Origin: Nocardioides sp. HDW12B
GTDB lineage: Bacteria > Actinomycetota > Actinomycetes > Propionibacteriales > Nocardioidaceae
NCBI RefSeq assembly: GCF_011299595.1
Contig: NZ_CP049867.1
Span: 4,030,001 to 4,094,000, forward strand
Length of the DNA: 64,000 bases
Direction: 5' to 3'
Shown: in pieces, positions 1-64,000 of the stretch
Numbering within the stretch: the first letter of the stretch is position 1
Layout: every line of letters begins with the position of its first letter
The notes under the pieces: model-generated
What the model was told of the DNA's origin: nothing
Databases searched by the model: none
The model's input: only the letters and a program-made list of their open reading frames with translations
Position numbers and translations under genes: made by a program

Positions 1-16
1 ATCGAAGGAGCGCATC

Positions 17-256
17 ATGACCGACACCACGAGCACCCGCCCCGACAACAGCGACGTCGTCGACTGGAGCGACCTGGGGGCGCGCATGTGGACCTTCCTC
101 ACGGGTCAGGAAGCCGCCATCCACTACACCTTCGAGGACATGGCCGTGGAGGTCCCGCGCGACACCGGTCCGCGAGCCCCCCGTGCTACCTGGAAGCTGA
201 ACGGCACCCTGACCATCACGACGAACGACCGCAGCACCCCCGAGGCCGCCCGGTGA
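17..256 (+). CDS. hypothetical protein, 79 aa
   Basis: Small acidic protein with no recognised domain. An AAGGAG box at 6-10 sits at good distance from the ATG, so the gene appears complete despite the window edge. It has no signal peptide or membrane segment; the middle is aromatic and acidic (WTFLTGQEAAIHYTFEDM). Its TGA overlaps the GTG start of the FHA-domain gene (GTGA), which implies translational coupling and a shared role, perhaps with a larger operon to the left. Function unknown. Confidence 0.7.
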   Translation: MTDTTSTRPDNSDVVDWSDLGARMWTFLTGQEAAIHYTFEDMAVEVPRDTGPRAPRATWKLNGTLTITTNDRSTPEAAR

Positions 257-1146
257 GCCGGACCGGCCTCACCACGCCCGCGGGCACGCCCAGCATCGTC
301 GCGGCCGCCGACCTCCGCATCGAGATCGAGCGGCCGGGCGCGGCACCCGTCAGCGCGCACGTGCACGGCAGCGGCAGCCTCCTGACGATGGAGGTCGACG
401 AGCCCGGCGCCTTCGCCGGCGCCGAGGACGCCCGGTCCCTCGTCGGTCTCGCCGAGGGGCTTGCCTCGATCGGCGTGTGCGTCCGGGTCGAGAGCCGCGG
501 CCAGCACCTCATCACGGTCGGCGCCACGCGCGCCCCGTGGTGGCACCGGCGGGTCACCGGCTCCCGCCGCATCCGCCTGGGCAGCGTCGGGGGCGTCATC
601 ACCTCCGCCAAGGCCCGCGCCAAGAGAATGGAGTCGATCTTGCCCTCCTCACGCATGCTCCCCCCGGGGACCGTCCGTCCGCTCTTCCCCACCGTGCAGC
701 TCAACGCGCGCCGCGCGGTCGGCACGACCCACGCCGTCGAGGGATCGGGCGGACCGCGCCTGGTGCTCGCCTGGGACTACACCCTCGGCGACGAGCGCCC
801 GCCGACGTACTGGCTGGGCGAGACCACCGTCATCGGGTCCGACCCGGCCTGCGACGTCGTGCTCCCGGGGCTCGAGCCGCGCCACGCGGTCATCGACCAC
901 GCCGACGGCGACGAGTACGTCGTGACCTCGGCCGAGGGGCGCACCCGCGTCCACGGGGCCGGGGCCCTTGGCCAGGTCCTGCGGACCGGAGCGCGCCTGG
1001 ACCTCGGTGAGCACACCCTCGTCTACTACCGCGAGGAGTTCGCCGACCACGGTCGCCCGTTCGGTGGTCGCCTCGGCGGCGAGCTCGGTCGGCAGCGGCC
1101 GCAGCCGTCGTACGACGAGCTGACCCGCGACGACGAGCAGGGCTGA
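253..1146 (+). CDS. FHA-domain-containing protein
   Basis: 297 aa from the GTG at 253, which overlaps the upstream stop; the open frame continues upstream to 88 but that part overlaps the 79-aa gene. The C-terminal third (about residues 190-265) reads as a forkhead-associated domain: [21 protein letters not shown] followed by a SRH-like segment (PRHAVIDH) and a late beta-strand [17 protein letters not shown] domains bind phosphothreonine peptides, usually downstream of Ser/Thr kinases. The N-terminal part is uncharacterised, with a basic stretch around residues 95-120. Likely cytosolic adaptor of the coupled upstream small protein; partner kinase not in the window. Confidence 0.75.
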
Positions 1147-1172
1147 CACCAGGACTGTGCTGAGATGGGTCC

Positions 1173-1928
1173 ATGACCCACAGCTTCGGCATCGACTTCG
1201 GCGGATCCGGCATCAAGGGGGCGCCGGTCGACCTCGAGAAGGGCGACTTCGCCGCCGACCGCGTGCGCATCAAGACCCCCCAGCCGGCCACCCCCGAGGC
1301 GGTGGCCGAGGTGTTCGCCGAGCTCGTCGCCCGCTTCCCGCAGCAGGATCGCGACGACGCGGTCGGCGTCACGGTGCCGGCGGTCGTGCGCAACGGTGTC
1401 GTGCTCTCCGCGGCCAACATCGACAAGAGCTGGATCGACTTCGACGCCGACGGGCTGTTCACCCGCGCGCTCGACCGTGAGGTCCACGTCGTCAACGACG
1501 CCGACGCCGCCGGGCTCGCCGAGGTGCGCTACGGCGCGGCCGCGGGCCAGCAGGGCCTCGTCATCGTCACCACGCTCGGCACCGGGATCGGCTCGGCGCT
1601 GGTCATGGACGGTCGGCTGGTGCCCAACTCCGAGCTCGGCCACCTCGAGGTCGACGGGCACCCCGACGTCGAGCAGTGGGCGGCCAGCTCGGTGCGCACG
1701 CGCGAGGACCTGTCCTACCCGGAGTGGGCCGAGCGCCTCACCGTCTACTACCGCACGCTCGAGCGGCTCTTCTCGCCCGAGCTGTTCGTCGTCGGTGGCG
1801 GGGTGAGCAAGGACGGGGACCAGTTCCTGCCGCTCATCGACGTCAAGACGCCCATGGTCGCCGCCCAGCTCCGCAACCGCGCCGGCATCGTCGGGGCGGC
1901 GCTGTGGGCCGAGGAGACGGAGCGCTGA
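1173..1928 (+). CDS. ppgK: polyphosphate glucokinase
   Basis: 251 aa ROK-family kinase that phosphorylates glucose to glucose-6-phosphate using polyphosphate (and usually ATP) in the cytosol. The N-terminal phosphate loop [11 protein letters not shown], the second phosphate motif [11 protein letters not shown] around residue 130, and the ELGHLEVDG segment are those of actinobacterial PpgK; the length is typical. It stands alone with a short promoter gap (1147-1172) after the FHA gene. The downstream small gene begins inside or just after its 3' end. Confidence 0.93.
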
Positions 1929-2296
1929 GCGGCTCCGGCGATCACCGCGGCAGCGGCGGGTCCGGCGGGTCCGGCGGGTCCGGCGCCGAGGCGGTCGACG
2001 ACGAGCGCTGGATGGTGATCGGCGGCCGCCGCTGGCGACGCCAGGACCCCGACCTGCCCGACGACGTGCGCGACGAGCTGCTGTCCCACCTGGGCCGCGG
2101 CCGGAGCGGCGTACGCACCGCCAAGGCGGCCGGCGACGTCGAGGGCGACGCCGACCTGGCCGCCGCCCGCCACCGCGTCGACCTGGCCAAGCACGGGCTC
2201 GGCGAGCGCGGGGACCCGTGGTGGGAGCAGTCCAGGCCCGACAAGAAGGCCCGGTGGGAGCAGGCGCTCGCCGACCTGCGCTCCCTCGACACCTGA
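1904..2296 (+). CDS. conserved actinobacterial small protein (WxVxxGRRWRR type)
   Basis: About 130 aa if started at GTG 1904, which overlaps the ppgK end by 25 bases; ATG 2012 would give about 94 aa. The conserved block [17 protein letters not shown] followed by a charged helical region ending in [11 protein letters not shown] is a pattern I recall in actinobacterial proteins often labelled 'biopolymer transporter Tol', with no established function. The stretch between the two starts encodes a Gly-Ser linker ([12 protein letters not shown]) from a short tandem DNA repeat at about 1951-1983. The conserved Trp precedes ATG 2012, so I prefer the longer form. Start uncertain. Confidence 0.65.
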
Positions 2297-2478
2297 CGAG
2301 CGCCATCGGACTCACGCCGGCGGCGACGCCGGTCGGAGCGCGAGGTCACCCCCGCCCGGGGGGAGACGAATCGCCCATCCCGTGACAAGGTGGCCGGGAC
2401 CGACTGTTCACCCGGCCGCCACCGGATCGTCGACCAGCGTCAGCCTGCGGGGGCGGCTCACCGACGTTGGATGTGCCC

Positions 2479-3606
2479 ATGCGACTGACCCGCCAGACCC
2501 TCACCCGCTCCTGCGTGGCGGCCCTCTCGGCCGTCCTCCTCTCCCCGATCGTCGGGCCCGTCGGGTCCGCCGAGGCCGCCCCGGCCCGCGGCGAGCAGCG
2601 GCTGGACCCCCGCTCGGAGCCGACCGTCATCGGTCACCGCGGCGCCAGCGGCTACCGCCCCGAGCACACGCTGGCGGCGTACCGGCTGGCGATCCAGCAG
2701 TGTGCCGACTTCATCGAGCCCGACCTGGTCTCCACCAAGGACGGCGTGCTCGTGGCCAGGCACGAGAACGAGATCGGCGGCACCACCGACGTGGCCGACC
2801 ACCCCGAGTTCGCCGACCGCTACACGACCAAGACGGTCGACGGGCGGGCCTTCACCGGGTGGTTCACCGAGGACTTCACCCTCGCCGAGCTGAAGACGCT
2901 GCGCGCCAAGGAGCGGATCCCGCAGACCCGGCCGCAGAACACGGCGTACGACGGTCTCTTCCAGGTGCCCACCCTCGACCAGGTCCTCGCGCTGGCGAGG
3001 AGCTCACGCACCTGCGACGGCGACCCGGTCGGCGTCTACCCCGAGACCAAGCACCCCACCTACTTCGACTCCGTCGGTCTCGACCTGGAGGCTCCGCTGC
3101 TGGCCTCGCTACGGGAGTACGGCTACACCAGGAAGTCCTCGCCGGTCTTCGTGCAGAGCTTCGAGACCTCCAACCTCAAGGAGCTCGACGCCCGCACCAA
3201 GGTCCGGCTCGTGCAGCTCATCGACTGCCAGGGCGCGCCGTACGACCTCGTCGCCCAGGGCGACCCGCGGACCTACTCCGACCTGCTGACCGCGCATGGA
3301 CTGCGGGGCGTCTCGCGCTACGCCGACGGCATCGGGCCGTGCAAGGACCGCGTGATCCCGCGCAACCCCGACGGCACGCTGGCCGCGCCGACGAACGTCG
3401 TGCGTGACGCCCACAAGGTCGGGATGGTCGTCCACCCGTTCACGTTCCGCCGGGAGAACCAGTTCCTGCCGACCGAGTTCCGCTCCTCGGCCGACCCGAA
3501 CGCCCCCGGCGACCTGGTCGGCGAGATCCGCGCCTTCCTCGACGCCGGCATCGACGGCTTCTTCACCGACAACCCGGACCTCGGGGTCACCGCCGCCTCC
3601 CGCTGA
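2479..3606 (+). CDS. secreted glycerophosphodiester phosphodiesterase
   Basis: 375 aa from ATG 2479 (GTG 2473 and TTG 2467 are in frame just upstream). A Sec signal peptide covers about residues 1-35 (MRLTRQTL, then a hydrophobic core, cut near AEAAPA). The GDPD TIM-barrel signature follows: IGHRGASGYRPEHT with the catalytic His, then EPDLVSTKDGVLVARHE, and a C-terminal GIDGFFTDNPD. These enzymes release glycerol-3-phosphate from glycerophosphodiesters outside the cell (GlpQ type). It ends 24 bases before a 90-bp palindromic element that separates it from a convergent gene. Confidence 0.9.
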   Translation: MRLTRQTLTRSCVAALSAVLLSPIVGPVGSAEAAPARGEQRLDPRSEPTVIGHRGASGYRPEHTLAAYRLAIQQCADFIEPDLVSTKDGVLVARHENEIGGTTDVADHPEFADRYTTKTVDGRAFTGWFTEDFTLAELKTLRAKERIPQTRPQNTAYDGLFQVPTLDQVLALARSSRTCDGDPVGVYPETKHPTYFDSVGLDLEAPLLASLREYGYTRKSSPVFVQSFETSNLKELDARTKVRLVQLIDCQGAPYDLVAQGDPRTYSDLLTAHGLRGVSRYADGIGPCKDRVIPRNPDGTLAAPTNVVRDAHKVGMVVHPFTFRRENQFLPTEFRSSADPNAPGDLVGEIRAFLDAGIDGFFTDNPDLGVTAASR

Positions 3607-3629
3607 CCCTGCCGCGGGCCGGACGCTGT

Positions 3630-3719
3630 CGGTTTCCCACGGTATGCAGGAAAACTGGCACTCCCCATGGTGCGGACACCATGGGGAGTGCCAGAACGGC
3701 TGCATACCGTGAAAAACCG
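3630..3719. repeat. 90-bp palindromic element, copy 1
   Basis: Nested inverted repeat between convergent genes. The inner stem is a perfect 15 bp (TGGCACTCCCCATGG at 3656-3670 with its complement at 3679-3693) around an 8-base loop. The outer stem CACGGTATGCAG (3638-3649) pairs perfectly with 3700-3711, and the ends are CGGTTT and AAACCG. A second copy of the same sequence and length lies at 33821-33910. It could also serve as a bidirectional terminator, but there is no T-run. Confidence 0.85.
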
Positions 3720-3750
3720 GCGCAGCCGGGACGAGCGCGGCCGGGGAAGG

Positions 3751-4599
3751 TCAGGCGGAGAGGCGGGCCAGGTCCTCGTCGTCGAGCACCAGGTGTACGG
3801 CGTCCGCCGAGTCGGCGACCGACGCGGGACGGCTCGCGCCCGGGATCGGGATCACGGCCGGGGACAGCGACAGCTCCCAGGCCAGGCACACCTGCTGCGG
3901 GCTGACCCGGTGCTTGTCGGCCACCTCGGCGAAGGCGCTCCACGTCGTGCCGAGCGAGGAGGCGTCGGACATGCCGCCCAGCGGGCTCCAGGCGAGGAAC
4001 GCCAGCCCGAGCTCCTCGCACAGGTCGATCTCGGGCTGGGAGGAGCGGAAGGCGGGGGAGAACTGGTTCTGCACCGCGACGAGCGCGTCTCCGAGGATGC
4101 CGTGGGCCTCGCGGATCTGGTCCGGGTCGGCGTTGGAGAGCCCGGCGGCGGCGATCAGGCCCTCGTCGTGCAGCTCCTTGAGGGCACCGATGCTCTCGGC
4201 GTACGGCACCGCCGGGTCCGGGCGGTGGTGCTGGTAGAGGTCGATCTGCTCGACACCCAGCCGCTGCAACGACGCGCGGCACGCGCGGTGGAGGTGGTCG
4301 CGCGAGCCGTCGAGCTCCCAGTCGGTGCCGGAGCGGGTGTGGCCGCCCTTGGTCGCCACGAGGACGTCGTCGCGCCCCAGGTCGCGCAGCACCCGCGCGA
4401 CCAGGTCCTCGTTGTGGCCGAACTCCGCCTCGTCGCGGCTGTAGGCGTCGGCGGTGTCGACGAGCGTGACGCCGCGCTCGAGCGCCTCCGCGATCGTGGC
4501 ACGCGCCTGCTCGGCGTCGTTCTCCTCGCGCACCGACATCGGCATCGCGCCGAGCCCGATCGCGCTGACCTGCCGGGTTCCGATCCGTCGTGTCTGCAT
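3751..4599 (-). CDS. aldo/keto reductase
   Basis: 282 aa, the usual size for a (beta/alpha)8 NADPH-dependent aldo/keto reductase. The catalytic tetrad can be read: Asp and Tyr in DTADAYS (about residues 48-54), Lys in ATKGGHT, His in YQHHRPD. The C-terminal cofactor region IPIPGASRPASV is also typical. Substrate unknown. It is monocistronic and convergent with the phosphodiesterase gene; its start faces the sugar-isomerase gene, 105 bases away, so the two may share a divergent promoter region. Confidence 0.9.
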   Translation of the reverse strand: MQTRRIGTRQVSAIGLGAMPMSVREENDAEQARATIAEALERGVTLVDTADAYSRDEAEFGHNEDLVARVLRDLGRDDVLVATKGGHTRSGTDWELDGSRDHLHRACRASLQRLGVEQIDLYQHHRPDPAVPYAESIGALKELHDEGLIAAAGLSNADPDQIREAHGILGDALVAVQNQFSPAFRSSQPEIDLCEELGLAFLAWSPLGGMSDASSLGTTWSAFAEVADKHRVSPQQVCLAWELSLSPAVIPIPGASRPASVADSADAVHLVLDDEDLARLSA

Positions 4600-4704
4600 G
4601 GCGCCACCCTAGGAGGACGCCGGTTGGTGCCGACCGGCCTGCCCGTCGCTGCCCGTCCCTGCTCGCCCGTGGTCGTCTCGCGTGGACCGTGGTTGGCTGG
4701 GGAG

Positions 4705-5931
4705 ATGGACGACGCGACCCTGCTGGCCGAGGTCGACCGCCTCGTCGCCTTCGCCCGCGCTGCGCGTCGCCCCGAGGGGTTCGGGTGGCTCGACGAGCAG
4801 GGCGCCCTCACCGACAAGCCCGTCGAGCTGTGGATCACCTGCCGCATGACCCACGTCTTCGCGCTCCAGGCGCTCCGGGGCGACGACGCCTCCGCGCCGT
4901 TGGCCCGGCACGGGGTGGAGGCGCTCGCCGGGCCCCTGCACGACGCGGAGCACGGTGGCTGGTTCGCCGCGGTCGACGCCGACGGTCCCGTCGGTGCGGC
5001 GGGGAGCGAGAAGCAGGCCTACGGTCACGCCTTCGTGGTGCTGGCCGCGGCGAGCGCCGCCGCCGCCGGTACGCCGGGCGCGGAGCGTCTGCTGGGCGAC
5101 GCCCTCGACGTGCTGGACCGTCGCTTCTGGGACGACGAGCACGGCATGGCCGTCGACGGGTGGGACCGGGAGTGGCGCACCCTCGACCCCTACCGCGGCG
5201 TCAACGCCAACATGCACCTGGTCGAGGCGCTCCTCGCCGCCCACGACGTCACTGGCGACGGCCTGCTGCTCACGCGTGCGCTGCGGGTGACGACGCGCGT
5301 CGTCCACGACCTGGGCGTGCCGCGCGGCTTCCGGCTGCCCGAGCACTTCACCGCCGCGTGGGAGCCGGATCCCGACTACAACCGCGACGACCCCGCCCAC
5401 CCCTTCCGCCCGTACGGCGTCACCGTGGGGCACCTGCTCGAGTGGTCGCGCCTGACGCTGCTGCTGGGCCGGGCCCTCGAGGAGGCCGGCCACGAGGTCC
5501 CGGGCTGGCTGACGCCGGACGCCCGCGGCCTCTTCGACCGGGCCGTGGGCGACGGCTGGACCGGCGGCGAGCACCCCGGGTTCTGCTACACCACCGACTT
5601 CGAGGGTCGCCCGGTCGTCACGCACCGCATGCACTGGGTGGTGGCGGAGGCGGTCGCCGCCGCGACGGTCCTCTACCAGACCACCGGCGACCCGGCGTAC
5701 GCCGCCTGGCGCGACGCCTGGCTGGACCTCGCGCTGACGCGTTTCGCCGACCACGACGGCGGCTCCTGGTGGCACGAGGTCGACGAGCGCAACCACCCCT
5801 CACGGGAGGTCTGGGTCGGCAAGCCCGACGTCTACCACGCCTTCCAGGCGTTGCTGACGCCGCTGCTGCCGCCGGTGTCGTCGTACGTCGGCGGGGTGCG
5901 CCGCGCCCGTCGGCAGCGTCAGGAGCAGTAG
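4705..5931 (+). CDS. AGE-family sugar epimerase/isomerase (YihS-like)
   Basis: 408 aa from ATG 4705, preceded by GGGGAG. N-acylglucosamine 2-epimerase superfamily, an (alpha/alpha)6 barrel. Landmarks are RMTHVFALQALRG, YGHAFVVLAAASA, the HLLEWSRL helix with its catalytic-type His, and the C-terminal KPDVYHAFQA. The overall pattern is closer to aldose-ketose isomerases such as YihS (sulfoquinovose or mannose isomerase) than to true GlcNAc 2-epimerase. The substrate cannot be fixed from sequence. Its last 13 bases overlap the convergent signal-peptidase gene tail to tail. Confidence 0.85.
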   Translation: MDDATLLAEVDRLVAFARAARRPEGFGWLDEQGALTDKPVELWITCRMTHVFALQALRGDDASAPLARHGVEALAGPLHDAEHGGWFAAVDADGPVGAAGSEKQAYGHAFVVLAAASAAAAGTPGAERLLGDALDVLDRRFWDDEHGMAVDGWDREWRTLDPYRGVNANMHLVEALLAAHDVTGDGLLLTRALRVTTRVVHDLGVPRGFRLPEHFTAAWEPDPDYNRDDPAHPFRPYGVTVGHLLEWSRLTLLLGRALEEAGHEVPGWLTPDARGLFDRAVGDGWTGGEHPGFCYTTDFEGRPVVTHRMHWVVAEAVAAATVLYQTTGDPAYAAWRDAWLDLALTRFADHDGGSWWHEVDERNHPSREVWVGKPDVYHAFQALLTPLLPPVSSYVGGVRRARRQRQEQ

Positions 5932-7334
5932 GACCACACCGCGGGCGACCCGGCCCGGACCACGGGCTGGGTGGCGTCGCCCCGGGTCGTCAGCGTCCAC
6001 CGGTTGCCACCGGTGAAGGAGACCTGCGCGGCCCTGGTGAGTGCGGGGGCCGAGCCGAGGCGGTACTTCGCCGCGGTGAGGCCGGGCGTGGTGCTGCCGA
6101 CCGTCGCGCGCCACCGCTGCCAGTCCGCGGCGCTGGTCGTCACGGTGACCTCGGCGCAGTAGCGCAGGTTCGCGCCGTTGCCGGTCTCGCTGGTCACCCG
6201 GACCGACACCGCGGCGTCGACGAGCGCGGCCGAGGTGGACCACGGGGCGCAGTAGGTCCACTGCACGGGGCTGCCGGCGCTGACGACGTCGTTGCTGCCG
6301 TCGCCGGTGACCGCCCAGGTCCCGGACGCCGCGGAGAACGAGCTGGTCCGTGCGCCCTGCACCGTCGAGGGCGCGGCGTCGAGGCGGTAGGCGGGGTTGC
6401 TGCTGATCCGCGCCGGTGTGAGGGTCGCCCGCCAGCGCACTGGGCCGGTCGAGCCGGTCGAGACCGTGACGCGGGCGCAGTAGGAGGCGCTGTCCGAGCT
6501 GGTGACCACGACGTCGACGTCGGCCTCGGCGGTCACCGGCGCGGCCGGCCGCGTCAGGGTGCGGGACGCGTGGAGCTCGGTGCTGCGCAGGCTTCCGAGG
6601 GTCGAGGCCGAGGCGACGCCCAGGCCGACGGCCAGCAGGCCGACGCACAGCAGCCCCACGACAGCGGGCCGGGCCCGCGGTGCGTGGGGTCGGGCGACGT
6701 CGCCCCGGTCCTCGGGCTCCTTCCGCTCGGTCGGCACGTCCGGCTCCTCGGGGTCGTCGGGGCCGTCGGGGCCGTCGGGGTCGTCGGGGTCGTCGGGGTC
6801 GGTCGGGTCGCGCCGGCCGTCGGTGACCACCGCGAGCGTGACCAGCACCCCGCAGAGCAGCGCGAGTGCCAGCGGCGAGAGGAGGATCGTCATCCACCGA
6901 CCGCCTTGCGGCACGGCCGCGAACACCTCGCCCACCACGTCGTCGGTGGTGGGGGTCCAGAGGTCGGCCTCGTCGTTGTTGTCGCCGAGCATGGTGAAGC
7001 GCCCGTCGCGGTCGACGGCCTGGACCCGGTGGACCACGTGCAGGCCCTCGCCGGGCTCGCCCTCGGGGACGCGGTAGACCACCACGTCACCGGGCTCGAC
7101 GCTCGCGCCCCGCCAGGTCAGGACGAGGTCGCCGGTCCAGTAGGTCGGCTCCATCGAGTGGCCGGAGACGACCGTCGTCCCGACGTGGCCGCCGTACTGC
7201 GGGGGGAGCGTCAGCCACAGCAGCGCGGCCAGCGCTCCCCAGCCCAGCAGCCGCGCGACGTGCCCGAGGGGATGACGCCGGACACCACGGCAGGCCGGGA
7301 GATGGGCCTGCCGCGGTGCCGGGATCGTGGGCAT
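5919..7334 (-). CDS. SipW-like signal peptidase I fused to a two-repeat ectodomain
   Basis: 471 aa, far longer than the usual ~180-aa SipW/archaeal-type (S26B) peptidase. A membrane anchor at about 27-45 is followed by the catalytic Ser motif SGHSMEPTYW, then VVHRV with His in place of Lys (the Ser-His dyad of the ER/SipW class), and MLGDNNDEAD. After a second membrane segment (about 155-180) comes an Asp/Pro-rich linker (DPTDPDDPDD and so on), a third membrane segment (about 215-235), and two tandem repeats of about 95 residues, each with a YCARV/YCAEV start and a WTYC/WSYC end. The repeats are probably extracellular beta-sandwiches. It lies 54 bases behind the small secreted-protein gene, its likely substrate. 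Confidence 0.85.
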   Translation of the reverse strand: MPTIPAPRQAHLPACRGVRRHPLGHVARLLGWGALAALLWLTLPPQYGGHVGTTVVSGHSMEPTYWTGDLVLTWRGASVEPGDVVVYRVPEGEPGEGLHVVHRVQAVDRDGRFTMLGDNNDEADLWTPTTDDVVGEVFAAVPQGGRWMTILLSPLALALLCGVLVTLAVVTDGRRDPTDPDDPDDPDGPDGPDDPEEPDVPTERKEPEDRGDVARPHAPRARPAVVGLLCVGLLAVGLGVASASTLGSLRSTELHASRTLTRPAAPVTAEADVDVVVTSSDSASYCARVTVSTGSTGPVRWRATLTPARISSNPAYRLDAAPSTVQGARTSSFSAASGTWAVTGDGSNDVVSAGSPVQWTYCAPWSTSAALVDAAVSVRVTSETGNGANLRYCAEVTVTTSAADWQRWRATVGSTTPGLTAAKYRLGSAPALTRAAQVSFTGGNRWTLTTRGDATQPVVRAGSPAVWSYCS

Positions 7335-7388
7335 GACGGGGGTACGACGTCGGGTCGCGCGCTGCTGGGCGGTCCGGGGGACCGGGGG

Positions 7389-7772
7389 TCAGCCGGCGAT
7401 GACGACGGCGACGCCCTCGACGGCCTCGGCCGAGACCGGCGCGGTGAGCGTCAGGGTCTGGGTGGCCCCGGAGTTGGCGCCGGCCTTCTCGGCGAGCGAG
7501 ACGTCGCTGCCGTCGAAGAGGGTGACGGTGACGTCCTGGCCGGCGCAGGTGGCGGCGATGCCGCTCAGCTTCACGGCGGTCACGCGGTAGGAGCCGGCGG
7601 AGTAGGCCGTGGTGTAGTCGACGCCGACCCCGTCGGTGTCGCAGGAGGCGACGACGCTCGCGCTGGTGCCGAGGTCGGTGGTGTCGACCCCGCCCAGGCT
7701 GCTGGCGGAGGCGGTGACGGCGCCGAAGGCGGCGATGCCGGCGGTGATGCCGAGAGCGAGCTTCTTGTTCAT
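7389..7772 (-). CDS. small secreted SipW-type substrate protein
   Basis: 127 aa from ATG 7772. The N-terminus MNKKLALGITAGIAAFGAVTASA followed by a short S/T/D-rich stretch is the pattern of SipW-dependent signal peptides (TasA/camelysin class). The mature part is about 100 residues, Thr/Ala/Val-rich with two Cys (SCDTDGVGVDY and TCAGQDVTV), probably a secreted beta-sandwich. It is the first gene of a minus-strand pair with the SipW-like peptidase, the usual substrate-peptidase arrangement. In Bacillus such proteins form matrix fibres; no such role is shown here. Confidence 0.8.
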   Translation of the reverse strand: MNKKLALGITAGIAAFGAVTASASSLGGVDTTDLGTSASVVASCDTDGVGVDYTTAYSAGSYRVTAVKLSGIAATCAGQDVTVTLFDGSDVSLAEKAGANSGATQTLTLTAPVSAEAVEGVAVVIAG

Positions 7773-7942
7773 GACAGGTCCCTTGTACGTGTGCAGTCGG
7801 TGCGACTGGTGAATGGATGCGGTGGTGCGATTTCGGAAGCATCCGGCCGGTCGACCGTGTGCCCCCACCCACTGACGACTATTCGCTGGAGGGGTGTCCG
7901 GTATGCCTGCTGAATATGCATATGGGGCGGTCCGGCCCGGAT

Positions 7943-7962
7943 GTCGGGACTTTTGTCCCGTA
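7943..7962. promoter_or_regulatory. DosR/DevR-type box
   Basis: The 20-mer GTCGGGACTTTTGTCCCGTA matches the mycobacterial DosR consensus TTSGGGACTWWAGTCCCSAA at 17 of 20 positions, with both GGGAC/GTCCC arms intact. It lies about 170 bases upstream of the secreted-protein start at 7772. A NarL-family kinase gene with a DevS-like H-box is at 13518, but no response regulator gene is in the window. Functional assignment is inference. Confidence 0.55.
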
Positions 7963-8050
7963 ACCCGCGATCCTGGGTTTAGCCCAGGGGTCGGCTGGTC
8001 ACATGGCTGGATGAGACCGGCGTCACGTATTCGCCGGAACCGGTTGACGC

Positions 8051-8076
8051 ACTCAGGGAACACTTGTTCACTGAGT
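8051..8076. promoter_or_regulatory. DesT/FabR-like operator palindrome
   Basis: Arms ACTCAGGGAACA (8051-8062) and TGTTCACTGAGT (8065-8076) are complementary at 11 of 12 positions. On the minus strand it contains AGTGAACA-AG-TGTTCCCT, which resembles the AGTGAAC...GTTNACT operator I recall for the TetR-family regulator DesT of Pseudomonas. DesT controls a desaturase/reductase pair like the one immediately downstream. A TTGACG at 8044-8049 may be the -35 box, so the site would cover the promoter. No TetR gene is nearby. Confidence 0.6.
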
Positions 8077-8081
8077 TGAGC

Positions 8082-8099
8082 CCGGGCACTACTGCCCGG
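8082..8099. promoter_or_regulatory. inverted repeat in desaturase-operon leader
   Basis: Perfect inverted repeat CCGGGCA-CTAC-TGCCCGG directly upstream of the ribosome-binding site (AGAGGAG, 8106-8112). It has the same arm-spacer geometry as the DosR-type box at 7943 but a different sequence. It could be a second protein site or a leader hairpin that affects translation. Confidence 0.4.
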
Positions 8100-8118
8100 T
8101 AACGAAGAGGAGATCAGG

Positions 8119-9195
8119 TTGGCCGCGAGCACGCTCAGCTGGGACCGCGTCCGAGGGATCGGCTCGCGTCTGACGACGCCGCTGCACCCTGACGACTACC
8201 TGGTGCTGGTCAACCCGCTGTGGACCTCGCGCGAGCTGCGCGGCCGTGTGGAGAAGGTGCTGCGCGAGACCGACGACGCGGCGACGCTGGTGATCCGTCC
8301 GGGCTGGGGGTGGCGCTACGACCACAAGCCCGGGCAGTACGTCGGCATCGGCATCCAGGTCGACGGCAAGTTCCAGTGGCGCTCCTACTCGGTGAGCTCG
8401 CCCCCGAAGCGGTCGGGTCGCACCATCGCGATCACCGTGCGCGCCATGCCCGAGGGCCTGCTCTCCTCGCACCTCGTCAACGGTCTCGAGCCCGGGACGA
8501 TCGTGCGCCTCGCGCTTCCGGAGGGCGACTTCGTCATGCCGGACCCGCCCCCGGAGAAGGTGCTCTTCCTGGTCGGCGGCAGCGGCGTCACCCCGGTGAT
8601 GTCGATGATCCGCACGCTCGACCGGCGCGGGACGATGCCCGACGTCGTCATGCACTACTCCTCCACGACGCCGGAGCGGATGATCTTCCGCGAGGAGCTG
8701 GAGAAGCTCGCCGAGAAGCACCCCAAGTTCACGCTGCACCAGCTCCACACCGACACCGACGGCATGCTCGAGATGAAGCAGCTCGACGAGCTGGTGCCGG
8801 ACTGGAAGGAGCGCGGCACCTGGGCGTGCGGGCCCGCGCCGATGCTCGACGCCATCTCCGAGCACTGGAAGGAGCACGACCTCGAGGACGAGCTGCACCT
8901 CGAGCGCTTCTCGCTCGCGCTGGGCGACAGCGACGCGGAGGGCGGGACGATCACGTTCCAGAACTCCAGCAAGACCAACGAGGTGGACGGCGCCACGACG
9001 CTGCTCGAGGCCGGTGAGGAGGCCGGGATCGGCATGCCCTACGGCTGCCGCATGGGCATCTGCCACACGTGCACGCTCACCATGGTCAAGGGAGCGGTGA
9101 AGGACCTGCGCAACGGCGAGGAGTTCACCCAGCCCAACGAGCAGATCCAGACCTGCGTCACCGCCGCGATGGGCGACGTCACGCTCGACATCTGA
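8119..9195 (+). CDS. ferredoxin reductase partner of acyl-CoA desaturase
   Basis: 358 aa; TTG start at 8119 with AGAGGAG just upstream. Domain order: FAD-binding RxYS motif (WRSYSVSS, about residue 95), NAD(P)-binding GGSGVTPVMSMI (about 154), CGPAPM, and a C-terminal plant-type [2Fe-2S] domain with C-x4-C-x2-C (YGCRMGICHTC) and a fourth Cys in IQTCV. This layout matches mycobacterial Rv3230c and Pseudomonas DesC, which pass electrons from NADPH to an acyl-CoA delta-9 desaturase. The desaturase gene follows 87 bases downstream, so the two form a redox pair. Confidence 0.93.
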   Translation: MAASTLSWDRVRGIGSRLTTPLHPDDYLVLVNPLWTSRELRGRVEKVLRETDDAATLVIRPGWGWRYDHKPGQYVGIGIQVDGKFQWRSYSVSSPPKRSGRTIAITVRAMPEGLLSSHLVNGLEPGTIVRLALPEGDFVMPDPPPEKVLFLVGGSGVTPVMSMIRTLDRRGTMPDVVMHYSSTTPERMIFREELEKLAEKHPKFTLHQLHTDTDGMLEMKQLDELVPDWKERGTWACGPAPMLDAISEHWKEHDLEDELHLERFSLALGDSDAEGGTITFQNSSKTNEVDGATTLLEAGEEAGIGMPYGCRMGICHTCTLTMVKGAVKDLRNGEEFTQPNEQIQTCVTAAMGDVTLDI

Positions 9196-9282
9196 CGACC
9201 CGACCACCACGGACACCCGTCCGGCCCCGCACGACCCGCACGACCGACCGGCACGATCTCGACACCACACCCCAGGAGCGCC

Positions 9283-10509
9283 ATGGCCATCTCGGACGTC
9301 AAGGAATACACCCACCTCACCGAGGACGAGGTCGAGCAGATCGGTCGCGAGCTCGACCAGATCCGGGCCGACATCGAGGAGTCGCGCGGTGACGCCGACG
9401 CGGCGTACATCAACCGCATGATCAAGGTCCAGCGCGGCCTGGCCGCCGCCGGCCGCGTCACGTTGTTGTTCTCGAACAAGAAGCCGGCGTGGATCGCTGG
9501 CGCCTCCATGCTCGGGATCGCCAAGATCCTCGAGAACATGGAGATCGGCCACAACGTCATGCACGGCCAGTGGGACTGGATGAACGACCCGGAGATCCAC
9601 TCCAGCAACTGGGAGTGGGACACCGCGCAGCCGGCCGAGCAGTGGAAGCACAGCCACAACTACGTGCACCACCAGTTCACCAACGTCCTCGGCTACGACA
9701 ACGACATCGGCTACGGCGTGCTGCGCATGGCGCGCGAGCAGAAGTGGCACCCGGTCAACCTCGGTCAGCCGGTCTACAACGCCATGCTCGCCTCGCTGTT
9801 CCAGTGGGGCGTCGCGCTGCACGACCTCGACGTCGAGCGGATCCGCAAGATGGAGAAGGATCCGAAGGAGATGAAGCGGCAGCTCAAGCAGATCGCGAAG
9901 AAGGTCCGCCGCCAGGTCGCCAAGGACTACGTCGTCTACCCGGCCCTGAGCGGCCCGAACTGGCAGACCACGCTCAGCGCCAACATGACGGCCAACCTGA
10001 TGCGCAACCTGTGGTCCTACATGATCATCTTCTGCGGCCACTTCCCCGACGGCGCGGTGCACTTCACCGAGGACGAGATCGAGGACGAGACCCGCGCGGA
10101 GTGGTACCTGCGCCAGCTGCTCGGCTCGGCCAACTTCACCGGCGGACCGCTGCTGCACATCATGTCGGGCAACCTCGGCTACCAGATCGAGCACCACCTC
10201 TTCCCCGACCTCCCCAGCAACCGCTACATGGAGATCTCGAAGAAGATCCAGGCGCTGTGCCAGAAGTACGACCTGCCCTACACCACGGGCCCGCTGCACT
10301 CGCAGTACGGTCAGACGCTGCGCACGATCATGAAGCTGTCGCTGCCCAACAAGATGACGGCCAGCGACGACCCGGAGATGCCGGCGCGCGCCGGGGCCGT
10401 GGGCGAGACCTACACCTACGACCGTCGTCGCAAGTCCGACGCCGAGCGTCAGCCGCGGCGTACCGAGCTGGGCGCCTGGTCGCGCGGCTCGGCCGACGCC
10501 CAGGCCTGA
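9283..10509 (+). CDS. acyl-CoA desaturase (DesA3/DesB-like)
   Basis: 408 aa membrane-associated di-iron fatty acid desaturase. The three His boxes are visible: HNVMH (about residue 87), HNYVHH (about 126) and QIEHH (about 305). Unlike classical four-helix desaturases, several hydrophobic stretches are short, but the boxes and length fit the actinobacterial family. It would introduce a double bond into saturated acyl chains for membrane fluidity, with electrons from the upstream reductase. The C-terminal 40 residues are polar and basic. An AGGAG precedes the ATG at good distance. Confidence 0.93.
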   Translation: MAISDVKEYTHLTEDEVEQIGRELDQIRADIEESRGDADAAYINRMIKVQRGLAAAGRVTLLFSNKKPAWIAGASMLGIAKILENMEIGHNVMHGQWDWMNDPEIHSSNWEWDTAQPAEQWKHSHNYVHHQFTNVLGYDNDIGYGVLRMAREQKWHPVNLGQPVYNAMLASLFQWGVALHDLDVERIRKMEKDPKEMKRQLKQIAKKVRRQVAKDYVVYPALSGPNWQTTLSANMTANLMRNLWSYMIIFCGHFPDGAVHFTEDEIEDETRAEWYLRQLLGSANFTGGPLLHIMSGNLGYQIEHHLFPDLPSNRYMEISKKIQALCQKYDLPYTTGPLHSQYGQTLRTIMKLSLPNKMTASDDPEMPARAGAVGETYTYDRRRKSDAERQPRRTELGAWSRGSADAQA

Positions 10510-10519
10510 GAGGAGCACC

Positions 10520-10975
10520 GTGGACCCCGCACCCCGCGCCTACGACGAGCTGCCGAAGGACCCCACCACGGGTCTGACCGTGCCGTTCGCCTGCGGCACC
10601 GCCGACGCCTTCGGCGCCCCGCACGGGAGCGCTCCCTCGGGGGCGGCCCTCGACAAGCGTCGGGTGACCCAGTGCGCCCTCAGCCGGGTGTGCGGAGTCT
10701 GCGGAGCCGGGCTGGGGCGTCCCATCGCCTTCCTGGGGACCGGTCGGGAGGTGGGGCGCAACGCCTTCCACTTCCCGCCCGGCCACCTGGAGTGCGCCTC
10801 GCGCCTGCTCGAGGAGTACGTCGCTGCCGGCGCCTCCCTGCTCGGTGACGCGGCGGAGGAGTGGCAGATCGTGCTGACCTCGGGCTTCGAGTACCTCCGC
10901 CCGGCCAAGGAGCAGGAGGACCGGCGCCCGGTCTTCTGCCCCAACTCGGTCATCAGCCACCACCCGGTGGGCTGA
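10520..10975 (+). CDS. Cys/His-rich protein of unknown function in the desaturase operon
   Basis: 151 aa; GTG start 10 bases after the desaturase stop with GAGAGGAG between, so clearly co-transcribed. Potential metal ligands are clustered: CGT near residue 27, then CALSRVCGVCG, FHFPPGHLEC and FCPNSVISHH. The CxxC plus His/Cys pattern suggests a zinc or iron-sulfur site but I do not recognise the family. No signal or membrane segment. Being third in an operon of an oxidoreductase and a di-iron enzyme, it might assist either, but that is inference. Confidence 0.75.
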   Translation: MDPAPRAYDELPKDPTTGLTVPFACGTADAFGAPHGSAPSGAALDKRRVTQCALSRVCGVCGAGLGRPIAFLGTGREVGRNAFHFPPGHLECASRLLEEYVAAGASLLGDAAEEWQIVLTSGFEYLRPAKEQEDRRPVFCPNSVISHHPVG

Positions 10976-10993
10976 GCCGACCGACACCTGACT

Positions 10994-11063
10994 CTCGACG
11001 AGGTCCGGACCTCCCCGGACGCCTGCTCGGACCCGGTCCCTCGTCGAGCCCCGACGTCCGGGG
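10994..11063. terminator. inverted repeats after the desaturase operon
   Basis: CTCGACGAGG (10994-11003) pairs perfectly with 11039-11048, and a compact hairpin CCCCG-N5-CGGGG follows at 11049-11063. There is no T-run. It could end the operon transcript or form part of the leader of the next gene. Confidence 0.4.
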
Positions 11064-11192
11064 TGGACGGGGGCGGGTGCCGCATGACCCCCGGTCCTGC
11101 GGCACCTCCTCGTGCTGCGTGCGCGGGGTGACCAACGACTCATCGGGCCGATTTGAAGTGCGGTCTGGCCCCCGAGGACACTCGGGAGAGCC

Positions 11193-12536
11193 ATGGTTGA
11201 CCGCGACGCCTTCAAGACCCTCGACGTGGCGCTCCGGGTGGGCGAGCTGCTGCTCGCCAACGGCGCCGGAGCCGCCGACGTGACCGCCACGATGCTGGCG
11301 GTGACACGCGCCTGCGGTCTTCACGGCGTGAGCGTGGACGTGACGTTCACCGAGCTCACGCTCAACCACCAGCCCCACCACGACGACCCCGGTCTGGTCC
11401 AGAAGCGCAGTGTGCGGCACCGCGAGATCGACTACGAGGACCTCACGCTCGTCGACCACATCGTGCGGGCGCTGCTGGCCGGCCAGATCGACCGCGACGA
11501 CGCCCGCGCGCGGCTGGCGCGGCTGAACGCGCACGGTCACCGTCGTCCCGCCTGGGCCGTCACGCTCGGCTGGGGCGTCATGGGCGCCGGCACCGCGGCC
11601 CTCCTCGGGGGCGGCCCGCTCGTCGGCGTGCTCGCGTTCGTCGCCGCCATGGGCATCGACCGCATCCAGCGCGCGATGTCGGCGCAGGAGCTGCCGTCGT
11701 TCTACCAGCAGGTCGCCGGAGGCCTGCTGGCCAGCCTGCTGGCGGTGGTGGCGGTCGCCGTCGGTCTGCCGGTGACGCCGGCGGAGGTCATCACCACCGG
11801 CATCATCATGCTGCTCTCGGGGCTGGGCCTGGTCGGCGCCGCCCAGGACGCGCTCACCGGCTTCCCGGTGACGGCCAACGCCCGCATCCTGGAGGCCACG
11901 CTCGCGACCGTCGGCATCATCGCCGGGGTCAGCGGCGGGCTGACGGTGGGATCGGTCCTCGGCGTGGACCTCGGCTCGCTGCGTCCGGCAGGCCCCGACC
12001 TCTCCGACCTCCCCGTCGTCGTCCTCGGGGCGGCGGTCTCGGCCGCGGCGTTCGCCTTCGCGGCGTACTCGCCCCTGCGCGCGCTCCTGCCCATCGCCCT
12101 CGTCGGCGCCCTCGGCCAGACGGTCGCGGCCCTCATGAGCGCCGCCGAGTTCGGCGCGACGTGGGCCGCCGCCACCGCCGCGGTGCTGATCGGTGCCGTG
12201 TCCTACTCCGCAGCCGGGCGGATCCGGGTGCCGCCGCTCGTCGTCGTCGTGTCCGCGGTGGTCCCGCTGCTGCCCGGCCTGTCCATCTACGCCGGCCTGT
12301 TCAACCTCGCCGACGGCCGCGGCGGCACGCTGCAGATCGTCACCGCCGTCGCCACCGCGCTGGCCCTGGCCTCGGGCGTGATCCTGGGCCAGTACCTCGC
12401 GCAGCCGCTGCGCCGCGGCGGTCGGCGCCTCGAGTCGCGGCTCTCCGGGCCCCGTCTGGTCGGTCCCCTCCGGGTCCGTCCCGCGGCCTCACGGCGGGTC
12501 GGCCACAATGTGAGGCATGACCACCACTCCTCCTGA
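11193..12536 (+). CDS. threonine/serine exporter ThrE family
   Basis: 447 aa integral membrane protein. An N-terminal cytosolic domain of about 120 residues ([18 protein letters not shown], then FTELTL) precedes about ten hydrophobic helices, the full fused ThrE layout with both ThrE halves in one chain. In Corynebacterium ThrE exports threonine and serine by proton antiport; the substrate here is inferred. The last 20 bases overlap the menB start. Its C-terminus is basic ([10 protein letters not shown]). Confidence 0.88.
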
Positions 12537-13416
12537 CGACCAGGCCGGCGCGACCACCGCGCCCGCCCGTCCCGCCCCGCTCGACCTCGACGCCCCCGTG
12601 GAGTGGCACGCGCAGGGCGACTACGAGGACATCCGCTACGAGACGACGCCCGACGGCATCGCGAAGATCACGATCGCCCGCCCCGAGGTGCACAACGCGT
12701 TCCGGCCGCAGACCCTCATCGAGGTCTCGCACGCCCTCACCGCGGCCCGCGAGGACGAGTCGGTCGGGGTCATCGTGCTCACCGGGGCCGGTGACAAGGC
12801 GTTCTGCTCGGGCGGGGACCAGCGGGTGCGCGGCGACAGCGGCTACCAGACCCACGACGGGGCCACGGGCCGCTTCCACGTCACCGACCTGCACGTCCAG
12901 ATGCGCCGCTGCCCCAAGCCGATCGTGGCCATGGTCGCCGGCTGGGCCATCGGCGGCGGGCACGTGCTGCACCTCGTCTGCGACCTGACGATCGCCGCCG
13001 ACAACGCCCGGTTCGGCCAGGTGGGCCCCAAGGTCGGCTCCTTCGACGGCGGCTTCGGCGCCAGCATCCTCGCCGACCTCGTCGGTCCGAAGAAGGCCAA
13101 GGAGATCTGGTTCCTCTGCCGGCAGTACGACGCCGGCGAGGCGCAGGCCATGGGGCTGGTCAACACCGTCGTGCCGCTGGCCGACCTCGAGGTCGAGACG
13201 GTGCGCTGGTGCCGCGAGATGCTGCGGCAGTCGCCGTTCGCGCTGCGGCTGCTCAAGGCCAGCTTCCACGCCCACGAGGACGGCTACGCCGGCATCCAGC
13301 AGCTGGCGCACGACGCCAACCTGCTGTTCTACGGCTCCGAGGAGGCGCAGGAGGGGCGCGAGGCGTTCAAGTCCCGCCGCCGTCCGGAGTTCGAGCGTTT
13401 CCCGCGGCGCGCCTGA
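12517..13416 (+). CDS. menB: 1,4-dihydroxy-2-naphthoyl-CoA synthase
   Basis: 299 aa crotonase-fold enzyme that cyclises o-succinylbenzoyl-CoA in menaquinone synthesis. MenB-specific motifs are [17 protein letters not shown] (oxyanion hole and substrate loop), [11 protein letters not shown] and [12 protein letters not shown]. The N-terminus carries a non-conserved Pro/Ala-rich extension of about 30 residues. The ATG at 12517 overlaps the 3' end of the exporter gene by 20 bases; a CACAAT box 7-12 bases before it could also drive a leaderless transcript. No other men genes are in the window. Confidence 0.95.
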
Positions 13417-13468
13417 GGCGGCGCATCCGTCGATTCGGCGCGACGGTCCGCTGGGTCTGACATGCTGA

Positions 13469-13496
13469 CGTCCGGGTCACCCGACCCGGGCGGACG
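13469..13496. terminator. hairpin between menB and the sensor kinase gene
   Basis: CGTCCGGGTC (13469-13478) pairs with GACCCGGGCGGACG (13483-13496) with a small bulge around an ACCC loop. It ends 21 bases before the kinase start, so it may terminate menB or lie in the kinase leader. No T-run. Confidence 0.4.
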
Positions 13497-13517
13497 CGCC
13501 GTGCTTGCGGAGGATTG

Positions 13518-15161
13518 ATGCCGACCACGACCCACGACGGCCCGGACCGGGTCGCTGAGGAGGTGCGCTGGGCCGAACGCTCACGCCTCCCGGCCACCGT
13601 CCTCGCCTCCGTGGGCGCCGCCGTGTCGTTCCTGGCCCTCTTCGAGCTGGCCGTGGGCTCGACCGTCCTCGTCGACCTCGGACCCTCCTGGGCCCCCACG
13701 ACCGCGCTGACCGCCCTGCTCGGGCTCACCACCTCCGCCGGTCTGCTCCTGTGGCGGGGTGGGGACGGCGCGGACCGTCCCTGGCCGGCTGCCGCGTTCG
13801 CGCTCACGGGGGTGCTCGTGCTGGTCGCGCTGGGGGAGCGCGTCGCCGGCCACGCCGTGCTCGGCGACCTCCTCGCGGTCGAGGCCGGCGACCGGGCGAC
13901 GGTCGACGAACAGACCTCGCTCGTGGTCGTCGTGTCCTTCGGGCTGCTGGCCCTCGGCGGGCTCGCCCTCACGCGGAGGTGGACGGTCCCGGCCCAGGTG
14001 GCGGCGTTCCTCGCCCTCACCATCGGCCTGGCCAGCGCCGCGGCCTACGCCTTCGGCGCGGAGCCGGTCGAGGGGTCGGACGCCCCGGCGATGATGACCG
14101 TGGTGGCGACGGTCCTGGTCGTCGCCCTGGCCCAGTCGCTGCTCTACGCCATCCCGGGCAGCCTCGCCCAGTGGTCGACGTACGGCCGGGACAGCGGAGC
14201 GCGGCTCCAGCGCTCGGTGCCGATCATCGCGCTCGTCGTCGTCCCGCTGATCGGGGCGGCGATGCTCGCCGGTCTCCGGAGCGGCTGGCTCGACCCCGGG
14301 GCGGCCACGGCGCTGGTCGTCACCACCGGCCTCGGTCTCGCGCTGGTCCTCTCCGCCTGGGTCGGCCTGCAGTTCCGCGCCGTCGAGGAGGAGCGTGCCG
14401 CCCTCCTGCGCGAGAACCAGCGCGTCAACGCCGAGCTCGAGGACCGCGTCCGGCTGCGGTCGCACGAGGTCAACCGGCAGCGCACCAAGCTGGCGCTGCT
14501 CGAGGAGCGCGACCGGATCGCGCGGGACCTCCACGACCGGGTCATCCAGCGCATCTTCGCCGCCGGACTGCAGATCGGCGCCCTCTCGCGCACCGTGGCC
14601 AAGGTCGCGGAGGGGGCGGACGCCTCCCGGCTGCCGGGGCAGCTCGACGTCATCGCCGGCGAGCTCGACCTCGCCATCCGCGAGCTGCGCAACTCGATCT
14701 TCCAGCTCACCAGCATCGACGACCACCAGGACCTCGAGCAGGTCGTGCACGACATCGCCACCCGCTCCTCGCGCATCCTCGGCTTCATGCCGCGCATCAG
14801 CGTGGCCGGCGAGCTGGGGGGCGTGCGCTCGGACCTCGCTGCCGACCTCGCCTCCGCGATCCAGGAGGGTCTGTCCAACGTGGCGCGGCACGCCCGGGCG
14901 AGTGCCGCGCAGGTGTCGCTCGAGGGCACGCCGCAGGAGTTCGTCGTGCGCATCACCGACGACGGGGTCGGCCTGCCCGACCCGCTCCCGCGCAGCAGCG
15001 GCATCAGCAACCTCATGAACCGCGCCCGCGGGCTCGGCGGCAGCGCCACCTGGGAGCCGAACCCCACGGGCGGCACGGTCTTCACCTGGCGGGTCTCCCG
15101 CGACGGCACGGCCGGGGAGTTCTACGGCAACGACGTCGCGGTCGGCTCCGACGGACCCTGA
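13518..15161 (+). CDS. NarL-family sensor histidine kinase, orphan
   Basis: 547 aa from ATG 13518 (TTG 13515 also in frame) with GCGGAGG upstream. About eight membrane helices (residues 25-290) are followed by a coiled-coil-like linker and a HisKA_3 dimerisation domain with ERDRIARDLHDRVIQRIFAAGL; the phospho-acceptor His is near residue 339. The HATPase domain has EGLSNVARHA and DDGVGLPD. The H-box reads much like mycobacterial DevS/DosT, but there are no GAF domains; the sensor is the membrane bundle. No response regulator is adjacent. The C-terminus extends about 20 residues past the last ATPase strand. Confidence 0.9.
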   Translation: MPTTTHDGPDRVAEEVRWAERSRLPATVLASVGAAVSFLALFELAVGSTVLVDLGPSWAPTTALTALLGLTTSAGLLLWRGGDGADRPWPAAAFALTGVLVLVALGERVAGHAVLGDLLAVEAGDRATVDEQTSLVVVVSFGLLALGGLALTRRWTVPAQVAAFLALTIGLASAAAYAFGAEPVEGSDAPAMMTVVATVLVVALAQSLLYAIPGSLAQWSTYGRDSGARLQRSVPIIALVVVPLIGAAMLAGLRSGWLDPGAATALVVTTGLGLALVLSAWVGLQFRAVEEERAALLRENQRVNAELEDRVRLRSHEVNRQRTKLALLEERDRIARDLHDRVIQRIFAAGLQIGALSRTVAKVAEGADASRLPGQLDVIAGELDLAIRELRNSIFQLTSIDDHQDLEQVVHDIATRSSRILGFMPRISVAGELGGVRSDLAADLASAIQEGLSNVARHARASAAQVSLEGTPQEFVVRITDDGVGLPDPLPRSSGISNLMNRARGLGGSATWEPNPTGGTVFTWRVSRDGTAGEFYGNDVAVGSDGP

Positions 15162-15167
15162 GCGCCG

Positions 15168-15211
15168 CCGCGAGCACACGTGACGCCTCGGTGCGACGTA
15201 CGCGACGCCTC
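15168..15211. repeat. 22-bp repeat array, 2 units
   Basis: Two diverged plus-orientation units, 15168-15189 and 15190-15211, both ending GACGCCTC. They fit the shared pattern GCGC-like start, N8, GTGACG or GCGACG, then YYTC, with exact 22-bp period. Located between the convergent kinase and mycothiol-family genes. Confidence 0.65.
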
Positions 15212-15217
15212 GGCAGG

Positions 15218-16180
15218 TCAGGGGGTGGTGGCGAGGGCGTCGAGGACGCGGCGGGCCAGGTCGGGGTCGCCGCTGACGGCGACGGTGAGGTCGGCGGCGT
15301 CGCGCCGCCCCGAGCTGCGCACGACGAAGGTCTCGGTGTCCATCTCGAGCGTCGCCGTCGGCGCCTCGGGTACGTCGCACCGCACCCCGCGCCCGTCCGG
15401 ACCGACGACCGCCGCGACGTCGAGGGGCTGCTCGCCGGTGACCACCAGCCGCACCGACCGGCCCGGCTCCGCCCCCACCTTCTTGCCGAGCACGAACGGC
15501 AGCGCCCGCGCGAGGACGTCGACGACGTGGGCCGCCGCCGGGCTGTCGAGCCCGCCGGGTCGCCCCACCGCCCGGCGCACGTCCTGCTCGTGCACCCAGA
15601 CGTCGAGCGGACGGTTCGACAGCAGCGTGCGCCACGACCACCCGATGAGACCGGCGAAGCCGGGACCGGGCGCCGACGCGTCGGTCGGCGGGTCGGCCCG
15701 CAGCCCCGCGAGCCGGGTGGCGACGCTGCTCTCGAGCTCGTCCACCACGGCGTCGGTGGTCCAGCCCGCTCGCGCCACCACGCCGGCCTCGGTGAACTGA
15801 CCCATCAGCCCGCGCACGTGCGCGGCCTCCGGGACCTCGACCTGCTGCTGCGGGTTGCCGGCGAGCTCGGACTCCAGGTGCGCCAGGTGCGACGCGACGG
15901 CCCGGACGTCCCAGCCCGGCAGGTCCGTGGGCCGGTCCCAGTCGTCGGGGCCGAGCGAGCGCAGCAGCGCGACGACGTCGGCGGTGGCCCGCTCCCACAC
16001 GTCGACCAGGTGACCCAGCACGGCGCGGTCGTCGACGGCGGGCGCAGCGGCTGCCTCGGGCGCCGTCGGCGCATCGGGCGAGCCGGCCGAGCCGGCTGAG
16101 CCGGCCGAGCCGGGCGAGCCGGGCGAGCCGGGCGTGGAGGACGAGTCGGGCGTGGAGGGCGTGGACGGGGTGTCGGGCAT
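15218..16180 (-). CDS. maleylpyruvate isomerase-family mycothiol-dependent enzyme
   Basis: 320 aa. After a low-complexity N-terminus, the DinB-like four-helix metal-binding MDMPI domain begins at about residue 50: VLGHLVDVWERATADVVALLRSL, DLPGWDVRAVASHLAHLE with a ligand-type His, and DVWVHEQDVRRAVGRPGG with a second His. A C-terminal SCP2-like domain follows (TATLEMDTETFVVRSSGRR). The family uses mycothiol as cofactor or substrate; the specific reaction is unknown. The N-terminal 45 residues come from a Gly-Ser-Pro/Ala tandem repeat and may be a linker or lie upstream of the true start. Confidence 0.82.
   Translation of the reverse strand: MPDTPSTPSTPDSSSTPGSPGSPGSAGSAGSAGSPDAPTAPEAAAAPAVDDRAVLGHLVDVWERATADVVALLRSLGPDDWDRPTDLPGWDVRAVASHLAHLESELAGNPQQQVEVPEAAHVRGLMGQFTEAGVVARAGWTTDAVVDELESSVATRLAGLRADPPTDASAPGPGFAGLIGWSWRTLLSNRPLDVWVHEQDVRRAVGRPGGLDSPAAAHVVDVLARALPFVLGKKVGAEPGRSVRLVVTGEQPLDVAAVVGPDGRGVRCDVPEAPTATLEMDTETFVVRSSGRRDAADLTVAVSGDPDLARRVLDALATTP
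16076..16150. repeat. GC-rich minisatellite inside a coding region
   Basis: Tandem 9-base units of the GCCGAGCCG / GGCGAGCCG type encode the Gly-Ser-Ala/Pro N-terminus of the mycothiol-family enzyme. Unit length is a multiple of three, so copy-number change would keep the frame. Confidence 0.7.
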
Positions 16181-16222
16181 GGCCGGAGCCTAGTGACCGG
16201 GCGTCACCGGTGGGCGCCGCGC

Positions 16223-16228
16223 TAGGGT
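16223..16228 (+). promoter_or_regulatory. -10 box for leaderless helicase transcript
   Basis: TAGGGT ends five bases before the GTG at 16234. With this spacing transcription would start at or next to the start codon. Confidence 0.6.
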
Positions 16229-16233
16229 GCGGC

Positions 16234-17523
16234 GTGCCCGGTCCCCGCTCGTTCTCCGACCTGGGGACGCCGGCCGAGGTGGTCGCGGTGCTGCGCGAGG
16301 CCGGCATCGAGACGCCCACCCCGGTGCAGTCGGCCGTGCTCCCCGACGCGTTGGCCGGTCACGACGTGCTGGCCCGTGCCCGCACGGGGTCGGGCAAGAC
16401 CATCGCCTTCGCGATCCCGGTCGTCAGCCGCCTGGCGGGACGCCGCAGCCGGATGCACCGCCCCCGCGCGCTGGTGGTGGTGCCGACCCGCGAGCTCGCC
16501 GTGCAGGTGGAGGGTGCGCTCCGGCCGATCGCGCGCGCGCACCGGCTGCGGCTGGCCACGATCTACGGCGGCACCCGCTACGACGCCCAGGTGGCGGCGC
16601 TGCGGCGCGCGAGCGACATCGTCGTCGGCACCCCCGGCCGGCTGCAGGACCTGATCGACCAGCGGGTCCTGCGCACCGACGACCTCGAGGTCACGGTGCT
16701 CGACGAGGCCGACCAGCTGTGCGACCTGGGCTTCCACGACGCCGTCGACCGGCTGCTGGCGGCCACCCCGTCGACCGCCCAGCGGCTGCTGCTGTCCGCC
16801 ACCCTCGACGGGGACGTCGACCGGCTGGTGCGCGCCCACCTGCGCGACCCGCGCCGCCACGACGTGGACACCGGTGCGTCCGTGGAGACGATGAGCCACC
16901 ACGTCGTCGTGGCCGCCACCCTCGGCGCGAAGCTCGAGGCGGCGTACGAGCTGGTCGGGGCCGAGCCCCGCGTCGTCGTCTTCGCCCGCACCCGGCGTGG
17001 GGCCACCGACCTGCGGACCTCGTTCGAGCGCCGCGGGCTGACGGCCGTCGACCTGCACGGCGACCTCCCCCAGCACGTCCGGGAGCGCAACCTGGCCCGC
17101 TTCCGGGAGGGGCGCGCCCGCGTGGTCGTGGCGACCGACGTCGCCGCCCGCGGCATCCACGTCGACCGGATCGGGCTCGTCGTCCACTTCGACCCCCCGA
17201 TCGACGCCAAGGCCTACCTCCACCGCTCCGGGCGTACGGCGCGCGCAGGCGAGTCCGGCGCGGTCGTCACGCTGGTGCTGCCCCGCCAGCTGGCCGGCGT
17301 CGTGGCCCTCCAGGACGAGGTCGCGGTGTCCGCGCTCTTCCACGACTGGACCACCACGCCGCGGCCCCCGACCGTCGAGGCCCTGGCGGCCTCCGGCGCC
17401 CCCACCCCGCCGGTCGTGCGCCCGCGCTCGCGCGGAGGGCGCCGACGCAGCGCTGCCGCCCGCGCGCGCGGGTCCGCGACAGGGCCCAGGAGCGGGAACG
17501 GCGAAGGGGCGGGACCGCCGTAG
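16234..17523 (+). CDS. DEAD-box RNA helicase
   Basis: 429 aa from GTG 16234, chosen because a TAGGGT box sits just upstream; the frame is open to 16210. Superfamily 2 motifs appear in order: Q motif (TPVQSAVLP), Walker A ARTGSGKT, PTREL, TPGR, DEAD (LDEADQL), SAT, and motif VI HRSGRTARAG. The C-terminal tail of about 60 residues is Arg/Gly-rich, as in RNA-binding tails of cold-shock and ribosome-assembly helicases. It probably unwinds RNA in the cytosol. The stop codon sits inside the hairpin terminator. Confidence 0.93.
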   Translation: MPGPRSFSDLGTPAEVVAVLREAGIETPTPVQSAVLPDALAGHDVLARARTGSGKTIAFAIPVVSRLAGRRSRMHRPRALVVVPTRELAVQVEGALRPIARAHRLRLATIYGGTRYDAQVAALRRASDIVVGTPGRLQDLIDQRVLRTDDLEVTVLDEADQLCDLGFHDAVDRLLAATPSTAQRLLLSATLDGDVDRLVRAHLRDPRRHDVDTGASVETMSHHVVVAATLGAKLEAAYELVGAEPRVVVFARTRRGATDLRTSFERRGLTAVDLHGDLPQHVRERNLARFREGRARVVVATDVAARGIHVDRIGLVVHFDPPIDAKAYLHRSGRTARAGESGAVVTLVLPRQLAGVVALQDEVAVSALFHDWTTTPRPPTVEALAASGAPTPPVVRPRSRGGRRRSAAARARGSATGPRSGNGEGAGPP

Positions 17524-17536
17524 CGGTCCCGCCCCT
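17505..17536. terminator. bidirectional hairpin between helicase and fadE genes
   Basis: AGGGGCGGGACCGC (17505-17518) pairs perfectly with 17523-17536 around a CGTA loop. The helicase stop TAG (17521-17523) falls in the loop. The dehydrogenase gene ends 38 bases beyond on the other strand, so the hairpin can serve both. Confidence 0.75.
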
Positions 17537-17574
17537 CGCGGGAGCTGCTGCCGGCCGGAGCCGGCGTCAGTCGA

Positions 17575-19437
17575 TCAGAAAGCGGACTCCGGCAGGTCCA
17601 TCAGCGACAGGTCGGTCGCCTCGGCGATGGCCCGCTCGGCGGTGAGCAGCGGCAGCACGTTGCGCGCGAAGAACTGCGCCGCGGCCACCTTGCCCTCGTA
17701 GAAGTCCTTGTCCTTGGCGCTGACCTCGCCGCCCAGCTTCTCCAGCGCGACCTCGGCCTGACGCAGCAGCAGCCACGAGCAGACGATGTCACCGAGGGAC
17801 ATGAGCAGACGGCTGGTGTTGAGGCCGACCTTGTAGACGTTGCGGACGTCGCCGCCCTCGGCGCTCTCGTCGGCCGACATCAGCTGGCCGATCATCGCGG
17901 CGACGATGGCGTTGCCGTCCTCCAGCGCCGTCGACAGCAGGCCGCGCTCGACCTTGAGGCGGCCGTTGCCCGCCTCGCTGCCGGCGAAGGACTCGATCTC
18001 GCCCGCGAGGTGGCCCAGCGCCTTGGCCTGGTCCTTGACGATCTTGCGGAAGAAGAAGTCCATGCCCTGGATCGCGGTGGTGCCCTCGTAGAGGGTGTCG
18101 ATCTTGGCGTCGCGGACGTACTGCTCGATCGGGTAGTCGGCCAGGAAGCCCGAGCCGCCGAAGGTCTGCAGGGACTCGGTGCCCAGCAGGGTCCAGGAGC
18201 GCTCGGAGCCGTAGCCCTTGACGATCGGCAGCAGCAGGTCGTTGACGCGCTCGGCGAGCTCGTCGCGCTCACCGTTGTGCTCGGCGATCATCACCCGGTC
18301 CTGCCAGGAGGCGGTGTAGAGCACCAGGGCGCGCAGCGCCTCGGCGTACGACTTCTGCGTCATCAGCGAGCGGCGTACGTCGGGGTGGTGGGTGATCGTG
18401 ACGCGCGGCGCGGTCTTGTCCGAGGCCTTGGTGAGGTCGGGGCCCTGCTGGCGCGTCTTGGCGAACTCCAGCGCGTTGAGGTAGCCGGTCGACAGCGTCG
18501 CGATGGCCTTGGAGCCGACCATCATGCGGGCGTTCTCGATGACCTGGAACATCTGGGCGATGCCGTCGTGGACCTCGCCGAGCAGCCAGCCGCGGGCGGG
18601 CTCCTTCTCGCCGAAGGTGACCTCGCAGGTGTTGGAGACCTTGATGCCCATCTTCTTCTCGACGCCGGTGACATAGGCACCGTTGCGCTCGCCGGTCAGC
18701 TCGCCGGTCTCGTGGTCGAAGTGGAACTTCGGGACGACGAAGAGCGACAGGCCCTTCGTGCCGGGGCCGCCGACGCCCTCGACGCCGACCGGGCGGGCCA
18801 GCACGAGGTGGATGATGTTCTCGCTCATCTGGTGCTCGGCGGAGGTGATGAACCGCTTGACGCCCTCGATGTTCCACGAGCCGTCCTCGTTGGCGGTGGC
18901 TTTGGTGCGGCCCGCGCCGACGTCGGAGCCGGCGTCGGGCTCGGTGAGCACCATGGTGCAGCCCCACTGGCGGTCGACCATGATCTGGGCGATGCCCTTG
19001 TCGCGGTCGTTGCCGTTGCGGTGCACGATCGAGGCGAAGCTCGGCCCGGCGGCGTACATCCACACGGCGGGGTTGGAGCCCAGCACCATCTCGCCGACCG
19101 CCCAGTTCAGGGTCGCGGGGGCGGGCTGGCCGCCCATCTCGGCGGGGATCGACAGCCGCCAGAACTCCGAGTCCATCCATGCCTGGTAGGACTTCGCGAA
19201 CGACTCGGGGACGTCGACCTCACCGGTGGCGGGGTCGAAGACCGGAGGGTTGCGGTCGGCGTCCTCGAAGGAGGCCGCGAGCTCCTCGCGGGACATGCGG
19301 TCGACCTCGGCGAGGATCGACTTGGCCGTGTCGACGTCGACGTCCTCGAACGGGCCGGAGCCCAGGACGTCCTGACGCCCGAGCACCTCGAAGAGGTTGA
19401 ACTCGATGTCACGCATGTTGCTCTTGTAGTGGCTCAC
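17575..19437 (-). CDS. acyl-CoA dehydrogenase, FadE5-like
   Basis: 620 aa from GTG 19437 ([19 protein letters not shown]), the exact N-terminal pattern of mycobacterial FadE5 (about 611 aa). Motifs include [44 protein letters not shown], and [35 protein letters not shown] region near residues 435-475 carrying the catalytic Glu. The extra C-terminal helical part marks the long-chain, large-subunit class. It uses FAD to form enoyl-CoA in beta-oxidation. A palindrome between its -10-like TATCAT and start suggests repression by a TetR-type regulator. Confidence 0.93.
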
Positions 19438-19501
19438 TGCTGCACCCTGTCGTGTCCGGGGGCCGTACCGAGGTCGGCCCGTCACCTGAGGAGACGGTTG
19501 C

Positions 19502-19513
19502 TACTCGTCAGTA
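19502..19513. promoter_or_regulatory. candidate operator of the fadE5-like gene
   Basis: TACT-CGTC-AGTA is a perfect 4+4 palindrome with partly matching flanks, 64 bases upstream of the start codon. Palindromes of this shape are common for TetR-type fatty-acid regulators; the regulator is not identified. Confidence 0.4.
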
Positions 19514-19648
19514 ACTTCATGATAGGCCGCAAGGCCCGGTCCGGACAAGGACTCGACGAGGAACCACGGGTGAGTCTCGGGTCACGCGGCCGGTGCCCGA
19601 CCCCGCCGGCTGCCCGGTCGCGAGAGCCGTTGCAGGGTTGGAAAAACA

Positions 19649-19682
19649 GCGAAACCCCCACGCCAGGGCGTTGGGGGTTCGC
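19649..19682 (-). terminator. Rho-independent terminator of csbD-like gene
   Basis: On the minus strand GCGAACCCCCAACGCC pairs with GGCGTGGGGGTTTCGC and is followed by TGTTTTTCC. It lies 58 bases after the CsbD stop and isolates that transcript from the dehydrogenase gene. Confidence 0.85.
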
Positions 19683-19739
19683 GAGGGAGTGCGGGTCGAG
19701 CTCCGGTCGCGACGGACGCGGACCGGGTCGACCGTCAAC

Positions 19740-19910
19740 TCACTTGAAGACGTCCTTGACCTTCTCGCCGGCCTGCTTGGCACTGCCCTTGGTCTGGTCC
19801 TTCTGGCCCTCGGCGCGCATCTCGTCGTCGCCGGTGGCCTTGCCGGCGGCCTCCTTCAGCTTGCCGCCGGTCTCCTCGACCTTGTTCTTGATCTTGTCGC
19901 TGGCGCTCAT
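19740..19910 (-). CDS. CsbD-family stress protein
   Basis: 56 aa, too short for many gene callers. The sequence MSASDKIKNKVEETGGKLKE, then AAGKATGDDEMRAEGQKDQT and KGSAKQAGEKVKDVFK, is a classic CsbD-like amphipathic repeat protein, very rich in Lys, Glu and Gly. CsbD proteins are induced by general stress (sigma-B in Bacillus); their function is unknown. GGAAGG lies 6 bases before the ATG. A GGGTAG about 50 bases upstream recalls sigma-B -10 boxes, but I see no clear GTTT -35. Confidence 0.9.
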   Translation of the reverse strand: MSASDKIKNKVEETGGKLKEAAGKATGDDEMRAEGQKDQTKGSAKQAGEKVKDVFK

Positions 19911-19997
19911 GGCGTTTCCTTCCCTCGGGTGCAGGTGACGACGAGTTCCTACCCGTCGGTACGCCGTTCATGCCCTGCGTGTCGCACGTCTCAGTCT

Positions 19998-20048
19998 TTG
20001 ACTTTGCTAAGTCAGTCAATCCACTATGGTTACTACGTTGCTTGACTT
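19998..20048 (+). promoter_or_regulatory. candidate promoter/operator region of TauE-Rrf2 pair
   Basis: A/T-rich patch with a direct repeat TTGACTTTG at 19998-20006 and 20043-20051, and a TGACTT-N4-AAGTCA inverted repeat at 19999-20014. These are plausible sites for the Rrf2 regulator encoded downstream, giving autoregulation. Promoter boxes cannot be fixed by eye. Confidence 0.4.
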
Positions 20049-20070
20049 TGAGTAGTAGAGGACTCATGAC

Positions 20071-20973
20071 ATGCGGAACTTGATCGTGCTCGGAATCGTG
20101 GGCCTGGTGGCCCAGCTGATCGACGGCTCTCTCGGCATGGCCTACGGCGTCACGTCGTCGACCCTGCTGCTCGCGACCGGAATCGCCCCGGCCACCGCGA
20201 GCGCTGCCGTCCACTTCTCGGAGATCGGCACGACGCTCGTGTCGGGCTTCTCCCACCACAAGCTGGGGAACGTCGACTGGCGCACGGTCGGGATCATCGC
20301 CATCCCCGGCGGCGTCGGCGCCTTCGCCGGAGCGACCGTGCTCTCGAGCCTGCCGGCCGACCTGGCCAAGCCGTGGGTGGCCGGCATCCTGCTCGTCCTC
20401 GGCCTGTACGTCGTCTGGCGGTTCCTGGCCCTGGGCGGTCGCCGTCCGGAGTTCAAGGGGCGGCTGTCGAAGCGCTTCCTGGCCCCGCTGGGGCTCTTCG
20501 GCGGTGCGCTCGACGCCATCGGCGGCGGCGGCTGGGGCCCGGTGGGCACCACCTCGCTGCTGTCCTCGGGCCGCCTCGAGCCCCGCAAGGTCGTCGGCTC
20601 CATCGACACCTCGGAGTTCGTGGTCGCGGTCGGTGGCTCGATCGGCTTCCTGCTCGCCCTCGGCAGCGCCGGCATCCGCTGGGACATCGCCGCCGCGCTG
20701 CTCATCGGTGGCTGCATCGCCGCCCCGTTCGCCGCCTGGCTGGTCAAGCACCTGCCGGCCCGCGTGCTCGGTGTGGCGGCCGGTGGCCTGATCGTGCTGA
20801 CGAACACCAAGACCATCGTCGAGACCTTCGGGGCCTCCGGCGGGGTCGTCGGGCTCGTCGCCGCGATCGTCGCCGTGCTGTGGATCAGCGGCATCGTGTG
20901 GGCGGTCAAGCAGGAGCGGCTGTCGAAGGCCCGGCTCGAGGCCGAGCTCGGCGACCAGCCGGTCGCCGTCTGA
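20071..20973 (+). CDS. TauE/SafE-family sulfite/organosulfonate exporter
   Basis: 300 aa membrane protein with about eight helices in two halves. The TauE signatures are visible: GLVAQLIDGSLGMAYGVTSS near the start and GALDAIGGGGWGPVGTTSLL in the second half. Members move sulfite, sulfonates or related anions across the cytoplasmic membrane. The Rrf2-family gene follows after 37 bases, and in many bacteria Rrf2 regulators control sulfur metabolism, which supports a sulfur role. Confidence 0.9.
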   Translation: MRNLIVLGIVGLVAQLIDGSLGMAYGVTSSTLLLATGIAPATASAAVHFSEIGTTLVSGFSHHKLGNVDWRTVGIIAIPGGVGAFAGATVLSSLPADLAKPWVAGILLVLGLYVVWRFLALGGRRPEFKGRLSKRFLAPLGLFGGALDAIGGGGWGPVGTTSLLSSGRLEPRKVVGSIDTSEFVVAVGGSIGFLLALGSAGIRWDIAAALLIGGCIAAPFAAWLVKHLPARVLGVAAGGLIVLTNTKTIVETFGASGGVVGLVAAIVAVLWISGIVWAVKQERLSKARLEAELGDQPVAV

Positions 20974-21010
20974 CGCTCGATCCGACCGTCGGTCTGCGAG
21001 ACTGCGTGCT

Positions 21011-21469
21011 GTGCGCGTCTCTGCGAAAACCGACTACGCCCTCCGGGCCCTGATCGAGCTCGCCATCCGTCCGGGTGGCAGCCCGGTCAGTGCCGAGGAG
21101 ATCGGACGCCTGCAGGAGATCCCCCACGGGTTCCTGCAGGCGATCCTGGCCGACCTGCGCCGTGCCGGCGTGGTGCTCAGCCAGCGCGGCCAGTCCGGCG
21201 GCTGGCGGCTCGCCGGCGAGGCCTCGGGGGTCACCGTCGCCGACGTGATCCGGGCCGTGGACGGCCCGCTGGTGAGCGTGCACGGCGAGCGGCCGGAGTC
21301 GGTGACCTACAACGAGTCGGCCTCCGCCCTGCAGCACGTCTGGATCGCCGCCCGCAGCAGCCTGCGCGAGGTCTGCGAGGCCGTGAGCATCCAGGACCTC
21401 GCGGACGGCCGGCTGCCCTCGCGGGTGGAGGTCCGCACCCACGACGAGGACGCCTGGCAGCCCCACTGA
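21011..21469 (+). CDS. Rrf2-family transcriptional regulator
   Basis: 152 aa from GTG 21011. The N-terminal winged helix reads VSAKTDYALRALIELA, then EEIGRLQEIPHGFLQAILADLRRAGVVLSQRGQSGGWRLA, which is the Rrf2 pattern. The three-Cys cluster that holds an Fe-S centre in IscR/NsrR is absent; only one Cys is seen (EVCEAV). It therefore resembles the CymR-like, cluster-free branch, which senses cysteine status through a partner. It probably controls the upstream TauE exporter and itself. Confidence 0.88.
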   Translation: MRVSAKTDYALRALIELAIRPGGSPVSAEEIGRLQEIPHGFLQAILADLRRAGVVLSQRGQSGGWRLAGEASGVTVADVIRAVDGPLVSVHGERPESVTYNESASALQHVWIAARSSLREVCEAVSIQDLADGRLPSRVEVRTHDEDAWQPH

Positions 21470-21530
21470 CCCGAGCCCTGTGCCCGCCTGCGGCGTACGG
21501 AGCGGTCGGTCCGGGCCTGGCCCGGCGAGG

Positions 21531-21546
21531 TAGAACGCGTTACAGT
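21531..21546 (+). promoter_or_regulatory. KstR-type box overlapping a -10 element
   Basis: TAGAACGCGTTACA (21531-21544) matches the KstR consensus TNNAACNNGTTNNA at every defined position. It overlaps TACAGT (21541-21546), the likely -10 of a leaderless transcript starting at GTG 21553. KstR is the TetR-family repressor of steroid catabolism in mycobacteria and rhodococci. Confidence 0.55.
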
Positions 21547-21552
21547 TTTCGC

Positions 21553-22005
21553 GTGACCACCTCCGACCGCGGCGCCGTCGTGTGGGACGCCCCCGACCTC
21601 GACCACCCGGCCCGGCGAGCCTCGCGACGCTCGTACGACGCCGTCGTGCGCAAGGCCAAGGACGAGTGGCTCGCGCTGTTCGCCGAGGACGCCGAGCTCC
21701 AGGACCCGGTGGGTCCCTCGTTCTTCGACCCGGAGGGTCACGGTCACCGGGGGCGCGCCGCGATCAGCGCGTTCTGGGACCTCGCCATCGCGCCGGTCGT
21801 GGAGTTCCGCTTCCACATCCGCGACTCCTTCGCCAACGGCGACGCCTGCGCCAACGTCGGCACCTTCACCACGCTCCTCGAGGACGGCAGCCTCGCCGAC
21901 ACCGAGCTCGTGGCGGTCTACCGGCTCGACGCCGCAGGACTCATCGCCTCGATGCACGCGCACTGGGAGGTCGACCGCACGCTGGCGAGCCTCCGCAAGG
22001 CCTGA
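21553..22005 (+). CDS. NTF2-like (SnoaL/ketosteroid isomerase-type) protein
   Basis: 150 aa from GTG 21553, likely leaderless. A cone-shaped alpha+beta NTF2 fold is suggested by the N-terminal helix (DEWLALFAEDAELQDPVGPS), the paired strands VVEFRFHIRDSFANGD and ANVGTFTTLL, and the C-terminal SMHAHWEVDRTL. Proteins of this kind include steroid delta-isomerases; the substrate is not defined. The overlapping KstR-type box links it to steroid or sterol metabolism, as inference. Confidence 0.78.
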   Translation: MTTSDRGAVVWDAPDLDHPARRASRRSYDAVVRKAKDEWLALFAEDAELQDPVGPSFFDPEGHGHRGRAAISAFWDLAIAPVVEFRFHIRDSFANGDACANVGTFTTLLEDGSLADTELVAVYRLDAAGLIASMHAHWEVDRTLASLRKA

Positions 22006-22018
22006 CCGTCCGGACCTC

Positions 22019-22669
22019 TCACCCGGCGGCGTGCTCCACCCAGGTCAGGAACGGGCGGGCCGCGCGCCAGTCCTTGCGGATCGCGTCGAGGAGCGCGGAG
22101 GTGTGCACGAACGGCTCGAAGCCGTAGTCGCGGCGCAGCGTGAGGGTCTTGTGGCGCAGCAGGTCGATGCGGGGGTGGTCGGCGTCGAACCCGCGCGGCA
22201 CCGTCTTGAGGCGCTCGCCGCCCCGGACCCACCCGCGGCGCTCGAGCGCCGCCAGGATCCGTTCGAGGTCCTCACCGGTGCGGTCGTCGGCCACCGCCCG
22301 TCGCAGCGCGGCCAGCCGCTCGCTCTCGGGGTGGTAGTAGCCGGCGCCGACGAAGACGCCCGGGGCGCCGACCTGGACGTAGAGCCCGGTCGAGGGTCCC
22401 GTCTCGACGAAGGCTCCCTGGTGGTCCTTGTACGGCGTCTTGTCCTTGGCGAACCGCACGTCGCGGTAGGGCCTGAACACCTTGGCCTGGCCGAACTCGG
22501 GGGCCAGCGCGGCGGTGAGGGCGAGCATGGGGTCGCGGACCGACTCCTCCCAGACGTGCTTGTGGGCGGCCCAGAACGACTTGGTGTTGTCGAGCTCGAG
22601 GTCGTCGTAGAAGTCCAGCGCCGCGACGGGGAAGCCCGCGAACGCGGGGACCTCGGCGCTCACGTCCAT
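22019..22669 (-). CDS. DUF2461 / TIGR02453 family protein
   Basis: 216 aa. The family pattern is clear: FPVAALDFYDDLELDNTKSFW near the N-terminus, FRPYRDVRFAKDKTPYKDHQ in the middle, and GLYVQVGAPGVFVGAGYY. The biochemical function is unknown. GGAGG precedes the ATG. The start overlaps the last 10 bases of the methyltransferase gene upstream on the same strand, so the two are translationally coupled. Confidence 0.88.
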   Translation of the reverse strand: MDVSAEVPAFAGFPVAALDFYDDLELDNTKSFWAAHKHVWEESVRDPMLALTAALAPEFGQAKVFRPYRDVRFAKDKTPYKDHQGAFVETGPSTGLYVQVGAPGVFVGAGYYHPESERLAALRRAVADDRTGEDLERILAALERRGWVRGGERLKTVPRGFDADHPRIDLLRHKTLTLRRDYGFEPFVHTSALLDAIRKDWRAARPFLTWVEHAAG

Positions 22670-23511
22670 GCCTCCACGACGCGCACGCGCTCGGCGCCCG
22701 GCGCCGTCATGTCGGGCAGGTGGGCGGCGTGGTCGGCGGGGCGGTGCAGCGTCGCCGACGAGAAGCCGGCGGCCTGCAGGGCGCTCTCCGCGCCGGGGGC
22801 GTCGGGGAAGTGGAAGTGGATGCCTCCGCGGACGGCCAGCCCGAGCCCGGCGGCGAACACCCGGTCCGGGGTGGCGACGTGCTCGTCGAGGTGCAGGTCG
22901 GAGAGGTAGAGCCCGCGGGGCAGGTCGCGGGTGGCGGTCGCGATCCGCGACCACAGGCGACGTACGTCGAGGGTGGGGAAGTAGTTGAGCAGCCCCTCGG
23001 TGAGGACCGCGACCCCGCGCCGCGCGTCGAGGGAGGTGAAGACGTCGTCGAGCCCGGGGCCGAACACGTCGGCGCCCACGACGCGGTGGTGGTCGCGGTC
23101 GACGGCGGCGCGACGCAGGGCCCGGCGCTTGGCCGCGGCCATCGACGGCAGGTCCACCTCGACGTAGTCGACCTCGGGGTGGCGCTCGCGCAGCCGGAGC
23201 CCGCGCGGGCTCAGCCCCGCGGCCAGCTCGACGACCTGGCCGACCGCGCCCGAGGCGACGGCGTCCTCGAGCAGCGCGTCGATGACCCGGTGCCGGGCGA
23301 GCAGGAAGCCGGTCAGCGTGGGCCCGCCCGCCCAGCGGACGGGGGCGAAGGCCCGCTCGCTCACGGCGTAGGCGACCCGCCCGGGCAGCGCCCCCAGCTC
23401 GGGCGCCAGCGCGGGGTGGCCCAGGCCGTGGGCCTGCCAGGTCTGCCCGGTGTAGAGGGCCGTCGGCGAGATCCGTGTCGATCCCCGTCGGATCCAGCTG
23501 TGCAGCCTCAT
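22660..23511 (-). CDS. LCMT-type SAM-dependent methyltransferase
   Basis: 283 aa. Leucine-carboxyl-methyltransferase / TcmP-like class I fold: RHRVIDALLEDAV, then QVVELAAGLSPRGLRL (motif I), VDYVEVDLPSM (acidic residue after beta-2), and GVAVLTEGLLNYF (motif IV). Members methylate carboxyl or hydroxyl groups of small molecules. The substrate is unknown. First gene of a two-gene minus-strand operon with the DUF2461 gene. Confidence 0.82.
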   Translation of the reverse strand: MRLHSWIRRGSTRISPTALYTGQTWQAHGLGHPALAPELGALPGRVAYAVSERAFAPVRWAGGPTLTGFLLARHRVIDALLEDAVASGAVGQVVELAAGLSPRGLRLRERHPEVDYVEVDLPSMAAAKRRALRRAAVDRDHHRVVGADVFGPGLDDVFTSLDARRGVAVLTEGLLNYFPTLDVRRLWSRIATATRDLPRGLYLSDLHLDEHVATPDRVFAAGLGLAVRGGIHFHFPDAPGAESALQAAGFSSATLHRPADHAAHLPDMTAPGAERVRVVEAWT

Positions 23512-23575
23512 GCCCCCAGACTGACACGCCGTGGTGCACCCCCGAGGCGGGGCCGGTGCGGGTCGGGAGGACAGG

Positions 23576-24499
23576 ATGGGCGGCATGAGAGAGCCGACGA
23601 GCGGTCAGACGATCGAGTTCCAGGGCCTGACGAAGCGCTTCGGGCGCGTCCAGGCGGTCACGGACCTCACCGTCAGCGTCGTCCCCGGTCGGGTCACCGG
23701 CTTCCTCGGTCCGAACGGTGCCGGCAAGACCACCTCGTTGCGCTGCGCGCTGGGGCTGGTCGCACCGAGCGAGGGTCGCGCGCTGATCGGCGGTCGCCCG
23801 TACGCCGACCTGCCGCACCCGGCGCACGTGGTCGGCGCGGTGCTGGAGTCGTCGAGCTTCCACCCCGGTCGCTCGGCCCGCAACCACCTGCGCTGGGTGG
23901 CGCAGGCCTCCGAGCTGCCGCCCGCCCGCGTCGACGAGGTGCTCGCGGCGACCGGCATGACGACGTACGCCCGGCGACGGGTGGGTGGGTTCTCCCTCGG
24001 GATGCGCCAGCGGCTCGGGCTGGCGCAGGCGCTCCTCGGCGACCCGGGGGTGCTGATCCTCGACGAGCCGGCCAACGGCCTGGACCCTGCGGGCATCGCC
24101 TGGCTGCGCGGGTTCCTGCGGGCGCTGGCGGCCGAGGGGCGCACCGTCCTGGTCTCCAGCCACGTGCTGGGCGAGGTGCAGCAGACCGTCGACGACATCG
24201 TCGTGGTCGCCGCCGGACGGCTCGTCGCCCACGGGCCGCTGTCGGACCTGGAGGCGGCCCAGGGGTCGGTCCTGGTGCGCAGCCCCGAGCGGACCCGGCT
24301 GGCGGAGCTGCTCGACGGCAGCGCCTCGACGGTCGAGACCGTGGAGGCTGACGGGCTGCGGCTGCGGGGCCTCTCGCCCGCCGACGTGGGACGCCTGGCC
24401 CACGAGCACCACGTCGAGCTGCACGAGCTCGCCCTGCAACCGCCCGACCTCGAACGGCTCTTCCTCGACCTGACGTCCGGGACGGAGGCACGCCCGTGA
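23576..24499 (+). CDS. ABC transporter ATP-binding protein
   Basis: 307 aa from ATG 23576 (GGGAGG upstream; ATG 23585 possible). Walker A GPNGAGKTT, Q-loop region, signature FSLGMRQRL, Walker B VLILDEPANGLDP and H-loop SSHVL are all present. The 80-residue C-terminal extension is typical of the CcmA/DrrA-like subfamily used in drug, antibiotic or lantibiotic export and immunity. The permease gene overlaps by 4 bases (GTGA). Confidence 0.92.
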   Translation: MGGMREPTSGQTIEFQGLTKRFGRVQAVTDLTVSVVPGRVTGFLGPNGAGKTTSLRCALGLVAPSEGRALIGGRPYADLPHPAHVVGAVLESSSFHPGRSARNHLRWVAQASELPPARVDEVLAATGMTTYARRRVGGFSLGMRQRLGLAQALLGDPGVLILDEPANGLDPAGIAWLRGFLRALAAEGRTVLVSSHVLGEVQQTVDDIVVVAAGRLVAHGPLSDLEAAQGSVLVRSPERTRLAELLDGSASTVETVEADGLRLRGLSPADVGRLAHEHHVELHELALQPPDLERLFLDLTSGTEARP

Positions 24500-25284
24500 T
24501 CGCCCTGCTGCGCTCGGAGCTGACCAAGACGCTGACCACCCGGATGTGGTGGGGGCTCCTCGTCGGCGCGGTGCTGCTCACCGCCCTGCAGGCGGTGGCC
24601 ACGGCCGCGGTGGCCGGCTCCGCCCCCGGGATGGGGGCGCCCGCCTCGCCGGGTCTGGAGTCCGGCGAGACGCTGCGTCAGGCATTCGCCGGGTCGGCGT
24701 TCAACGGCGCCTACCTGTTCGCGCTCGTGATGGGCGTGCTGGCGATCACGGGGGAGTACCGGCACCAGACCGTGACACCGACGTTCCTCGCCACGCCGCG
24801 CCGGGCGCGCGTGATCGTCGCCAAGGCGTTGGCGCAGGTCGCCGTCGGAGCGGTCTTCGGGCTCGTCGCGCTGCTCACGGCCCTCGTGGGCGCCGGCACC
24901 GTCATCGCCCTCCGCGGTGCGTCGATGGGTCTGGACGACGGCGCCCTGTGGCGCGCGATGGTCCTCGTGGTCCTGGCCGTGTCGCTGTGGACGGTCCTGG
25001 GGCTCGGCATCGGGACCCTGCTGCGCAACCAGGTGGCGGCCGTGCTGGGCGCCATCGGTCTCGGGCTCATCATCGAGCCGCTGCTCGGGCTGCTGCTGAC
25101 CGTGCTCGAGCTCGACGCCGTGGCGAAGTTCCTGCCCAGCGCCGCCTCCAGCGCCGTGCTCGACCCGGGGACGGCCGGGTTCGACCTGCTGCCGTGGTGG
25201 GCCGGCGCGCTCGTGATGACCGCCTACGCGGTCGTCTTCGCCGCCCTCGGCGTGCTGCTCAGCGTGCGCCGCGACATCACCTGA
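24496..25284 (+). CDS. ABC transporter permease (ABC-2 type)
   Basis: 262 aa, GTG start at 24496 overlapping the ATPase stop. Six hydrophobic segments; begins with the cytoplasmic LLRSELTKTLTTRMWW typical of ABC-2 permeases, and carries GEYRHQTVTPTFLATPRR between helices 2 and 3, the common motif of this subfamily. Forms a homodimeric export channel with the upstream ATPase. Cargo unknown. Confidence 0.88.
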   Translation: MIALLRSELTKTLTTRMWWGLLVGAVLLTALQAVATAAVAGSAPGMGAPASPGLESGETLRQAFAGSAFNGAYLFALVMGVLAITGEYRHQTVTPTFLATPRRARVIVAKALAQVAVGAVFGLVALLTALVGAGTVIALRGASMGLDDGALWRAMVLVVLAVSLWTVLGLGIGTLLRNQVAAVLGAIGLGLIIEPLLGLLLTVLELDAVAKFLPSAASSAVLDPGTAGFDLLPWWAGALVMTAYAVVFAALGVLLSVRRDIT

Positions 25285-25287
25285 CCC

Positions 25288-25370
25288 GGCGACGCGTCTC
25301 GCGCCTGCGGGAGTGGCGCCTCGCGCCTGCGGGAGTGGCGTCTCGCGCCCGCGGACGTGGCGTCTCGCGG
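25288..25370. repeat. 22-bp repeat array, 3 units plus a partial
   Basis: Units at 25301-25322, 25323-25344 and 25345-25366 are nearly identical (GCGCCTGCGGGAGTGGCGTC then TC) and are preceded by a partial unit and followed by GCGGGG. The sequence is GC-richer than the other arrays but fits GCGC-N8-GTGRCGYYTC. It sits between the ABC permease and a convergent tRNA gene. Confidence 0.8.
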
Positions 25371-25377
25371 GGAGGGG

Positions 25378-25451
25378 TGGAGCGGATGACGGGAATCGAA
25401 CCCGCATTCTGAGCTTGGGAAGCTCATGTTCTGCCATTGAACTACATCCGC
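25378..25451 (-). tRNA. tRNA-Gly (CCC)
   Basis: 74 bases including an encoded CCA. On the minus strand the acceptor GCGGATG pairs with CATCCGC, the anticodon arm TGAGC-TTCCCAA-GCTCA gives anticodon CCC, and the T arm CGGG-TTCGATT-CCCG is standard. It decodes GGG. Confidence 0.95.
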
Positions 25452-25510
25452 GAGAGGCCCTCGCGAGCCCTCGTCGAGCGGGCTGACCGGTCGCCCGGCA
25501 CCTGCGCGGG

Positions 25511-26401
25511 TCAGACAATACCCGACCGTTCGGGGCTCGCTGCGCCGGTCGTCCCGGCGGTGGGCAGCCCGACCTCGGGTGCCTCGGCAGCGCCGGGGTC
25601 GCGCACCGGCACGGGGAAGCGCGGCGTCAGCCCGTCGCCGGAGGAGCGGCCGGTGACGCGGCGCTGGATCCACGGTGCGGCGTGCGCCCTGGCCCACGCC
25701 CGGTCGGCCTCGCGCCGCGCGGCCCGCTCCACGGGTGGCATCTCCGGCAGCGGCGACCACGCCAGGTCGTGGCGCACGCCGAGAGCGTCGAGGACCGCGA
25801 CCGCCATCCTCCGGTGCCCGAGCGCGGACATGTGGATGCGGTCGACCGCCCACATCCGGGGGTCGCGGTGGTCGCGCAGCCGCCAGAAGTCGACGAGCGT
25901 CGCCCCGAGGTCGTCGGCCACCTCCCGCACCAGCTCGTTGTACGTCGCGACGCGTCCGCGCAGCCGGCCGAACAACGGCGCCCAGCCCAGGTCGAAGCCG
26001 GTGAACAGCACCAGCTGCGCCCCGGAGTCGACGACGGGTCGCAACCCCTCGGCGTACGCCGCGACGAGGGTGTCGATGTCGACCGTGGGCCGCATCAGGT
26101 CGTTGCCGCCGGCGTAGACGCTGACGAGGTCCGGGCGCAGCTCGAGCGCTGGACCGACCTGCTCGTCGAGCACCGCGCCGAGCTTGCGGCCGCGGATGGC
26201 GAGGTTGGCGTAGTCGAAGTCGAGGCCCTGCGCCCCGCGGGCCGCGCCGAGCACCTCCGCCACCCGGTCGGCCCAGCCGCGCACGCCGTGGGGCCGTGAC
26301 GGGTCGTCGTCGCCGACGCCCTCGGTGAAGGAGTCGCCCAGGGCGACGTAGCGGGACCAGCGGGGTGGGGTGCCGTCGTTCACCCGGACATCATGAGCCA
26401 T
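25511..26401 (-). CDS. SGNH/GDSL hydrolase
   Basis: 296 aa. Catalytic blocks of the SGNH family: Ser in ALGDSFTEGVGDD (about residue 24), Gly/Asn in VYAGGNDLM, and the Asp-His pair in DRIHMSALGH. No signal peptide, so cytosolic. Acts as an esterase or lipase on an unknown substrate. The last 60 residues are Pro/Gly/Ala-rich and probably disordered. GTG 26383 is an alternative start. The tRNA-Gly gene follows on the same strand. Confidence 0.88.
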   Translation of the reverse strand: MAHDVRVNDGTPPRWSRYVALGDSFTEGVGDDDPSRPHGVRGWADRVAEVLGAARGAQGLDFDYANLAIRGRKLGAVLDEQVGPALELRPDLVSVYAGGNDLMRPTVDIDTLVAAYAEGLRPVVDSGAQLVLFTGFDLGWAPLFGRLRGRVATYNELVREVADDLGATLVDFWRLRDHRDPRMWAVDRIHMSALGHRRMAVAVLDALGVRHDLAWSPLPEMPPVERAARREADRAWARAHAAPWIQRRVTGRSSGDGLTPRFPVPVRDPGAAEAPEVGLPTAGTTGAASPERSGIV

Positions 26402-26471
26402 CGACGCCGGACCCCGACGGCGCGTGCCGACCCGATCCCCGGACGCACGGACCGGGGCGCGTCGCCGCGGG

Positions 26472-26477
26472 TAGGGT
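26472..26477 (+). promoter_or_regulatory. -10 box for leaderless dcd transcript
   Basis: TAGGGT ends six bases before the GTG at 26484; no ribosome-binding site lies in between. Confidence 0.6.
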
Positions 26478-26483
26478 GCGCAC

Positions 26484-27062
26484 GTGCTGCTGTCAGACCG
26501 AGACATCCGGGCCGAGCTCGCCGCGGGACGCGTCGCCCTCGAGCCGTTCGACGAGGCGATGATCCAGCCGTCGAGCATCGACTTCCGCCTGGACAAGTTC
26601 TTCCGGGTCTTCGAGAACCACCGCTACCCCCACATCGACCCGGCCCAGGACCAGTCGGACCTGACTCGGATGGTGGAGGCGGTCGGCGAGGAGCCGTTCA
26701 TCCTGCACCCCGGCGAGTTCGTCCTCGGCTCGACGTACGAGGTGGTCTCGCTGCCCGACGACATCGCGGCGCGCGTGGAGGGCAAGTCCTCGCTGGGCCG
26801 CCTCGGCCTGCTGACCCACGCCACCGCCGGGTTCGTCGACCCGGGCTTCTCCGGCCACGTGACCCTCGAGCTGGCCAACGTCGCGACGCTGCCGATCAAG
26901 CTCTACCCGGGCATGAAGATCGGCCAGCTGTGCTTCTTCCGGCTGTCCTCGCCCGCCGAGCACCCCTACGGCTCGGCGAAGTACGGCTCGCGCTACCAGG
27001 GGCAGCGCGGTCCGACGCCGTCGCGCTCCTTCCAGAGCTTCCACCGCACGCCCATCGACTGA
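26484..27062 (+). CDS. dcd: dCTP deaminase (probably dUMP-forming)
   Basis: 192 aa trimeric nucleotide hydrolase. [12 protein letters not shown] at the start, the substrate-binding [24 protein letters not shown] block with the catalytic Glu further on (HVTLELANV), and the C-terminal [19 protein letters not shown] lid are diagnostic. Actinobacterial Dcd proteins usually combine dCTP deaminase and dUTPase activities, yielding dUMP for thymidylate synthesis. Leaderless GTG start. Confidence 0.95.
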
Positions 27063-27108
27063 GCCGCGCCGCGCGGCCGTCCGCCGAGCGGCGGCACGAC
27101 GCCGGGCC

Positions 27109-28077
27109 TCAGCGCACCGCGCGCACGAAGCGCTCGACGCGACGCTCGGAGCGAGCCGTCTCGACCGGGGGCAGCGCGACCAGCCGGGCCAGGTCCGGCT
27201 CCGCGGCGACCAGCCGACGGCTGACCTCGAGCGGCACCGTCGGGTCGTCGGCGCTGTGGCGCACCAGCGCCGGCACCTCGAGCCAGGACGTGTCGTCGAG
27301 GTAGTCCACGGCGTCCCAGTCGACCCCGTCGAGGCGCGAGGAGACCTCGCGGGCGGCAGCGGCGGCGACCCGGGGCACCCGGAGACCCAGCGGCAGGTCG
27401 AGCGACGCGAGGTCGGCGTCGACGACCGCGGCGAGGTCGAGCGCGGGCGCGTCGAGGAGCAGGCCGCGGACCAGCCCGTCCTCGCGCTCGGCCAGCTCGA
27501 GGTAGGCCGCCACGACGGCTCCGCCCATCCCGAGCCCGCCCAGCACGACGCCCTCGGCGCCCTCCTCCTGGGCGTAGGCGACCGCCGCCTCCAGGTCGCG
27601 CCACTCGGTGCGTCCCCAGCCGTAGCGGCCGCTGGGGTCCGGGGCGACGCCGGCGTCGTTGCGGTAGGTGATGGCCAGGGTCGGCAGCCCCACCGCGACC
27701 GTCGCCGCAGCCAGCCCGGCCGTCTGCTCGGGTCCCCAGCCCGCGTCGTGGACCAGCACGGCCCACGTGCGGGACCGCCCCTCCACCAGCAGGGCCGGGA
27801 GCTCGCCGCGACCGGTGGGGAAGGAGACGGCCTCCGCAGGGTCCTCGCCGAGCCGGGTGGCGGCACCGGGATCGGCGCTCGAGCCGGTGGCGACGGTGCG
27901 CACGGCCAGCACCTCGGAGCGGATCCTCAGGGCCAGGGCGAGCCCGGCGGTCAGGGCCACGAGGGTGACGACGAGCAGCAGGGCGAGCAGCAGGCGCGGG
28001 CGCACCAGCCGACCCGGCGGACGCGGCCGCTGGCGGCGGGGCGGCCCGGGGGCGACCGACGCGCTCATGGACCGCAT
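27109..28077 (-). CDS. membrane-anchored alpha/beta-hydrolase-like protein lacking catalytic Ser and His
   Basis: 322 aa. A basic N-terminus and one membrane helix (about 29-50) tether an extracytoplasmic alpha/beta-hydrolase fold. The oxyanion strand (WAVLVHDAGWGP) and nucleophile elbow are recognisable, but the elbow reads GGLGMGG, with Gly where the nucleophile Ser should be. The acid-loop Asp survives (HSADDPTVPLE), yet the usual C-terminal His is missing in LPPVETARSERR. It is probably a non-catalytic binding or scaffold protein. The frame is intact, so it is not an obvious pseudogene. Confidence 0.75.
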   Translation of the reverse strand: MRSMSASVAPGPPRRQRPRPPGRLVRPRLLLALLLVVTLVALTAGLALALRIRSEVLAVRTVATGSSADPGAATRLGEDPAEAVSFPTGRGELPALLVEGRSRTWAVLVHDAGWGPEQTAGLAAATVAVGLPTLAITYRNDAGVAPDPSGRYGWGRTEWRDLEAAVAYAQEEGAEGVVLGGLGMGGAVVAAYLELAEREDGLVRGLLLDAPALDLAAVVDADLASLDLPLGLRVPRVAAAAAREVSSRLDGVDWDAVDYLDDTSWLEVPALVRHSADDPTVPLEVSRRLVAAEPDLARLVALPPVETARSERRVERFVRAVR

Positions 28078-28081
28078 TCAA

Positions 28082-28102
28082 CCGCCCGGCCGGGCCGGGC
28101 GG
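28082..28102 (-). terminator. GC hairpin between two hydrolase genes
   Basis: CCGCCCGGCC (28082-28091) and its complement (28093-28102) form a near-continuous palindrome in the 66-bp gap between the steryl-esterase-like gene and the next minus-strand gene. No T-run. Confidence 0.45.
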
Positions 28103-28143
28103 CACCCGTTCGAGCCCTGCGGGGGTCGGACCTCGGGAGTGGA

Positions 28144-29136
28144 CTAGGCGATCTCGACCGAGCGGAGGTCGGCCGACCCGCCGCCCGCGTGCCGCGCCAC
28201 GACGTACGACGAGGTGGCGACCGCGTCCTCGATGAACCCGATCACCTCCTCCAGCGCGGCGAAGCTGTCGGGGGTGAGGTCGGAGAGCACCGGGAACGCG
28301 TGGACCTGGCCCTCCCAGATCTGCACGTCGCACGGCACCCCCGCCGCCTCGAGGCGCAGCGCCATCAGCTCGGCGTCGACCCGGAGGACCTCGCCCTCGG
28401 CGCACTGGATGAGCACCGGCGGCAGACCCGTGAGGTCGGCGTTGACCGGGGAGTGGTGAGGACGCACCCGCGAGCCGACGACCATCCGGGCGACGCGACG
28501 CAGCCGGCGGACCGGGATGTAGGCGTCACGGCAGGCGTTGTGGTGGCGACGCTTGGTGCGGTGGTCGAAGTCCAGCCAGGGCGAGAGGCCGACGATGCCG
28601 GCGGGCAGCACCGCTCCGGAGTCGCGCAGGCTCAGGGCGGTGGCGAAGGCGAGGTGGCCGCCCGCGGAGTCACCGGCCAGCACGATGCGGTGCGCAGGGT
28701 GGCCGTGGTCGATCAGCCACTGGTAGGCCTCGGCGCAGTCGCTGAGGCTGTCGGCCAGCCGGCCGTGGGGCAGCTGGCGGTAGTTGACCGACAGCACCGT
28801 CATCCCGGTGCGGGCCGCCAGCCGCTCGACGATCCGGCGGTGGGTGGCGGTGCCGCACAGCAGGAAGGCCCCGCCGTGCAGGTAGAGGATCGCGCCGTTC
28901 GACGTCGGGCCGTCGAGCGGGGTCACGAGCTCGGCGTCCCAGGTCTTCGCGGTCACCGTGCGGTGCGTCGTGCGCGAGGAGCGGGGCAGCAGGCCGGCGC
29001 TGCGCTCCAGCAGCGGCATCAGCCGGGTCGCGGGGCCCCGCAGCGGGAAGTAGCGCAGAACAGGTCGCATCGTGAGCTTGCTGGCAGTGTGGACGACGCC
29101 TGAGCGCCGGCTCGAGCCGATGCGATGTTCGATCAC
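28144..29136 (-). CDS. HSL-family alpha/beta hydrolase (steryl acetyl hydrolase type)
   Basis: 330 aa from GTG 29136, chosen for the strong AGGAGG eight bases upstream; the frame is open further but would run over purC regulatory DNA and into purC. Hormone-sensitive-lipase motifs are intact: YLHGGAFLLC (oxyanion hole), LAGDSAGGHLA (nucleophile), PVLIQCAEGEVLRVD (Asp) and GQVHAFPVL (His). The family hydrolyses acyl or steryl esters. No signal peptide. The promoter region faces purC. Confidence 0.87.
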   Translation of the reverse strand: MIEHRIGSSRRSGVVHTASKLTMRPVLRYFPLRGPATRLMPLLERSAGLLPRSSRTTHRTVTAKTWDAELVTPLDGPTSNGAILYLHGGAFLLCGTATHRRIVERLAARTGMTVLSVNYRQLPHGRLADSLSDCAEAYQWLIDHGHPAHRIVLAGDSAGGHLAFATALSLRDSGAVLPAGIVGLSPWLDFDHRTKRRHHNACRDAYIPVRRLRRVARMVVGSRVRPHHSPVNADLTGLPPVLIQCAEGEVLRVDAELMALRLEAAGVPCDVQIWEGQVHAFPVLSDLTPDSFAALEEVIGFIEDAVATSSYVVARHAGGGSADLRSVEIA

Positions 29137-29335
29137 CGAGGGATCCTCCTGCTCGGACGGGACCGTGACAACGTAGTCTGTCTCACGGCTCCTGTCGCGG
29201 GGTACGAGCGTTTTTCCCCATGAAACAAGGGGATTGGTGCCTTTGGGCCCGCCCCGACGACCCGTTCGGGTGGTCCGGGGCCGCCGATCCGCCCCCGGGG
29301 TTTCGACCGGCCCCGGAGGGGCATGCTGCGCCAGA

Positions 29336-29341
29336 TAGGCT
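29336..29341 (+). promoter_or_regulatory. -10 box for leaderless purC transcript
   Basis: TAGGCT ends seven bases before the purC ATG at 29349. A CCCC-N9-GGGG inverted repeat lies further upstream at about 29217-29233. Confidence 0.55.
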
Positions 29342-29348
29342 GCCGAGC

Positions 29349-30224
29349 ATGACCGCACCCACCCTTCTCTCGGTGCCGGGCGCCCGTCATCTGCACTCCG
29401 GCAAGGTGCGCGACCTCTTCGACCTCCCCGACGGGACGCTGCTCATGGTCGCCAGCGACCGGATCTCGGCGTACGACGTCGTCCTCGAGACGCCCATCCC
29501 GGACAAGGGCGAGATCCTGACCCGGATGTCGCTGTGGTGGTTCGGCCAGCTGGCCGACCTCGTGCCGCACCACGTGCTGTCGACCGACGTGCCCGAGGAG
29601 GTGCGAGGCCGGGCCGTGGTCTGCGAGCGCCTGGCGATGTACCCGGTGGAGTGCGTGGCCCGCGGCTACCTGACGGGCTCCGGGCTGACCGACTACCGGG
29701 CCGGCGGCGCGGTGTGCGGCGTGGCCCTGCCGGCCGGGCTCGAGGACGGGTCCCGCCTGGAGGCGCCGATCTTCACCCCGGCCACCAAGGCGGAGATCGG
29801 CGAGCACGACGAGAACGTGTCCTACGAGGCCGTCGAGGCCACGGTCGGCGCCGAGCGCGCCGCCGAGCTGCGCGACCTCACGCTCGCGGTCTACGAGCGG
29901 GCTCACGGGATCGCCCGCGAGCGGGGCATCGTGCTGGCCGACACCAAGCTCGAGTTCGGCGCCCGGCCCGACGGCACCACGGTGCTCGGCGACGAGGTTC
30001 TGACCCCGGACTCCTCCCGCTTCTGGCCGGCGGAGACCTGGCAGCCGGGGCGCCCGCAGCCGTCCTACGACAAGCAGTACCTGCGCGACTGGCTCAGCTC
30101 GGGCGCCAGCGGCTGGGACCGGCACGGCGACGCACCGCCGCCGCTGCTGCCCGACGAGGTCGTCGCCGCGACCCGGTCGCGCTACGTGCAGGCCTACGAG
30201 CAGCTGACCGGGGAGCGATTCTGA
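29349..30224 (+). CDS. purC: SAICAR synthase
   Basis: 291 aa. Catalyses ATP-dependent joining of CAIR and aspartate in purine synthesis. Motifs: HSGKVRDLFDLPDGTLLMVASDRISAYD at the start (ATP loop; shown in part), ECVARGYLTGSG, and LADTKLEFG. Size is that of the longer actinobacterial form. ATG 29349 follows a leaderless-type -10 box. Its stop overlaps the start of the next gene (TGATG). First of six purine genes scattered through the right half of the window. Confidence 0.96.
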   Translation: MTAPTLLSVPGARHLHSGKVRDLFDLPDGTLLMVASDRISAYDVVLETPIPDKGEILTRMSLWWFGQLADLVPHHVLSTDVPEEVRGRAVVCERLAMYPVECVARGYLTGSGLTDYRAGGAVCGVALPAGLEDGSRLEAPIFTPATKAEIGEHDENVSYEAVEATVGAERAAELRDLTLAVYERAHGIARERGIVLADTKLEFGARPDGTTVLGDEVLTPDSSRFWPAETWQPGRPQPSYDKQYLRDWLSSGASGWDRHGDAPPPLLPDEVVAATRSRYVQAYEQLTGERF

Positions 30225-30685
30225 TGCCCGACACCTCCGCCAGCCGACCCCGTCGCTGGGACGCCTCGGTCTTCGTGGCCGCGCCGCGCGAGCGGGTCTA
30301 CGCCTACTTCGCCGACCCGGTGAACCGGCCCGAGTGGCAGGCCAGCCTGCGCAGCGTCGAGCTGCTCGACCCCGGACCGCCGCACCCGGGCCAGCGCTGG
30401 ATCGACCACGTCAAGGTCGGCCCCGCCTTCGAGCTGCAGATCATCGCGATGGAGGGCACCTCGGTCTGGGCCGAGGTCGGCTCGACCGGACCGTTCACCG
30501 CGTTCGGGACGCTGCTCTTCGAGGACGCCACCCTCGGCAGCGTCACCGGCACCCGGGTGACCTGCGTGGCGCGGGTCCGGGCTCGTGGCCCCCTGATACC
30601 GCTCGGCTGGCCGGCCACCGGCGTCGCCGCCCTCCTGGTCCGCAACGACCTCAAGCGCGCCGCCCGGATCCTCGCCTCCCGCTGA
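30224..30685 (+). CDS. SRPBCC-family protein
   Basis: 153 aa; ATG at 30224 overlaps the purC stop. START/Bet v1-like helix-grip fold: WDASVFVAAPRERVYAYFADPVNRPEWQ at the N-terminus, beta-strands in the middle, and a long C-terminal helix (VAALLVRNDLKRAARILA). Such proteins bind hydrophobic ligands or act as polyketide cyclase-like enzymes. Coupling to purC is probably positional rather than functional. Confidence 0.82.
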   Translation: MPDTSASRPRRWDASVFVAAPRERVYAYFADPVNRPEWQASLRSVELLDPGPPHPGQRWIDHVKVGPAFELQIIAMEGTSVWAEVGSTGPFTAFGTLLFEDATLGSVTGTRVTCVARVRARGPLIPLGWPATGVAALLVRNDLKRAARILASR

Positions 30686-30692
30686 CCCCCAC

Positions 30693-30836
30693 GAAACGTC
30701 GCTGGTGTACGCGCGAAGCGTCGCTCGTGTACGCGCGAAGCGTCGCTCGTGTACGACGGGAGGTCTCGGCGTACACACGTGACGCTTCGCGCGTACACAC
30801 ACGACGCTTCGTGCGTACACACGTGACGCTTCGCGG
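30693..30836. repeat. 22-bp repeat array, 3 units facing 3 inverted units
   Basis: Forward (reverse-orientation) units GAARCGTCGCT... at 30693-30714, 30715-30736 and 30737-30758 are followed by plus-orientation units at 30767-30788, 30789-30810 and 30811-30832, then GCGGG. All are exactly 22 bp. The facing halves can pair into a long hairpin. Located between convergent genes. Confidence 0.85.
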
Positions 30837-30855
30837 GCAGGTGGGTGGGACGCGC

Positions 30856-32103
30856 TCAGCCGGCGTCCGGGTCGCCGTCGAGCGGGCCGAGGGTCCACAG
30901 GTCGGGGTGGTCGGCGAGCCAGCGCTCGGCGTCGCGCTTGCCGAACGCCGCGACCTGGTCGAAGAAGTCGGGGTCGAACATCAGGTAGGACAGCAGCTCG
31001 CCCTGCAGCGGGCTGTCGCTGCCGAGGATCCGGTGCACGACCTGGAGGTCGGGGTCGCCCAGGGTGCCCTTGAGGGTTCCGTGGTTGGTCCGGAAGACCT
31101 CCATCGCGCACCGGCTGATCTCGGCTCCCCGCTCGGGCACCACCGCGGCGTACGGGACCTCGCGGTAGGGGCGGCGCCCGCGCTCCGCGCGGACCTCGTT
31201 CATCCGGTCGGCGACCGGCCCCTCGCTCACCAGGGCGTTGGCCGTGGCGAGCCGACGCAGGTCGTGGCGCAGCGGGTCGTCCATGACCGAGCCCAGCAGG
31301 GTGGCGACCCCGTCCCCGAGGTCGACCGGGGCCTGGTCGGCCTCGGGGTCGTCCTCGGCCGGGAAGAGGCTGCCGGTGCCGATGACGAGCACCCGGTCGG
31401 CACCGAGGTCGACCGCCGGGGCGAGGGGGAAGCGGCGCCGGGTGGCGCCGTCGACGTACCAGCCGGCGGAGTCGTCGGGGCCCTCGACGTGCACCGAGGG
31501 GAACAGCGCCGGGATCGCGGCCGAGGCCATCAGGTGGTCGACGCCGAGGCGGGTCGGCACCCAGCGCAGGTGGTGCCCCTTCGGGGCGTCGGGCAGCTCG
31601 GCGCCCGGCGCGGTCTCGGAGAACAGCGTCACCCGCCCCGTGCGGACCCCGGTCGCGATGACCGTCGTGGACTCGACGCGGCCCTGGGCGAGGTTGGTGT
31701 GCAGCGCCTCCCAGTCGATGACGCCGTCGAGCGTGCGCGCCAGCGGCTCGGTGCCGAAGATCCCGCGCAGCCGGAAGCGCGAGAGGCCGAGCGTCTCCGA
31801 GGCGTAGCGCAGCGCCACCTCGGGCACCTGGCGCCACAGCGGCTGGATGACGTTCTCCTTCGTGGCGTGGTCGAGCACCGCCCGCAGCCGCGTCACCTGC
31901 GCGTCCGCGTCGAGGTGGGCCGTCGAGGTCAGCGCTGCGCTCAGCAGGGCGCCGGCGCTCGTGCCGACGAGGATCGTGGGGCGCTGGCCCCGCTCGGCCA
32001 GGGCGGGCAGCAGCACCTCGAGCGCCCCCACCTGGTACGCCGATCGCGCGCCTCCGGCGTCGAGGACGAGGGCGACGCGTTCCGGCGTACGGCGTGAGGG
32101 CAT
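30856..32103 (-). CDS. patatin-like phospholipase
   Basis: 415 aa. The patatin Ser-Asp dyad is visible: nucleophile GTSAGALLSA near residue 48 and the acid in WYVDGATRR near residue 222; the oxyanion loop is DAGGARSAYQVG. It lacks a signal peptide and is likely cytosolic or membrane-associated, hydrolysing acyl esters of lipids. The C-terminal 150 residues hold a conserved helical extension of bacterial patatins. The convergent SRPBCC gene is separated by the 22-bp repeat array. Confidence 0.9.
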   Translation of the reverse strand: MPSRRTPERVALVLDAGGARSAYQVGALEVLLPALAERGQRPTILVGTSAGALLSAALTSTAHLDADAQVTRLRAVLDHATKENVIQPLWRQVPEVALRYASETLGLSRFRLRGIFGTEPLARTLDGVIDWEALHTNLAQGRVESTTVIATGVRTGRVTLFSETAPGAELPDAPKGHHLRWVPTRLGVDHLMASAAIPALFPSVHVEGPDDSAGWYVDGATRRRFPLAPAVDLGADRVLVIGTGSLFPAEDDPEADQAPVDLGDGVATLLGSVMDDPLRHDLRRLATANALVSEGPVADRMNEVRAERGRRPYREVPYAAVVPERGAEISRCAMEVFRTNHGTLKGTLGDPDLQVVHRILGSDSPLQGELLSYLMFDPDFFDQVAAFGKRDAERWLADHPDLWTLGPLDGDPDAG

Positions 32104-32162
32104 CGTCCGATGCTAGGCGGACCCGGCCTCGGCGTACCGGGCAATCGGCCGTCCCCTCCCGC

Positions 32163-32178
32163 GGTGACCGGGGTCACG
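32163..32178 (+). promoter_or_regulatory. Crp/GlxR-type site upstream of the acyl-CoA synthetase
   Basis: GGTGACCGGGGTCACG contains GTGA-N6-TCAC, the core of the CRP/GlxR consensus TGTGA-N6-TCACA, and is palindromic over 14 bases. It abuts TAGGTT (32180-32185), a possible -10 box, so binding there would be expected to repress or to shift the promoter. Confidence 0.45.
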
Positions 32179-32236
32179 TTAGGTTGACGGCCAGACCGAG
32201 GTCCCGAGACTGCCCGCTGACACCCGGAGGTACGCC

Positions 32237-33799
32237 GTGCTGAACCTGTCCGTCCTGCTCGAGGAGAGTGCCCGCACCTACGGCGACCGGGAGGCCGTCG
32301 TCCTGGGCGACACCCGGCTCACCTACGCGCAGGTCAACGGCGCGGCCAACCAGGTCGCCAACCTCCTCGTCGAGCGCGGCATCCAGCCCGGCGACAAGGT
32401 CGCCCTGTCGTGCCCGAACCTGCCCTACTTCCCGATCGTCTACTACGGCATCCTCAAGGCCGGCGCGAGCGTAGTGCCGCTCAACGTGCTGCTCAAGGGC
32501 CGCGAGGTGGCCTACCACCTCGACGACTCCGACGCGAAGGCCTACTTCTGCTTCGAGGGCACCGCGGAGCTGCCGATCGGGCAGGCCGGCCACCAGGGCT
32601 TCGAGCAGACCGACGGCTGCGAGCACTTCTTCGTGATCACCGTCGACCCGGCCGCGGCCTCGCCGATCGAGGGCACCGAGACCCTGGGTGCGGCGATGGG
32701 CGGGCAGCCGCCGACCTTCGAGACCGTCGAGACCGACGCCGACGACACCGCCGTCATCCTCTACACCTCCGGCACCACCGGGCAGCCCAAGGGCGCCGAG
32801 CTGCGGCACCGCAACATGCACTCCAACGCCCTGACCGGTGAGGCGCTGTTCGGCGCCGACAAGGACAACCCCGACACCTACCTCTGCGTGCTGCCGCTGT
32901 TCCACTCGTTCGGCCAGACGGTGATCATGAACGGCGGCTTCGCCTACGGCGGCACCGTCGTGATGCTGCCGCGCTTCGAGGCCGACGCGGCGCTGAAGAC
33001 GATGGCCAAGGAGGGCGTCACCTTCTTCGCCGGCGTGCCCACCATGTACTGGGGCCTGCTCGGCGCGCTCGAGGGCTCGGGGGTCGACGTCAAGGAGCTC
33101 GCGAAGAACCTGCGGGTCGCCGCCGCCGGCGGCTCGGCGCTGCCGGTCGAGGTCCACAAGGAGTTCGAGAAGCGCTTCGGGGTGGTGATCCTCGAGGGCT
33201 ACGGGCTCTCGGAGACCTCCCCGGTCGCGAGCTTCTCCCCGCTGGGAGAGGACGTGCGCGTCGGCTCGATCGGCAAGCCGATCCCCGAGGTCGAGATGAA
33301 GCTGATCAACCCCGAGGACTGGTCGGACCTGCCCGACGACCCCGAGGAGGTCGGCGAGATCGCCATCAAGGGCCCGAACATCATGAAGGGCTACTACGAC
33401 CGCCCGGACGCCACCGACGAGGCGATCCGCGACGGCTGGTTCCGCTCCGGCGACCTCGGCCGCAAGGACGAGGACGGCTGGTACTACATCGTTGACCGGT
33501 CCAAGGACATGATCATCCGCGGCGGCTTCAACGTGTACCCGCGCGAGATCGAGGAGGTGCTCCTCACCCACGAGGCCGTCTCGCTCGCCGCGGTGGTCGG
33601 CGTGCCCCACGAGTCCCACGGCGAGGAGATCAAGGCGTTCGTGATCCTCAAGGACGGCGCCTCGGTCACCGAGGAGGAGCTGGTCGCCTGGGGCAAGGAG
33701 CAGATGGCCGGCTACAAGTACCCGCGCATGATCGAGTTCCGCGACGAGCTGCCGATGACCGCGACCGGCAAGATCCTCAAGCGCGAGCTGGTCGGCTAG
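32237..33799 (+). CDS. long-chain acyl-CoA synthetase / AMP-dependent ligase
   Basis: 520 aa; GTG 32237 with CGGAGG eight bases before. ANL-superfamily motifs: P-loop YTSGTTGQPKGAE (about residue 175), GYGLSETSP, the hinge GWFRSGDLG, and the C-terminal catalytic Lys in MTATGKILKREL. It activates a carboxylate as acyl-AMP and then forms the CoA thioester; a fatty acid is the likely substrate. It has its own promoter with a Crp-type site. The 90-bp palindrome copy 2 follows it. Confidence 0.92.
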   Translation: MLNLSVLLEESARTYGDREAVVLGDTRLTYAQVNGAANQVANLLVERGIQPGDKVALSCPNLPYFPIVYYGILKAGASVVPLNVLLKGREVAYHLDDSDAKAYFCFEGTAELPIGQAGHQGFEQTDGCEHFFVITVDPAAASPIEGTETLGAAMGGQPPTFETVETDADDTAVILYTSGTTGQPKGAELRHRNMHSNALTGEALFGADKDNPDTYLCVLPLFHSFGQTVIMNGGFAYGGTVVMLPRFEADAALKTMAKEGVTFFAGVPTMYWGLLGALEGSGVDVKELAKNLRVAAAGGSALPVEVHKEFEKRFGVVILEGYGLSETSPVASFSPLGEDVRVGSIGKPIPEVEMKLINPEDWSDLPDDPEEVGEIAIKGPNIMKGYYDRPDATDEAIRDGWFRSGDLGRKDEDGWYYIVDRSKDMIIRGGFNVYPREIEEVLLTHEAVSLAAVVGVPHESHGEEIKAFVILKDGASVTEEELVAWGKEQMAGYKYPRMIEFRDELPMTATGKILKRELVG

Positions 33800-33820
33800 C
33801 CCGCGGGGGTCGGTCCCTGT

Positions 33821-33910
33821 CGGTTTCCCAAGGTATGTCGAGAAGCTGGCACTCCCCATGGCTCCGGCCCCATGGGGAGTGTCAGTTCTCCTGCATACCG
33901 TGGTAAACCG
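33821..33910. repeat. 90-bp palindromic element, copy 2
   Basis: Same element as at 3630-3719, same length and same 8-base loop. Inner stem CTGGCACTCCCCATGG (33846-33861) pairs with 33870-33885 with one G-T pair; CTGCATACCGTG at 33891-33902 is identical to copy 1. The left outer arm has diverged. It lies between convergent genes 22 bases after the synthetase stop. Confidence 0.85.
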
Positions 33911-33917
33911 GCACCCC

Positions 33918-34454
33918 TCAGGCGAAGGGGTTAGGCAGCGCTCCCGGCAGGCCGGCCAGCAGGCCGCGGGCCCGGTCGAGGTGCTTGTGCTCGACGAGGA
34001 CCTCGTAGCGGGTCGCCACCACGGCGCTCACCGAGGAGAAGTCGCGACGCCCACGGGTCAGGGCGTAGCCGACGAGTGACCAGATGACGCCGAAGAGGAC
34101 ACCGAACACCAGGGTGGACAAGATCGTGGCCAGCGTCGACTCCGTCGAGAACAGCGACATCACGAGGCCGACGAAGAGACCGAGCCACAGGCCCGTCAGC
34201 GCCCCGGCGGCGGCGACGCGGCCGGTCGTGAGGCGACCGGTGATGCGCTCGACCTGCTTGAGGTCGGTGCCGACGATCATGCAGTTCTCGACCGGGAACC
34301 CCTCGTCGGCCAGGTGGTCGACGGCCCGCTGCGCCTCGGCGTACTGGTCGTAGACGGCGAGCGACTGCGGGAACTGCAGGGTCAGGGGACGGGCGCCGCG
34401 CTGGCCGCCGGTGGAGGTGGCGGGCGGGCCGGGGGTGCGGGAGGTCTGGGACAT
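33918..34454 (-). CDS. general stress protein-like membrane protein
   Basis: 178 aa. The soluble N-terminal part LAVYDQYAEAQRAVDHLADEGFPVENCMIVG resembles the GSP17M/YflT-like domain found in actinobacterial proteins called 'general stress protein' or 'magnesium transporter-like'. Two helices follow (GLWLGLFVGLVMSLF and TLVFGVLFGVIWSLVGYAL), then a short cytosolic tail with YEVLVEHKHLDRARGLLAG. Function not established. It diverges from purS. Confidence 0.78.
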   Translation of the reverse strand: MSQTSRTPGPPATSTGGQRGARPLTLQFPQSLAVYDQYAEAQRAVDHLADEGFPVENCMIVGTDLKQVERITGRLTTGRVAAAGALTGLWLGLFVGLVMSLFSTESTLATILSTLVFGVLFGVIWSLVGYALTRGRRDFSSVSAVVATRYEVLVEHKHLDRARGLLAGLPGALPNPFA

Positions 34455-34643
34455 GCTTCCAGTCTGCGCCCCGGGCGTGAGCGCACCGTGTGAGTCGGCT
34501 GAGGGAAGGCTGTGGCGCGCTCGTACGGCGGACCGGCGCGCGTCAGCGGCCGCGGGCGACCCTAGACTGGGGCCCGCCCAGCACCGACCGGCTGGTCGGA
34601 TGCGCCGGTCAGCCGATCCGCACCGCCTCATCGAGGAGCACCC

Positions 34644-34916
34644 GTGGCCCGTGTCGTCGTCAGCGTCATGCCGAAGCCCGAGATCCTGGACCCGCAGGGC
34701 AAGGCCGTCCACGGCGCGCTGCCGCGGCTGGGCTTCCACCGCGTGACCGACGTGCGCCAGGGCAAGCGCTTCGAGCTCGAGGTCGACGGCGAGGTCGACG
34801 ACGCCGTGCTGGCCGAGATCCGCGAGTTGGCCGGCACCCTGCTGTCGAACCCGGTGATCGAGAACTTCGCCGTCGAGGTCGACGGCACCCCCGTGGACGC
34901 GGCGGTCGGCGCGTGA
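34644..34916 (+). CDS. purS: phosphoribosylformylglycinamidine synthase subunit PurS
   Basis: 90 aa from GTG 34644. [22 protein letters not shown] and the C-terminal [14 protein letters not shown] are diagnostic for PurS. It bridges PurQ and PurL in the three-part FGAM synthase and helps ammonia channelling. Its TGA overlaps the purQ GTG (GTGA). A TAGACT about 80 bases upstream may be part of the promoter. Confidence 0.95.
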
Positions 34917-35584
34917 GGATCGGCGTCGTCACCTTCCCGGGGTCGCTCGACGACAGCGACGCCCGCCGTGCGGTCCGGCTGGCGGGCGGAGAACCGGTCG
35001 CGCTGTGGCACGGCGACGACGGCCTGCAGGGCGTCGACGCGGTGGTCCTGCCCGGAGGCTTCTCGTACGGCGACTACCTGCGCTGCGGCGCGATCGCGCG
35101 CTTCGCGCCGGTGATGACCTCGGTCGTCGACGCGGCCCGCGGTGGGATGCCGGTGCTCGGCATCTGCAACGGCTTCCAGATCCTCTGCGAGTCCCACCTG
35201 CTGCCCGGCGCGCTGATCCGCAACGACCACCGCACGTTCGTGTGCCGCGACCAGGGGCTGCGCATCGAGAACGCGTCGACGGCGTGGACCAGCGAGTACG
35301 CCGCGGGCGACGAGGTCACCATCGTGCTGAAGAACGGCGAGGGTGGCTTCGTGGCCGACGAGCCGACGCTGGACCGGCTCGAGGGTGAGGGGCTCGTCGT
35401 GGCCCGCTACCTCGGCGGCAACCCCAACGGGTCGCTGCGCGACATCGCCGGCATCACCAACGAGCGCGGCAACGTCGTGGGCCTGATGCCCCACCCGGAG
35501 CACTCGGTCGAGGCCCTCTGCGGCTCCGGCACCGACGGCCTCGGTTTCTTCCGCAGCGCCCTGGCCTCCCTCACCGCCTCCTGA
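34913..35584 (+). CDS. purQ: phosphoribosylformylglycinamidine synthase glutaminase PurQ
   Basis: 223 aa class I glutamine amidotransferase. Cys nucleophile in GICNGFQIL (about residue 84) and the His-Glu pair in MPHPEHSVE near residue 200 complete the triad. Supplies ammonia to PurL. Coupled to purS by the GTGA overlap. Followed by a 22-bp repeat array rather than purL, which lies about 4.3 kb away. Confidence 0.96.
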
Positions 35585-35606
35585 CCGTTTCCCGTCTCTT
35601 CTCCGC

Positions 35607-35770
35607 GAAGCGTCACGGGTGTACGCGCGAAGCGTCACGGGTGTACGCGCGAAGGGCCGCGGTCGTCACGGAGAGGCCTCCTGCGCGCGCACGAGTGACC
35701 TCTCGCGTGAACATGCCTGACGCTTCGCGCGAACACACGCGACGTCTCGCGCGTTCATTCGTGACGTTTC
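35607..35770. repeat. 22-bp repeat array, 2-3 units facing 4 inverted units
   Basis: Reverse-orientation units at 35607-35628 and 35629-35650 (GAAGCGTCACGGGTGTACGC then GC) plus a decayed one at 35651-35672; plus-orientation units at 35683-35704, 35705-35726, 35727-35748 and 35749-35770. Exact 22-bp period. This array fills most of the 297-bp gap between purQ and the 65-aa gene, the one array not flanked by convergent genes. Confidence 0.82.
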
Positions 35771-35825
35771 GCCGGGCTCGGTTGTGACGGTTCGCCTCGG
35801 GTCGGGGAGGTCACGCCGCGCGTGC

Positions 35826-35864
35826 TTGACCGGTAAAGCAGTGGGCGCTACTGTATCGGTACAG
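35826..35864 (+). promoter_or_regulatory. promoter with palindrome at the start site
   Basis: TTGACC (35826-35831) and TACTGT (35849-35854) are spaced 17 bases apart, the clearest sigma-70-type promoter in the window. CTGTA-TCGG-TACAG (35851-35864) overlaps the -10 box and probable start site, a natural repressor position. It drives the 65-aa gene and possibly the LacI gene. Confidence 0.7.
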
Positions 35865-35881
35865 AAGCGAAAGGACACCCC

Positions 35882-36079
35882 ATGAGCACCCTGCACCTCG
35901 GCTACGCCCACAACGGTCACCGCGCCGCCCTCGGCGAGCTCTACAGCGCCCGCCCCGACGCCCCGGTCGTGGAGGCCACCCGCGCCGCCCGTCCGACGCG
36001 CGCCTCCCTGCGCCGTACCCGCAGCGCCACCGCCGGCGCCCTGCACCGCGCCGCCGCCCGCATCGCTCCCGCGGCCTGA
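35882..36079 (+). CDS. small basic protein of unknown function
   Basis: 65 aa. Supported by a well-formed promoter and a GCGAAAGGAC ribosome-binding region before the ATG. The second half is very rich in Ala and Arg (ARPTRASLRRTRSATAGALH), helical and positively charged, suggesting nucleic-acid or membrane-surface binding. No family recognised. The LacI-type gene follows 122 bases downstream on the same strand, so it may regulate this gene through the palindrome. Confidence 0.6.
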   Translation: MSTLHLGYAHNGHRAALGELYSARPDAPVVEATRAARPTRASLRRTRSATAGALHRAAARIAPAA

Positions 36080-36201
36080 CCGCCGCCTGCCCCGTGCGCG
36101 ACATGACCGGCGCGCGACGGGGCAGGATGCTGCCCGGCGGGCCGGGCAGGCCGCCGGGACCCCGACACCGGGGCCCGGACCGCCGACGCGGAGGAGGAGC
36201 G

Positions 36202-37266
36202 ATGGCACGCGTGACGCTGAAGACCGTCGCCGACCGCGTCGGGGTCAGCCGCATGACGGTGTCGAACGCCTTCTCCAAGCCCGACCAGCTCTCCGCCGCG
36301 CTGCGCGTGCGGATCCTGGAGGCCGCCGCCGAGCTCGGCTACGTCGGCCCCGACCCGGCGGCCCGTGCGCTGGCCCGGGGGAGCGTCGGCTCGGTCGGCG
36401 TGCTGATGACCGACTCGGTCAGCTACGCCTTCGACGACGAGGTCGCGACCGCCTTCTTCAGCGCGCTCGCCACCGGCCTGGCCCCCACCGGCCTCTCCCT
36501 CAGCCTCATCTCCTCGGTCGCCGCCGGCGAGCGTGTACCGGCTCGCGACGTGCCGATGGACGGGGCCATCGTCTACTCCTGCCAGGACGACTCCGAGGCC
36601 CTCGGCTGGCTGCGTCGCCGCGGCCTGCCGCTGGTGTACGTCGACCAGCCCCCCGACCCGTCGCTGTCGACGATCAACGTCGACGACCGGGGCGGGGCCC
36701 GCCAGGCCGCCCAGCACATCGTCGACCTCGGGCACCGCCGGGTGGGCGTCGTGCCGCTGACCCTGCGCGGCGTGCCGGGCGCCAGCCCCGACCGCAGCCC
36801 CCACGTCTCCTCCGAGCGGGTCAAGGGCTGGGCCGACGCCCTGTGCGGGGCCGGCATCAACCCCGTCGTGCGTCCCGCGTCCCACCGCGACGAGGCGGCG
36901 TACGACGTGGTGCGCGACCTGCTGGACCGACGCGACCGGCCGACCGCGCTGCTGTGCTACTCCGACGTGATGGCGTTCTGGGCGGTCCGGGCGGCCGAGG
37001 ACCTCGGCCTGCGGGTGCCCGAGGACCTGTCGGTGGTCGGGTTCGACGACAACCCGCTGGCGCGCCGGATGCGTCCGGAGCTGACCACGGTGCGCCAGGA
37101 CGTCCGGGCCAAGGGCCGGGCCGCCGCCACCGCGCTGACCGAGGCCATCGCGGGCGCGATCGCCGGCAGCGGTGGCATCCGGGCACTGCCCCCGCGCCAC
37201 CAGACGTTGCCCACCGAGCTGGTGGTCCGAGGGACCACGGGTCCGGCGCCCGACGCCTCGGCCTGA
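36202..37266 (+). CDS. LacI-family transcriptional regulator
   Basis: 354 aa from ATG 36202 with GGAGGAG at ideal distance. The helix-turn-helix and hinge helix are at the N-terminus (VTLKTVADRVGVSRMTVSNAF, then ALRVRILEAAAELGYVGPDPAARAL). The periplasmic-binding-protein-like effector domain includes VDDRGGARQAAQHIVDLGHRRVGVV and the C-terminal DLSVVGFDDNPLA. Effector probably a sugar or nucleoside. No catabolic operon is adjacent; nearest candidates are the 65-aa gene and the PQQ-type dehydrogenase gene, convergent with it. Confidence 0.92.
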   Translation: MARVTLKTVADRVGVSRMTVSNAFSKPDQLSAALRVRILEAAAELGYVGPDPAARALARGSVGSVGVLMTDSVSYAFDDEVATAFFSALATGLAPTGLSLSLISSVAAGERVPARDVPMDGAIVYSCQDDSEALGWLRRRGLPLVYVDQPPDPSLSTINVDDRGGARQAAQHIVDLGHRRVGVVPLTLRGVPGASPDRSPHVSSERVKGWADALCGAGINPVVRPASHRDEAAYDVVRDLLDRRDRPTALLCYSDVMAFWAVRAAEDLGLRVPEDLSVVGFDDNPLARRMRPELTTVRQDVRAKGRAAATALTEAIAGAIAGSGGIRALPPRHQTLPTELVVRGTTGPAPDASA

Positions 37267-37287
37267 CGCGCTCCGGAGGCGACGAGG

Positions 37288-38328
37288 TCAGAGCAGCACG
37301 CGGATGACCCGGTCGTTGCCACCGTTGGCGGTGGTGATCCACAGCGAGCCGTCCGGCGCGGTCACGACCGTGCGGATCCGGCCGACGTCGCCGCGGAAGT
37401 GGCGGCGGATCCGTCCCTCGTCGGGGCCCGCGAGCACCACGGAGTAGAGCGACTGCCCGGCCAGGGCGCCGACCCAGGCCCGACCGCGGGCGACCGCCAG
37501 GCCGCTGGGCGAGCAGGTGCCGGTGAGCGACCAGGTCACGAACGGGTCGATCGTGCCCGCGGGACCGCCCCGGCCCTCGGTGCCGGGCCAGCCGTAGTTG
37601 CCCCCCGAGCGGATCCGGTTGAGCTCATCGGTCCGCTGCTCGCCGAACTCGGTGGCCCACATCCTGCCGTCGGCGTCCCAGGCGACGCCCTGGACGTTGC
37701 GGTGGCCGTAGGACCACACCTGGTTGCCGAAGGGGTTGCCGGCGGCGGGGGAGCCGTCGCGCTGCATCCGCAGGATCTTGCCGGCCAGCGACGACGTGTT
37801 CTGCGAGGTCGACGGCTCGCGGGTGTCGCCGGTGGTCGCGTAGAGCAACCCGTCCGGGCCGAAGGCCAGCCGGCCGCCGTTGTGCGTGCGCGCCCGGGGG
37901 ATGCCGGCCAGGACCGTGCGGCGGTCCTGCAGGCCGCCGCCCACGAAGCGCATCGCGATGACCCGGTTGTCGGTGGGCGTCGTGAGGTAGAAGAACACCT
38001 CGCGGTCCTCGCGGAACGTCGGCGAGACGACGCAGCCGAGCAGCCCGCCCTCGCCGGCGTCGTCGCTCAGGTCCACGCCCTCGATGCGGCCCACGCTCAC
38101 GAGCCCGCCGCCGCGGCGTACGCGACTGACGCGGGCGTTCTCGCGCTCGGTGACCAGGGCGTCGCCGTTGGGCAGGAAGGTGAGACCCCACGGGATGTCG
38201 AGGCCGCGGGCGAGCACGGCTCCGCGTCTCGGGGCGGCGACGGCCGGAGCCGCGCCGAGCAGGGAGCCGGCGGCCGTGACGGCTGCGGCGCCGGCTGTCG
38301 TGGTGAGCAGGGTGCGTCGGTCGAGCAC
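37288..38328 (-). CDS. secreted PQQ-dependent sugar dehydrogenase-like protein
   Basis: 346 aa from GTG 38328, with GGGGGAGG upstream. The N-terminus MLDRRTLLTTTAGAAAVTAAG with a paired Arg looks like a Tat signal peptide cut after AVAAP. The mature chain is a six-bladed propeller of the soluble glucose / aldose dehydrogenase family: LDIPWGLTFLPNGDALVTER, the GGRLAFGPDGLLYATTGD blade, YGHRNVQG and RSGGNYGWPGTEG. It would oxidise sugars outside the membrane using PQQ; no PQQ synthesis genes are in the window. Confidence 0.9.
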   Translation of the reverse strand: MLDRRTLLTTTAGAAAVTAAGSLLGAAPAVAAPRRGAVLARGLDIPWGLTFLPNGDALVTERENARVSRVRRGGGLVSVGRIEGVDLSDDAGEGGLLGCVVSPTFREDREVFFYLTTPTDNRVIAMRFVGGGLQDRRTVLAGIPRARTHNGGRLAFGPDGLLYATTGDTREPSTSQNTSSLAGKILRMQRDGSPAAGNPFGNQVWSYGHRNVQGVAWDADGRMWATEFGEQRTDELNRIRSGGNYGWPGTEGRGGPAGTIDPFVTWSLTGTCSPSGLAVARGRAWVGALAGQSLYSVVLAGPDEGRIRRHFRGDVGRIRTVVTAPDGSLWITTANGGNDRVIRVLL

Positions 38329-38476
38329 GTGGGCCTCCCCCGGGAGTGGTTGGACCCCATCGTGCCACTCGGCCCTGACAGGAGGCCGGGGTCGCGTCGA
38401 CGAGCCGGGGCGCCGTCGGGGGCGCCGCCGGGCGGTGGCCGTGGACAGGGGCTGTCCGGAGGCCGGTGGCCCCCGC

Positions 38477-38482
38477 TACGGT
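38477..38482 (+). promoter_or_regulatory. -10 box for leaderless trpB2-like transcript
   Basis: TACGGT ends seven bases before ATG 38490 and decides the start over the in-frame GTG at 38466. Confidence 0.55.
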
Positions 38483-38489
38483 CCCGGTC

Positions 38490-39860
38490 ATGGCCGGACA
38501 CGAGACCCCCAAGAAGATCCTGCTCGACGAGTCGGAGATGCCGACGCAGTGGTACAACATCGTCGCCGATCTCCCCACGTCCCCGCCGCCGGCGCTGCAC
38601 CCGGGCACCCTCCAGCCGGCCGGTCCCGAGGACTTCGCGCCGCTGTTCCCGATGGCGCTGATCGAGCAGGAGGTCAGCACCGAACGCTACATCGACATCC
38701 CCGGCGGGGTGCTCGACGTCTACCGGCTGTGGCGCCCGAGCCCGCTGTTCCGCGCCCGCCGCCTCGAGGAGGCGCTCGGCACCCCGGCGCGCATCTACTA
38801 CAAGTACGAAGGGGTCAGCCCGGCCGGCTCCCACAAGCCGAACACCTCGGTGCCGCAGGCCTGGTACAACCACCAGGAGGGCATCACCCGGCTCACCACC
38901 GAGACCGGCGCCGGGCAGTGGGGCAGCGCCCTCGCCTTCGCCACCGCGCAGTACGGCATGGAGTGCGAGGTGTGGCAGGTCGCTGCGTCGTACCGGACCA
39001 AGCCCTACCGCCGCACCATGATGGAGATCTGGGGCGCCACGGTGCACTCCTCGCCCTCGGAGCTGACCGAGTTCGGCCGCGGGCTGCTCGCGCAGGACCC
39101 GGAGCACCCCGGGTCGCTGGGCATCGCGATCTCGGAGGCGGTGGCGCAGTGCGTCGCCGACCCGAACGCCCGCTACGCGCTGGGCTCGGTGCTCAACCAC
39201 GTGCTGCTGCACCAGACGATCATCGGCGAGGAGGCGCTGCTGCAGCTGGCCAAGGTGGGTGAGACCCCGGACGTGCTGGTGGGCTGCACCGGCGGCGGGT
39301 CGAACTTCGGCGGCCTGGCGTTCCCGTTCCTGCGCGAGAAGCTGGCCGGGCGGATGGACCCGGTCATCCGCTGCGTGGAGCCGGCGGCCTGCCCGACGCT
39401 GACGAAGGGGGAGTACCGCTACGACTTCGGCGACACCGCCGGGATGACGCCGCTGATGAAGATGCACACCCTGGGCCACTCCTTCATCCCCGAGCCGATC
39501 CACGCCGGCGGTCTGCGCTACCACGGCATGGCGCCGCTGGTGTCGCACCTCTACGACCAGGGGATGGTGGAGGCGGTCGCCATCGGGCAGACCGAGTGCT
39601 TCGCCGGAGCCGTGCAGTTCGCCCGCACCGAGGGCATCGTGCCGGCACCCGAGCCGACGCACGCGATCGCGGCCGCCGTACGTGAGGCCCTGGCGTGCAA
39701 GGAGTCGGGAGAGGAGAAGGTCATCCTCACCGCGCTGTGCGGGCACGGCCACCTCGACCTTGCGTCGTACGACCAGTACCTCTCCGGGCGGATGACCGAC
39801 TACGAGCTCAGCGACGCCACCATCGCCGAGGCGATGGCGTCGGTCCCCGTGATCGGCTGA
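38490..39860 (+). CDS. TrpB2-type tryptophan synthase beta-like PLP enzyme
   Basis: 456 aa, longer than TrpB1 (about 400). The PLP Lys lies in [17 protein letters not shown] (about residue 112), and the phosphate loop is [11 protein letters not shown]. The N-terminal extension and the RMTDYELSD end mark the TrpB2 branch. TrpB2 proteins condense indole or related substrates with serine or O-phosphoserine without needing TrpA. No trp operon is nearby, so it may be a stand-alone scavenging enzyme. Confidence 0.9.
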
Positions 39861-39893
39861 CGGGCGGCGGTCGGCGGCGGTGCCGGGGGCCGA

Positions 39894-39899
39894 TAGATT
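39894..39899 (+). promoter_or_regulatory. -10 box for leaderless purL transcript
   Basis: TAGATT ends seven bases before the GTG at 39907. Confidence 0.5.
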
Positions 39900-39906
39900 G
39901 ACGCCC

Positions 39907-42249
<2,343 letters not shown>

Positions 42250-42294
42250 TCCCTTCGCCGAGGGGGCGGGGGTGGGCGATCGTTGAGGGTGGGG

Positions 42295-43626
42295 TCAGAG
42301 GATGCCGCGGCCGAGCTTCTGCCAGGTCTCGGGGGTGACGACGCCGCTCTGCTGCAGGCCCACGCGGCGCTGGTAGCTCGCGACCGACGCGGCGGTGTCA
42401 CGGTCCAGCACACCGGTGACGGACACGCTGCCGCCGGAGACGGCGTTGAGCGCGCGCTGCAGCTTGCGCACGCGCTCCCCCCGGGCGCCGACCTTGATGA
42501 GCTTCGCGGTGGTGGGGGAGTGCAGCCCGACCCAGACCCTTGAGCCGACCCAGCGGTCGGACGGCATCCCGTGGGCGGCGCGCCAGTCGAGCACGGCGTC
42601 CATGACCTCGCCGTCCAGCACGCCGTCCATCGGTCCGCTGTAGAGGTTCTCGCCCTTCAGCAGGCACTGCGCGGCGCGGACCAGCGGACCGGTCGCCCCG
42701 GAGCCGATCTGCGCGTAGGAGCTGAAGTTCAGCCGTACGCCGCCGCAGTGGTCCGGCTCCGCGGGCGCCGTCGAGCCGCGTCCGAGGTCGAGCCAGTTGG
42801 AGTCGATGTTGATCGTGACGCTGCCCCAGGTCTCGGTGTGGCCGCCGCGGTACTGCTTCATCCGGCCGCCGGGCATCCAGCCGTCGGAGCGCAGGTAGCT
42901 CGTGGAGGTGTTGGCGACGCCGTCCCAGCGGGCGATCCAGATCTGGTCGGGCTCGGTGAAGGCGTCGGGTCGCTGCACGCGGGCGTCGTCCATCGCCTTG
43001 AGGCCGGAGCCGGCGCTGGAGTAGACCCCGGAGACGTAGTCGAGCCGGTGCAGCTTGCGGGTCCAGGCGGAGGTGAAGTGCAGGGCCGACTCGCGGCACG
43101 AGGTGATGGAGATGTCGTAGGCCTCCATGTCGTACCAGAGCGTCGATCCTGGCCCGATGCCCAGGCGCCTGGCCGCCGCCACCGCGTCGACCGCCTCGGC
43201 GCGGGCCTGGGCCTTCGCCGCGGCGTAGTTGTTCGCCGAGCTCGGGTTGATGCGCACGTCGTCGCGGTAGCGCGGGAAGCTGGGGTTGCACGAGGCCTGC
43301 GGCCCGAGGGTGATGGGGAGCAGCCGCCAGCCGTTGCGCAGCTGGGTCTCGACCCACTGCGGGGTCTGGTTCGGCTGGGTGCGGCACCCGCGGGAGTCGC
43401 CGGAGGTGTAGATGCCGACGGCCCAGAACGGCGAGCTGCGCAGCCAGGCGTCCATCGCGGACTGCGTGGGGGTGACGCACTGGTCGAAGCCGTAGCCGGT
43501 GAAGTCGCCGGGCGTCACGCGGTTGGCGGCCTGGGCCGGGGCCGGCAGCAGGAGCGCCGAGAGCAGCAGGGCCAGTCCGGTGACGAACGGGACGACGAGC
43601 CGGGTCGGCGGCAGCGGTGCAGACAT
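42295..43626 (-). CDS. secreted DUF1906 glycoside-hydrolase-like protein with two PG-binding domains (paralog 1)
   Basis: 443 aa from ATG 43626, preceded by AGGAGG. Signal peptide about 1-33 (hydrophobic core, cut after AQAA). Residues about 38-240 form a DUF1906 / Rv2525c-like TIM-barrel domain: PGDFTGYGFDQCVTPTQSAMDAW, VGIYTSGDS, GSTLWYDMEAYD and WIARWDG. Two PG_binding_1-type modules follow (about 285-360 and 370-440; the second with GERVRKLQRALNAVSG). It likely binds and perhaps cleaves cell-wall glycan. Tandem with a related gene upstream. Confidence 0.87.
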   Translation of the reverse strand: MSAPLPPTRLVVPFVTGLALLLSALLLPAPAQAANRVTPGDFTGYGFDQCVTPTQSAMDAWLRSSPFWAVGIYTSGDSRGCRTQPNQTPQWVETQLRNGWRLLPITLGPQASCNPSFPRYRDDVRINPSSANNYAAAKAQARAEAVDAVAAARRLGIGPGSTLWYDMEAYDISITSCRESALHFTSAWTRKLHRLDYVSGVYSSAGSGLKAMDDARVQRPDAFTEPDQIWIARWDGVANTSTSYLRSDGWMPGGRMKQYRGGHTETWGSVTINIDSNWLDLGRGSTAPAEPDHCGGVRLNFSSYAQIGSGATGPLVRAAQCLLKGENLYSGPMDGVLDGEVMDAVLDWRAAHGMPSDRWVGSRVWVGLHSPTTAKLIKVGARGERVRKLQRALNAVSGGSVSVTGVLDRDTAASVASYQRRVGLQQSGVVTPETWQKLGRGIL

Positions 43627-43748
43627 GGGGGGTTCCTCCTGGGTGTCGTGAGTCACCCTAGGTACCAGGAGTCACACCTGTCCCATGAAAGCGGGCAAAG
43701 TGCCTCAGAAACCGGCGCGTTGCAAGGCGACACGCCGGGCGTCTGTGA

Positions 43749-45239
43749 TCAGTTCTCCCGGTCGCTGCCCGGCCGTGCGTTGTCGGCGGAGGCCGCTCCC
43801 GAGCTGTAGGGCACCGTCAACCACGACCGCGGCACCTGCATGCCCGCGCTCCGGCGCCCGCCGCGGCTCCAGCCGTCGACCGTGACGCCCTTGCGCAGCG
43901 CCCGCCAGGTGGGTCCGCTGACGACGCCGGTCCGGGGAAGGCCGGCGCGGCGCTGGTACTGACGTACCGCGTCCATGTCGCCCCGCCCGAAGACACCGTC
44001 CACCCGGACGCTTGCGCCGCTGGCGGCGTTCAGTGCGCGCTGCACCCGACGTACCTCGTTGCCGCCGGTGCCGACCTTGACCAGCTTCTTCTCCCCGGAC
44101 ACGCCGCGGACCAGCAGCGCGGTCCACGTCGAGCGCGTCACGTCGCCGGTGTCGCGCAGTCCGACGTCGCGCTGGAAGCGCCGCGCCGCCTTGGTCGTCC
44201 CCGTGCCGTAGGAACCGCTCAGGTCGCGACGCAGCAGCCCGCGCTGCTTCAGCAGGCACTGGGCGGCGCGCACCTGGGCGCCGCGGTCGCCCCGCTCGAG
44301 CCGGTCGTAGTCGGCGAAGCCGAGCCGGACGCCGCAGTCCGGCCCGGGTCGGCCCGGACGCGTTCCCTGGCCGGTGCGCAGCACGTTGCTGTCGACGGCG
44401 AGCGCGACGCCGCCGTGGCGCTCGATGTGGCCGCCGCGGTACTGGTGGACGCGCCGGTTCGGCCACCACCCCGCTCGCGAGATGTACGACGAGCGCAGGT
44501 CGTCGCGCAGGTTCCACTCGGCGATCCACAGGTAGTCGGGGACCACACGCTTGCGGGCGGCCGAGCGGCGCTCGGCGTCGACCATCCGGATGCCGGAGGC
44601 GGCGCTGGAGTAGAGCCCTGAGCGGTAGCCCTGCCGGTGCAGCTGCTTGGTCCAGGCCGAGGTGAAGGCCATCGCGGAGGCGCGGCAGCGACGGTTCGAC
44701 AGGTCGAAGTGCTCGAGGTCGAACCAGACCACGCTGCCGCGGCCGATCCCGAGCCGGCGGACCGCCTGCACGCCGCCACGGGCCGACTCCGTGCCCTGGG
44801 TGCGGGCCTTCGCGTAGTCGCGCGCCGGCTTCGCCGAGATGCGCTTGCCGCGGTAGTAGCCCGGGGGCGAGCAGGACGCCTGACGCCCGACCACGAGCGG
44901 GAGCAGGCGCCAGCCGCGTGAGGCCTGGGTCGTCACCCAGCGACGCGTCAGGTTCGGCTGGCTCGAGCAGGCCCGGTTCATGCCGGCCACGTAGATGCCG
45001 ATGCCGGCGTACTTCGAGTGGCGGCGCCAGGCGTTCATCGCCCGCTGCGAGGGGGCGTCGCAGGTGTCGATCGCGTAGCCGGTGAAGTTGCCGGGCATGG
45101 CCCGCGTCGCGGCCGCGCTCGGGGCGCCGGCGAGGGCGAGGGTGCCGGTCACCGCGACCACCAGGGCAGTCAGCGACGAGACGAGCGACGCGGGTCGGGG
45201 CAGGGCTGGTCGGGGCAGGGCTGGTCGGCGCACGAGCAT
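43749..45239 (-). CDS. secreted DUF1906 glycoside-hydrolase-like protein with PG-binding domains (paralog 2)
   Basis: 496 aa from ATG 45239. The layout matches the neighbouring paralog block by block: signal peptide, PGNFTGYAIDTCDAPSQRAMNAW, IGIYVAGMNRAC, GSVVWFDLEHFD, LWIAEWN, then PG-binding-like modules (ERGDRGAQVRAAQCLLK; GNEVRRVQRALNAASG). The mature protein is much more basic, and a C-terminal tail of about 45 residues is unique. The signal region carries a PALPRPALPRP repeat. A diverged tandem duplication; the 122-bp gap contains a TAGGGT-type -10 for the downstream copy. Confidence 0.86.
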   Translation of the reverse strand: MLVRRPALPRPALPRPASLVSSLTALVVAVTGTLALAGAPSAAATRAMPGNFTGYAIDTCDAPSQRAMNAWRRHSKYAGIGIYVAGMNRACSSQPNLTRRWVTTQASRGWRLLPLVVGRQASCSPPGYYRGKRISAKPARDYAKARTQGTESARGGVQAVRRLGIGRGSVVWFDLEHFDLSNRRCRASAMAFTSAWTKQLHRQGYRSGLYSSAASGIRMVDAERRSAARKRVVPDYLWIAEWNLRDDLRSSYISRAGWWPNRRVHQYRGGHIERHGGVALAVDSNVLRTGQGTRPGRPGPDCGVRLGFADYDRLERGDRGAQVRAAQCLLKQRGLLRRDLSGSYGTGTTKAARRFQRDVGLRDTGDVTRSTWTALLVRGVSGEKKLVKVGTGGNEVRRVQRALNAASGASVRVDGVFGRGDMDAVRQYQRRAGLPRTGVVSGPTWRALRKGVTVDGWSRGGRRSAGMQVPRSWLTVPYSSGAASADNARPGSDREN

Positions 45240-45343
45240 CGAGATCCCCCCGGGGGAAGGCGGCAGGACGTGCTGCCACGCTAGCTGCGCATGTCCCACC
45301 AGCCCCACCCGTCACATCCCTCGGCGTGGCGCGGGGGCCGACC

Positions 45344-46390
45344 TCAGCCCGACGGGGAGCACGTCGCACGACGCCACGAGCCCACGTCGTCGACGTCGAG
45401 CCGGACCAGGTGCGGCACGACTGGGCGGTCGCCGTACCCGCTGTAGACCTCGCTCGCGGACTCGCTCACCACCCACAGGCGACCGCCGTCGAGGCTCGCC
45501 CCCTCGGCGCCGGGCACCAGCCCCCGCGGCGGCCCGTCGCCGACGAGGCGGCCGCAGCGCGAGTCGGCGCTGACGAACCAGGTGCGTACGCCGCCCGGGC
45601 CGAGGTCGCCGTGCACCGCGCCCTGGCTGCTGGTCGGCACCTCGCGGGACGCCTCGGCGACGGCCGGCGACACGTCCAGCAGGCCGGGCCCGAGCAGGGT
45701 CTCGACCGAGAACCACCACAGCCGGGGACGGCCGTGGTCGCGGTAGTCGCCGACCCCGAGCCGACCCGCGGCGTCGTGGACCAGGAACCCGCCCTGGAGC
45801 GGTGACCTGACGGCCCAGACCCTCCGGACCGCGAGCGTGGCGGGATCGAGCAGCCACAGCCGACGCGTCTCCGACAGCCACAGCCCGTGCCGGTCCCGCA
45901 CGAGCCCTCCGGCGTGACGGCACCCGACCGCGCCGCGGGAGCCGACCTCGCCGCGCAGCCCGCCGCGCTGCTGGAGCAGTCGAGGCCCGTCGCGACCGCC
46001 GAGGTCGACCCGGAGGACGCGGCAGTACTTCGTGCCCTCCGGGCCGCCGCCGTCGTAGCCGCTGACCCAGGCGCGCTCGCCGCGCACCACGAGTCCCTGC
46101 GGCACGAACGACTTTCCGGTCTCCGGCAACCAGGCGGCCCGGCAGGCGTGGTGGTCGTTGGCGAAGCGCTCGAGCGGCCGGTCGACGTACGCCGGGCGTC
46201 GGCCGGCGACCGTGCGCGGCGGCCCGCACCCCGGTGTCCCGGGCGCGGCGGCGTCGTCCGGGTCGGCCCGCTCGCCCTGGCGCGCGGCGCCCGCACCCGG
46301 GTCATCGGGGTCCGAGCTCCCGGAGGAGGTGCACCCGCCGGCCGCGAGGGCGGCCGCCAGCACCAGCGTGGCGGCGACCCGGACGGACAT
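45344..46390 (-). CDS. predicted lipoprotein, propeller-like
   Basis: 348 aa. A lipobox (LAAGGC, Cys near residue 20) ends a short signal peptide, followed by a Gly/Asp/Pro-rich linker, so it is a membrane-anchored surface lipoprotein. The rest has repeated strand-turn patterns with Trp (GERAWVSGYDGG, HGLWLSETRRLWLLDPATL, RTWFVSADS, GGRLWVVSESAS) that suggest a beta-propeller of four to six blades. Six or more Cys may form disulfides. No family recognised. Confidence 0.75.
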   Translation of the reverse strand: MSVRVAATLVLAAALAAGGCTSSGSSDPDDPGAGAARQGERADPDDAAAPGTPGCGPPRTVAGRRPAYVDRPLERFANDHHACRAAWLPETGKSFVPQGLVVRGERAWVSGYDGGGPEGTKYCRVLRVDLGGRDGPRLLQQRGGLRGEVGSRGAVGCRHAGGLVRDRHGLWLSETRRLWLLDPATLAVRRVWAVRSPLQGGFLVHDAAGRLGVGDYRDHGRPRLWWFSVETLLGPGLLDVSPAVAEASREVPTSSQGAVHGDLGPGGVRTWFVSADSRCGRLVGDGPPRGLVPGAEGASLDGGRLWVVSESASEVYSGYGDRPVVPHLVRLDVDDVGSWRRATCSPSG

Positions 46391-46448
46391 GGGCCGACCC
46401 TACGGCCGCCCTCGCCGCGCCGGCACGGGCTCGTGGCAGGCTGGCCGC

Positions 46449-46841
46449 GTGCCCGCCCGACTCCGCCCCGCCGACCCGTCCCAGGTGGCGGAGGCCTCGG
46501 ACCGACTGCGCACGGCCGAGGCCACGCCCGCCGACCTGCGCCTGCTGGTCAAGCACTACCTCGCCCTCCTCCAGCAGCGCGCCCCCGGCGGTGCCGTGGA
46601 GGTGCGGGTGCCGCCGTACTCCGCGGTCCAGGTGATCGGCGGCACCACCCACAAGCGGGGTACGCCGCCGGCGGTGGTCGAGATGAGCGCGGAGACCTGG
46701 CTCGGCCTCGCCACCGGCGAGCTGACCTGGCCCGAGGCGGAGCGCGACGGGCTGCTGCTGGCGTCCGGCGAGCGGTCGGACCTGACCCCCCACCTCCCGC
46801 TGGTCCCGGGCGGGGCGACGGGGTCGACGAGCGGCTCCTAG
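46449..46841 (+). CDS. sterol carrier family protein
   Basis: 130 aa from GTG 46449. LRTAEATPADLRLLVKHYLALLQQRAPGGAVEVRVPPYSAVQ region (46500-46640) and GTPPAVVEMSAETWLGLATGELTWPEA match the actinobacterial sterol-carrier-family protein that I recall next to purF in Streptomyces. It is an SCP2-like fold, possibly a lipid- or metabolite-binding protein, and keeps this conserved neighbourhood here except for the sugar island inserted after the following gene. Its TAG stop is part of the next gene's -10 box. Confidence 0.85.
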   Translation: MPARLRPADPSQVAEASDRLRTAEATPADLRLLVKHYLALLQQRAPGGAVEVRVPPYSAVQVIGGTTHKRGTPPAVVEMSAETWLGLATGELTWPEAERDGLLLASGERSDLTPHLPLVPGGATGSTSGS

Positions 46842-46844
46842 GCT
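46839..46844 (+). promoter_or_regulatory. -10 box for leaderless M20 peptidase transcript
   Basis: TAGGCT ends six bases before ATG 46851. Its first three bases are the stop codon of the upstream gene. Confidence 0.5.
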
Positions 46845-46850
46845 GGCGGC

Positions 46851-48197
46851 ATGGATCTGCGCCAGCGAGTCACCGACGTCCTGCCCACCGTCCGCGCCGA
46901 CCTCGAGGACCTCGTGCGCATCCCCTCGGTCAGCGCGCTCGACGAGCACGCCGACGACGTACGCCGCTCCGCCGAGGCGACCGCCGAGCTCTTCCGCGCC
47001 GAGGGGCTCGAGGTCGACATCGTCGCCGTCGAGGGCGGGGCGCCGGCCGTGATCGCCACCCGGCCCGCGCCGGAGGGGGCGCCGACCGTGCTGCTCTACG
47101 CCCACCACGACGTGCAGCCGGTCGCGGCCGAGGACTGGGCCAGCGACCCCTTCGAGCCGACCGAGCGGGGCGAGCGGCTCTACGGCCGCGGCGCCGCCGA
47201 CGACAAGGCGGGCATCGCCGCCCACCTCGCGGCGCTGCGGGCGCTGGGCGACGACTGCGCCGTCGGCGTCACCGTCCTCGTCGAGGGCGAGGAGGAGATC
47301 GGCTCACCGACGCTGGGCGCCTTCCTCGAGGCGTACGCCGAGCGGCTGCGGGCCGACGTCATCGTCATCGCCGACTCCACCAACTGGGACATCGGCGTGC
47401 CCGCGCTGACCACCAGCCTGCGCGGGCTCGTGCGCGCCACGGTCGAGGTGCGCACCCTGACGCACGGGGTCCACTCCGGCATGTGGGGCGGGCTCGTGCC
47501 CGACGCCCTCATGGCGATGAACCGGCTGCTGGCGTCGCTGCACGCCGACGACGGGTCGGTCGCCGTCGAGGGCCTCGTCAGCGGCCCCGCGAGCGAGCTC
47601 GACTACCCGGAGGAGCGCCTGCGCGCCGAGTCGGGCGCGACCGCCGGGGTGCACTGGATCGGCTCCGGCACGGCGGTGTCGCGGCTGTGGACCCAGCCGT
47701 CGCTGACGGTCACGGGTCTCGACGCCCCGCGCGTCCAGGGCGCCTCCAACACGCTGGCGGCGACCTCACGGGCCATGATCTCGATGCGGATCGCGCCGGG
47801 GGACACCTCGACGTCGGCCTTCGCCGCCCTGTCGCGCCACCTGGAGCAGCACGCTCCGTGGGGCGCCGAGGTCACGGTCACCTTCAACGACGGTGGCGAG
47901 GCCATCGCGCTCGACGCGAGCGGGTCGACGTACGACGTGGCCCGGAGGGCCTTCACCGAGGCGTGGGACGGCACCGAGCCGGTCGACATCGGCGTCGGCG
48001 GGTCGATCCCCTTCATCGCCGAGTTCCTCGAGGCGTTCCCGCAGGCCAGCGTGCTCGTCACCGGCGTCGAGGACCCCGACACCCGCGCCCACGGCGCCGA
48101 CGAGGGCCTCCACCTCGCCGAGTTCGCCCGGGTCTGCCTGGCCGAGACTCTCCTGCTGCACCACCTTGCCCCCCACGCCACCTCGCCCACCTCCTGA
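46851..48197 (+). CDS. M20-family metallodipeptidase
   Basis: 448 aa. Metal ligands of the M20 family can be read: His and Asp in LYAHHDVQPVA (about residue 82), Asp in GRGAADDKAGIAAHL, and the Glu pair in VEGEEEIGSPTLG. The dimerisation lid region contains THGVHSGMWGG. It hydrolyses dipeptides or related amides in the cytosol. The gene ends at the edge of the 22-bp repeat array. Confidence 0.92.
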   Translation: MDLRQRVTDVLPTVRADLEDLVRIPSVSALDEHADDVRRSAEATAELFRAEGLEVDIVAVEGGAPAVIATRPAPEGAPTVLLYAHHDVQPVAAEDWASDPFEPTERGERLYGRGAADDKAGIAAHLAALRALGDDCAVGVTVLVEGEEEIGSPTLGAFLEAYAERLRADVIVIADSTNWDIGVPALTTSLRGLVRATVEVRTLTHGVHSGMWGGLVPDALMAMNRLLASLHADDGSVAVEGLVSGPASELDYPEERLRAESGATAGVHWIGSGTAVSRLWTQPSLTVTGLDAPRVQGASNTLAATSRAMISMRIAPGDTSTSAFAALSRHLEQHAPWGAEVTVTFNDGGEAIALDASGSTYDVARRAFTEAWDGTEPVDIGVGGSIPFIAEFLEAFPQASVLVTGVEDPDTRAHGADEGLHLAEFARVCLAETLLLHHLAPHATSPTS

Positions 48198-48216
48198 CCC
48201 CCCACCCCACCCCCGC

Positions 48217-48522
48217 GAAACGTCACTCCTGTACGCGCGAAGCGTCACTCCTGTACGCGCGAAGCGTCGCTCCTGTACGCGCGAAGCGTCACTGGTGAAC
48301 GGGCGAGAGGGCGGTCATGTACGCCGTCAGACTGCGCCGGTGCCACAGCTCGGGTGGCGCTGGACCGCGCCAACGCGTACGGCCGCTCCGTGCGGTACAC
48401 GCGCGACGTCTCGCGCGTACACACGTGACCTTTCGCGCGTACAGGAGCAACGCTTCGCGCGTACACACGTGACCTTTCGCGCGTACAGGAGCGACGCTTC
48501 GCGCGTACACGGACGACGCTTC
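48217..48522. repeat. 22-bp repeat array, 4 units facing 6 inverted units
   Basis: The largest array and the whole content of the 346-bp gap 48198-48543. Reverse-orientation units at 48217-48238, 48239-48260, 48261-48282 and 48283-48304; an 86-bp centre (48305-48390); plus-orientation units at 48391-48412, 48413-48434, 48435-48456, 48457-48478, 48479-48500 and 48501-48522, then GCGGGG. Two unit types alternate on the right (CACACGTGACCTTTC and CAGGAGCRACGCTTC). Lies between convergent genes and marks the left edge of the sugar island. Confidence 0.88.
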
Positions 48523-48543
48523 GCGGGGGAAGTGAGGCGAGGG

Positions 48544-49944
48544 TCAGGGGGAGGTGAGGACGGAGCGGAGCTCGGGGAGGGTGGCGAGCTGGGTGTCGAG
48601 GATGCCGCGGGCGACGGTGACCGAGCCGACGAGCGGGTGCAGGGCCAGCGCCCGGGTCGCGGTGGCGCGGGAGCCGGACAGCGCTGCCTCGACGGTCGTG
48701 CGCTCGACCGCCTTCACGGTCGTCACCAGGCCGAGGGCGTGCGGGTCGAGCGGATCCACCGGGTGGGGGCGCCAGCCGCGCGCGTCGACCGAGCACGGCA
48801 CCTCGACGACCGCGTCGGCGTCGAGGCCGGGCAGCGTCCCCCGGTTCGGCACGTTCAGCACGAGCGTCGTCGCCTCGTCGCGCGCGATCGCGCGCATCAG
48901 CTGCAGCGCGACGCGGTCGTAGCCGCCGCCGTCGAGGTCCTCCTGGTCGCGCTCGCCGGACCCGGTCGCCTCCCGGCTCTCCGCCATGTACGTCGCCTCG
49001 CGCGCCATCCGCGCCCGCTCCCAGGCGTCGAACGCCTCGCCCGGTCCGAAACGCTCGCCGCCCGTACCGCCGCCCGGACCGCCGCCAGGACTGCCTGCCC
49101 CGGCCGCTCCCCAGAACTCCTGCTGCTGCTCGAGCAGCACCTCGCCGCGGGTGCGGCCGGCCTTCTGCTCGGCGGCCACCGCGTCGGTGCGGTAGTACCA
49201 GTACCAGAGGTACTCGTTGGGCACCGTGCCGAGCGTGGCCAGCCAGTCGGGGCCGAACAGCCGTCCCTCCTCGGTGCCCAGCAGAGCGGCGCGGTCGGCG
49301 AGCAGGCCGGGCAGCCGGTCGGTGCCGTCGACGACGACCCGGCGCAGCCAGCCGAGGTGGTTGAGCCCGGCGTAGTCGAAGGTGGCCGTCGCCGGGTCGA
49401 CCCCGAGCGCCCGGGCCACCCGCTTGAACATGCCGACGGGGGAGTCGCAGATCCCCACCACGCGGTCGCCCAGCACGCGTGACATCGCCTCGGTCACCAT
49501 GCCCGCCGGGTTGGTGAAGTTGATGACGTGGGCCTCGGGCGCCACCCGCCGCACCGTCTCGGCGACGTGCATCGCCACCGGGACCGTGCGCAGGCCGTAG
49601 GTGATGCCCCCGGCGCCGGTGGTCTCCTGCCCGAGCACCCCGAGGTCGAGGGCCGAGCGCTCGTCGCACACCCGTCCGGCGAGCCCGCCCACCCGGATGG
49701 CGGAGAAGACGAAGTCGGCCCCGCGCACCGCCGTCTCGAGGTCGGTCTCCAGGTGCACGCGAGGCCCGCCGCCGCCGTGGGCGGCGGTCGCGTCCTCCAG
49801 CACCCGACCGATGGTGCGCAAGCGTCCGGGGTCGAGGTCGTGCAGCACCAGGTCGGTGACCCGACCCGGACCCTCGTCGTGGAGCAGGGCGCGGTGGACC
49901 AGCGGCACGCGGAAGCCTCCGCCGCCCAGGATGGTCAGTCTCAT
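48544..49944 (-). CDS. GH4-family glycosidase (6-phospho-beta-glucosidase type)
   Basis: 466 aa NAD-dependent family 4 glycosidase. N-terminal NAD-binding ILGGGGFRVPLV; NFTNPAGMVTEAM; metal-site residues Cys166 in VGICDSPVG and His196 in LNHLGW, the Cys-His spacing typical of GH4. These enzymes use redox elimination at C3 and often act on 6-phosphorylated disaccharides; ChbF of the chitobiose pathway belongs here. The stretch around residues 285-300 is a Gly-rich insert (AGSPGGGPGGGTGG). It overlaps the DeoR gene by 4 bases (ATGA) in one operon. Confidence 0.88.
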   Translation of the reverse strand: MRLTILGGGGFRVPLVHRALLHDEGPGRVTDLVLHDLDPGRLRTIGRVLEDATAAHGGGGPRVHLETDLETAVRGADFVFSAIRVGGLAGRVCDERSALDLGVLGQETTGAGGITYGLRTVPVAMHVAETVRRVAPEAHVINFTNPAGMVTEAMSRVLGDRVVGICDSPVGMFKRVARALGVDPATATFDYAGLNHLGWLRRVVVDGTDRLPGLLADRAALLGTEEGRLFGPDWLATLGTVPNEYLWYWYYRTDAVAAEQKAGRTRGEVLLEQQQEFWGAAGAGSPGGGPGGGTGGERFGPGEAFDAWERARMAREATYMAESREATGSGERDQEDLDGGGYDRVALQLMRAIARDEATTLVLNVPNRGTLPGLDADAVVEVPCSVDARGWRPHPVDPLDPHALGLVTTVKAVERTTVEAALSGSRATATRALALHPLVGSVTVARGILDTQLATLPELRSVLTSP

Positions 49945-50708
49945 GCCGGTCCTTCCAGGCTCGTGATGATCTCGACGCCGGAGTCGGCCAGGCAGGCGAG
50001 GGTCTCGGGGTCCGAGCCGGGCTCGGTCACGACCGCGGCCAGGTCCGTGGGTCCGCAGACGCGTGCGATGCCGCGTCCGGGGAACTTGCTGGCGTCGGCG
50101 ACCAGCACGGTGCGCTCGGCCGCCTCGAGCATGGCCCGCTTGACCGGGACCTCGACGGCCGTGGTGTCGAGCACGCTGCCGTCGCGGCGCACACCGCTGG
50201 TGCCCAGGAACAGCACGTCGGCGTGCACCTGGCGGATCGCCTGCTCGGTGAGGAAGCCGACGAGCGAGCGGTAGTTGCGACGCACCACCCCGCCCAGCAC
50301 GATGAGCTCCACCGCCTCGTCCTCGGCGAGCTCCTCGTAGACCGGGAGGCTCGAGGTGATGACGGTGACCTCCCGCCCGCGCAGCGCCCGAGCGAGGTGC
50401 CGGGTGGTCGTGCCGATGTCGATGAGCAGCACGTCGCCGTCGCGCACCAGGCCGGCCGCGACGGTCGCGACGCGGTGCTTGGCGTCCTCGTGGTCGCCGG
50501 CGACCACGTCGAAGGGCGGCTCGGCGGTCCCCAGCGGAGCGGCCCCTCCGTGGACCCGGCGCAGCATGCCCTCGGACTCGAGGTAGGACAGGTCGCGCCG
50601 CACCGTGGCGCCGCTGACCCCGAGCTCGCGGGTCAGCTCGCCGACCTCGGCGGGCCCGCCCGTGCGGAGCCGCTCCAGGATGCGGTCGTGGCGACGCCGG
50701 GCGAGCAT
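49941..50708 (-). CDS. DeoR-family transcriptional regulator
   Basis: 255 aa. N-terminal winged helix RRRHDRILERLRTGGPAEVGELTREL, then GVSGATVRRDLSYLESEGMLRRVHGGA, followed by the DeoRC sensor with DGDVLLIDIGTTTRHLAR and SLPVYEEL. The sensor usually binds phosphorylated sugars. First gene of the minus-strand pair with the GH4 gene and divergent from the kinase-importer operon, so it probably controls both sides. A TACCGT box six bases before the ATG suggests a leaderless transcript. Confidence 0.92.
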   Translation of the reverse strand: MLARRRHDRILERLRTGGPAEVGELTRELGVSGATVRRDLSYLESEGMLRRVHGGAAPLGTAEPPFDVVAGDHEDAKHRVATVAAGLVRDGDVLLIDIGTTTRHLARALRGREVTVITSSLPVYEELAEDEAVELIVLGGVVRRNYRSLVGFLTEQAIRQVHADVLFLGTSGVRRDGSVLDTTAVEVPVKRAMLEAAERTVLVADASKFPGRGIARVCGPTDLAAVVTEPGSDPETLACLADSGVEIITSLEGPA

Positions 50709-50714
50709 GCGCTC

Positions 50715-50749
50715 ACGGTAGCAGCCAGAAGTGCGCAGAAGTGATCACT
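50715..50749. promoter_or_regulatory. deoR-gene promoter and candidate operator
   Basis: Minus-strand -10 TACCGT (complement of 50715-50720) sits six bases before the DeoR ATG. Behind it lie two direct repeats CAGAAGTG (50726-50733 and 50736-50743) spaced ten bases apart, running into the palindrome AGTGATCACT (50740-50749). Direct repeats one helical turn apart are a usual form for DeoR operators. Confidence 0.5.
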
Positions 50750-50864
50750 GGGCCGGGCTGCCGGCGGCACGAACGCCCCAGAGGTAACGATCTGGATTTT
50801 CGTGCGTGGGTCCTTGCGCACAAATGAGCACCTGGGCAACACTGCCGCGCAAGGAGGTGCGCCG

Positions 50865-52028
50865 ATGTCCGACCCCGACGGCCCCGACGGCCCTGTCGGT
50901 CCCGACACCTCCGCGCGCCCGCTGGACCTCGTCGTGACCGGCACCGTGTTCCTCGACCTCATCCTCACCGGACTGCGTGCGGCCCCGGTCGGCGGCCGCG
51001 AGATCATGGCCGACGGCATGGGCTCGAGCCCCGGCGGCGCGGCGACCCTCGCAGTGGCCGCGAGCCGGCTCGGCGTCGCCACCGGTCTCGTCGCCGCCTT
51101 CGGCTCCGACGTGTACGGCGACTTCTGCTGGTCGACGCTCGAGGAGGACGAAGGTGTCGACCTCTCGGCGTCGCGGCGCATCGAGGGCTGGCACTCCCCG
51201 GTCACGGTGTCCCTGGCCTACGACGACGACCGGGCGATGATCACCCACGCGCACGAGCCGCCGCTCGACCCCGACCTGCTCTTCGGCCGGGTGCCGCAGG
51301 CCCAGGTCTGCTTCGCCGACGTCGGGACCACCCGGGCGCCGTGGGTCGACGACGCCGTGGCGCGGGGCTCGCGGGTCTTCGCCGACGTCGGCTGGGACGA
51401 CACGGGGGCCTGGGACGCCGACGGCCTCCGGGAGCGCCTGAGCGGGTGCCACGCCTTCGTGCCCAACGCCGCGGAGGCGATGGCCTACACCGGCAAGGAC
51501 CACCCCGGCGCGGCGTTGGAGGTCATCCGTGACTGGGTGCCGCTGGCCGTGGTGACCGCCGGCAGCGGCGGCGCCTACGCGGCCGACGAGACCACCGGCG
51601 AGACCGTGTGGGTCCCCGGCCTGCGGGTGCCGGCCGTCGACCCGACCGGGGCCGGGGACGTCTTCCTGGCCGCCCTCATGGCCGGCACGCTGCGCGACTG
51701 GCCGTTGCTGCAGCGGATCCGCTTCGCCAACCTCGCCGCGGCGCTGTCGGTGCGCGACGTCGGCGGCGCGCTCGCCGCGCCGGGCTGGGGCGACGTGTGC
51801 GACTGGTTCACCGACCTCGACCCGACGAGCCGGCTGGCCCGCGACTACGGCTTCCTGGAGGAGGTCCTGGCCGGCGTGGAGCACCGGATGTTCGCCCGCG
51901 CCGTGCCCACCATCGGCTTCGACAGCGGCACCCACGACCACTCGCGCCACGGCCCCCGCCCGGCCCACCACAGCACCGCCCACCCCCTGTCCACCGCCAA
52001 GCCCGCCTCGCCCCAGGAGAACCCATGA
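50865..52028 (+). CDS. PfkB-family carbohydrate kinase
   Basis: 387 aa from ATG 50865, with AAGGAGG upstream; TTGCGC at 50814 may be the -35 box. Ribokinase fold: MADGMGSSPGGAATLAVAASRLG near the substrate site, and the catalytic DPTGAGDVFLAALMAG near residue 260. Likely phosphorylates the imported sugar, here plausibly glucosamine or a glucosaminide. The C-terminal 60 residues are rich in His and Pro (THDHSRHGPRPAHHS), beyond the usual 310-residue family length. Stop overlaps the next start (ATGA). Confidence 0.9.
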   Translation: MSDPDGPDGPVGPDTSARPLDLVVTGTVFLDLILTGLRAAPVGGREIMADGMGSSPGGAATLAVAASRLGVATGLVAAFGSDVYGDFCWSTLEEDEGVDLSASRRIEGWHSPVTVSLAYDDDRAMITHAHEPPLDPDLLFGRVPQAQVCFADVGTTRAPWVDDAVARGSRVFADVGWDDTGAWDADGLRERLSGCHAFVPNAAEAMAYTGKDHPGAALEVIRDWVPLAVVTAGSGGAYAADETTGETVWVPGLRVPAVDPTGAGDVFLAALMAGTLRDWPLLQRIRFANLAAALSVRDVGGALAAPGWGDVCDWFTDLDPTSRLARDYGFLEEVLAGVEHRMFARAVPTIGFDSGTHDHSRHGPRPAHHSTAHPLSTAKPASPQENP

Positions 52029-53404
52029 CCCGCACCCGTCGGAGCACCCAGCCCCACCTCCACCGCACCCTGGGGGCCGGTCTGGCCGCCGCAGCCCTGC
52101 TGGCCACGACCGTGGCCTGCGCCCCGGGCGAGGAGGGCGGCAGCGGCACCGAGACGAAGTCGGAGGACGTCACCACCGACATCAGCGAGCTCGGCGACGT
52201 GACGCTCACGGTCTGGGACCAGGAGGTCCGCGGCGGCCAGGCGGCCCAGATCGCGGCGCTCAACGAGGCGTTCACGGAGAAGTACCCCAACGTCACCATC
52301 GACCGCACCAAGAGGTCCTTCACCGACCTCCAGCGCACGCTGCGCAACGCCATCACCTCCGACGACGCCCCCGACGTGGTGCAGGCCAACAACGGCCGCA
52401 CCGACATGGGTGCCTTCGTCGAGAACGGCCTGCTGCAGTCCCTCGACGGCTACGCCGAGGCCTACGGCTGGACCGAGCGCTTCCCCGAGTCGGTGCGCTC
52501 GCTGGCCAGCTACACCGACGACGGCGCCACCTTCGGCGAGGGCAGCCTCTACGGCCTGGCCCAGGTCGGCGAGCTCGTCGGCGTCTTCTACAACAAGGCC
52601 AAGCTCACCGAGCTCGGGCTCGAGGTGCCGGAGACGACCGCCGACTTCGAGGCGGCCCTCGCCGCGGCCGCCGACGCCGACGAGCTGCCGATCCAGTTCG
52701 GCAACCTCGACGGCTGGCCGGGCATCCACGACTTCGGCTTCGTGCACAACCAGTTCGTGCCGCGCGACGACATCCGCAACCTGGGCTTCGGCCGCGAGGG
52801 CGCGAGCTGGACCTCGGAGGAGAACGTGCAGGCGGCCGAGACCTTCACCGAGTGGGTCGACGCCGGCTACTTCACCCCCGACTTCAACGGCGTCGGCTAC
52901 GACCCGGCGTGGCAGGACTTCGCGCAGGGCAACGGCGTCTTCCTGGTCGCGGGCACCTGGCTGCAGGCCGACCTCGACGAGGCGATGGGTGAGGACGTCG
53001 GCTTCGTGCTGCCCCCGGTCGGCGAGTCCGGCGAGCAGGCCGTGACCGGCGGCACCGGGCTGCCCTTCTCGATCACCGAGGCCTCGGACGACGCCGACGT
53101 CGCCGCGGCGTACATCGACTTCATCACCAGCGACGAGGCGATGCAGATGATCCAGGAGGCCGGCAACCTGCCGGTCGTCGGCGGCGACGCGGCCCAGGCC
53201 GAGGGCCTGGCCGCCGAGATCCTCGACGCCTGGACCACCGCGGGCGAGGACGACGCCATCGTGCCCTACCTCGACTACGCCACCCCGGACTTCTACGACC
53301 TCATCACCGCGCAGGTCCAGGAGCTCGGCGCCGGCTCGGTCGCTCCCGACGAGTTCCTCAGCACGCTCGAGGACGAGTACAGCTCCTTCGTCTCGGGCCA
53401 GTGA
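52025..53404 (+). CDS. ABC sugar transporter, extracellular binding lipoprotein
   Basis: 459 aa. Signal peptide with a lipobox-like LATTVAC, so anchored by lipid at the outer face. Family 1 solute-binding fold: DVTLTVWDQEVRGGQAAQIAALNEAF, YPNVTIDRTKR, DVVQANNGR, YGLAQVGELVGVFYNKA and FSITEASDDADVAAAYIDF. It captures an oligosaccharide or glycoside for the two following permeases. Overlaps its neighbours by 4 bases on both sides. No ATPase gene is present; a shared MsiK-like ATPase elsewhere is likely. Confidence 0.92.
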   Translation: MTRTRRSTQPHLHRTLGAGLAAAALLATTVACAPGEEGGSGTETKSEDVTTDISELGDVTLTVWDQEVRGGQAAQIAALNEAFTEKYPNVTIDRTKRSFTDLQRTLRNAITSDDAPDVVQANNGRTDMGAFVENGLLQSLDGYAEAYGWTERFPESVRSLASYTDDGATFGEGSLYGLAQVGELVGVFYNKAKLTELGLEVPETTADFEAALAAAADADELPIQFGNLDGWPGIHDFGFVHNQFVPRDDIRNLGFGREGASWTSEENVQAAETFTEWVDAGYFTPDFNGVGYDPAWQDFAQGNGVFLVAGTWLQADLDEAMGEDVGFVLPPVGESGEQAVTGGTGLPFSITEASDDADVAAAYIDFITSDEAMQMIQEAGNLPVVGGDAAQAEGLAAEILDAWTTAGEDDAIVPYLDYATPDFYDLITAQVQELGAGSVAPDEFLSTLEDEYSSFVSGQ

Positions 53405-54297
53405 CGCGCCGCCGGGGGAGCCGCGCGCCGGGAGAGCCGCGCCTGGTCGCCTACGCGTACGTCGCGCCGGCGCTGCTGGTCTTCGGCCTCTTCCTGCTCG
53501 CCCCCCTGGCGTACGCCGTGCAGCTGTCGTTCTTCGAGTGGGACGGCCTGGGGCTCGGCACCTGGGTCGGCCTGGACAACTACGTCGCGGTCCTGACCGA
53601 CCCCGAGCTGCGGGCGCCGTTCCTGCACGCCCTCGTGCTCGTCGTCTTCTTCAGCCTCGTGCCGGTGACGCTCGGGCTGGTGCTGGCGGCGCTCATGACC
53701 CGCTCGCGGGTGCGGGGCGCCGGCTTCTTCCGCACCGTGATCTTCCTGCCCCAGGTGGTCGCCCTCACGGTGGTGGCCGTCGTGTGGCGCCAGATCTACG
53801 CCCCCACCGGGCCGTTGAACGACGCGCTGCGGCTCGTCGGCCTCGACGGCTTCGCCCGCGGCTGGCTCGGCGACGCCGACTGGGTGCTGGTCGCGATCGG
53901 CCTGGTCGGCACCTGGGTCGGCACGGGCCTGTGCACGGTGCTGTTCCTGGCCGGGCTCGCCAAGGTCGGCCGCGAGCTCTACGAGGCGGCGCGTCTCGAC
54001 GGCGCCGGCTTCTGGACCGAGCTGCGCTCGATCAGCCTGCCGGCGGTGCGCGGGGAGCTGGCGGTGGCGCTGACCCTGACCATGGTGGCGGCGCTGCGCA
54101 CCTTCGACCTCGTCTACGTCATGACGGCCGGCGGCCCGGGCAACGCCAGCCGGGTGCCGTCCTACGAGGTCTACGACCGGGCCATCCAGGAGGGCGACGT
54201 CGGCACCGGCATCACGGTCGCCCTCGTCCTCACCGCCCTCATCCTGCTGGCCACCTGGCTGGTCAACCGCATCGCCGGGGACGGTGAGCCCGCGTGA
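53401..54297 (+). CDS. ABC sugar transporter permease (MalF type)
   Basis: 298 aa; GTG 53401 overlaps the binding-protein stop. Six membrane helices; the EAA loop for ATPase contact reads YEAARLDGAGFWTELRSISLP. Opens with a short Arg/Gly-rich cytosolic segment. Pairs with the next permease to form the import channel. Confidence 0.92.
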   Translation: MTRRRGSRAPGEPRLVAYAYVAPALLVFGLFLLAPLAYAVQLSFFEWDGLGLGTWVGLDNYVAVLTDPELRAPFLHALVLVVFFSLVPVTLGLVLAALMTRSRVRGAGFFRTVIFLPQVVALTVVAVVWRQIYAPTGPLNDALRLVGLDGFARGWLGDADWVLVAIGLVGTWVGTGLCTVLFLAGLAKVGRELYEAARLDGAGFWTELRSISLPAVRGELAVALTLTMVAALRTFDLVYVMTAGGPGNASRVPSYEVYDRAIQEGDVGTGITVALVLTALILLATWLVNRIAGDGEPA

Positions 54298-55103
54298 GGA
54301 CGTCGAGCCTCGAGCGCACCACGACGTACGCCGTGCTGGTGCTGGCCGCCCTGTTCGCGCTCTACCCGATCGGCCTGATCCTGGTGAAGGCCGTGCAGCC
54401 CGACGCCATCGGCGCCGACGTCGGGGTCGACCTGGGCAACTTCGCCGAGGCGTGGGACGAGGGCCAGTTCGGCAGCTACCTGCGCACCAGCGTGATCGTC
54501 ACGGTGTGCGTCGTGCTGGGCGCCACGCTGCTGTCGTCGCTGGCCGGCTACGCCTTCGGCACGATGCAGTTCCGCGGCTCCTCGGTGCTGTTCTACCTGC
54601 TGCTGCTCGGGCTCATGGTGCCGAGCGAGGCGGTCGTCATCCCGCTCTACTTCCAGCTCCGCAGCGTCGACCTGCTGGACACCTACACCGCGCTGGTGCT
54701 GCCGCAGATCGCGCAGTCGCTGGCCTTCGGCACCTTCTGGATGCGCGCCTACTTCCGCAGCACCTCGCGCGAGGTGGTCGAGGCCGCCCGGCTCGACGGT
54801 GCCGGTCACCTGCGGATCTTCTGGTCGATCCTGCTGCCGATGGGCCGCCCCGCCGTCACCACGATGATGGTGCTGTTCTTCATGTGGACGTGGAACGAGT
54901 TCCTGCTCCCGCTGGTCGTCATCCCCAGCGGCGACCTGCTCACCGCGCCCCTCGGTCTCGCCCTGTTCCAGGGCCAGTACACCGCCGGCACGTCCCTGCT
55001 CGCCGCCGGTGCCGTCATGGTCGCCTTCCCGGTCGTCGTCTTCTACCTGTTCGCGCAGCGTCACTTCATCCGCGGCATGGTCGACGGCGCCACGAAGGGC
55101 TGA
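54294..55103 (+). CDS. ABC sugar transporter permease (MalG type)
   Basis: 269 aa; GTG 54294 overlaps the previous stop. Six helices with EAA loop VEAARLDGAGHLRIFWSILLP and the C-terminal QRHFIRGMVDGATKG that ends most MalG-type subunits. Followed by a 39-bp gap with GGAGAAC before the deacetylase gene, so the operon continues. Confidence 0.93.
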   Translation: MRTSSLERTTTYAVLVLAALFALYPIGLILVKAVQPDAIGADVGVDLGNFAEAWDEGQFGSYLRTSVIVTVCVVLGATLLSSLAGYAFGTMQFRGSSVLFYLLLLGLMVPSEAVVIPLYFQLRSVDLLDTYTALVLPQIAQSLAFGTFWMRAYFRSTSREVVEAARLDGAGHLRIFWSILLPMGRPAVTTMMVLFFMWTWNEFLLPLVVIPSGDLLTAPLGLALFQGQYTAGTSLLAAGAVMVAFPVVVFYLFAQRHFIRGMVDGATKG

Positions 55104-55142
55104 CCCTCCTGCCCCACCACCGCCCCACCGAAGGAGAACCTC

Positions 55143-57950
55143 GTGCCCCGTCCCCGACGCACCTCCACCCCGGCCCTCGGCACCACGCTCGCCGCGGCGC
55201 TGAGCGCGGCCCTCGGCCTCTCGCTGCTGCCCGCCGCGCTCTCCGGCGCCGAGGCGGCCACCCCCGAGGGCGCCACCGTGCGCGAGCGGCCCGACCCGGC
55301 CGACCTCGACGTCCTCTACGTCGGTGCCCACCCCGACGACGAGGCCTCGCGGCTGTCGATGTTCGGCGAGTGGCGTGAGCGGTACGGCGCCGAGACCGGC
55401 GTGGTCACGGTGACCCGCGGCGAGGGCGGCGGCAACGCGATCGGGCCCGAGGAGGGCCCGGCCCTGGGGCTGATCCGTGAGCGCGAGGAGCGCAAGGCCG
55501 TCGGCACCCTCGACGTGAGCGACGTCTACAACCTCGACAAGGTCGACTTCTACTACTCGGTCAGCGCCCCGCTGCACCAGGAGGCCTGGAACGCCCGCGA
55601 GACCCTCGGCCGGCTCGTGCGCGTCGTGCGCGAGACCCGTCCCGAGATCGTCATGACGATGAACCCCGCCCCGAGCCCCGGCAACCACGGCGGCCACCAG
55701 GAGGCGGCACTGCTGGCCATCGAGGCCTACGAGGCGGCGGCCGACCGGGACCGCTACCGGGGCCAGATCACCCGCGAGGGCCTGCGGCCCTGGGCCGCGT
55801 CGAAGCTGCTGACCACCGCCGTCGCCGGCACCGCCGGTGCCTCCGGCTCGGCGTGCCCCACGCAGTACACCCCCGCCGACCCCACCGACGACATCTACGG
55901 CGTCTGGTCCGGGCGTGCGTCGGAGAGCGGTGAGACCTACGCGCAGCTCGAGCGCCGGGCGCAGCGCGTCTACGCGTCGCAGGGCTGGTCCGGCTTCCCG
56001 GACGTCAGCGCCGACCCCGCCCGCCTCGGGTGCGACTTCGTCCGCCAGATCGACGCCCGCGTGCCGTTCCTGCGCGGTGACCTGAGCGCCGAGGCGGCTG
56101 ACTCGTCCACGATCCTCGAGGGTGCGGTGCTGCCCACCGTCGGCGGTCTGCCGCTCGGCACCGGCCTCGACGTCTCGACCGAGCAGGTCGAGGTCGTCCC
56201 GGGCGGCTCCACGACCCTCGACGTGGCCCTCACCGCCCCCCGCGACCGCGACCTGCGGCGGGTGGCGGTCGCCCTCGACGTACCGGACGGCTGGAGCGCC
56301 CCCGAGCCCGCGACCATCGGCACGGTCCGTGCCGGGCGCACGGTGCGCGAGTCCTTCACGGTGACCGCCCCGGCCGCGGCCGAGGTGGACCGGGTGCTCG
56401 TCGGGGTCGACGTCGACTCCCGTCAGGGCACCGGCTTCGGCGACCAGCAGCTCGACGTCGTGCCGGCCGTGCAGGGCGTGCAGGAGCCGCTGCCGCAGGT
56501 GGCGCAGTTCGACGCCTGGACCGAGCGGGTCGGGGTCGAGCAGCTCCGGGGCATCGTCAAGCCCGTCCTCACGCTCCCGTCGGGCGGCACCCGCACCGTC
56601 GGGGTCGACGTGACCAACCGCGGTGACGCGCCGGCCTCGGGCGAGGTCGAGCTGGACCTGCCCGACGGTTTCAGCGTGCCCGGCGCGGCGACGTACACCG
56701 GGCTGGCTCCGGGTGCGACCGAGCGGGTCGAGCTCGAGGTCACCAACGACGACACCAGCCTGCCGACCGCCAACCAGGGCGGCACCAACGGCGACTACGA
56801 CTACACGGTCCGCACCACGAGCGGCACCGGCAGCTCGACGTCCGCGGCCGCCCTGGAGCTGGTGCCGACGGCGACGGTCCCCGACGCCGCGGCGCCGACC
56901 CTCGACGGCACGGTGGAGGAGGGCGAGTACGCCGCCGAGATCGACCTGAGCCGGAAGTGGGAGGGCAGCGACTGCACCGACGCGGCCGACTGCTCCGCCA
57001 CGGGATGGGTGGCCCGCTCGGGCGACGCGCTCTACGTCGCGGCCGAGGTCACCGACGACACCCTCGGCACGAAGCTCGCGCCGAGCGACTGCAAGCGGCA
57101 CTGGCGGGTCGACTCCCTCGAGCTGGCGATCGACCCGACCGGCACCTCGGAGAACACGTCGACGACCTTCAAGGCCGCTGTCCTGCCCACCACCACCGGG
57201 GGAGTGGCGTGCGCGTCGCGAGACGCGGACAACAAGCAGGGACCGATCGGCACCTTCGAGCAGGTCGGCGGGGGCGGCACCCCCGCCCGCGCCGCCGACG
57301 ACACGGCACCCGGGTTCGAGGCGGTCTCGAAGCTCAACGAGCCCTACACCGGCTACGTGATCGAGGCCAGGATCCCCTTCAGCGACCTGCCCGCCACGGT
57401 GGACCCCGAGCGCATGGGGTTCAACGCGTTCGTCTACGACTCCGACACCCAGGACCGGACCGGCCAGACCCGGCTGGGGTGGTCGACCTTCGGCGGGGTC
57501 CAGGGCGACCCCTACCGCTGGGGCCGGGTGGTCCTCGAGGGCGACGCGCCGCCGGCGGTGGCGACCAGCGAGCCGCGGCTGGACTTCCCGGCACTGAGCA
57601 GCCTGGAGTCGCCGCCCTCGATCACCCAGGCGGTGCGGACCCGCGTCGCGCTCTCCGGCCTGCCGCAGACCCCGCGGCGGGACAGCGCGGAGGTGGTCCG
57701 GGCGGTGCCGCGCGACGGCGCGGTCACGGCCGTGGTGGAGTCCCGCGGACGCGGCACGGCGCACCTCTTCGCGATGTACGGCGACGAGGTCGTGGGGCAG
57801 CGCGTCGTGCGTGTCCGGCCCGGCACCTCACGGATCACGGTCCCGACCGAGGGCAACCCCGGCTGGCGGGTGCTGATGGCGTTCGACTCCGACGGGGTGG
57901 GGAGCGCCTCGTCGGCGGCCGCGGTCCCGGTCGCGCGCCGCACCCGGTGA
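55143..57950 (+). CDS. secreted multidomain PIG-L deacetylase with CBM9-like module
   Basis: 935 aa. Signal peptide about 1-38. PIG-L zinc deacetylase domain (about 53-300): GAHPDDEAS at 61-69 carries zinc ligands and the catalytic Asp, and GNHGGHQEAALLA supplies the next His. Two NEW3-like beta domains follow (about 345-420 and 475-540), then a CBM9-like sugar-binding domain (about 583-800: TLDGTVEEGEYAAEIDLS, DALYVAAEVTDDTL, VIEARIPFSDLP), and a C-terminal strand-rich tail. PIG-L enzymes remove N-acetyl from GlcNAc groups. Secretion plus CBM9 implies action on an extracellular glycan or glycoside before import. The nagB gene follows 7 bases later. Confidence 0.88.
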   Translation: MPRPRRTSTPALGTTLAAALSAALGLSLLPAALSGAEAATPEGATVRERPDPADLDVLYVGAHPDDEASRLSMFGEWRERYGAETGVVTVTRGEGGGNAIGPEEGPALGLIREREERKAVGTLDVSDVYNLDKVDFYYSVSAPLHQEAWNARETLGRLVRVVRETRPEIVMTMNPAPSPGNHGGHQEAALLAIEAYEAAADRDRYRGQITREGLRPWAASKLLTTAVAGTAGASGSACPTQYTPADPTDDIYGVWSGRASESGETYAQLERRAQRVYASQGWSGFPDVSADPARLGCDFVRQIDARVPFLRGDLSAEAADSSTILEGAVLPTVGGLPLGTGLDVSTEQVEVVPGGSTTLDVALTAPRDRDLRRVAVALDVPDGWSAPEPATIGTVRAGRTVRESFTVTAPAAAEVDRVLVGVDVDSRQGTGFGDQQLDVVPAVQGVQEPLPQVAQFDAWTERVGVEQLRGIVKPVLTLPSGGTRTVGVDVTNRGDAPASGEVELDLPDGFSVPGAATYTGLAPGATERVELEVTNDDTSLPTANQGGTNGDYDYTVRTTSGTGSSTSAAALELVPTATVPDAAAPTLDGTVEEGEYAAEIDLSRKWEGSDCTDAADCSATGWVARSGDALYVAAEVTDDTLGTKLAPSDCKRHWRVDSLELAIDPTGTSENTSTTFKAAVLPTTTGGVACASRDADNKQGPIGTFEQVGGGGTPARAADDTAPGFEAVSKLNEPYTGYVIEARIPFSDLPATVDPERMGFNAFVYDSDTQDRTGQTRLGWSTFGGVQGDPYRWGRVVLEGDAPPAVATSEPRLDFPALSSLESPPSITQAVRTRVALSGLPQTPRRDSAEVVRAVPRDGAVTAVVESRGRGTAHLFAMYGDEVVGQRVVRVRPGTSRITVPTEGNPGWRVLMAFDSDGVGSASSAAAVPVARRTR

Positions 57951-57957
57951 GCCGTCC

Positions 57958-58698
57958 GTGCCCGTGCTGAGGGTGCTGCCCGACGCCGGTGCGGTCGCCC
58001 GCGCGGCGGCGGACCTCGTGGTCGCGGCCGTCCGCGCGGGCAGCACCTCCCTCGGCGTCGCGACCGGCTCCTCCCCGCAGGGCACGTACGCCGAGCTGGC
58101 GCGCCGCGTCGCGACGGGCCGGCTGTCCCTCGCGGGCTGCCGGGCCTACCTGCTCGACGAGTACGTCGGACTCCCGCCGGAGCACCCCCAGACCTACCGC
58201 CGGGTGATCCGACGGGAGCTGGTCGACCGCACCGACCTGGACCCGGAGGACGTGCACGGGCCCGACGGCGGTGCGGCCGACCTCGCGCAGGAGGCGGCCC
58301 GCTACGAGGAGGAGGTGAGCGCGGCGTCGATCGGCGTGCAGCTGCTGGGGATCGGCTCCAACGGCCACATCGGGTTCAACGAGCCCGGCTCGCCGCTGGA
58401 CGCCGTGACCCGCGTCGTCGAGCTCACCGAGCGCACCCGCAGCGACAACGCCCGCTTCTTCGCCTCGGGCGACGAGGTGCCGCGCCACGTCCTCACCCAG
58501 GGACCGGCGACGATCCTGCGTGCCGAACGGCTGGTGCTGCTCGCGATCGGGGAGCGCAAGGCCGACGCGCTGGCCGCGGCCCTCACCGGACCGGTCACGC
58601 CGGACTGCCCGGCGTCGGTGCTCCAGCGCCACCCGGACGTGCACGTGCTCGCCGACCGCACGGCCGCGGCGGGGCTGCCGGTTTCACTGGGTACCTAG
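57958..58698 (+). CDS. nagB: glucosamine-6-phosphate deaminase
   Basis: 246 aa from GTG 57958. Converts glucosamine-6-phosphate to fructose-6-phosphate and ammonia. Family motifs: LGVATGSSPQGTY (phosphate loop), LLDEYVGLPPEHPQTYR, and LGIGSNGHIGFNEPGSP with the catalytic residues. No nagA accompanies it, consistent with deacetylation by the upstream secreted enzyme. The last residues and TAG stop lie inside a 90-bp palindromic element, so the element has supplied part of the coding end (PVSLGT). Confidence 0.93.
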   Translation: MPVLRVLPDAGAVARAAADLVVAAVRAGSTSLGVATGSSPQGTYAELARRVATGRLSLAGCRAYLLDEYVGLPPEHPQTYRRVIRRELVDRTDLDPEDVHGPDGGAADLAQEAARYEEEVSAASIGVQLLGIGSNGHIGFNEPGSPLDAVTRVVELTERTRSDNARFFASGDEVPRHVLTQGPATILRAERLVLLAIGERKADALAAALTGPVTPDCPASVLQRHPDVHVLADRTAAAGLPVSLGT

Positions 58699-58768
58699 TG
58701 AAACCGGCGCTTCCCGAACGAAACTTCGCTCGGGAAGCGCCAACATCACTAGGTACCTAGTGAAACCA
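58679..58768. repeat. 90-bp palindromic element, third member (different core)
   Basis: Ends CGGTTT and AAACC as in the other two elements and is also 90 bp long, but the core differs. Left: CCGGTTTCACTGGGT with its complement through 58707 (one mismatch). Centre: GCGCTTCCCGA (58707-58717) pairs with 58730-58740. Right: perfect palindrome TCACTAGGTACCTAGTGA (58746-58763). It includes the nagB stop codon and lies between nagB and purF, at the right edge of the sugar island. Confidence 0.82.
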
Positions 58769-58805
58769 GCACGGCCACCGGTCGGGGTGGGGGCTCCAGA
58801 CGCCT

Positions 58806-58811
58806 TACACT
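58806..58811 (+). promoter_or_regulatory. -10 box for leaderless purF transcript
   Basis: TACACT ends six bases before the GTG at 58818. The preceding palindromic element probably isolates this promoter from nagB. Confidence 0.55.
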
Positions 58812-58817
58812 CGTGAG

Positions 58818-60437
58818 GTGCCCCGCCAGACGCGCCCCGGTGACGGGCGGCTGACCCATGACCTGGACCCGCAGGAGAAGGGCCCGCAGGACGCCTGCGG
58901 AGTCTTCGGCGTGTGGGCCCCGGGCGAGGACGTCGCCAAGCTGACCTACTTCGGCCTCTACGCGCTGCAGCACCGCGGCCAGGAGTCCGCCGGGATCGCG
59001 GTCAGCAACGGCCGCCAGATCCTCGTCTACAAGGACATGGGCCTGGTCTCGCAGGCGTTCGACGAGCCCACGCTGGCCTCGTTGCAGGGCCACGTCGCCA
59101 TCGGGCACACCCGCTACTCGACGACCGGTGCGAGCACCTGGCACAACGCCCAGCCGACCTTCCGGCCGACCGCCCACGGCTCCGTGGCGCTGGCCCACAA
59201 CGGCAACCTCACCAACACCCGCGAGCTCGCCGACCGGGTCGCGAACCTGCGCGAGATCGCCGGCGAGCTCGACATGCCGGTCAAGCAGGGCAACCACATG
59301 GTGGCCACCAACGACACCAGCCTGGTGACCACGCTCATGGCCGGCGACCCCGACCGCACGCTCGAGGAGTCCGCCCTCCAGGTGCTGCCGACCCTCAAGG
59401 GCGCCTTCTCCTTCGTCTTCATGGACGAGCACACGCTGTACGCCGCCCGCGACCCGCAGGGCGTCCGCCCCCTCGTCCTGGGGCGCATGGAGAACGGCTG
59501 GGTGGTGGCCAGCGAGGACGCCGCCCTGGCCACCGTCGGCGCCCGTGTCGTGCGCGAGATCGAGCCCGGCGAGCTCGTGGTCATCGACGACGACGGCCTG
59601 CGCTCGCACCACTTCGCGACGCCCGAGCCCAAGGGCTGCGTCTTCGAGTACGTCTACCTCGCGCGCCCCGACGCCACCATCGCCGGCCGCAGCGTCCACG
59701 AGTCCCGGGTCGAGATGGGCCGCCGCCTCGCGCGGTCGTTCCCGGCCGACGCCGACATCGTGATCCCCGTCCCGGAGTCCGGCACCCCGGCCGCCGTGGG
59801 GTACGCCGAGGCCAGCGGCATCCCCTACGGCCAGGGGTTCGTCAAGAACGCCTACGTGGGCCGCACGTTCATCCAGCCCAGCCAGACCCTGCGCCAGCTC
59901 GGCATCCGGCTCAAGCTGAACCCGCTCGAGCACGTCATCAAGGGCCGCCGCATCGTGGTGGTCGACGACACGATCGTGCGCGGCAACACCCAGCGGGCCC
60001 AGATCCGGATGCTGCGCGAGGCCGGTGCGCTCGAGGTGCACGTGCGGATCTCGGCCCCGCCGGTGAAGTGGCCGTGCTTCTACGGCATCGACTTCGCCAC
60101 CCGGGCCGAGCTGATCGCCACCGGGCTCGGGGTCGAGGAGATCCGGGCCAGCATCGGCGCCGACAGCCTCGGCTACATCTCCGAGGACGACATGATCGCG
60201 GCGACGAACCAGCCCCGCGAGAAGCTGTGCCTGGCCTGCTTCGACGGTGCCTACCCGATCCCGTTGCCCGAGGAGGAGGTGCTCGGCAAGCACCTGCTGG
60301 AGCGGGCGCTGCCGATCACGGACACCACGGGGCAGGCCCGCCCGGCGGCCCAGCACGCCGCCGCCCGCGCGAACGACGTCGAGGGCGTGCCGCTCGGCGT
60401 CGCCACCGGCGGCTCCCGGGCGCTCGACCACCCCTGA
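58818..60437 (+). CDS. purF: amidophosphoribosyltransferase
   Basis: 539 aa. First committed step of purine synthesis: PRPP plus glutamine to phosphoribosylamine. A propeptide of about 26 residues precedes the nucleophile in DACGVFG. Cys residues in KGCVFEY, WPCFYG and CLACFDG correspond to the [4Fe-4S] ligands of the Bacillus-type enzyme. The PRPP loop is VVVDDTIVRGNT. The C-terminal 40 residues are variable. Followed by purM after 69 bases. Confidence 0.96.
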   Translation: MPRQTRPGDGRLTHDLDPQEKGPQDACGVFGVWAPGEDVAKLTYFGLYALQHRGQESAGIAVSNGRQILVYKDMGLVSQAFDEPTLASLQGHVAIGHTRYSTTGASTWHNAQPTFRPTAHGSVALAHNGNLTNTRELADRVANLREIAGELDMPVKQGNHMVATNDTSLVTTLMAGDPDRTLEESALQVLPTLKGAFSFVFMDEHTLYAARDPQGVRPLVLGRMENGWVVASEDAALATVGARVVREIEPGELVVIDDDGLRSHHFATPEPKGCVFEYVYLARPDATIAGRSVHESRVEMGRRLARSFPADADIVIPVPESGTPAAVGYAEASGIPYGQGFVKNAYVGRTFIQPSQTLRQLGIRLKLNPLEHVIKGRRIVVVDDTIVRGNTQRAQIRMLREAGALEVHVRISAPPVKWPCFYGIDFATRAELIATGLGVEEIRASIGADSLGYISEDDMIAATNQPREKLCLACFDGAYPIPLPEEEVLGKHLLERALPITDTTGQARPAAQHAAARANDVEGVPLGVATGGSRALDHP

Positions 60438-60506
60438 CCGCCACCTGACCGCCACCCTGACGAGCCGGCCGACCTCCGGCGGGCACCCCGCGAAGGAGCA
60501 CCCGAC

Positions 60507-61613
60507 GTGACCCAGCAGGCCGACCCGAACCCGGTCACCGAATCCGCCCGCAGCACGGCGTACGCGCAGGCGGGGGTGGACATCGAGGCCGGGGACAAGG
60601 CCGTCGAGCTGATGAAGGTCTGGGTCGAGAAGGCCCGTCGCCCCGAGGTGCTGGGCGGCATCGGCGGCTTCGCCGGCCTCTTCGACGCCTCCGCGCTCAA
60701 GAGCTACGACCGGCCGCTGCTGGCCACCAGTGCCGACGGCGTGGGCACCAAGGTGGCGATCGCGCAGGCCATGGACGTGCACCACACCATCGGCTTCGAC
60801 CTCGTCGGGATGCTGGTCGACGACCTGGTGGTCTGCGGCGCCGAGCCGCTGTTCCTGACCGACTACATCGCCACCGGCCGCGTGCAGCCCGAGCGCATCG
60901 CCGCCATCGTGCAGGGCATCGCCGAGGCGTGCCTCGAGGCGGGCTGCGCCCTCATCGGCGGCGAGACCGCCGAGCACCCCGGCTTGCTGGCGCCGCACGA
61001 GTACGACGTCGCCGGGTCGACCACCGGTGTCGTGGAGGCCGCCCACCTGCTGGGGCCGGGGCGGGTCCGTCCCGGGGACGCCGTGGTCGCGATGCGCTCG
61101 AGCGGTCTGCACAGCAACGGCTACTCCCTGGTGCGCCACGTGCTGCTGGGCACGGCCGGCTGGGAGCTCGACCGCCACGTCGACGAGCTCGGCCGCACGC
61201 TCGGCGAGGAGCTGCTGGAGCCGACCCGGATCTACGCCAAGGCCTGCCTGGCGCTGGCGCGCGGGACCCGTACCCACGCCATGTCGCACATCACCGGCGG
61301 CGGCCTGGCCGCCAACCTCGCCCGTGTCCTGCCCGAGGAGGTGGCCGTCGACATCGACCGAGCGACCTGGGCGCCGGCGCCGGTCTTCGACCTGGTCGCC
61401 TCGGTGGGCGGGGTCGCACAGGCAGACCTCGAGCAGACGCTGAACATGGGGGTCGGCATGGTTGCGCTGTGCGACGCCGACGACGCCGACCGGGTGGTCG
61501 CGACGCTGGCTGAGCACGAGGTGGAGGCCTGGGTGTGCGGCGCGGTCCGGGCGGCCGGTGCGGGCGACGAGCCGGCCTCGGTGACGCTGCACGGGACACA
61601 TCGCGGTCGGTGA
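60507..61613 (+). CDS. purM: phosphoribosylformylglycinamidine cyclo-ligase (AIR synthetase)
   Basis: 368 aa from GTG 60507 with GAAGGAG upstream. Signature blocks: YAQAGVDIEAGDKAVELMK, LLATSADGVGTKVAIAQ, DDLVVCGAEPLFLTDYIATG and HITGGGLAANLARVLP. ATP-dependent ring closure of FGAM to AIR. Downstream of purF in the usual actinobacterial order. Confidence 0.97.
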   Translation: MTQQADPNPVTESARSTAYAQAGVDIEAGDKAVELMKVWVEKARRPEVLGGIGGFAGLFDASALKSYDRPLLATSADGVGTKVAIAQAMDVHHTIGFDLVGMLVDDLVVCGAEPLFLTDYIATGRVQPERIAAIVQGIAEACLEAGCALIGGETAEHPGLLAPHEYDVAGSTTGVVEAAHLLGPGRVRPGDAVVAMRSSGLHSNGYSLVRHVLLGTAGWELDRHVDELGRTLGEELLEPTRIYAKACLALARGTRTHAMSHITGGGLAANLARVLPEEVAVDIDRATWAPAPVFDLVASVGGVAQADLEQTLNMGVGMVALCDADDADRVVATLAEHEVEAWVCGAVRAAGAGDEPASVTLHGTHRGR

Positions 61614-61775
61614 AGTGGGCGTCGGCGTGCGTGATCAACCGCCCGACAGGTAACCTGGGGCGCACGAGACCACTGACCAAGCAGACCGGTCGCTCGAAGC
61701 CTCGGCCCTGGAGCTCCTCGGAGCCCCCTGGACGAGGTTTCCTGACGCCGGCCGATGGAGCGAGGGGGCGACCCT

Positions 61776-61964
61776 ATGGGGCGCGGCCGAGCCAAGGCGA
61801 AGCAGACCAAGGTTGCTCGCGACCTGAAGTACCGCACTCACGAGACGGACTTCGGCGCGCTGGCCCAGGAGCTTCACGGAGGACCCGACCCGGCGAGCAG
61901 AGCCGAGGAGCCGGTCGAGGACGACGAGTGGTCGGACTACGCGGAGCGAAGCTCCCGCGACTGA
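61776..61964 (+). CDS. DUF3073 small protein
   Basis: 62 aa from ATG 61776, seven bases after GAGGGGG; ATG 61755 is in frame upstream. [20 protein letters not shown] followed by a strongly acidic C-terminus is the DUF3073 pattern conserved between purM and the Val/Leu dehydrogenase gene in actinobacteria. Function unknown. Its last 28 bases overlap the convergent dehydrogenase gene. Confidence 0.92.
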
Positions 61965-63034
61965 CCCAGTCGCCGGAGCGCCACGACGTCCGCCGCTGCG
62001 GCGGGCGTGATGCCGTCCCGGGCTGAGAGCTCGAGCACCTGCAGGGTCGTGTCGTAGATGCCGCGCACCCTCTTCTCGGCGCGCGCGAAGTCGAAGCCGT
62101 CGAGCTCGTCGGCGACCTGCACGAGCCCGCCGGCGTTGACGACGTAGTCCGGGGCGTAGAGCACGCCGCGCGCGGCGAGCACCTCGTCGAGCCCGGGGGC
62201 GGCGAGCTGGTTGTTCGCCGCGCCGCAGACGATCTGGGCGCGCAGGTGGGCGGCCACGTCGGCGTCGACGGCGCCGCCGAGTGCGCACGGGGCGTAGACG
62301 TCCAGGTCGGCCTCGAGCAGGGCCGTGACGTCGGCGGCGACCTCGACCGATCCGTGGGCGGTCGTGACCGCGCGCACCGCGCCGGGGTCGACGTCGGTGA
62401 CGACCACGCGGGCGCCCTCCTCGACGAGGTGGTCGACGAGGTGGCGGCCGACCTTGCCGACCCCGGCGACCCCGACCCGCCGACCGGTCAGCGTCGGCGC
62501 GCCCCAGAGGGTCTGGGCGGCGGCGCGCATGCCCTGGAGCACCCCGAAGGCCGTCAGCACCGACGAGTCCCCGGCGCCTCCGCGCTCGACGCTGCGCCCC
62601 GTGACGGAGCGGCAGGTCTCGGCGACCACGTCCATGTCGGCGGAGAAGGTGCCGACGTCGCACGCGGTGACGTAGCGCCCGGCCAGCCCCTCGACGAAGC
62701 GGCCGTAGGCACGCAGCAGCGCCGGCGTCTTGAGCGTGGCGGGGTCGCCGATGATGACGGCCTTGCCGCCACCGAGCGGGAGTCCGGCCACGGCGGCCTT
62801 GAACGTCATGCCCCGCGACAGGTGGAGCACGTCGAGCAGGGCCGAGCGCTCGTCGGCGTACGGCAGGAAGCGGGTCCCCCCGAGGGAGGGTCCCAGGGCC
62901 GTCGAGTGGATCGCGACGATCGCACGCAGCCCGGTCGCGGGGTCGGAGCAGAAGACGACCTGCTCGTGGCCCTCGAGGCTGTCGAACACGCCCGACGGTG
63001 CATCGGTGCTGGTGGGAGGCGGTGTGGTCGGCAA
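61937..63034 (-). CDS. vdh: valine/leucine dehydrogenase (Glu/Leu/Phe/Val dehydrogenase family)
   Basis: 365 aa, the size of hexameric or octameric branched-chain amino-acid dehydrogenases. [10 protein letters not shown], the Gly-rich [15 protein letters not shown] with the catalytic Lys, and the NAD-binding [16 protein letters not shown] are visible. It oxidatively deaminates valine, leucine or isoleucine to 2-oxo acids. In Streptomyces the vdh gene occupies this same position near bldC; the symbol is given on that basis. It overlaps DUF3073 tail to tail and diverges from bldC. Confidence 0.9.
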
Positions 63035-63346
63035 GGATGGGCCTTCTCTCCGGTGCCCGGTGAGGTGCCCGCAAGGGTGGCGCGGGGCTCGGTCGGACGG
63101 TTCGTGACGCGGGTGTGCGTTGTCTCACACCTTACGAGGGTCCCGGCCGGAGAGGGGGCGTAGGTCCGCCTGAGGAGTGGGTGTTAGGTCCCGACTCAGG
63201 GGCTTTAGGTCCTGACTTCCTGTTCGGCGGCTATTCACCCATTGTCGTAGATTTTCTATCTGTCCTAGTATTGCGCTACGCACGACGAGTGGCGGCATGA
63301 GGGAGCCGCGGCTGAGTCGAGCGTCTTACGAAGGGAGGGTGGCCCG
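63035..63346. other. 312-bp divergent region between vdh and bldC
   Basis: No gene. The bldC-proximal half is A/T-rich. It holds three TAGGTCC direct repeats (63161-63212) and a possible bldC promoter (TTGTCG 63242-63247, TAGTAT 63266-63271, spacing 18). GAAGGGAGGG at about 63330-63339 is the bldC ribosome-binding site. Confidence 0.6.
63161..63212. promoter_or_regulatory. three TAGGTCC direct repeats upstream of bldC
   Basis: TAGGTCC at 63161-63167, 63185-63191 and 63206-63212, with start-to-start spacing of 24 and 21 bases, about two helical turns. The last two extend to TTAGGTCCYGACT. BldC-type proteins bind direct repeats head to tail, so autoregulation is possible, though known BldC sites are more A/T-rich. 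Confidence 0.5.
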
Positions 63347-63562
63347 ATGAACACACGAGCCCCCGAGTCAGAGGCCCTGTTGACACCTGCCGAGGTGGCT
63401 TCGATGTTCCGCGTGGACCCGAAGACGGTCACGCGTTGGGCCAAGGCCGGCAAGCTGAGCTCCATCCGCACCCTGGGCGGCCACCGCCGCTACCGGGAGT
63501 CGGAGGTCCGCGAGCTGCTGAGCGGCATGCTCCCGCAGCAGCGTCAGGGCGACAGCGACTGA
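63347..63562 (+). CDS. bldC: BldC developmental regulator
   Basis: 71 aa. Sequence LLTPAEVASMFRVDPKTVTRWAKAGKL, then SSIRTLGGHRRYRESEVREL, is almost identical to Streptomyces BldC, a stand-alone MerR-like winged-helix DNA-binding domain without effector domain. It controls entry to development in Streptomyces; in a simple rod-coccus actinomycete its role is less clear. It has a strong AGGGAGG site and is followed by a Rho-independent terminator. Confidence 0.97.
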   Translation: MNTRAPESEALLTPAEVASMFRVDPKTVTRWAKAGKLSSIRTLGGHRRYRESEVRELLSGMLPQQRQGDSD

Positions 63563-63613
63563 CGCCGACCGCGTCAGCACGACCGCTCGACCACGCACGA
63601 CACGAACATCCAC

Positions 63614-63653
63614 CGAGGCGACGGGTCCGGCCCGTCGCCTCGCTGCGTTTTCC
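63614..63653 (+). terminator. Rho-independent terminator of bldC
   Basis: CGAGGCGACGGG (63614-63625) pairs perfectly with 63631-63642 around TCCGG, followed by GCTGCGTTTTCC. Confidence 0.88.
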
Positions 63654-63666
63654 TGCGGGCGATCGC

Positions 63667-64000
63667 TCAGCGCAGCCGGTCGAGGTACGCCGCGGCCCGG
63701 CGCGCGTCCGCCCGCCGCGACTCCCACGTGAGCGCCACCGCCACCAGCACGCCGCCGGCCGCCGCCAGCAGGGCCCACCGCGGCACGGCCGCGTCGACGT
63801 ACGGCGCACTCTGCTGCACCGCGACGACCACGCCCACCGCCGCGCCGAGCACCAGCGGCGCGCTCCAGCGCAGGACGGTCCCGCCGAGCACCAGCGCCAG
63901 GCACGCCGTCCCCAGCAGCAGCACCCGCAGGTCGGGGGTGTCCTCGGCCAGCGCCCACAGCAGCGACGGCACCAGGGCGAGGAGCAGACCGGGGCCCAGG
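63667..64000 (-). CDS. C-terminal part of a multi-spanning membrane protein (SCO7613-like)
   Basis: The reading frame runs off the right edge; only the last 110 residues are visible. Four hydrophobic helices (LGPGLLLALVPSLLWAL, LRVLLLGTACLALVLGGTVL, APLVLGAAVGVVVAVQ and PRWALLAAAGGVLVAVALTWE) and the end WESRRADARRAAAYLDRLR match the C-terminus of large SCO7613-type actinobacterial membrane proteins. The ATG at 63972 is probably internal. Function unknown. Confidence 0.75.
   Translation of the reverse strand, partial: LGPGLLLALVPSLLWALAEDTPDLRVLLLGTACLALVLGGTVLRWSAPLVLGAAVGVVVAVQQSAPYVDAAVPRWALLAAAGGVLVAVALTWESRRADARRAAAYLDRLR

Follow-up and report, generated by a model that had tools for sequence, protein, structure and literature searches.

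In the chb system of E. coli, the substrate enters through a PTS permease (EIIABC; ChbBCA), is deacetylated by ChbG and is cleaved as a phosphorylated disaccharide by the GH4 enzyme ChbF, with NagA and NagB downstream. In the same glycosidase family, GlvA of Bacillus subtilis and AglB of Klebsiella follow PTS import. The archaeal chitobiose pathway of Thermococcus and Pyrococcus has chitinases and the exo-glucosaminidase GlmA (PMC9779004). The LmbE-like/PIG-L superfamily is recognized by an HxDD motif and a distal histidine with a spacer of 97-148 residues, and all the members characterised by the time of that survey act on N-acetyl- or N-acylglucosamine cores, the mycothiol enzymes MshB and Mca acting on GlcNAc- or N-acylglucosaminyl-inositol (PMC4101496).

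Here we describe a locus of Nocardioides sp. HDW12B that combines a GH4 enzyme with a PIG-L deacetylase, a sugar kinase and an ABC importer. It lies in a stretch of 64,000 nucleotides (the window), positions 4030001-4094000 of the complete 4.19-Mb chromosome of this actinobacterium (NZ_CP049867.1). A good interpretation of this real, conserved operon is an amino-sugar pathway, and we put at about one half the probability that the operon is dedicated to scavenging of a GlcNAc-containing glycoside, most likely an alpha-linked one. Gene content, conservation, operators, catalytic motifs and absences are read from sequence, and from these we infer every reaction, its order, the linkage and the substrate. 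No earlier description of the operon as a unit was found in the open literature searched, outside which most subscription journals lie.

Organization and regulation of the locus

All eight genes listed in the first-pass annotation are found by open reading frames and profile matches, with the order, strands and families that it gave. The minus strand carries a predicted NAD/metal-dependent 6-phospho-glycosidase of family GH4 (48544..49944; PF02056, 131 bits; PF11975, 161 bits), belonging to a CD[ST]P subfamily, and a DeoR-family repressor (49941..50708) that is AgaR-like in that its closest curated model is AgaR, with a score below the cut-off of that model. As also noted in that annotation, these two genes diverge from a row of plus-strand genes, an arrangement borne out by the frame and family calls. 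The row comprises a PfkB-family sugar kinase (50865..52028; PF00294, 100 bits; GAGD motif), an ABC sugar-binding protein that is probably a lipoprotein (52025..53404; PF13416/PF01547, 98 bits), ABC permeases 1 (53401..54297) and 2 (54294..55103), both matching PF00528, a PIG-L (LmbE-like) deacetylase with a signal peptide, a NEW3 domain and a CBM9-like domain (55143..57950; PF02585, PF10633 and PF06452 at 72, 50 and 83 bits), and the glucosamine-6-phosphate deaminase NagB (57958..58698). Downstream of NagB lie purF and then purM.

The start of PfkB is placed at ATG 50865 rather than at the mechanically called GTG 50802, because AAGGAGG (50851-50857) precedes that ATG by seven bases. From PfkB to permease 2 the genes overlap, and gaps of 39 and 7 bp separate PIG-L from permease 2 and NagB from PIG-L, respectively. 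Since all junctions overlap or are 7-39 bp apart, a single transcription unit from PfkB to NagB is likely.

The gap between DeoR and PfkB contains two copies of TGCGCAnAAnTGAnCAC. A motif, TGCGCGAAnnTGAnTG, was found de novo in 55 homologous DeoR-PfkB gaps. This motif and a genome-wide scan support two putative operators on the plus strand, TGCGCAGAAGTGATCAC (50732..50748) and TGCGCACAAATGAGCAC (50815..50831). With at most one mismatch allowed, the scan of the 4.19-Mb genome gives two matches, both in this gap, against none for a reversed control, and thus adds no further regulon member at that stringency in the whole genome. DeoR presumably binds the two putative operators and would repress the operon through them.

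The window also contains arrays of a 22-nt unit (about CGTACACnnGnGACGCTTCGCG) at 30692-30835, 35604-35654, 48214-48293 and 48395-48525, with 16 strict copies, which sit in intergenic gaps and often form two halves in opposite orientation. They were not seen in the related loci of other genomes. Two more tandem arrays with a 22-nt period are built from other units (25294-25369 and 35695-35772), and the former adjoins a tRNA-Gly gene (25378-25451).

Conservation among Actinobacteria

Of 246 genomes in the order, 101 match the GH4 protein at 1e-60, and genome contigs were searched with this protein as well; of 395 genomes in the class, 31 match the PIG-L protein at 1e-50. A simple gene caller and BLAST were used to establish the neighbourhoods. 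The full set of GH4, PfkB, binding protein, two permeases and PIG-L is present in 25 of the 30 loci with a called PIG-L gene, over several actinobacterial families, although these loci are not a random sample because they were picked via GH4 or PIG-L matches. The five exceptions are PIG-L paralogues located elsewhere (loci L146, L152 and L153), a contig edge (L157) and a kinase missed by the caller (L038). In the loci of these paralogues (L152:8338-18966, with L146 and L153), the PIG-L/NEW3/CBM9-type protein stands beside a ROK/NagC-like regulator, an aminoethylphosphonate-type ABC importer and a lyase.

Pairwise protein distances over 24 loci correlate with r of 0.77-0.94 (GH4-PfkB, 0.94; GH4-PIG-L, 0.82), a level reached in none of 2000 Mantel-type permutations, although common species history contributes to it. 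Judged by these comparisons, the gene block is kept far beyond chance and is a real conserved unit. The widespread divergent core consists of GH4 and PfkB, usually with DeoR, and no gene accompanies PfkB more constantly than GH4. In locus L144, the usual GH4 is replaced inside the operon by a distant one (32% identity), which again has Asp after Cys (CDQW); this replacement indicates that a cleavage step is needed.

These data bear on a simpler route, in which glucosamine, freed outside the cell by PIG-L and other secreted enzymes, enters through the ABC system and is phosphorylated by PfkB acting as a glucosamine kinase, with GH4 used for a side substrate. A kinase followed by NagB would make such a route complete, and CsnEFG-type ABC import of glucosamine and a glucosamine kinase not of the PfkB type have been described in Actinobacteria (PMC6520443). 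The constancy of GH4 beside PfkB, the close correlation of the two and the substitution in L144 argue against an accessory role of the glycosidase, and we regard free glucosamine as an unlikely substrate.

Some GH4 cores differ in their surroundings. At L057:9255-14441, and also at L060, L064 and L083, the core (mostly with DeoR and PfkB) is followed by a GH38 alpha-mannosidase, the binding protein being a different one, and these loci might represent the same core adapted to another glycoside. Some GH4-PfkB cores lack PIG-L and stand beside GH38 or with another binding protein, so the core is not bound to amino sugars. No consistent extra partner hinting at the substrate was found in the flanks of the homologous loci.

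The glycosidase and the linkage of its substrate

GH4 matches both the Glyco_hydro_4 and the 4C domains above cut-off and has the Cys-His metal site, of which C166 and H196 are invariant. Its AlphaFold model (pLDDT 91.6) adopts the GH4 fold, and among solved structures it comes closest to phospho-specific GH4 enzymes, with the AglA/LplD types further off, which suggests that the substrate is phosphorylated.

The Asp in the CD.P motif of GH4 enzymes is thought to act as an acid for alpha leaving groups. The window enzyme has CDSP, GLNHLGW and PNEYL, and C-D-[ST]-P is present in all 116 called members of its subfamily. The 6-phospho-alpha-glucosidases GlvA and AglB have CDMP, GLNHFGW and PNTYL, while the phospho-beta enzymes ChbF, Geobacillus 1s6y and Thermotoga maritima BglT have CNIP or CNVP and GLNHMVF or a similar sequence. 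This assignment is drawn from the sequences themselves, as the open literature searched gave no motif rule for GH4. GlvA prefers the alpha and BglT the beta anomer, and both accept the other one with good leaving groups (PMC10628242). On the other hand, the whole-protein and fold scores place the enzyme a little closer to the phospho-beta group (5c3m, 287 bits) than to GlvA (255 bits), so that the linkage is read from a few active-site residues compared with those of five characterised enzymes. From this signature, the window enzyme is probably of the alpha type.

The first-pass annotation had taken the locus for an ABC-based counterpart of chb, in which chitobiose or another beta-GlcNAc oligosaccharide would be deacetylated outside by PIG-L, imported by the ABC system, phosphorylated by PfkB and cut at the beta-1,4 linkage by a GH4 like ChbF. 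Besides the whole-protein scores, this proposal draws on the binding protein, whose best relatives in the PDB are the chitin-oligosaccharide binding proteins 7ehp and 7eho, and on archaeal Dac, a PIG-L enzyme that uses chitobiose (PMC4101496; PMC9779004). Given the latter, the idea would not be wholly new. It conflicts with the alpha-type signature, CDSP here and CD[ST]P in 116/116 relatives against CNIP in ChbF, and with the deacetylase, which is of a family other than ChbG. Moreover, GH18, GH19 and GH20 are absent from the window genome and from five genomes of the same family with the operon; G002 and G031, two 8-Mb genomes of the same order that carry a related operon, do contain GH18, and chitobiose could be supplied by other organisms. 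Collectively, a beta-linked chitin fragment is an unlikely substrate, and the chitobiose parallel should give way to an alpha-linked GlcNAc glycoside.

Deacetylation, import and phosphorylation

The PIG-L protein was proposed to be secreted, and this is supported as far as the N-terminal signal sequence MPRPRRTSTPALGTTLAAALSAALGLSLLPAALSGAEA, read by eye, can indicate. Its metal motif comprises H63-P-D65-D66 and HGGH at 182-185, with a spacing from the former to H182/H185 of about 115-119 residues, within the LmbE-like range, and 29 of 30 called homologues share the motif. With its CBM9-like and NEW3 domains, the enzyme may act on a substrate that is bound or polymeric.

The binding protein and two permease genes, together with two ORFs for MalK-type ATPases elsewhere in the genome, support the proposed ABC import. 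Shared ATPases serve ABC importers in Streptomyces, and those found here could serve the permeases of this operon. The binding protein scores 67 bits against the NgcE model, where 400 are needed. Its weak likeness to chitin-oligosaccharide and NgcE-type binders is consistent with an amino sugar without being specific for one; a beta-linked substrate would give the same likeness, which counts against the alpha linkage. For PfkB, no curated equivalog was reached in the profile search. Since GH4 is of the phospho type, PfkB presumably acts on the intact glycoside, and the suggestion that it phosphorylates ahead of GH4 cleavage is counted as supported.

The product and its deamination

NagB scores 278 bits to NF001684, below the cut-off of 326, and has the motifs LDEY and NGHIGFNEPG; its best PDB relative is the B. 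subtilis deaminase 2bkv. It is the only NagB of the genome, and the only other PF01182 match, a high-scoring one, is taken to be a 6-phosphogluconolactonase. Galactosamine was considered as a substrate because the regulator is AgaR-like and the NagB families include AgaI, and was rejected on the 105 bits of NagB to galactosamine-6-phosphate isomerase against the score of the glucosamine enzyme.

NagB stands in the operon of the window and of L031, L034 and L157. In L032 and L033, the slot next to PIG-L holds a SIS-domain protein that fits NagB-II best among curated models (NagB-II, 191 bits; GlmS, 184 bits; below cut-off). The use of two unrelated deaminase families at one position suggests that the product is GlcN-6-P. 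Catabolism of fructoselysine or other Amadori compounds by PfkB and a SIS deglycase was discounted, since what replaces the SIS protein in other loci is NagB. The profile, the PDB relatives and the NagB-II-like protein support the proposal that NagB drains GlcN-6-P.

No match to NagA (TIGR00221) is found in the window genome (G000), against matches in all 14 other genomes searched. Its absence, which had been taken as a sign of full deacetylation outside the cell, thus holds for the whole genome of the window organism and is not general, as related genomes with the same operon carry nagA. A strong GlcNAc-type PTS permease is also absent from the window genome, where the best EIIC match has no more than 76 bits, compared with 239-249 bits for several relatives. 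With no NagA, other NagB or strong PTS permease, the window organism shows no amino-sugar entry besides this operon, whereas the operon is an addition to other amino-sugar routes in G188 and G198, which have NagA, another NagB and a strong PTS permease, and in G194, which has NagA and a strong PTS permease.

A deaminase (NagB or NagB-II) next to PIG-L is confined to the family of the window, and most homologous loci outside it have none adjacent. This distribution, with the PIG-L-less cores beside GH38, would also fit a glycoside other than an amino sugar, with PIG-L removing an N-acyl group from the aglycone or another compound and NagB added in one branch only. Such a function of the set is improbable given that two unrelated deaminase families occupy one slot and that NagB has no other known role in a genome without NagA.

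A proposed pathway

For an alpha-linked GlcNAc glycoside, the following route is proposed. Exported PIG-L would remove the N-acetyl or another N-acyl group, perhaps while held near the substrate by its CBM9-like domain. The lipoprotein would bind the resulting glucosaminyl glycoside for import through the two permeases, which would rely on a shared MalK-type ATPase whose gene lies elsewhere. PfkB would use ATP to phosphorylate the still intact glycoside at its 6-hydroxyl, and GH4 would cleave it, most likely at an alpha linkage, by NAD-dependent oxidation and elimination into GlcN-6-P and the aglycone. NagB would then convert GlcN-6-P into Fru-6-P and ammonia.

Possible substrates include mycothiol-type glucosaminyl-inositol, trehalosamine, and aminoglycoside-like or heparosan fragments. 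In the case of mycothiol and its relatives, PIG-L would de-acylate extracellular mycothiol, its S-conjugates or GlcNAc-inositol, and the glucosaminyl-alpha-inositol would be imported, phosphorylated and split by GH4 into GlcN-6-P and inositol. This is unlikely; if true, it would provide actinobacteria with a route to consume each other's redox thiol. The operon is a conserved multi-gene unit, in several actinobacterial families, that would yield GlcN-6-P without NagA, a PTS or the known glucosamine kinase, an ATP-dependent kinase and a phospho-GH4 standing in for PTS phosphorylation. It also offers a ready test of whether the active-site signature of GH4 predicts linkage.

Comparison with known systems

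The proposed route shares with E. coli chb deacetylation, a phosphorylated disaccharide, GH4 cleavage and the passage of GlcN-6-P to NagB. It differs in having ABC and kinase genes and no strong GlcNAc-type EIIC where chb has EIIABC, a PIG-L protein with a signal peptide in place of a ChbG-family deacetylase, and NagB without NagA. ChbF (CNIP/GLNHMVF) and the window enzyme (CDSP/GLNHLGW) are 31% identical. As in the archaeal Dac-GlmA pathway, a PIG-L deacetylase would act before the glycosidase, but here the glycosidase is a GH4 paired with a kinase, the deacetylase carries a signal peptide, and the genome is free of GH18, GH19 and GH20. MshB and Mca are of the same superfamily as the window PIG-L, which their models match at 37.5 bits each, far below the cut-offs, and they are not known to have a signal peptide, NEW3 or CBM9. 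GlvA and AglB share the CD.P, GLNH.GW and PN.YL motifs with the window GH4 at about 31% identity, and the operon described here is distinguished from them by its PfkB kinase.
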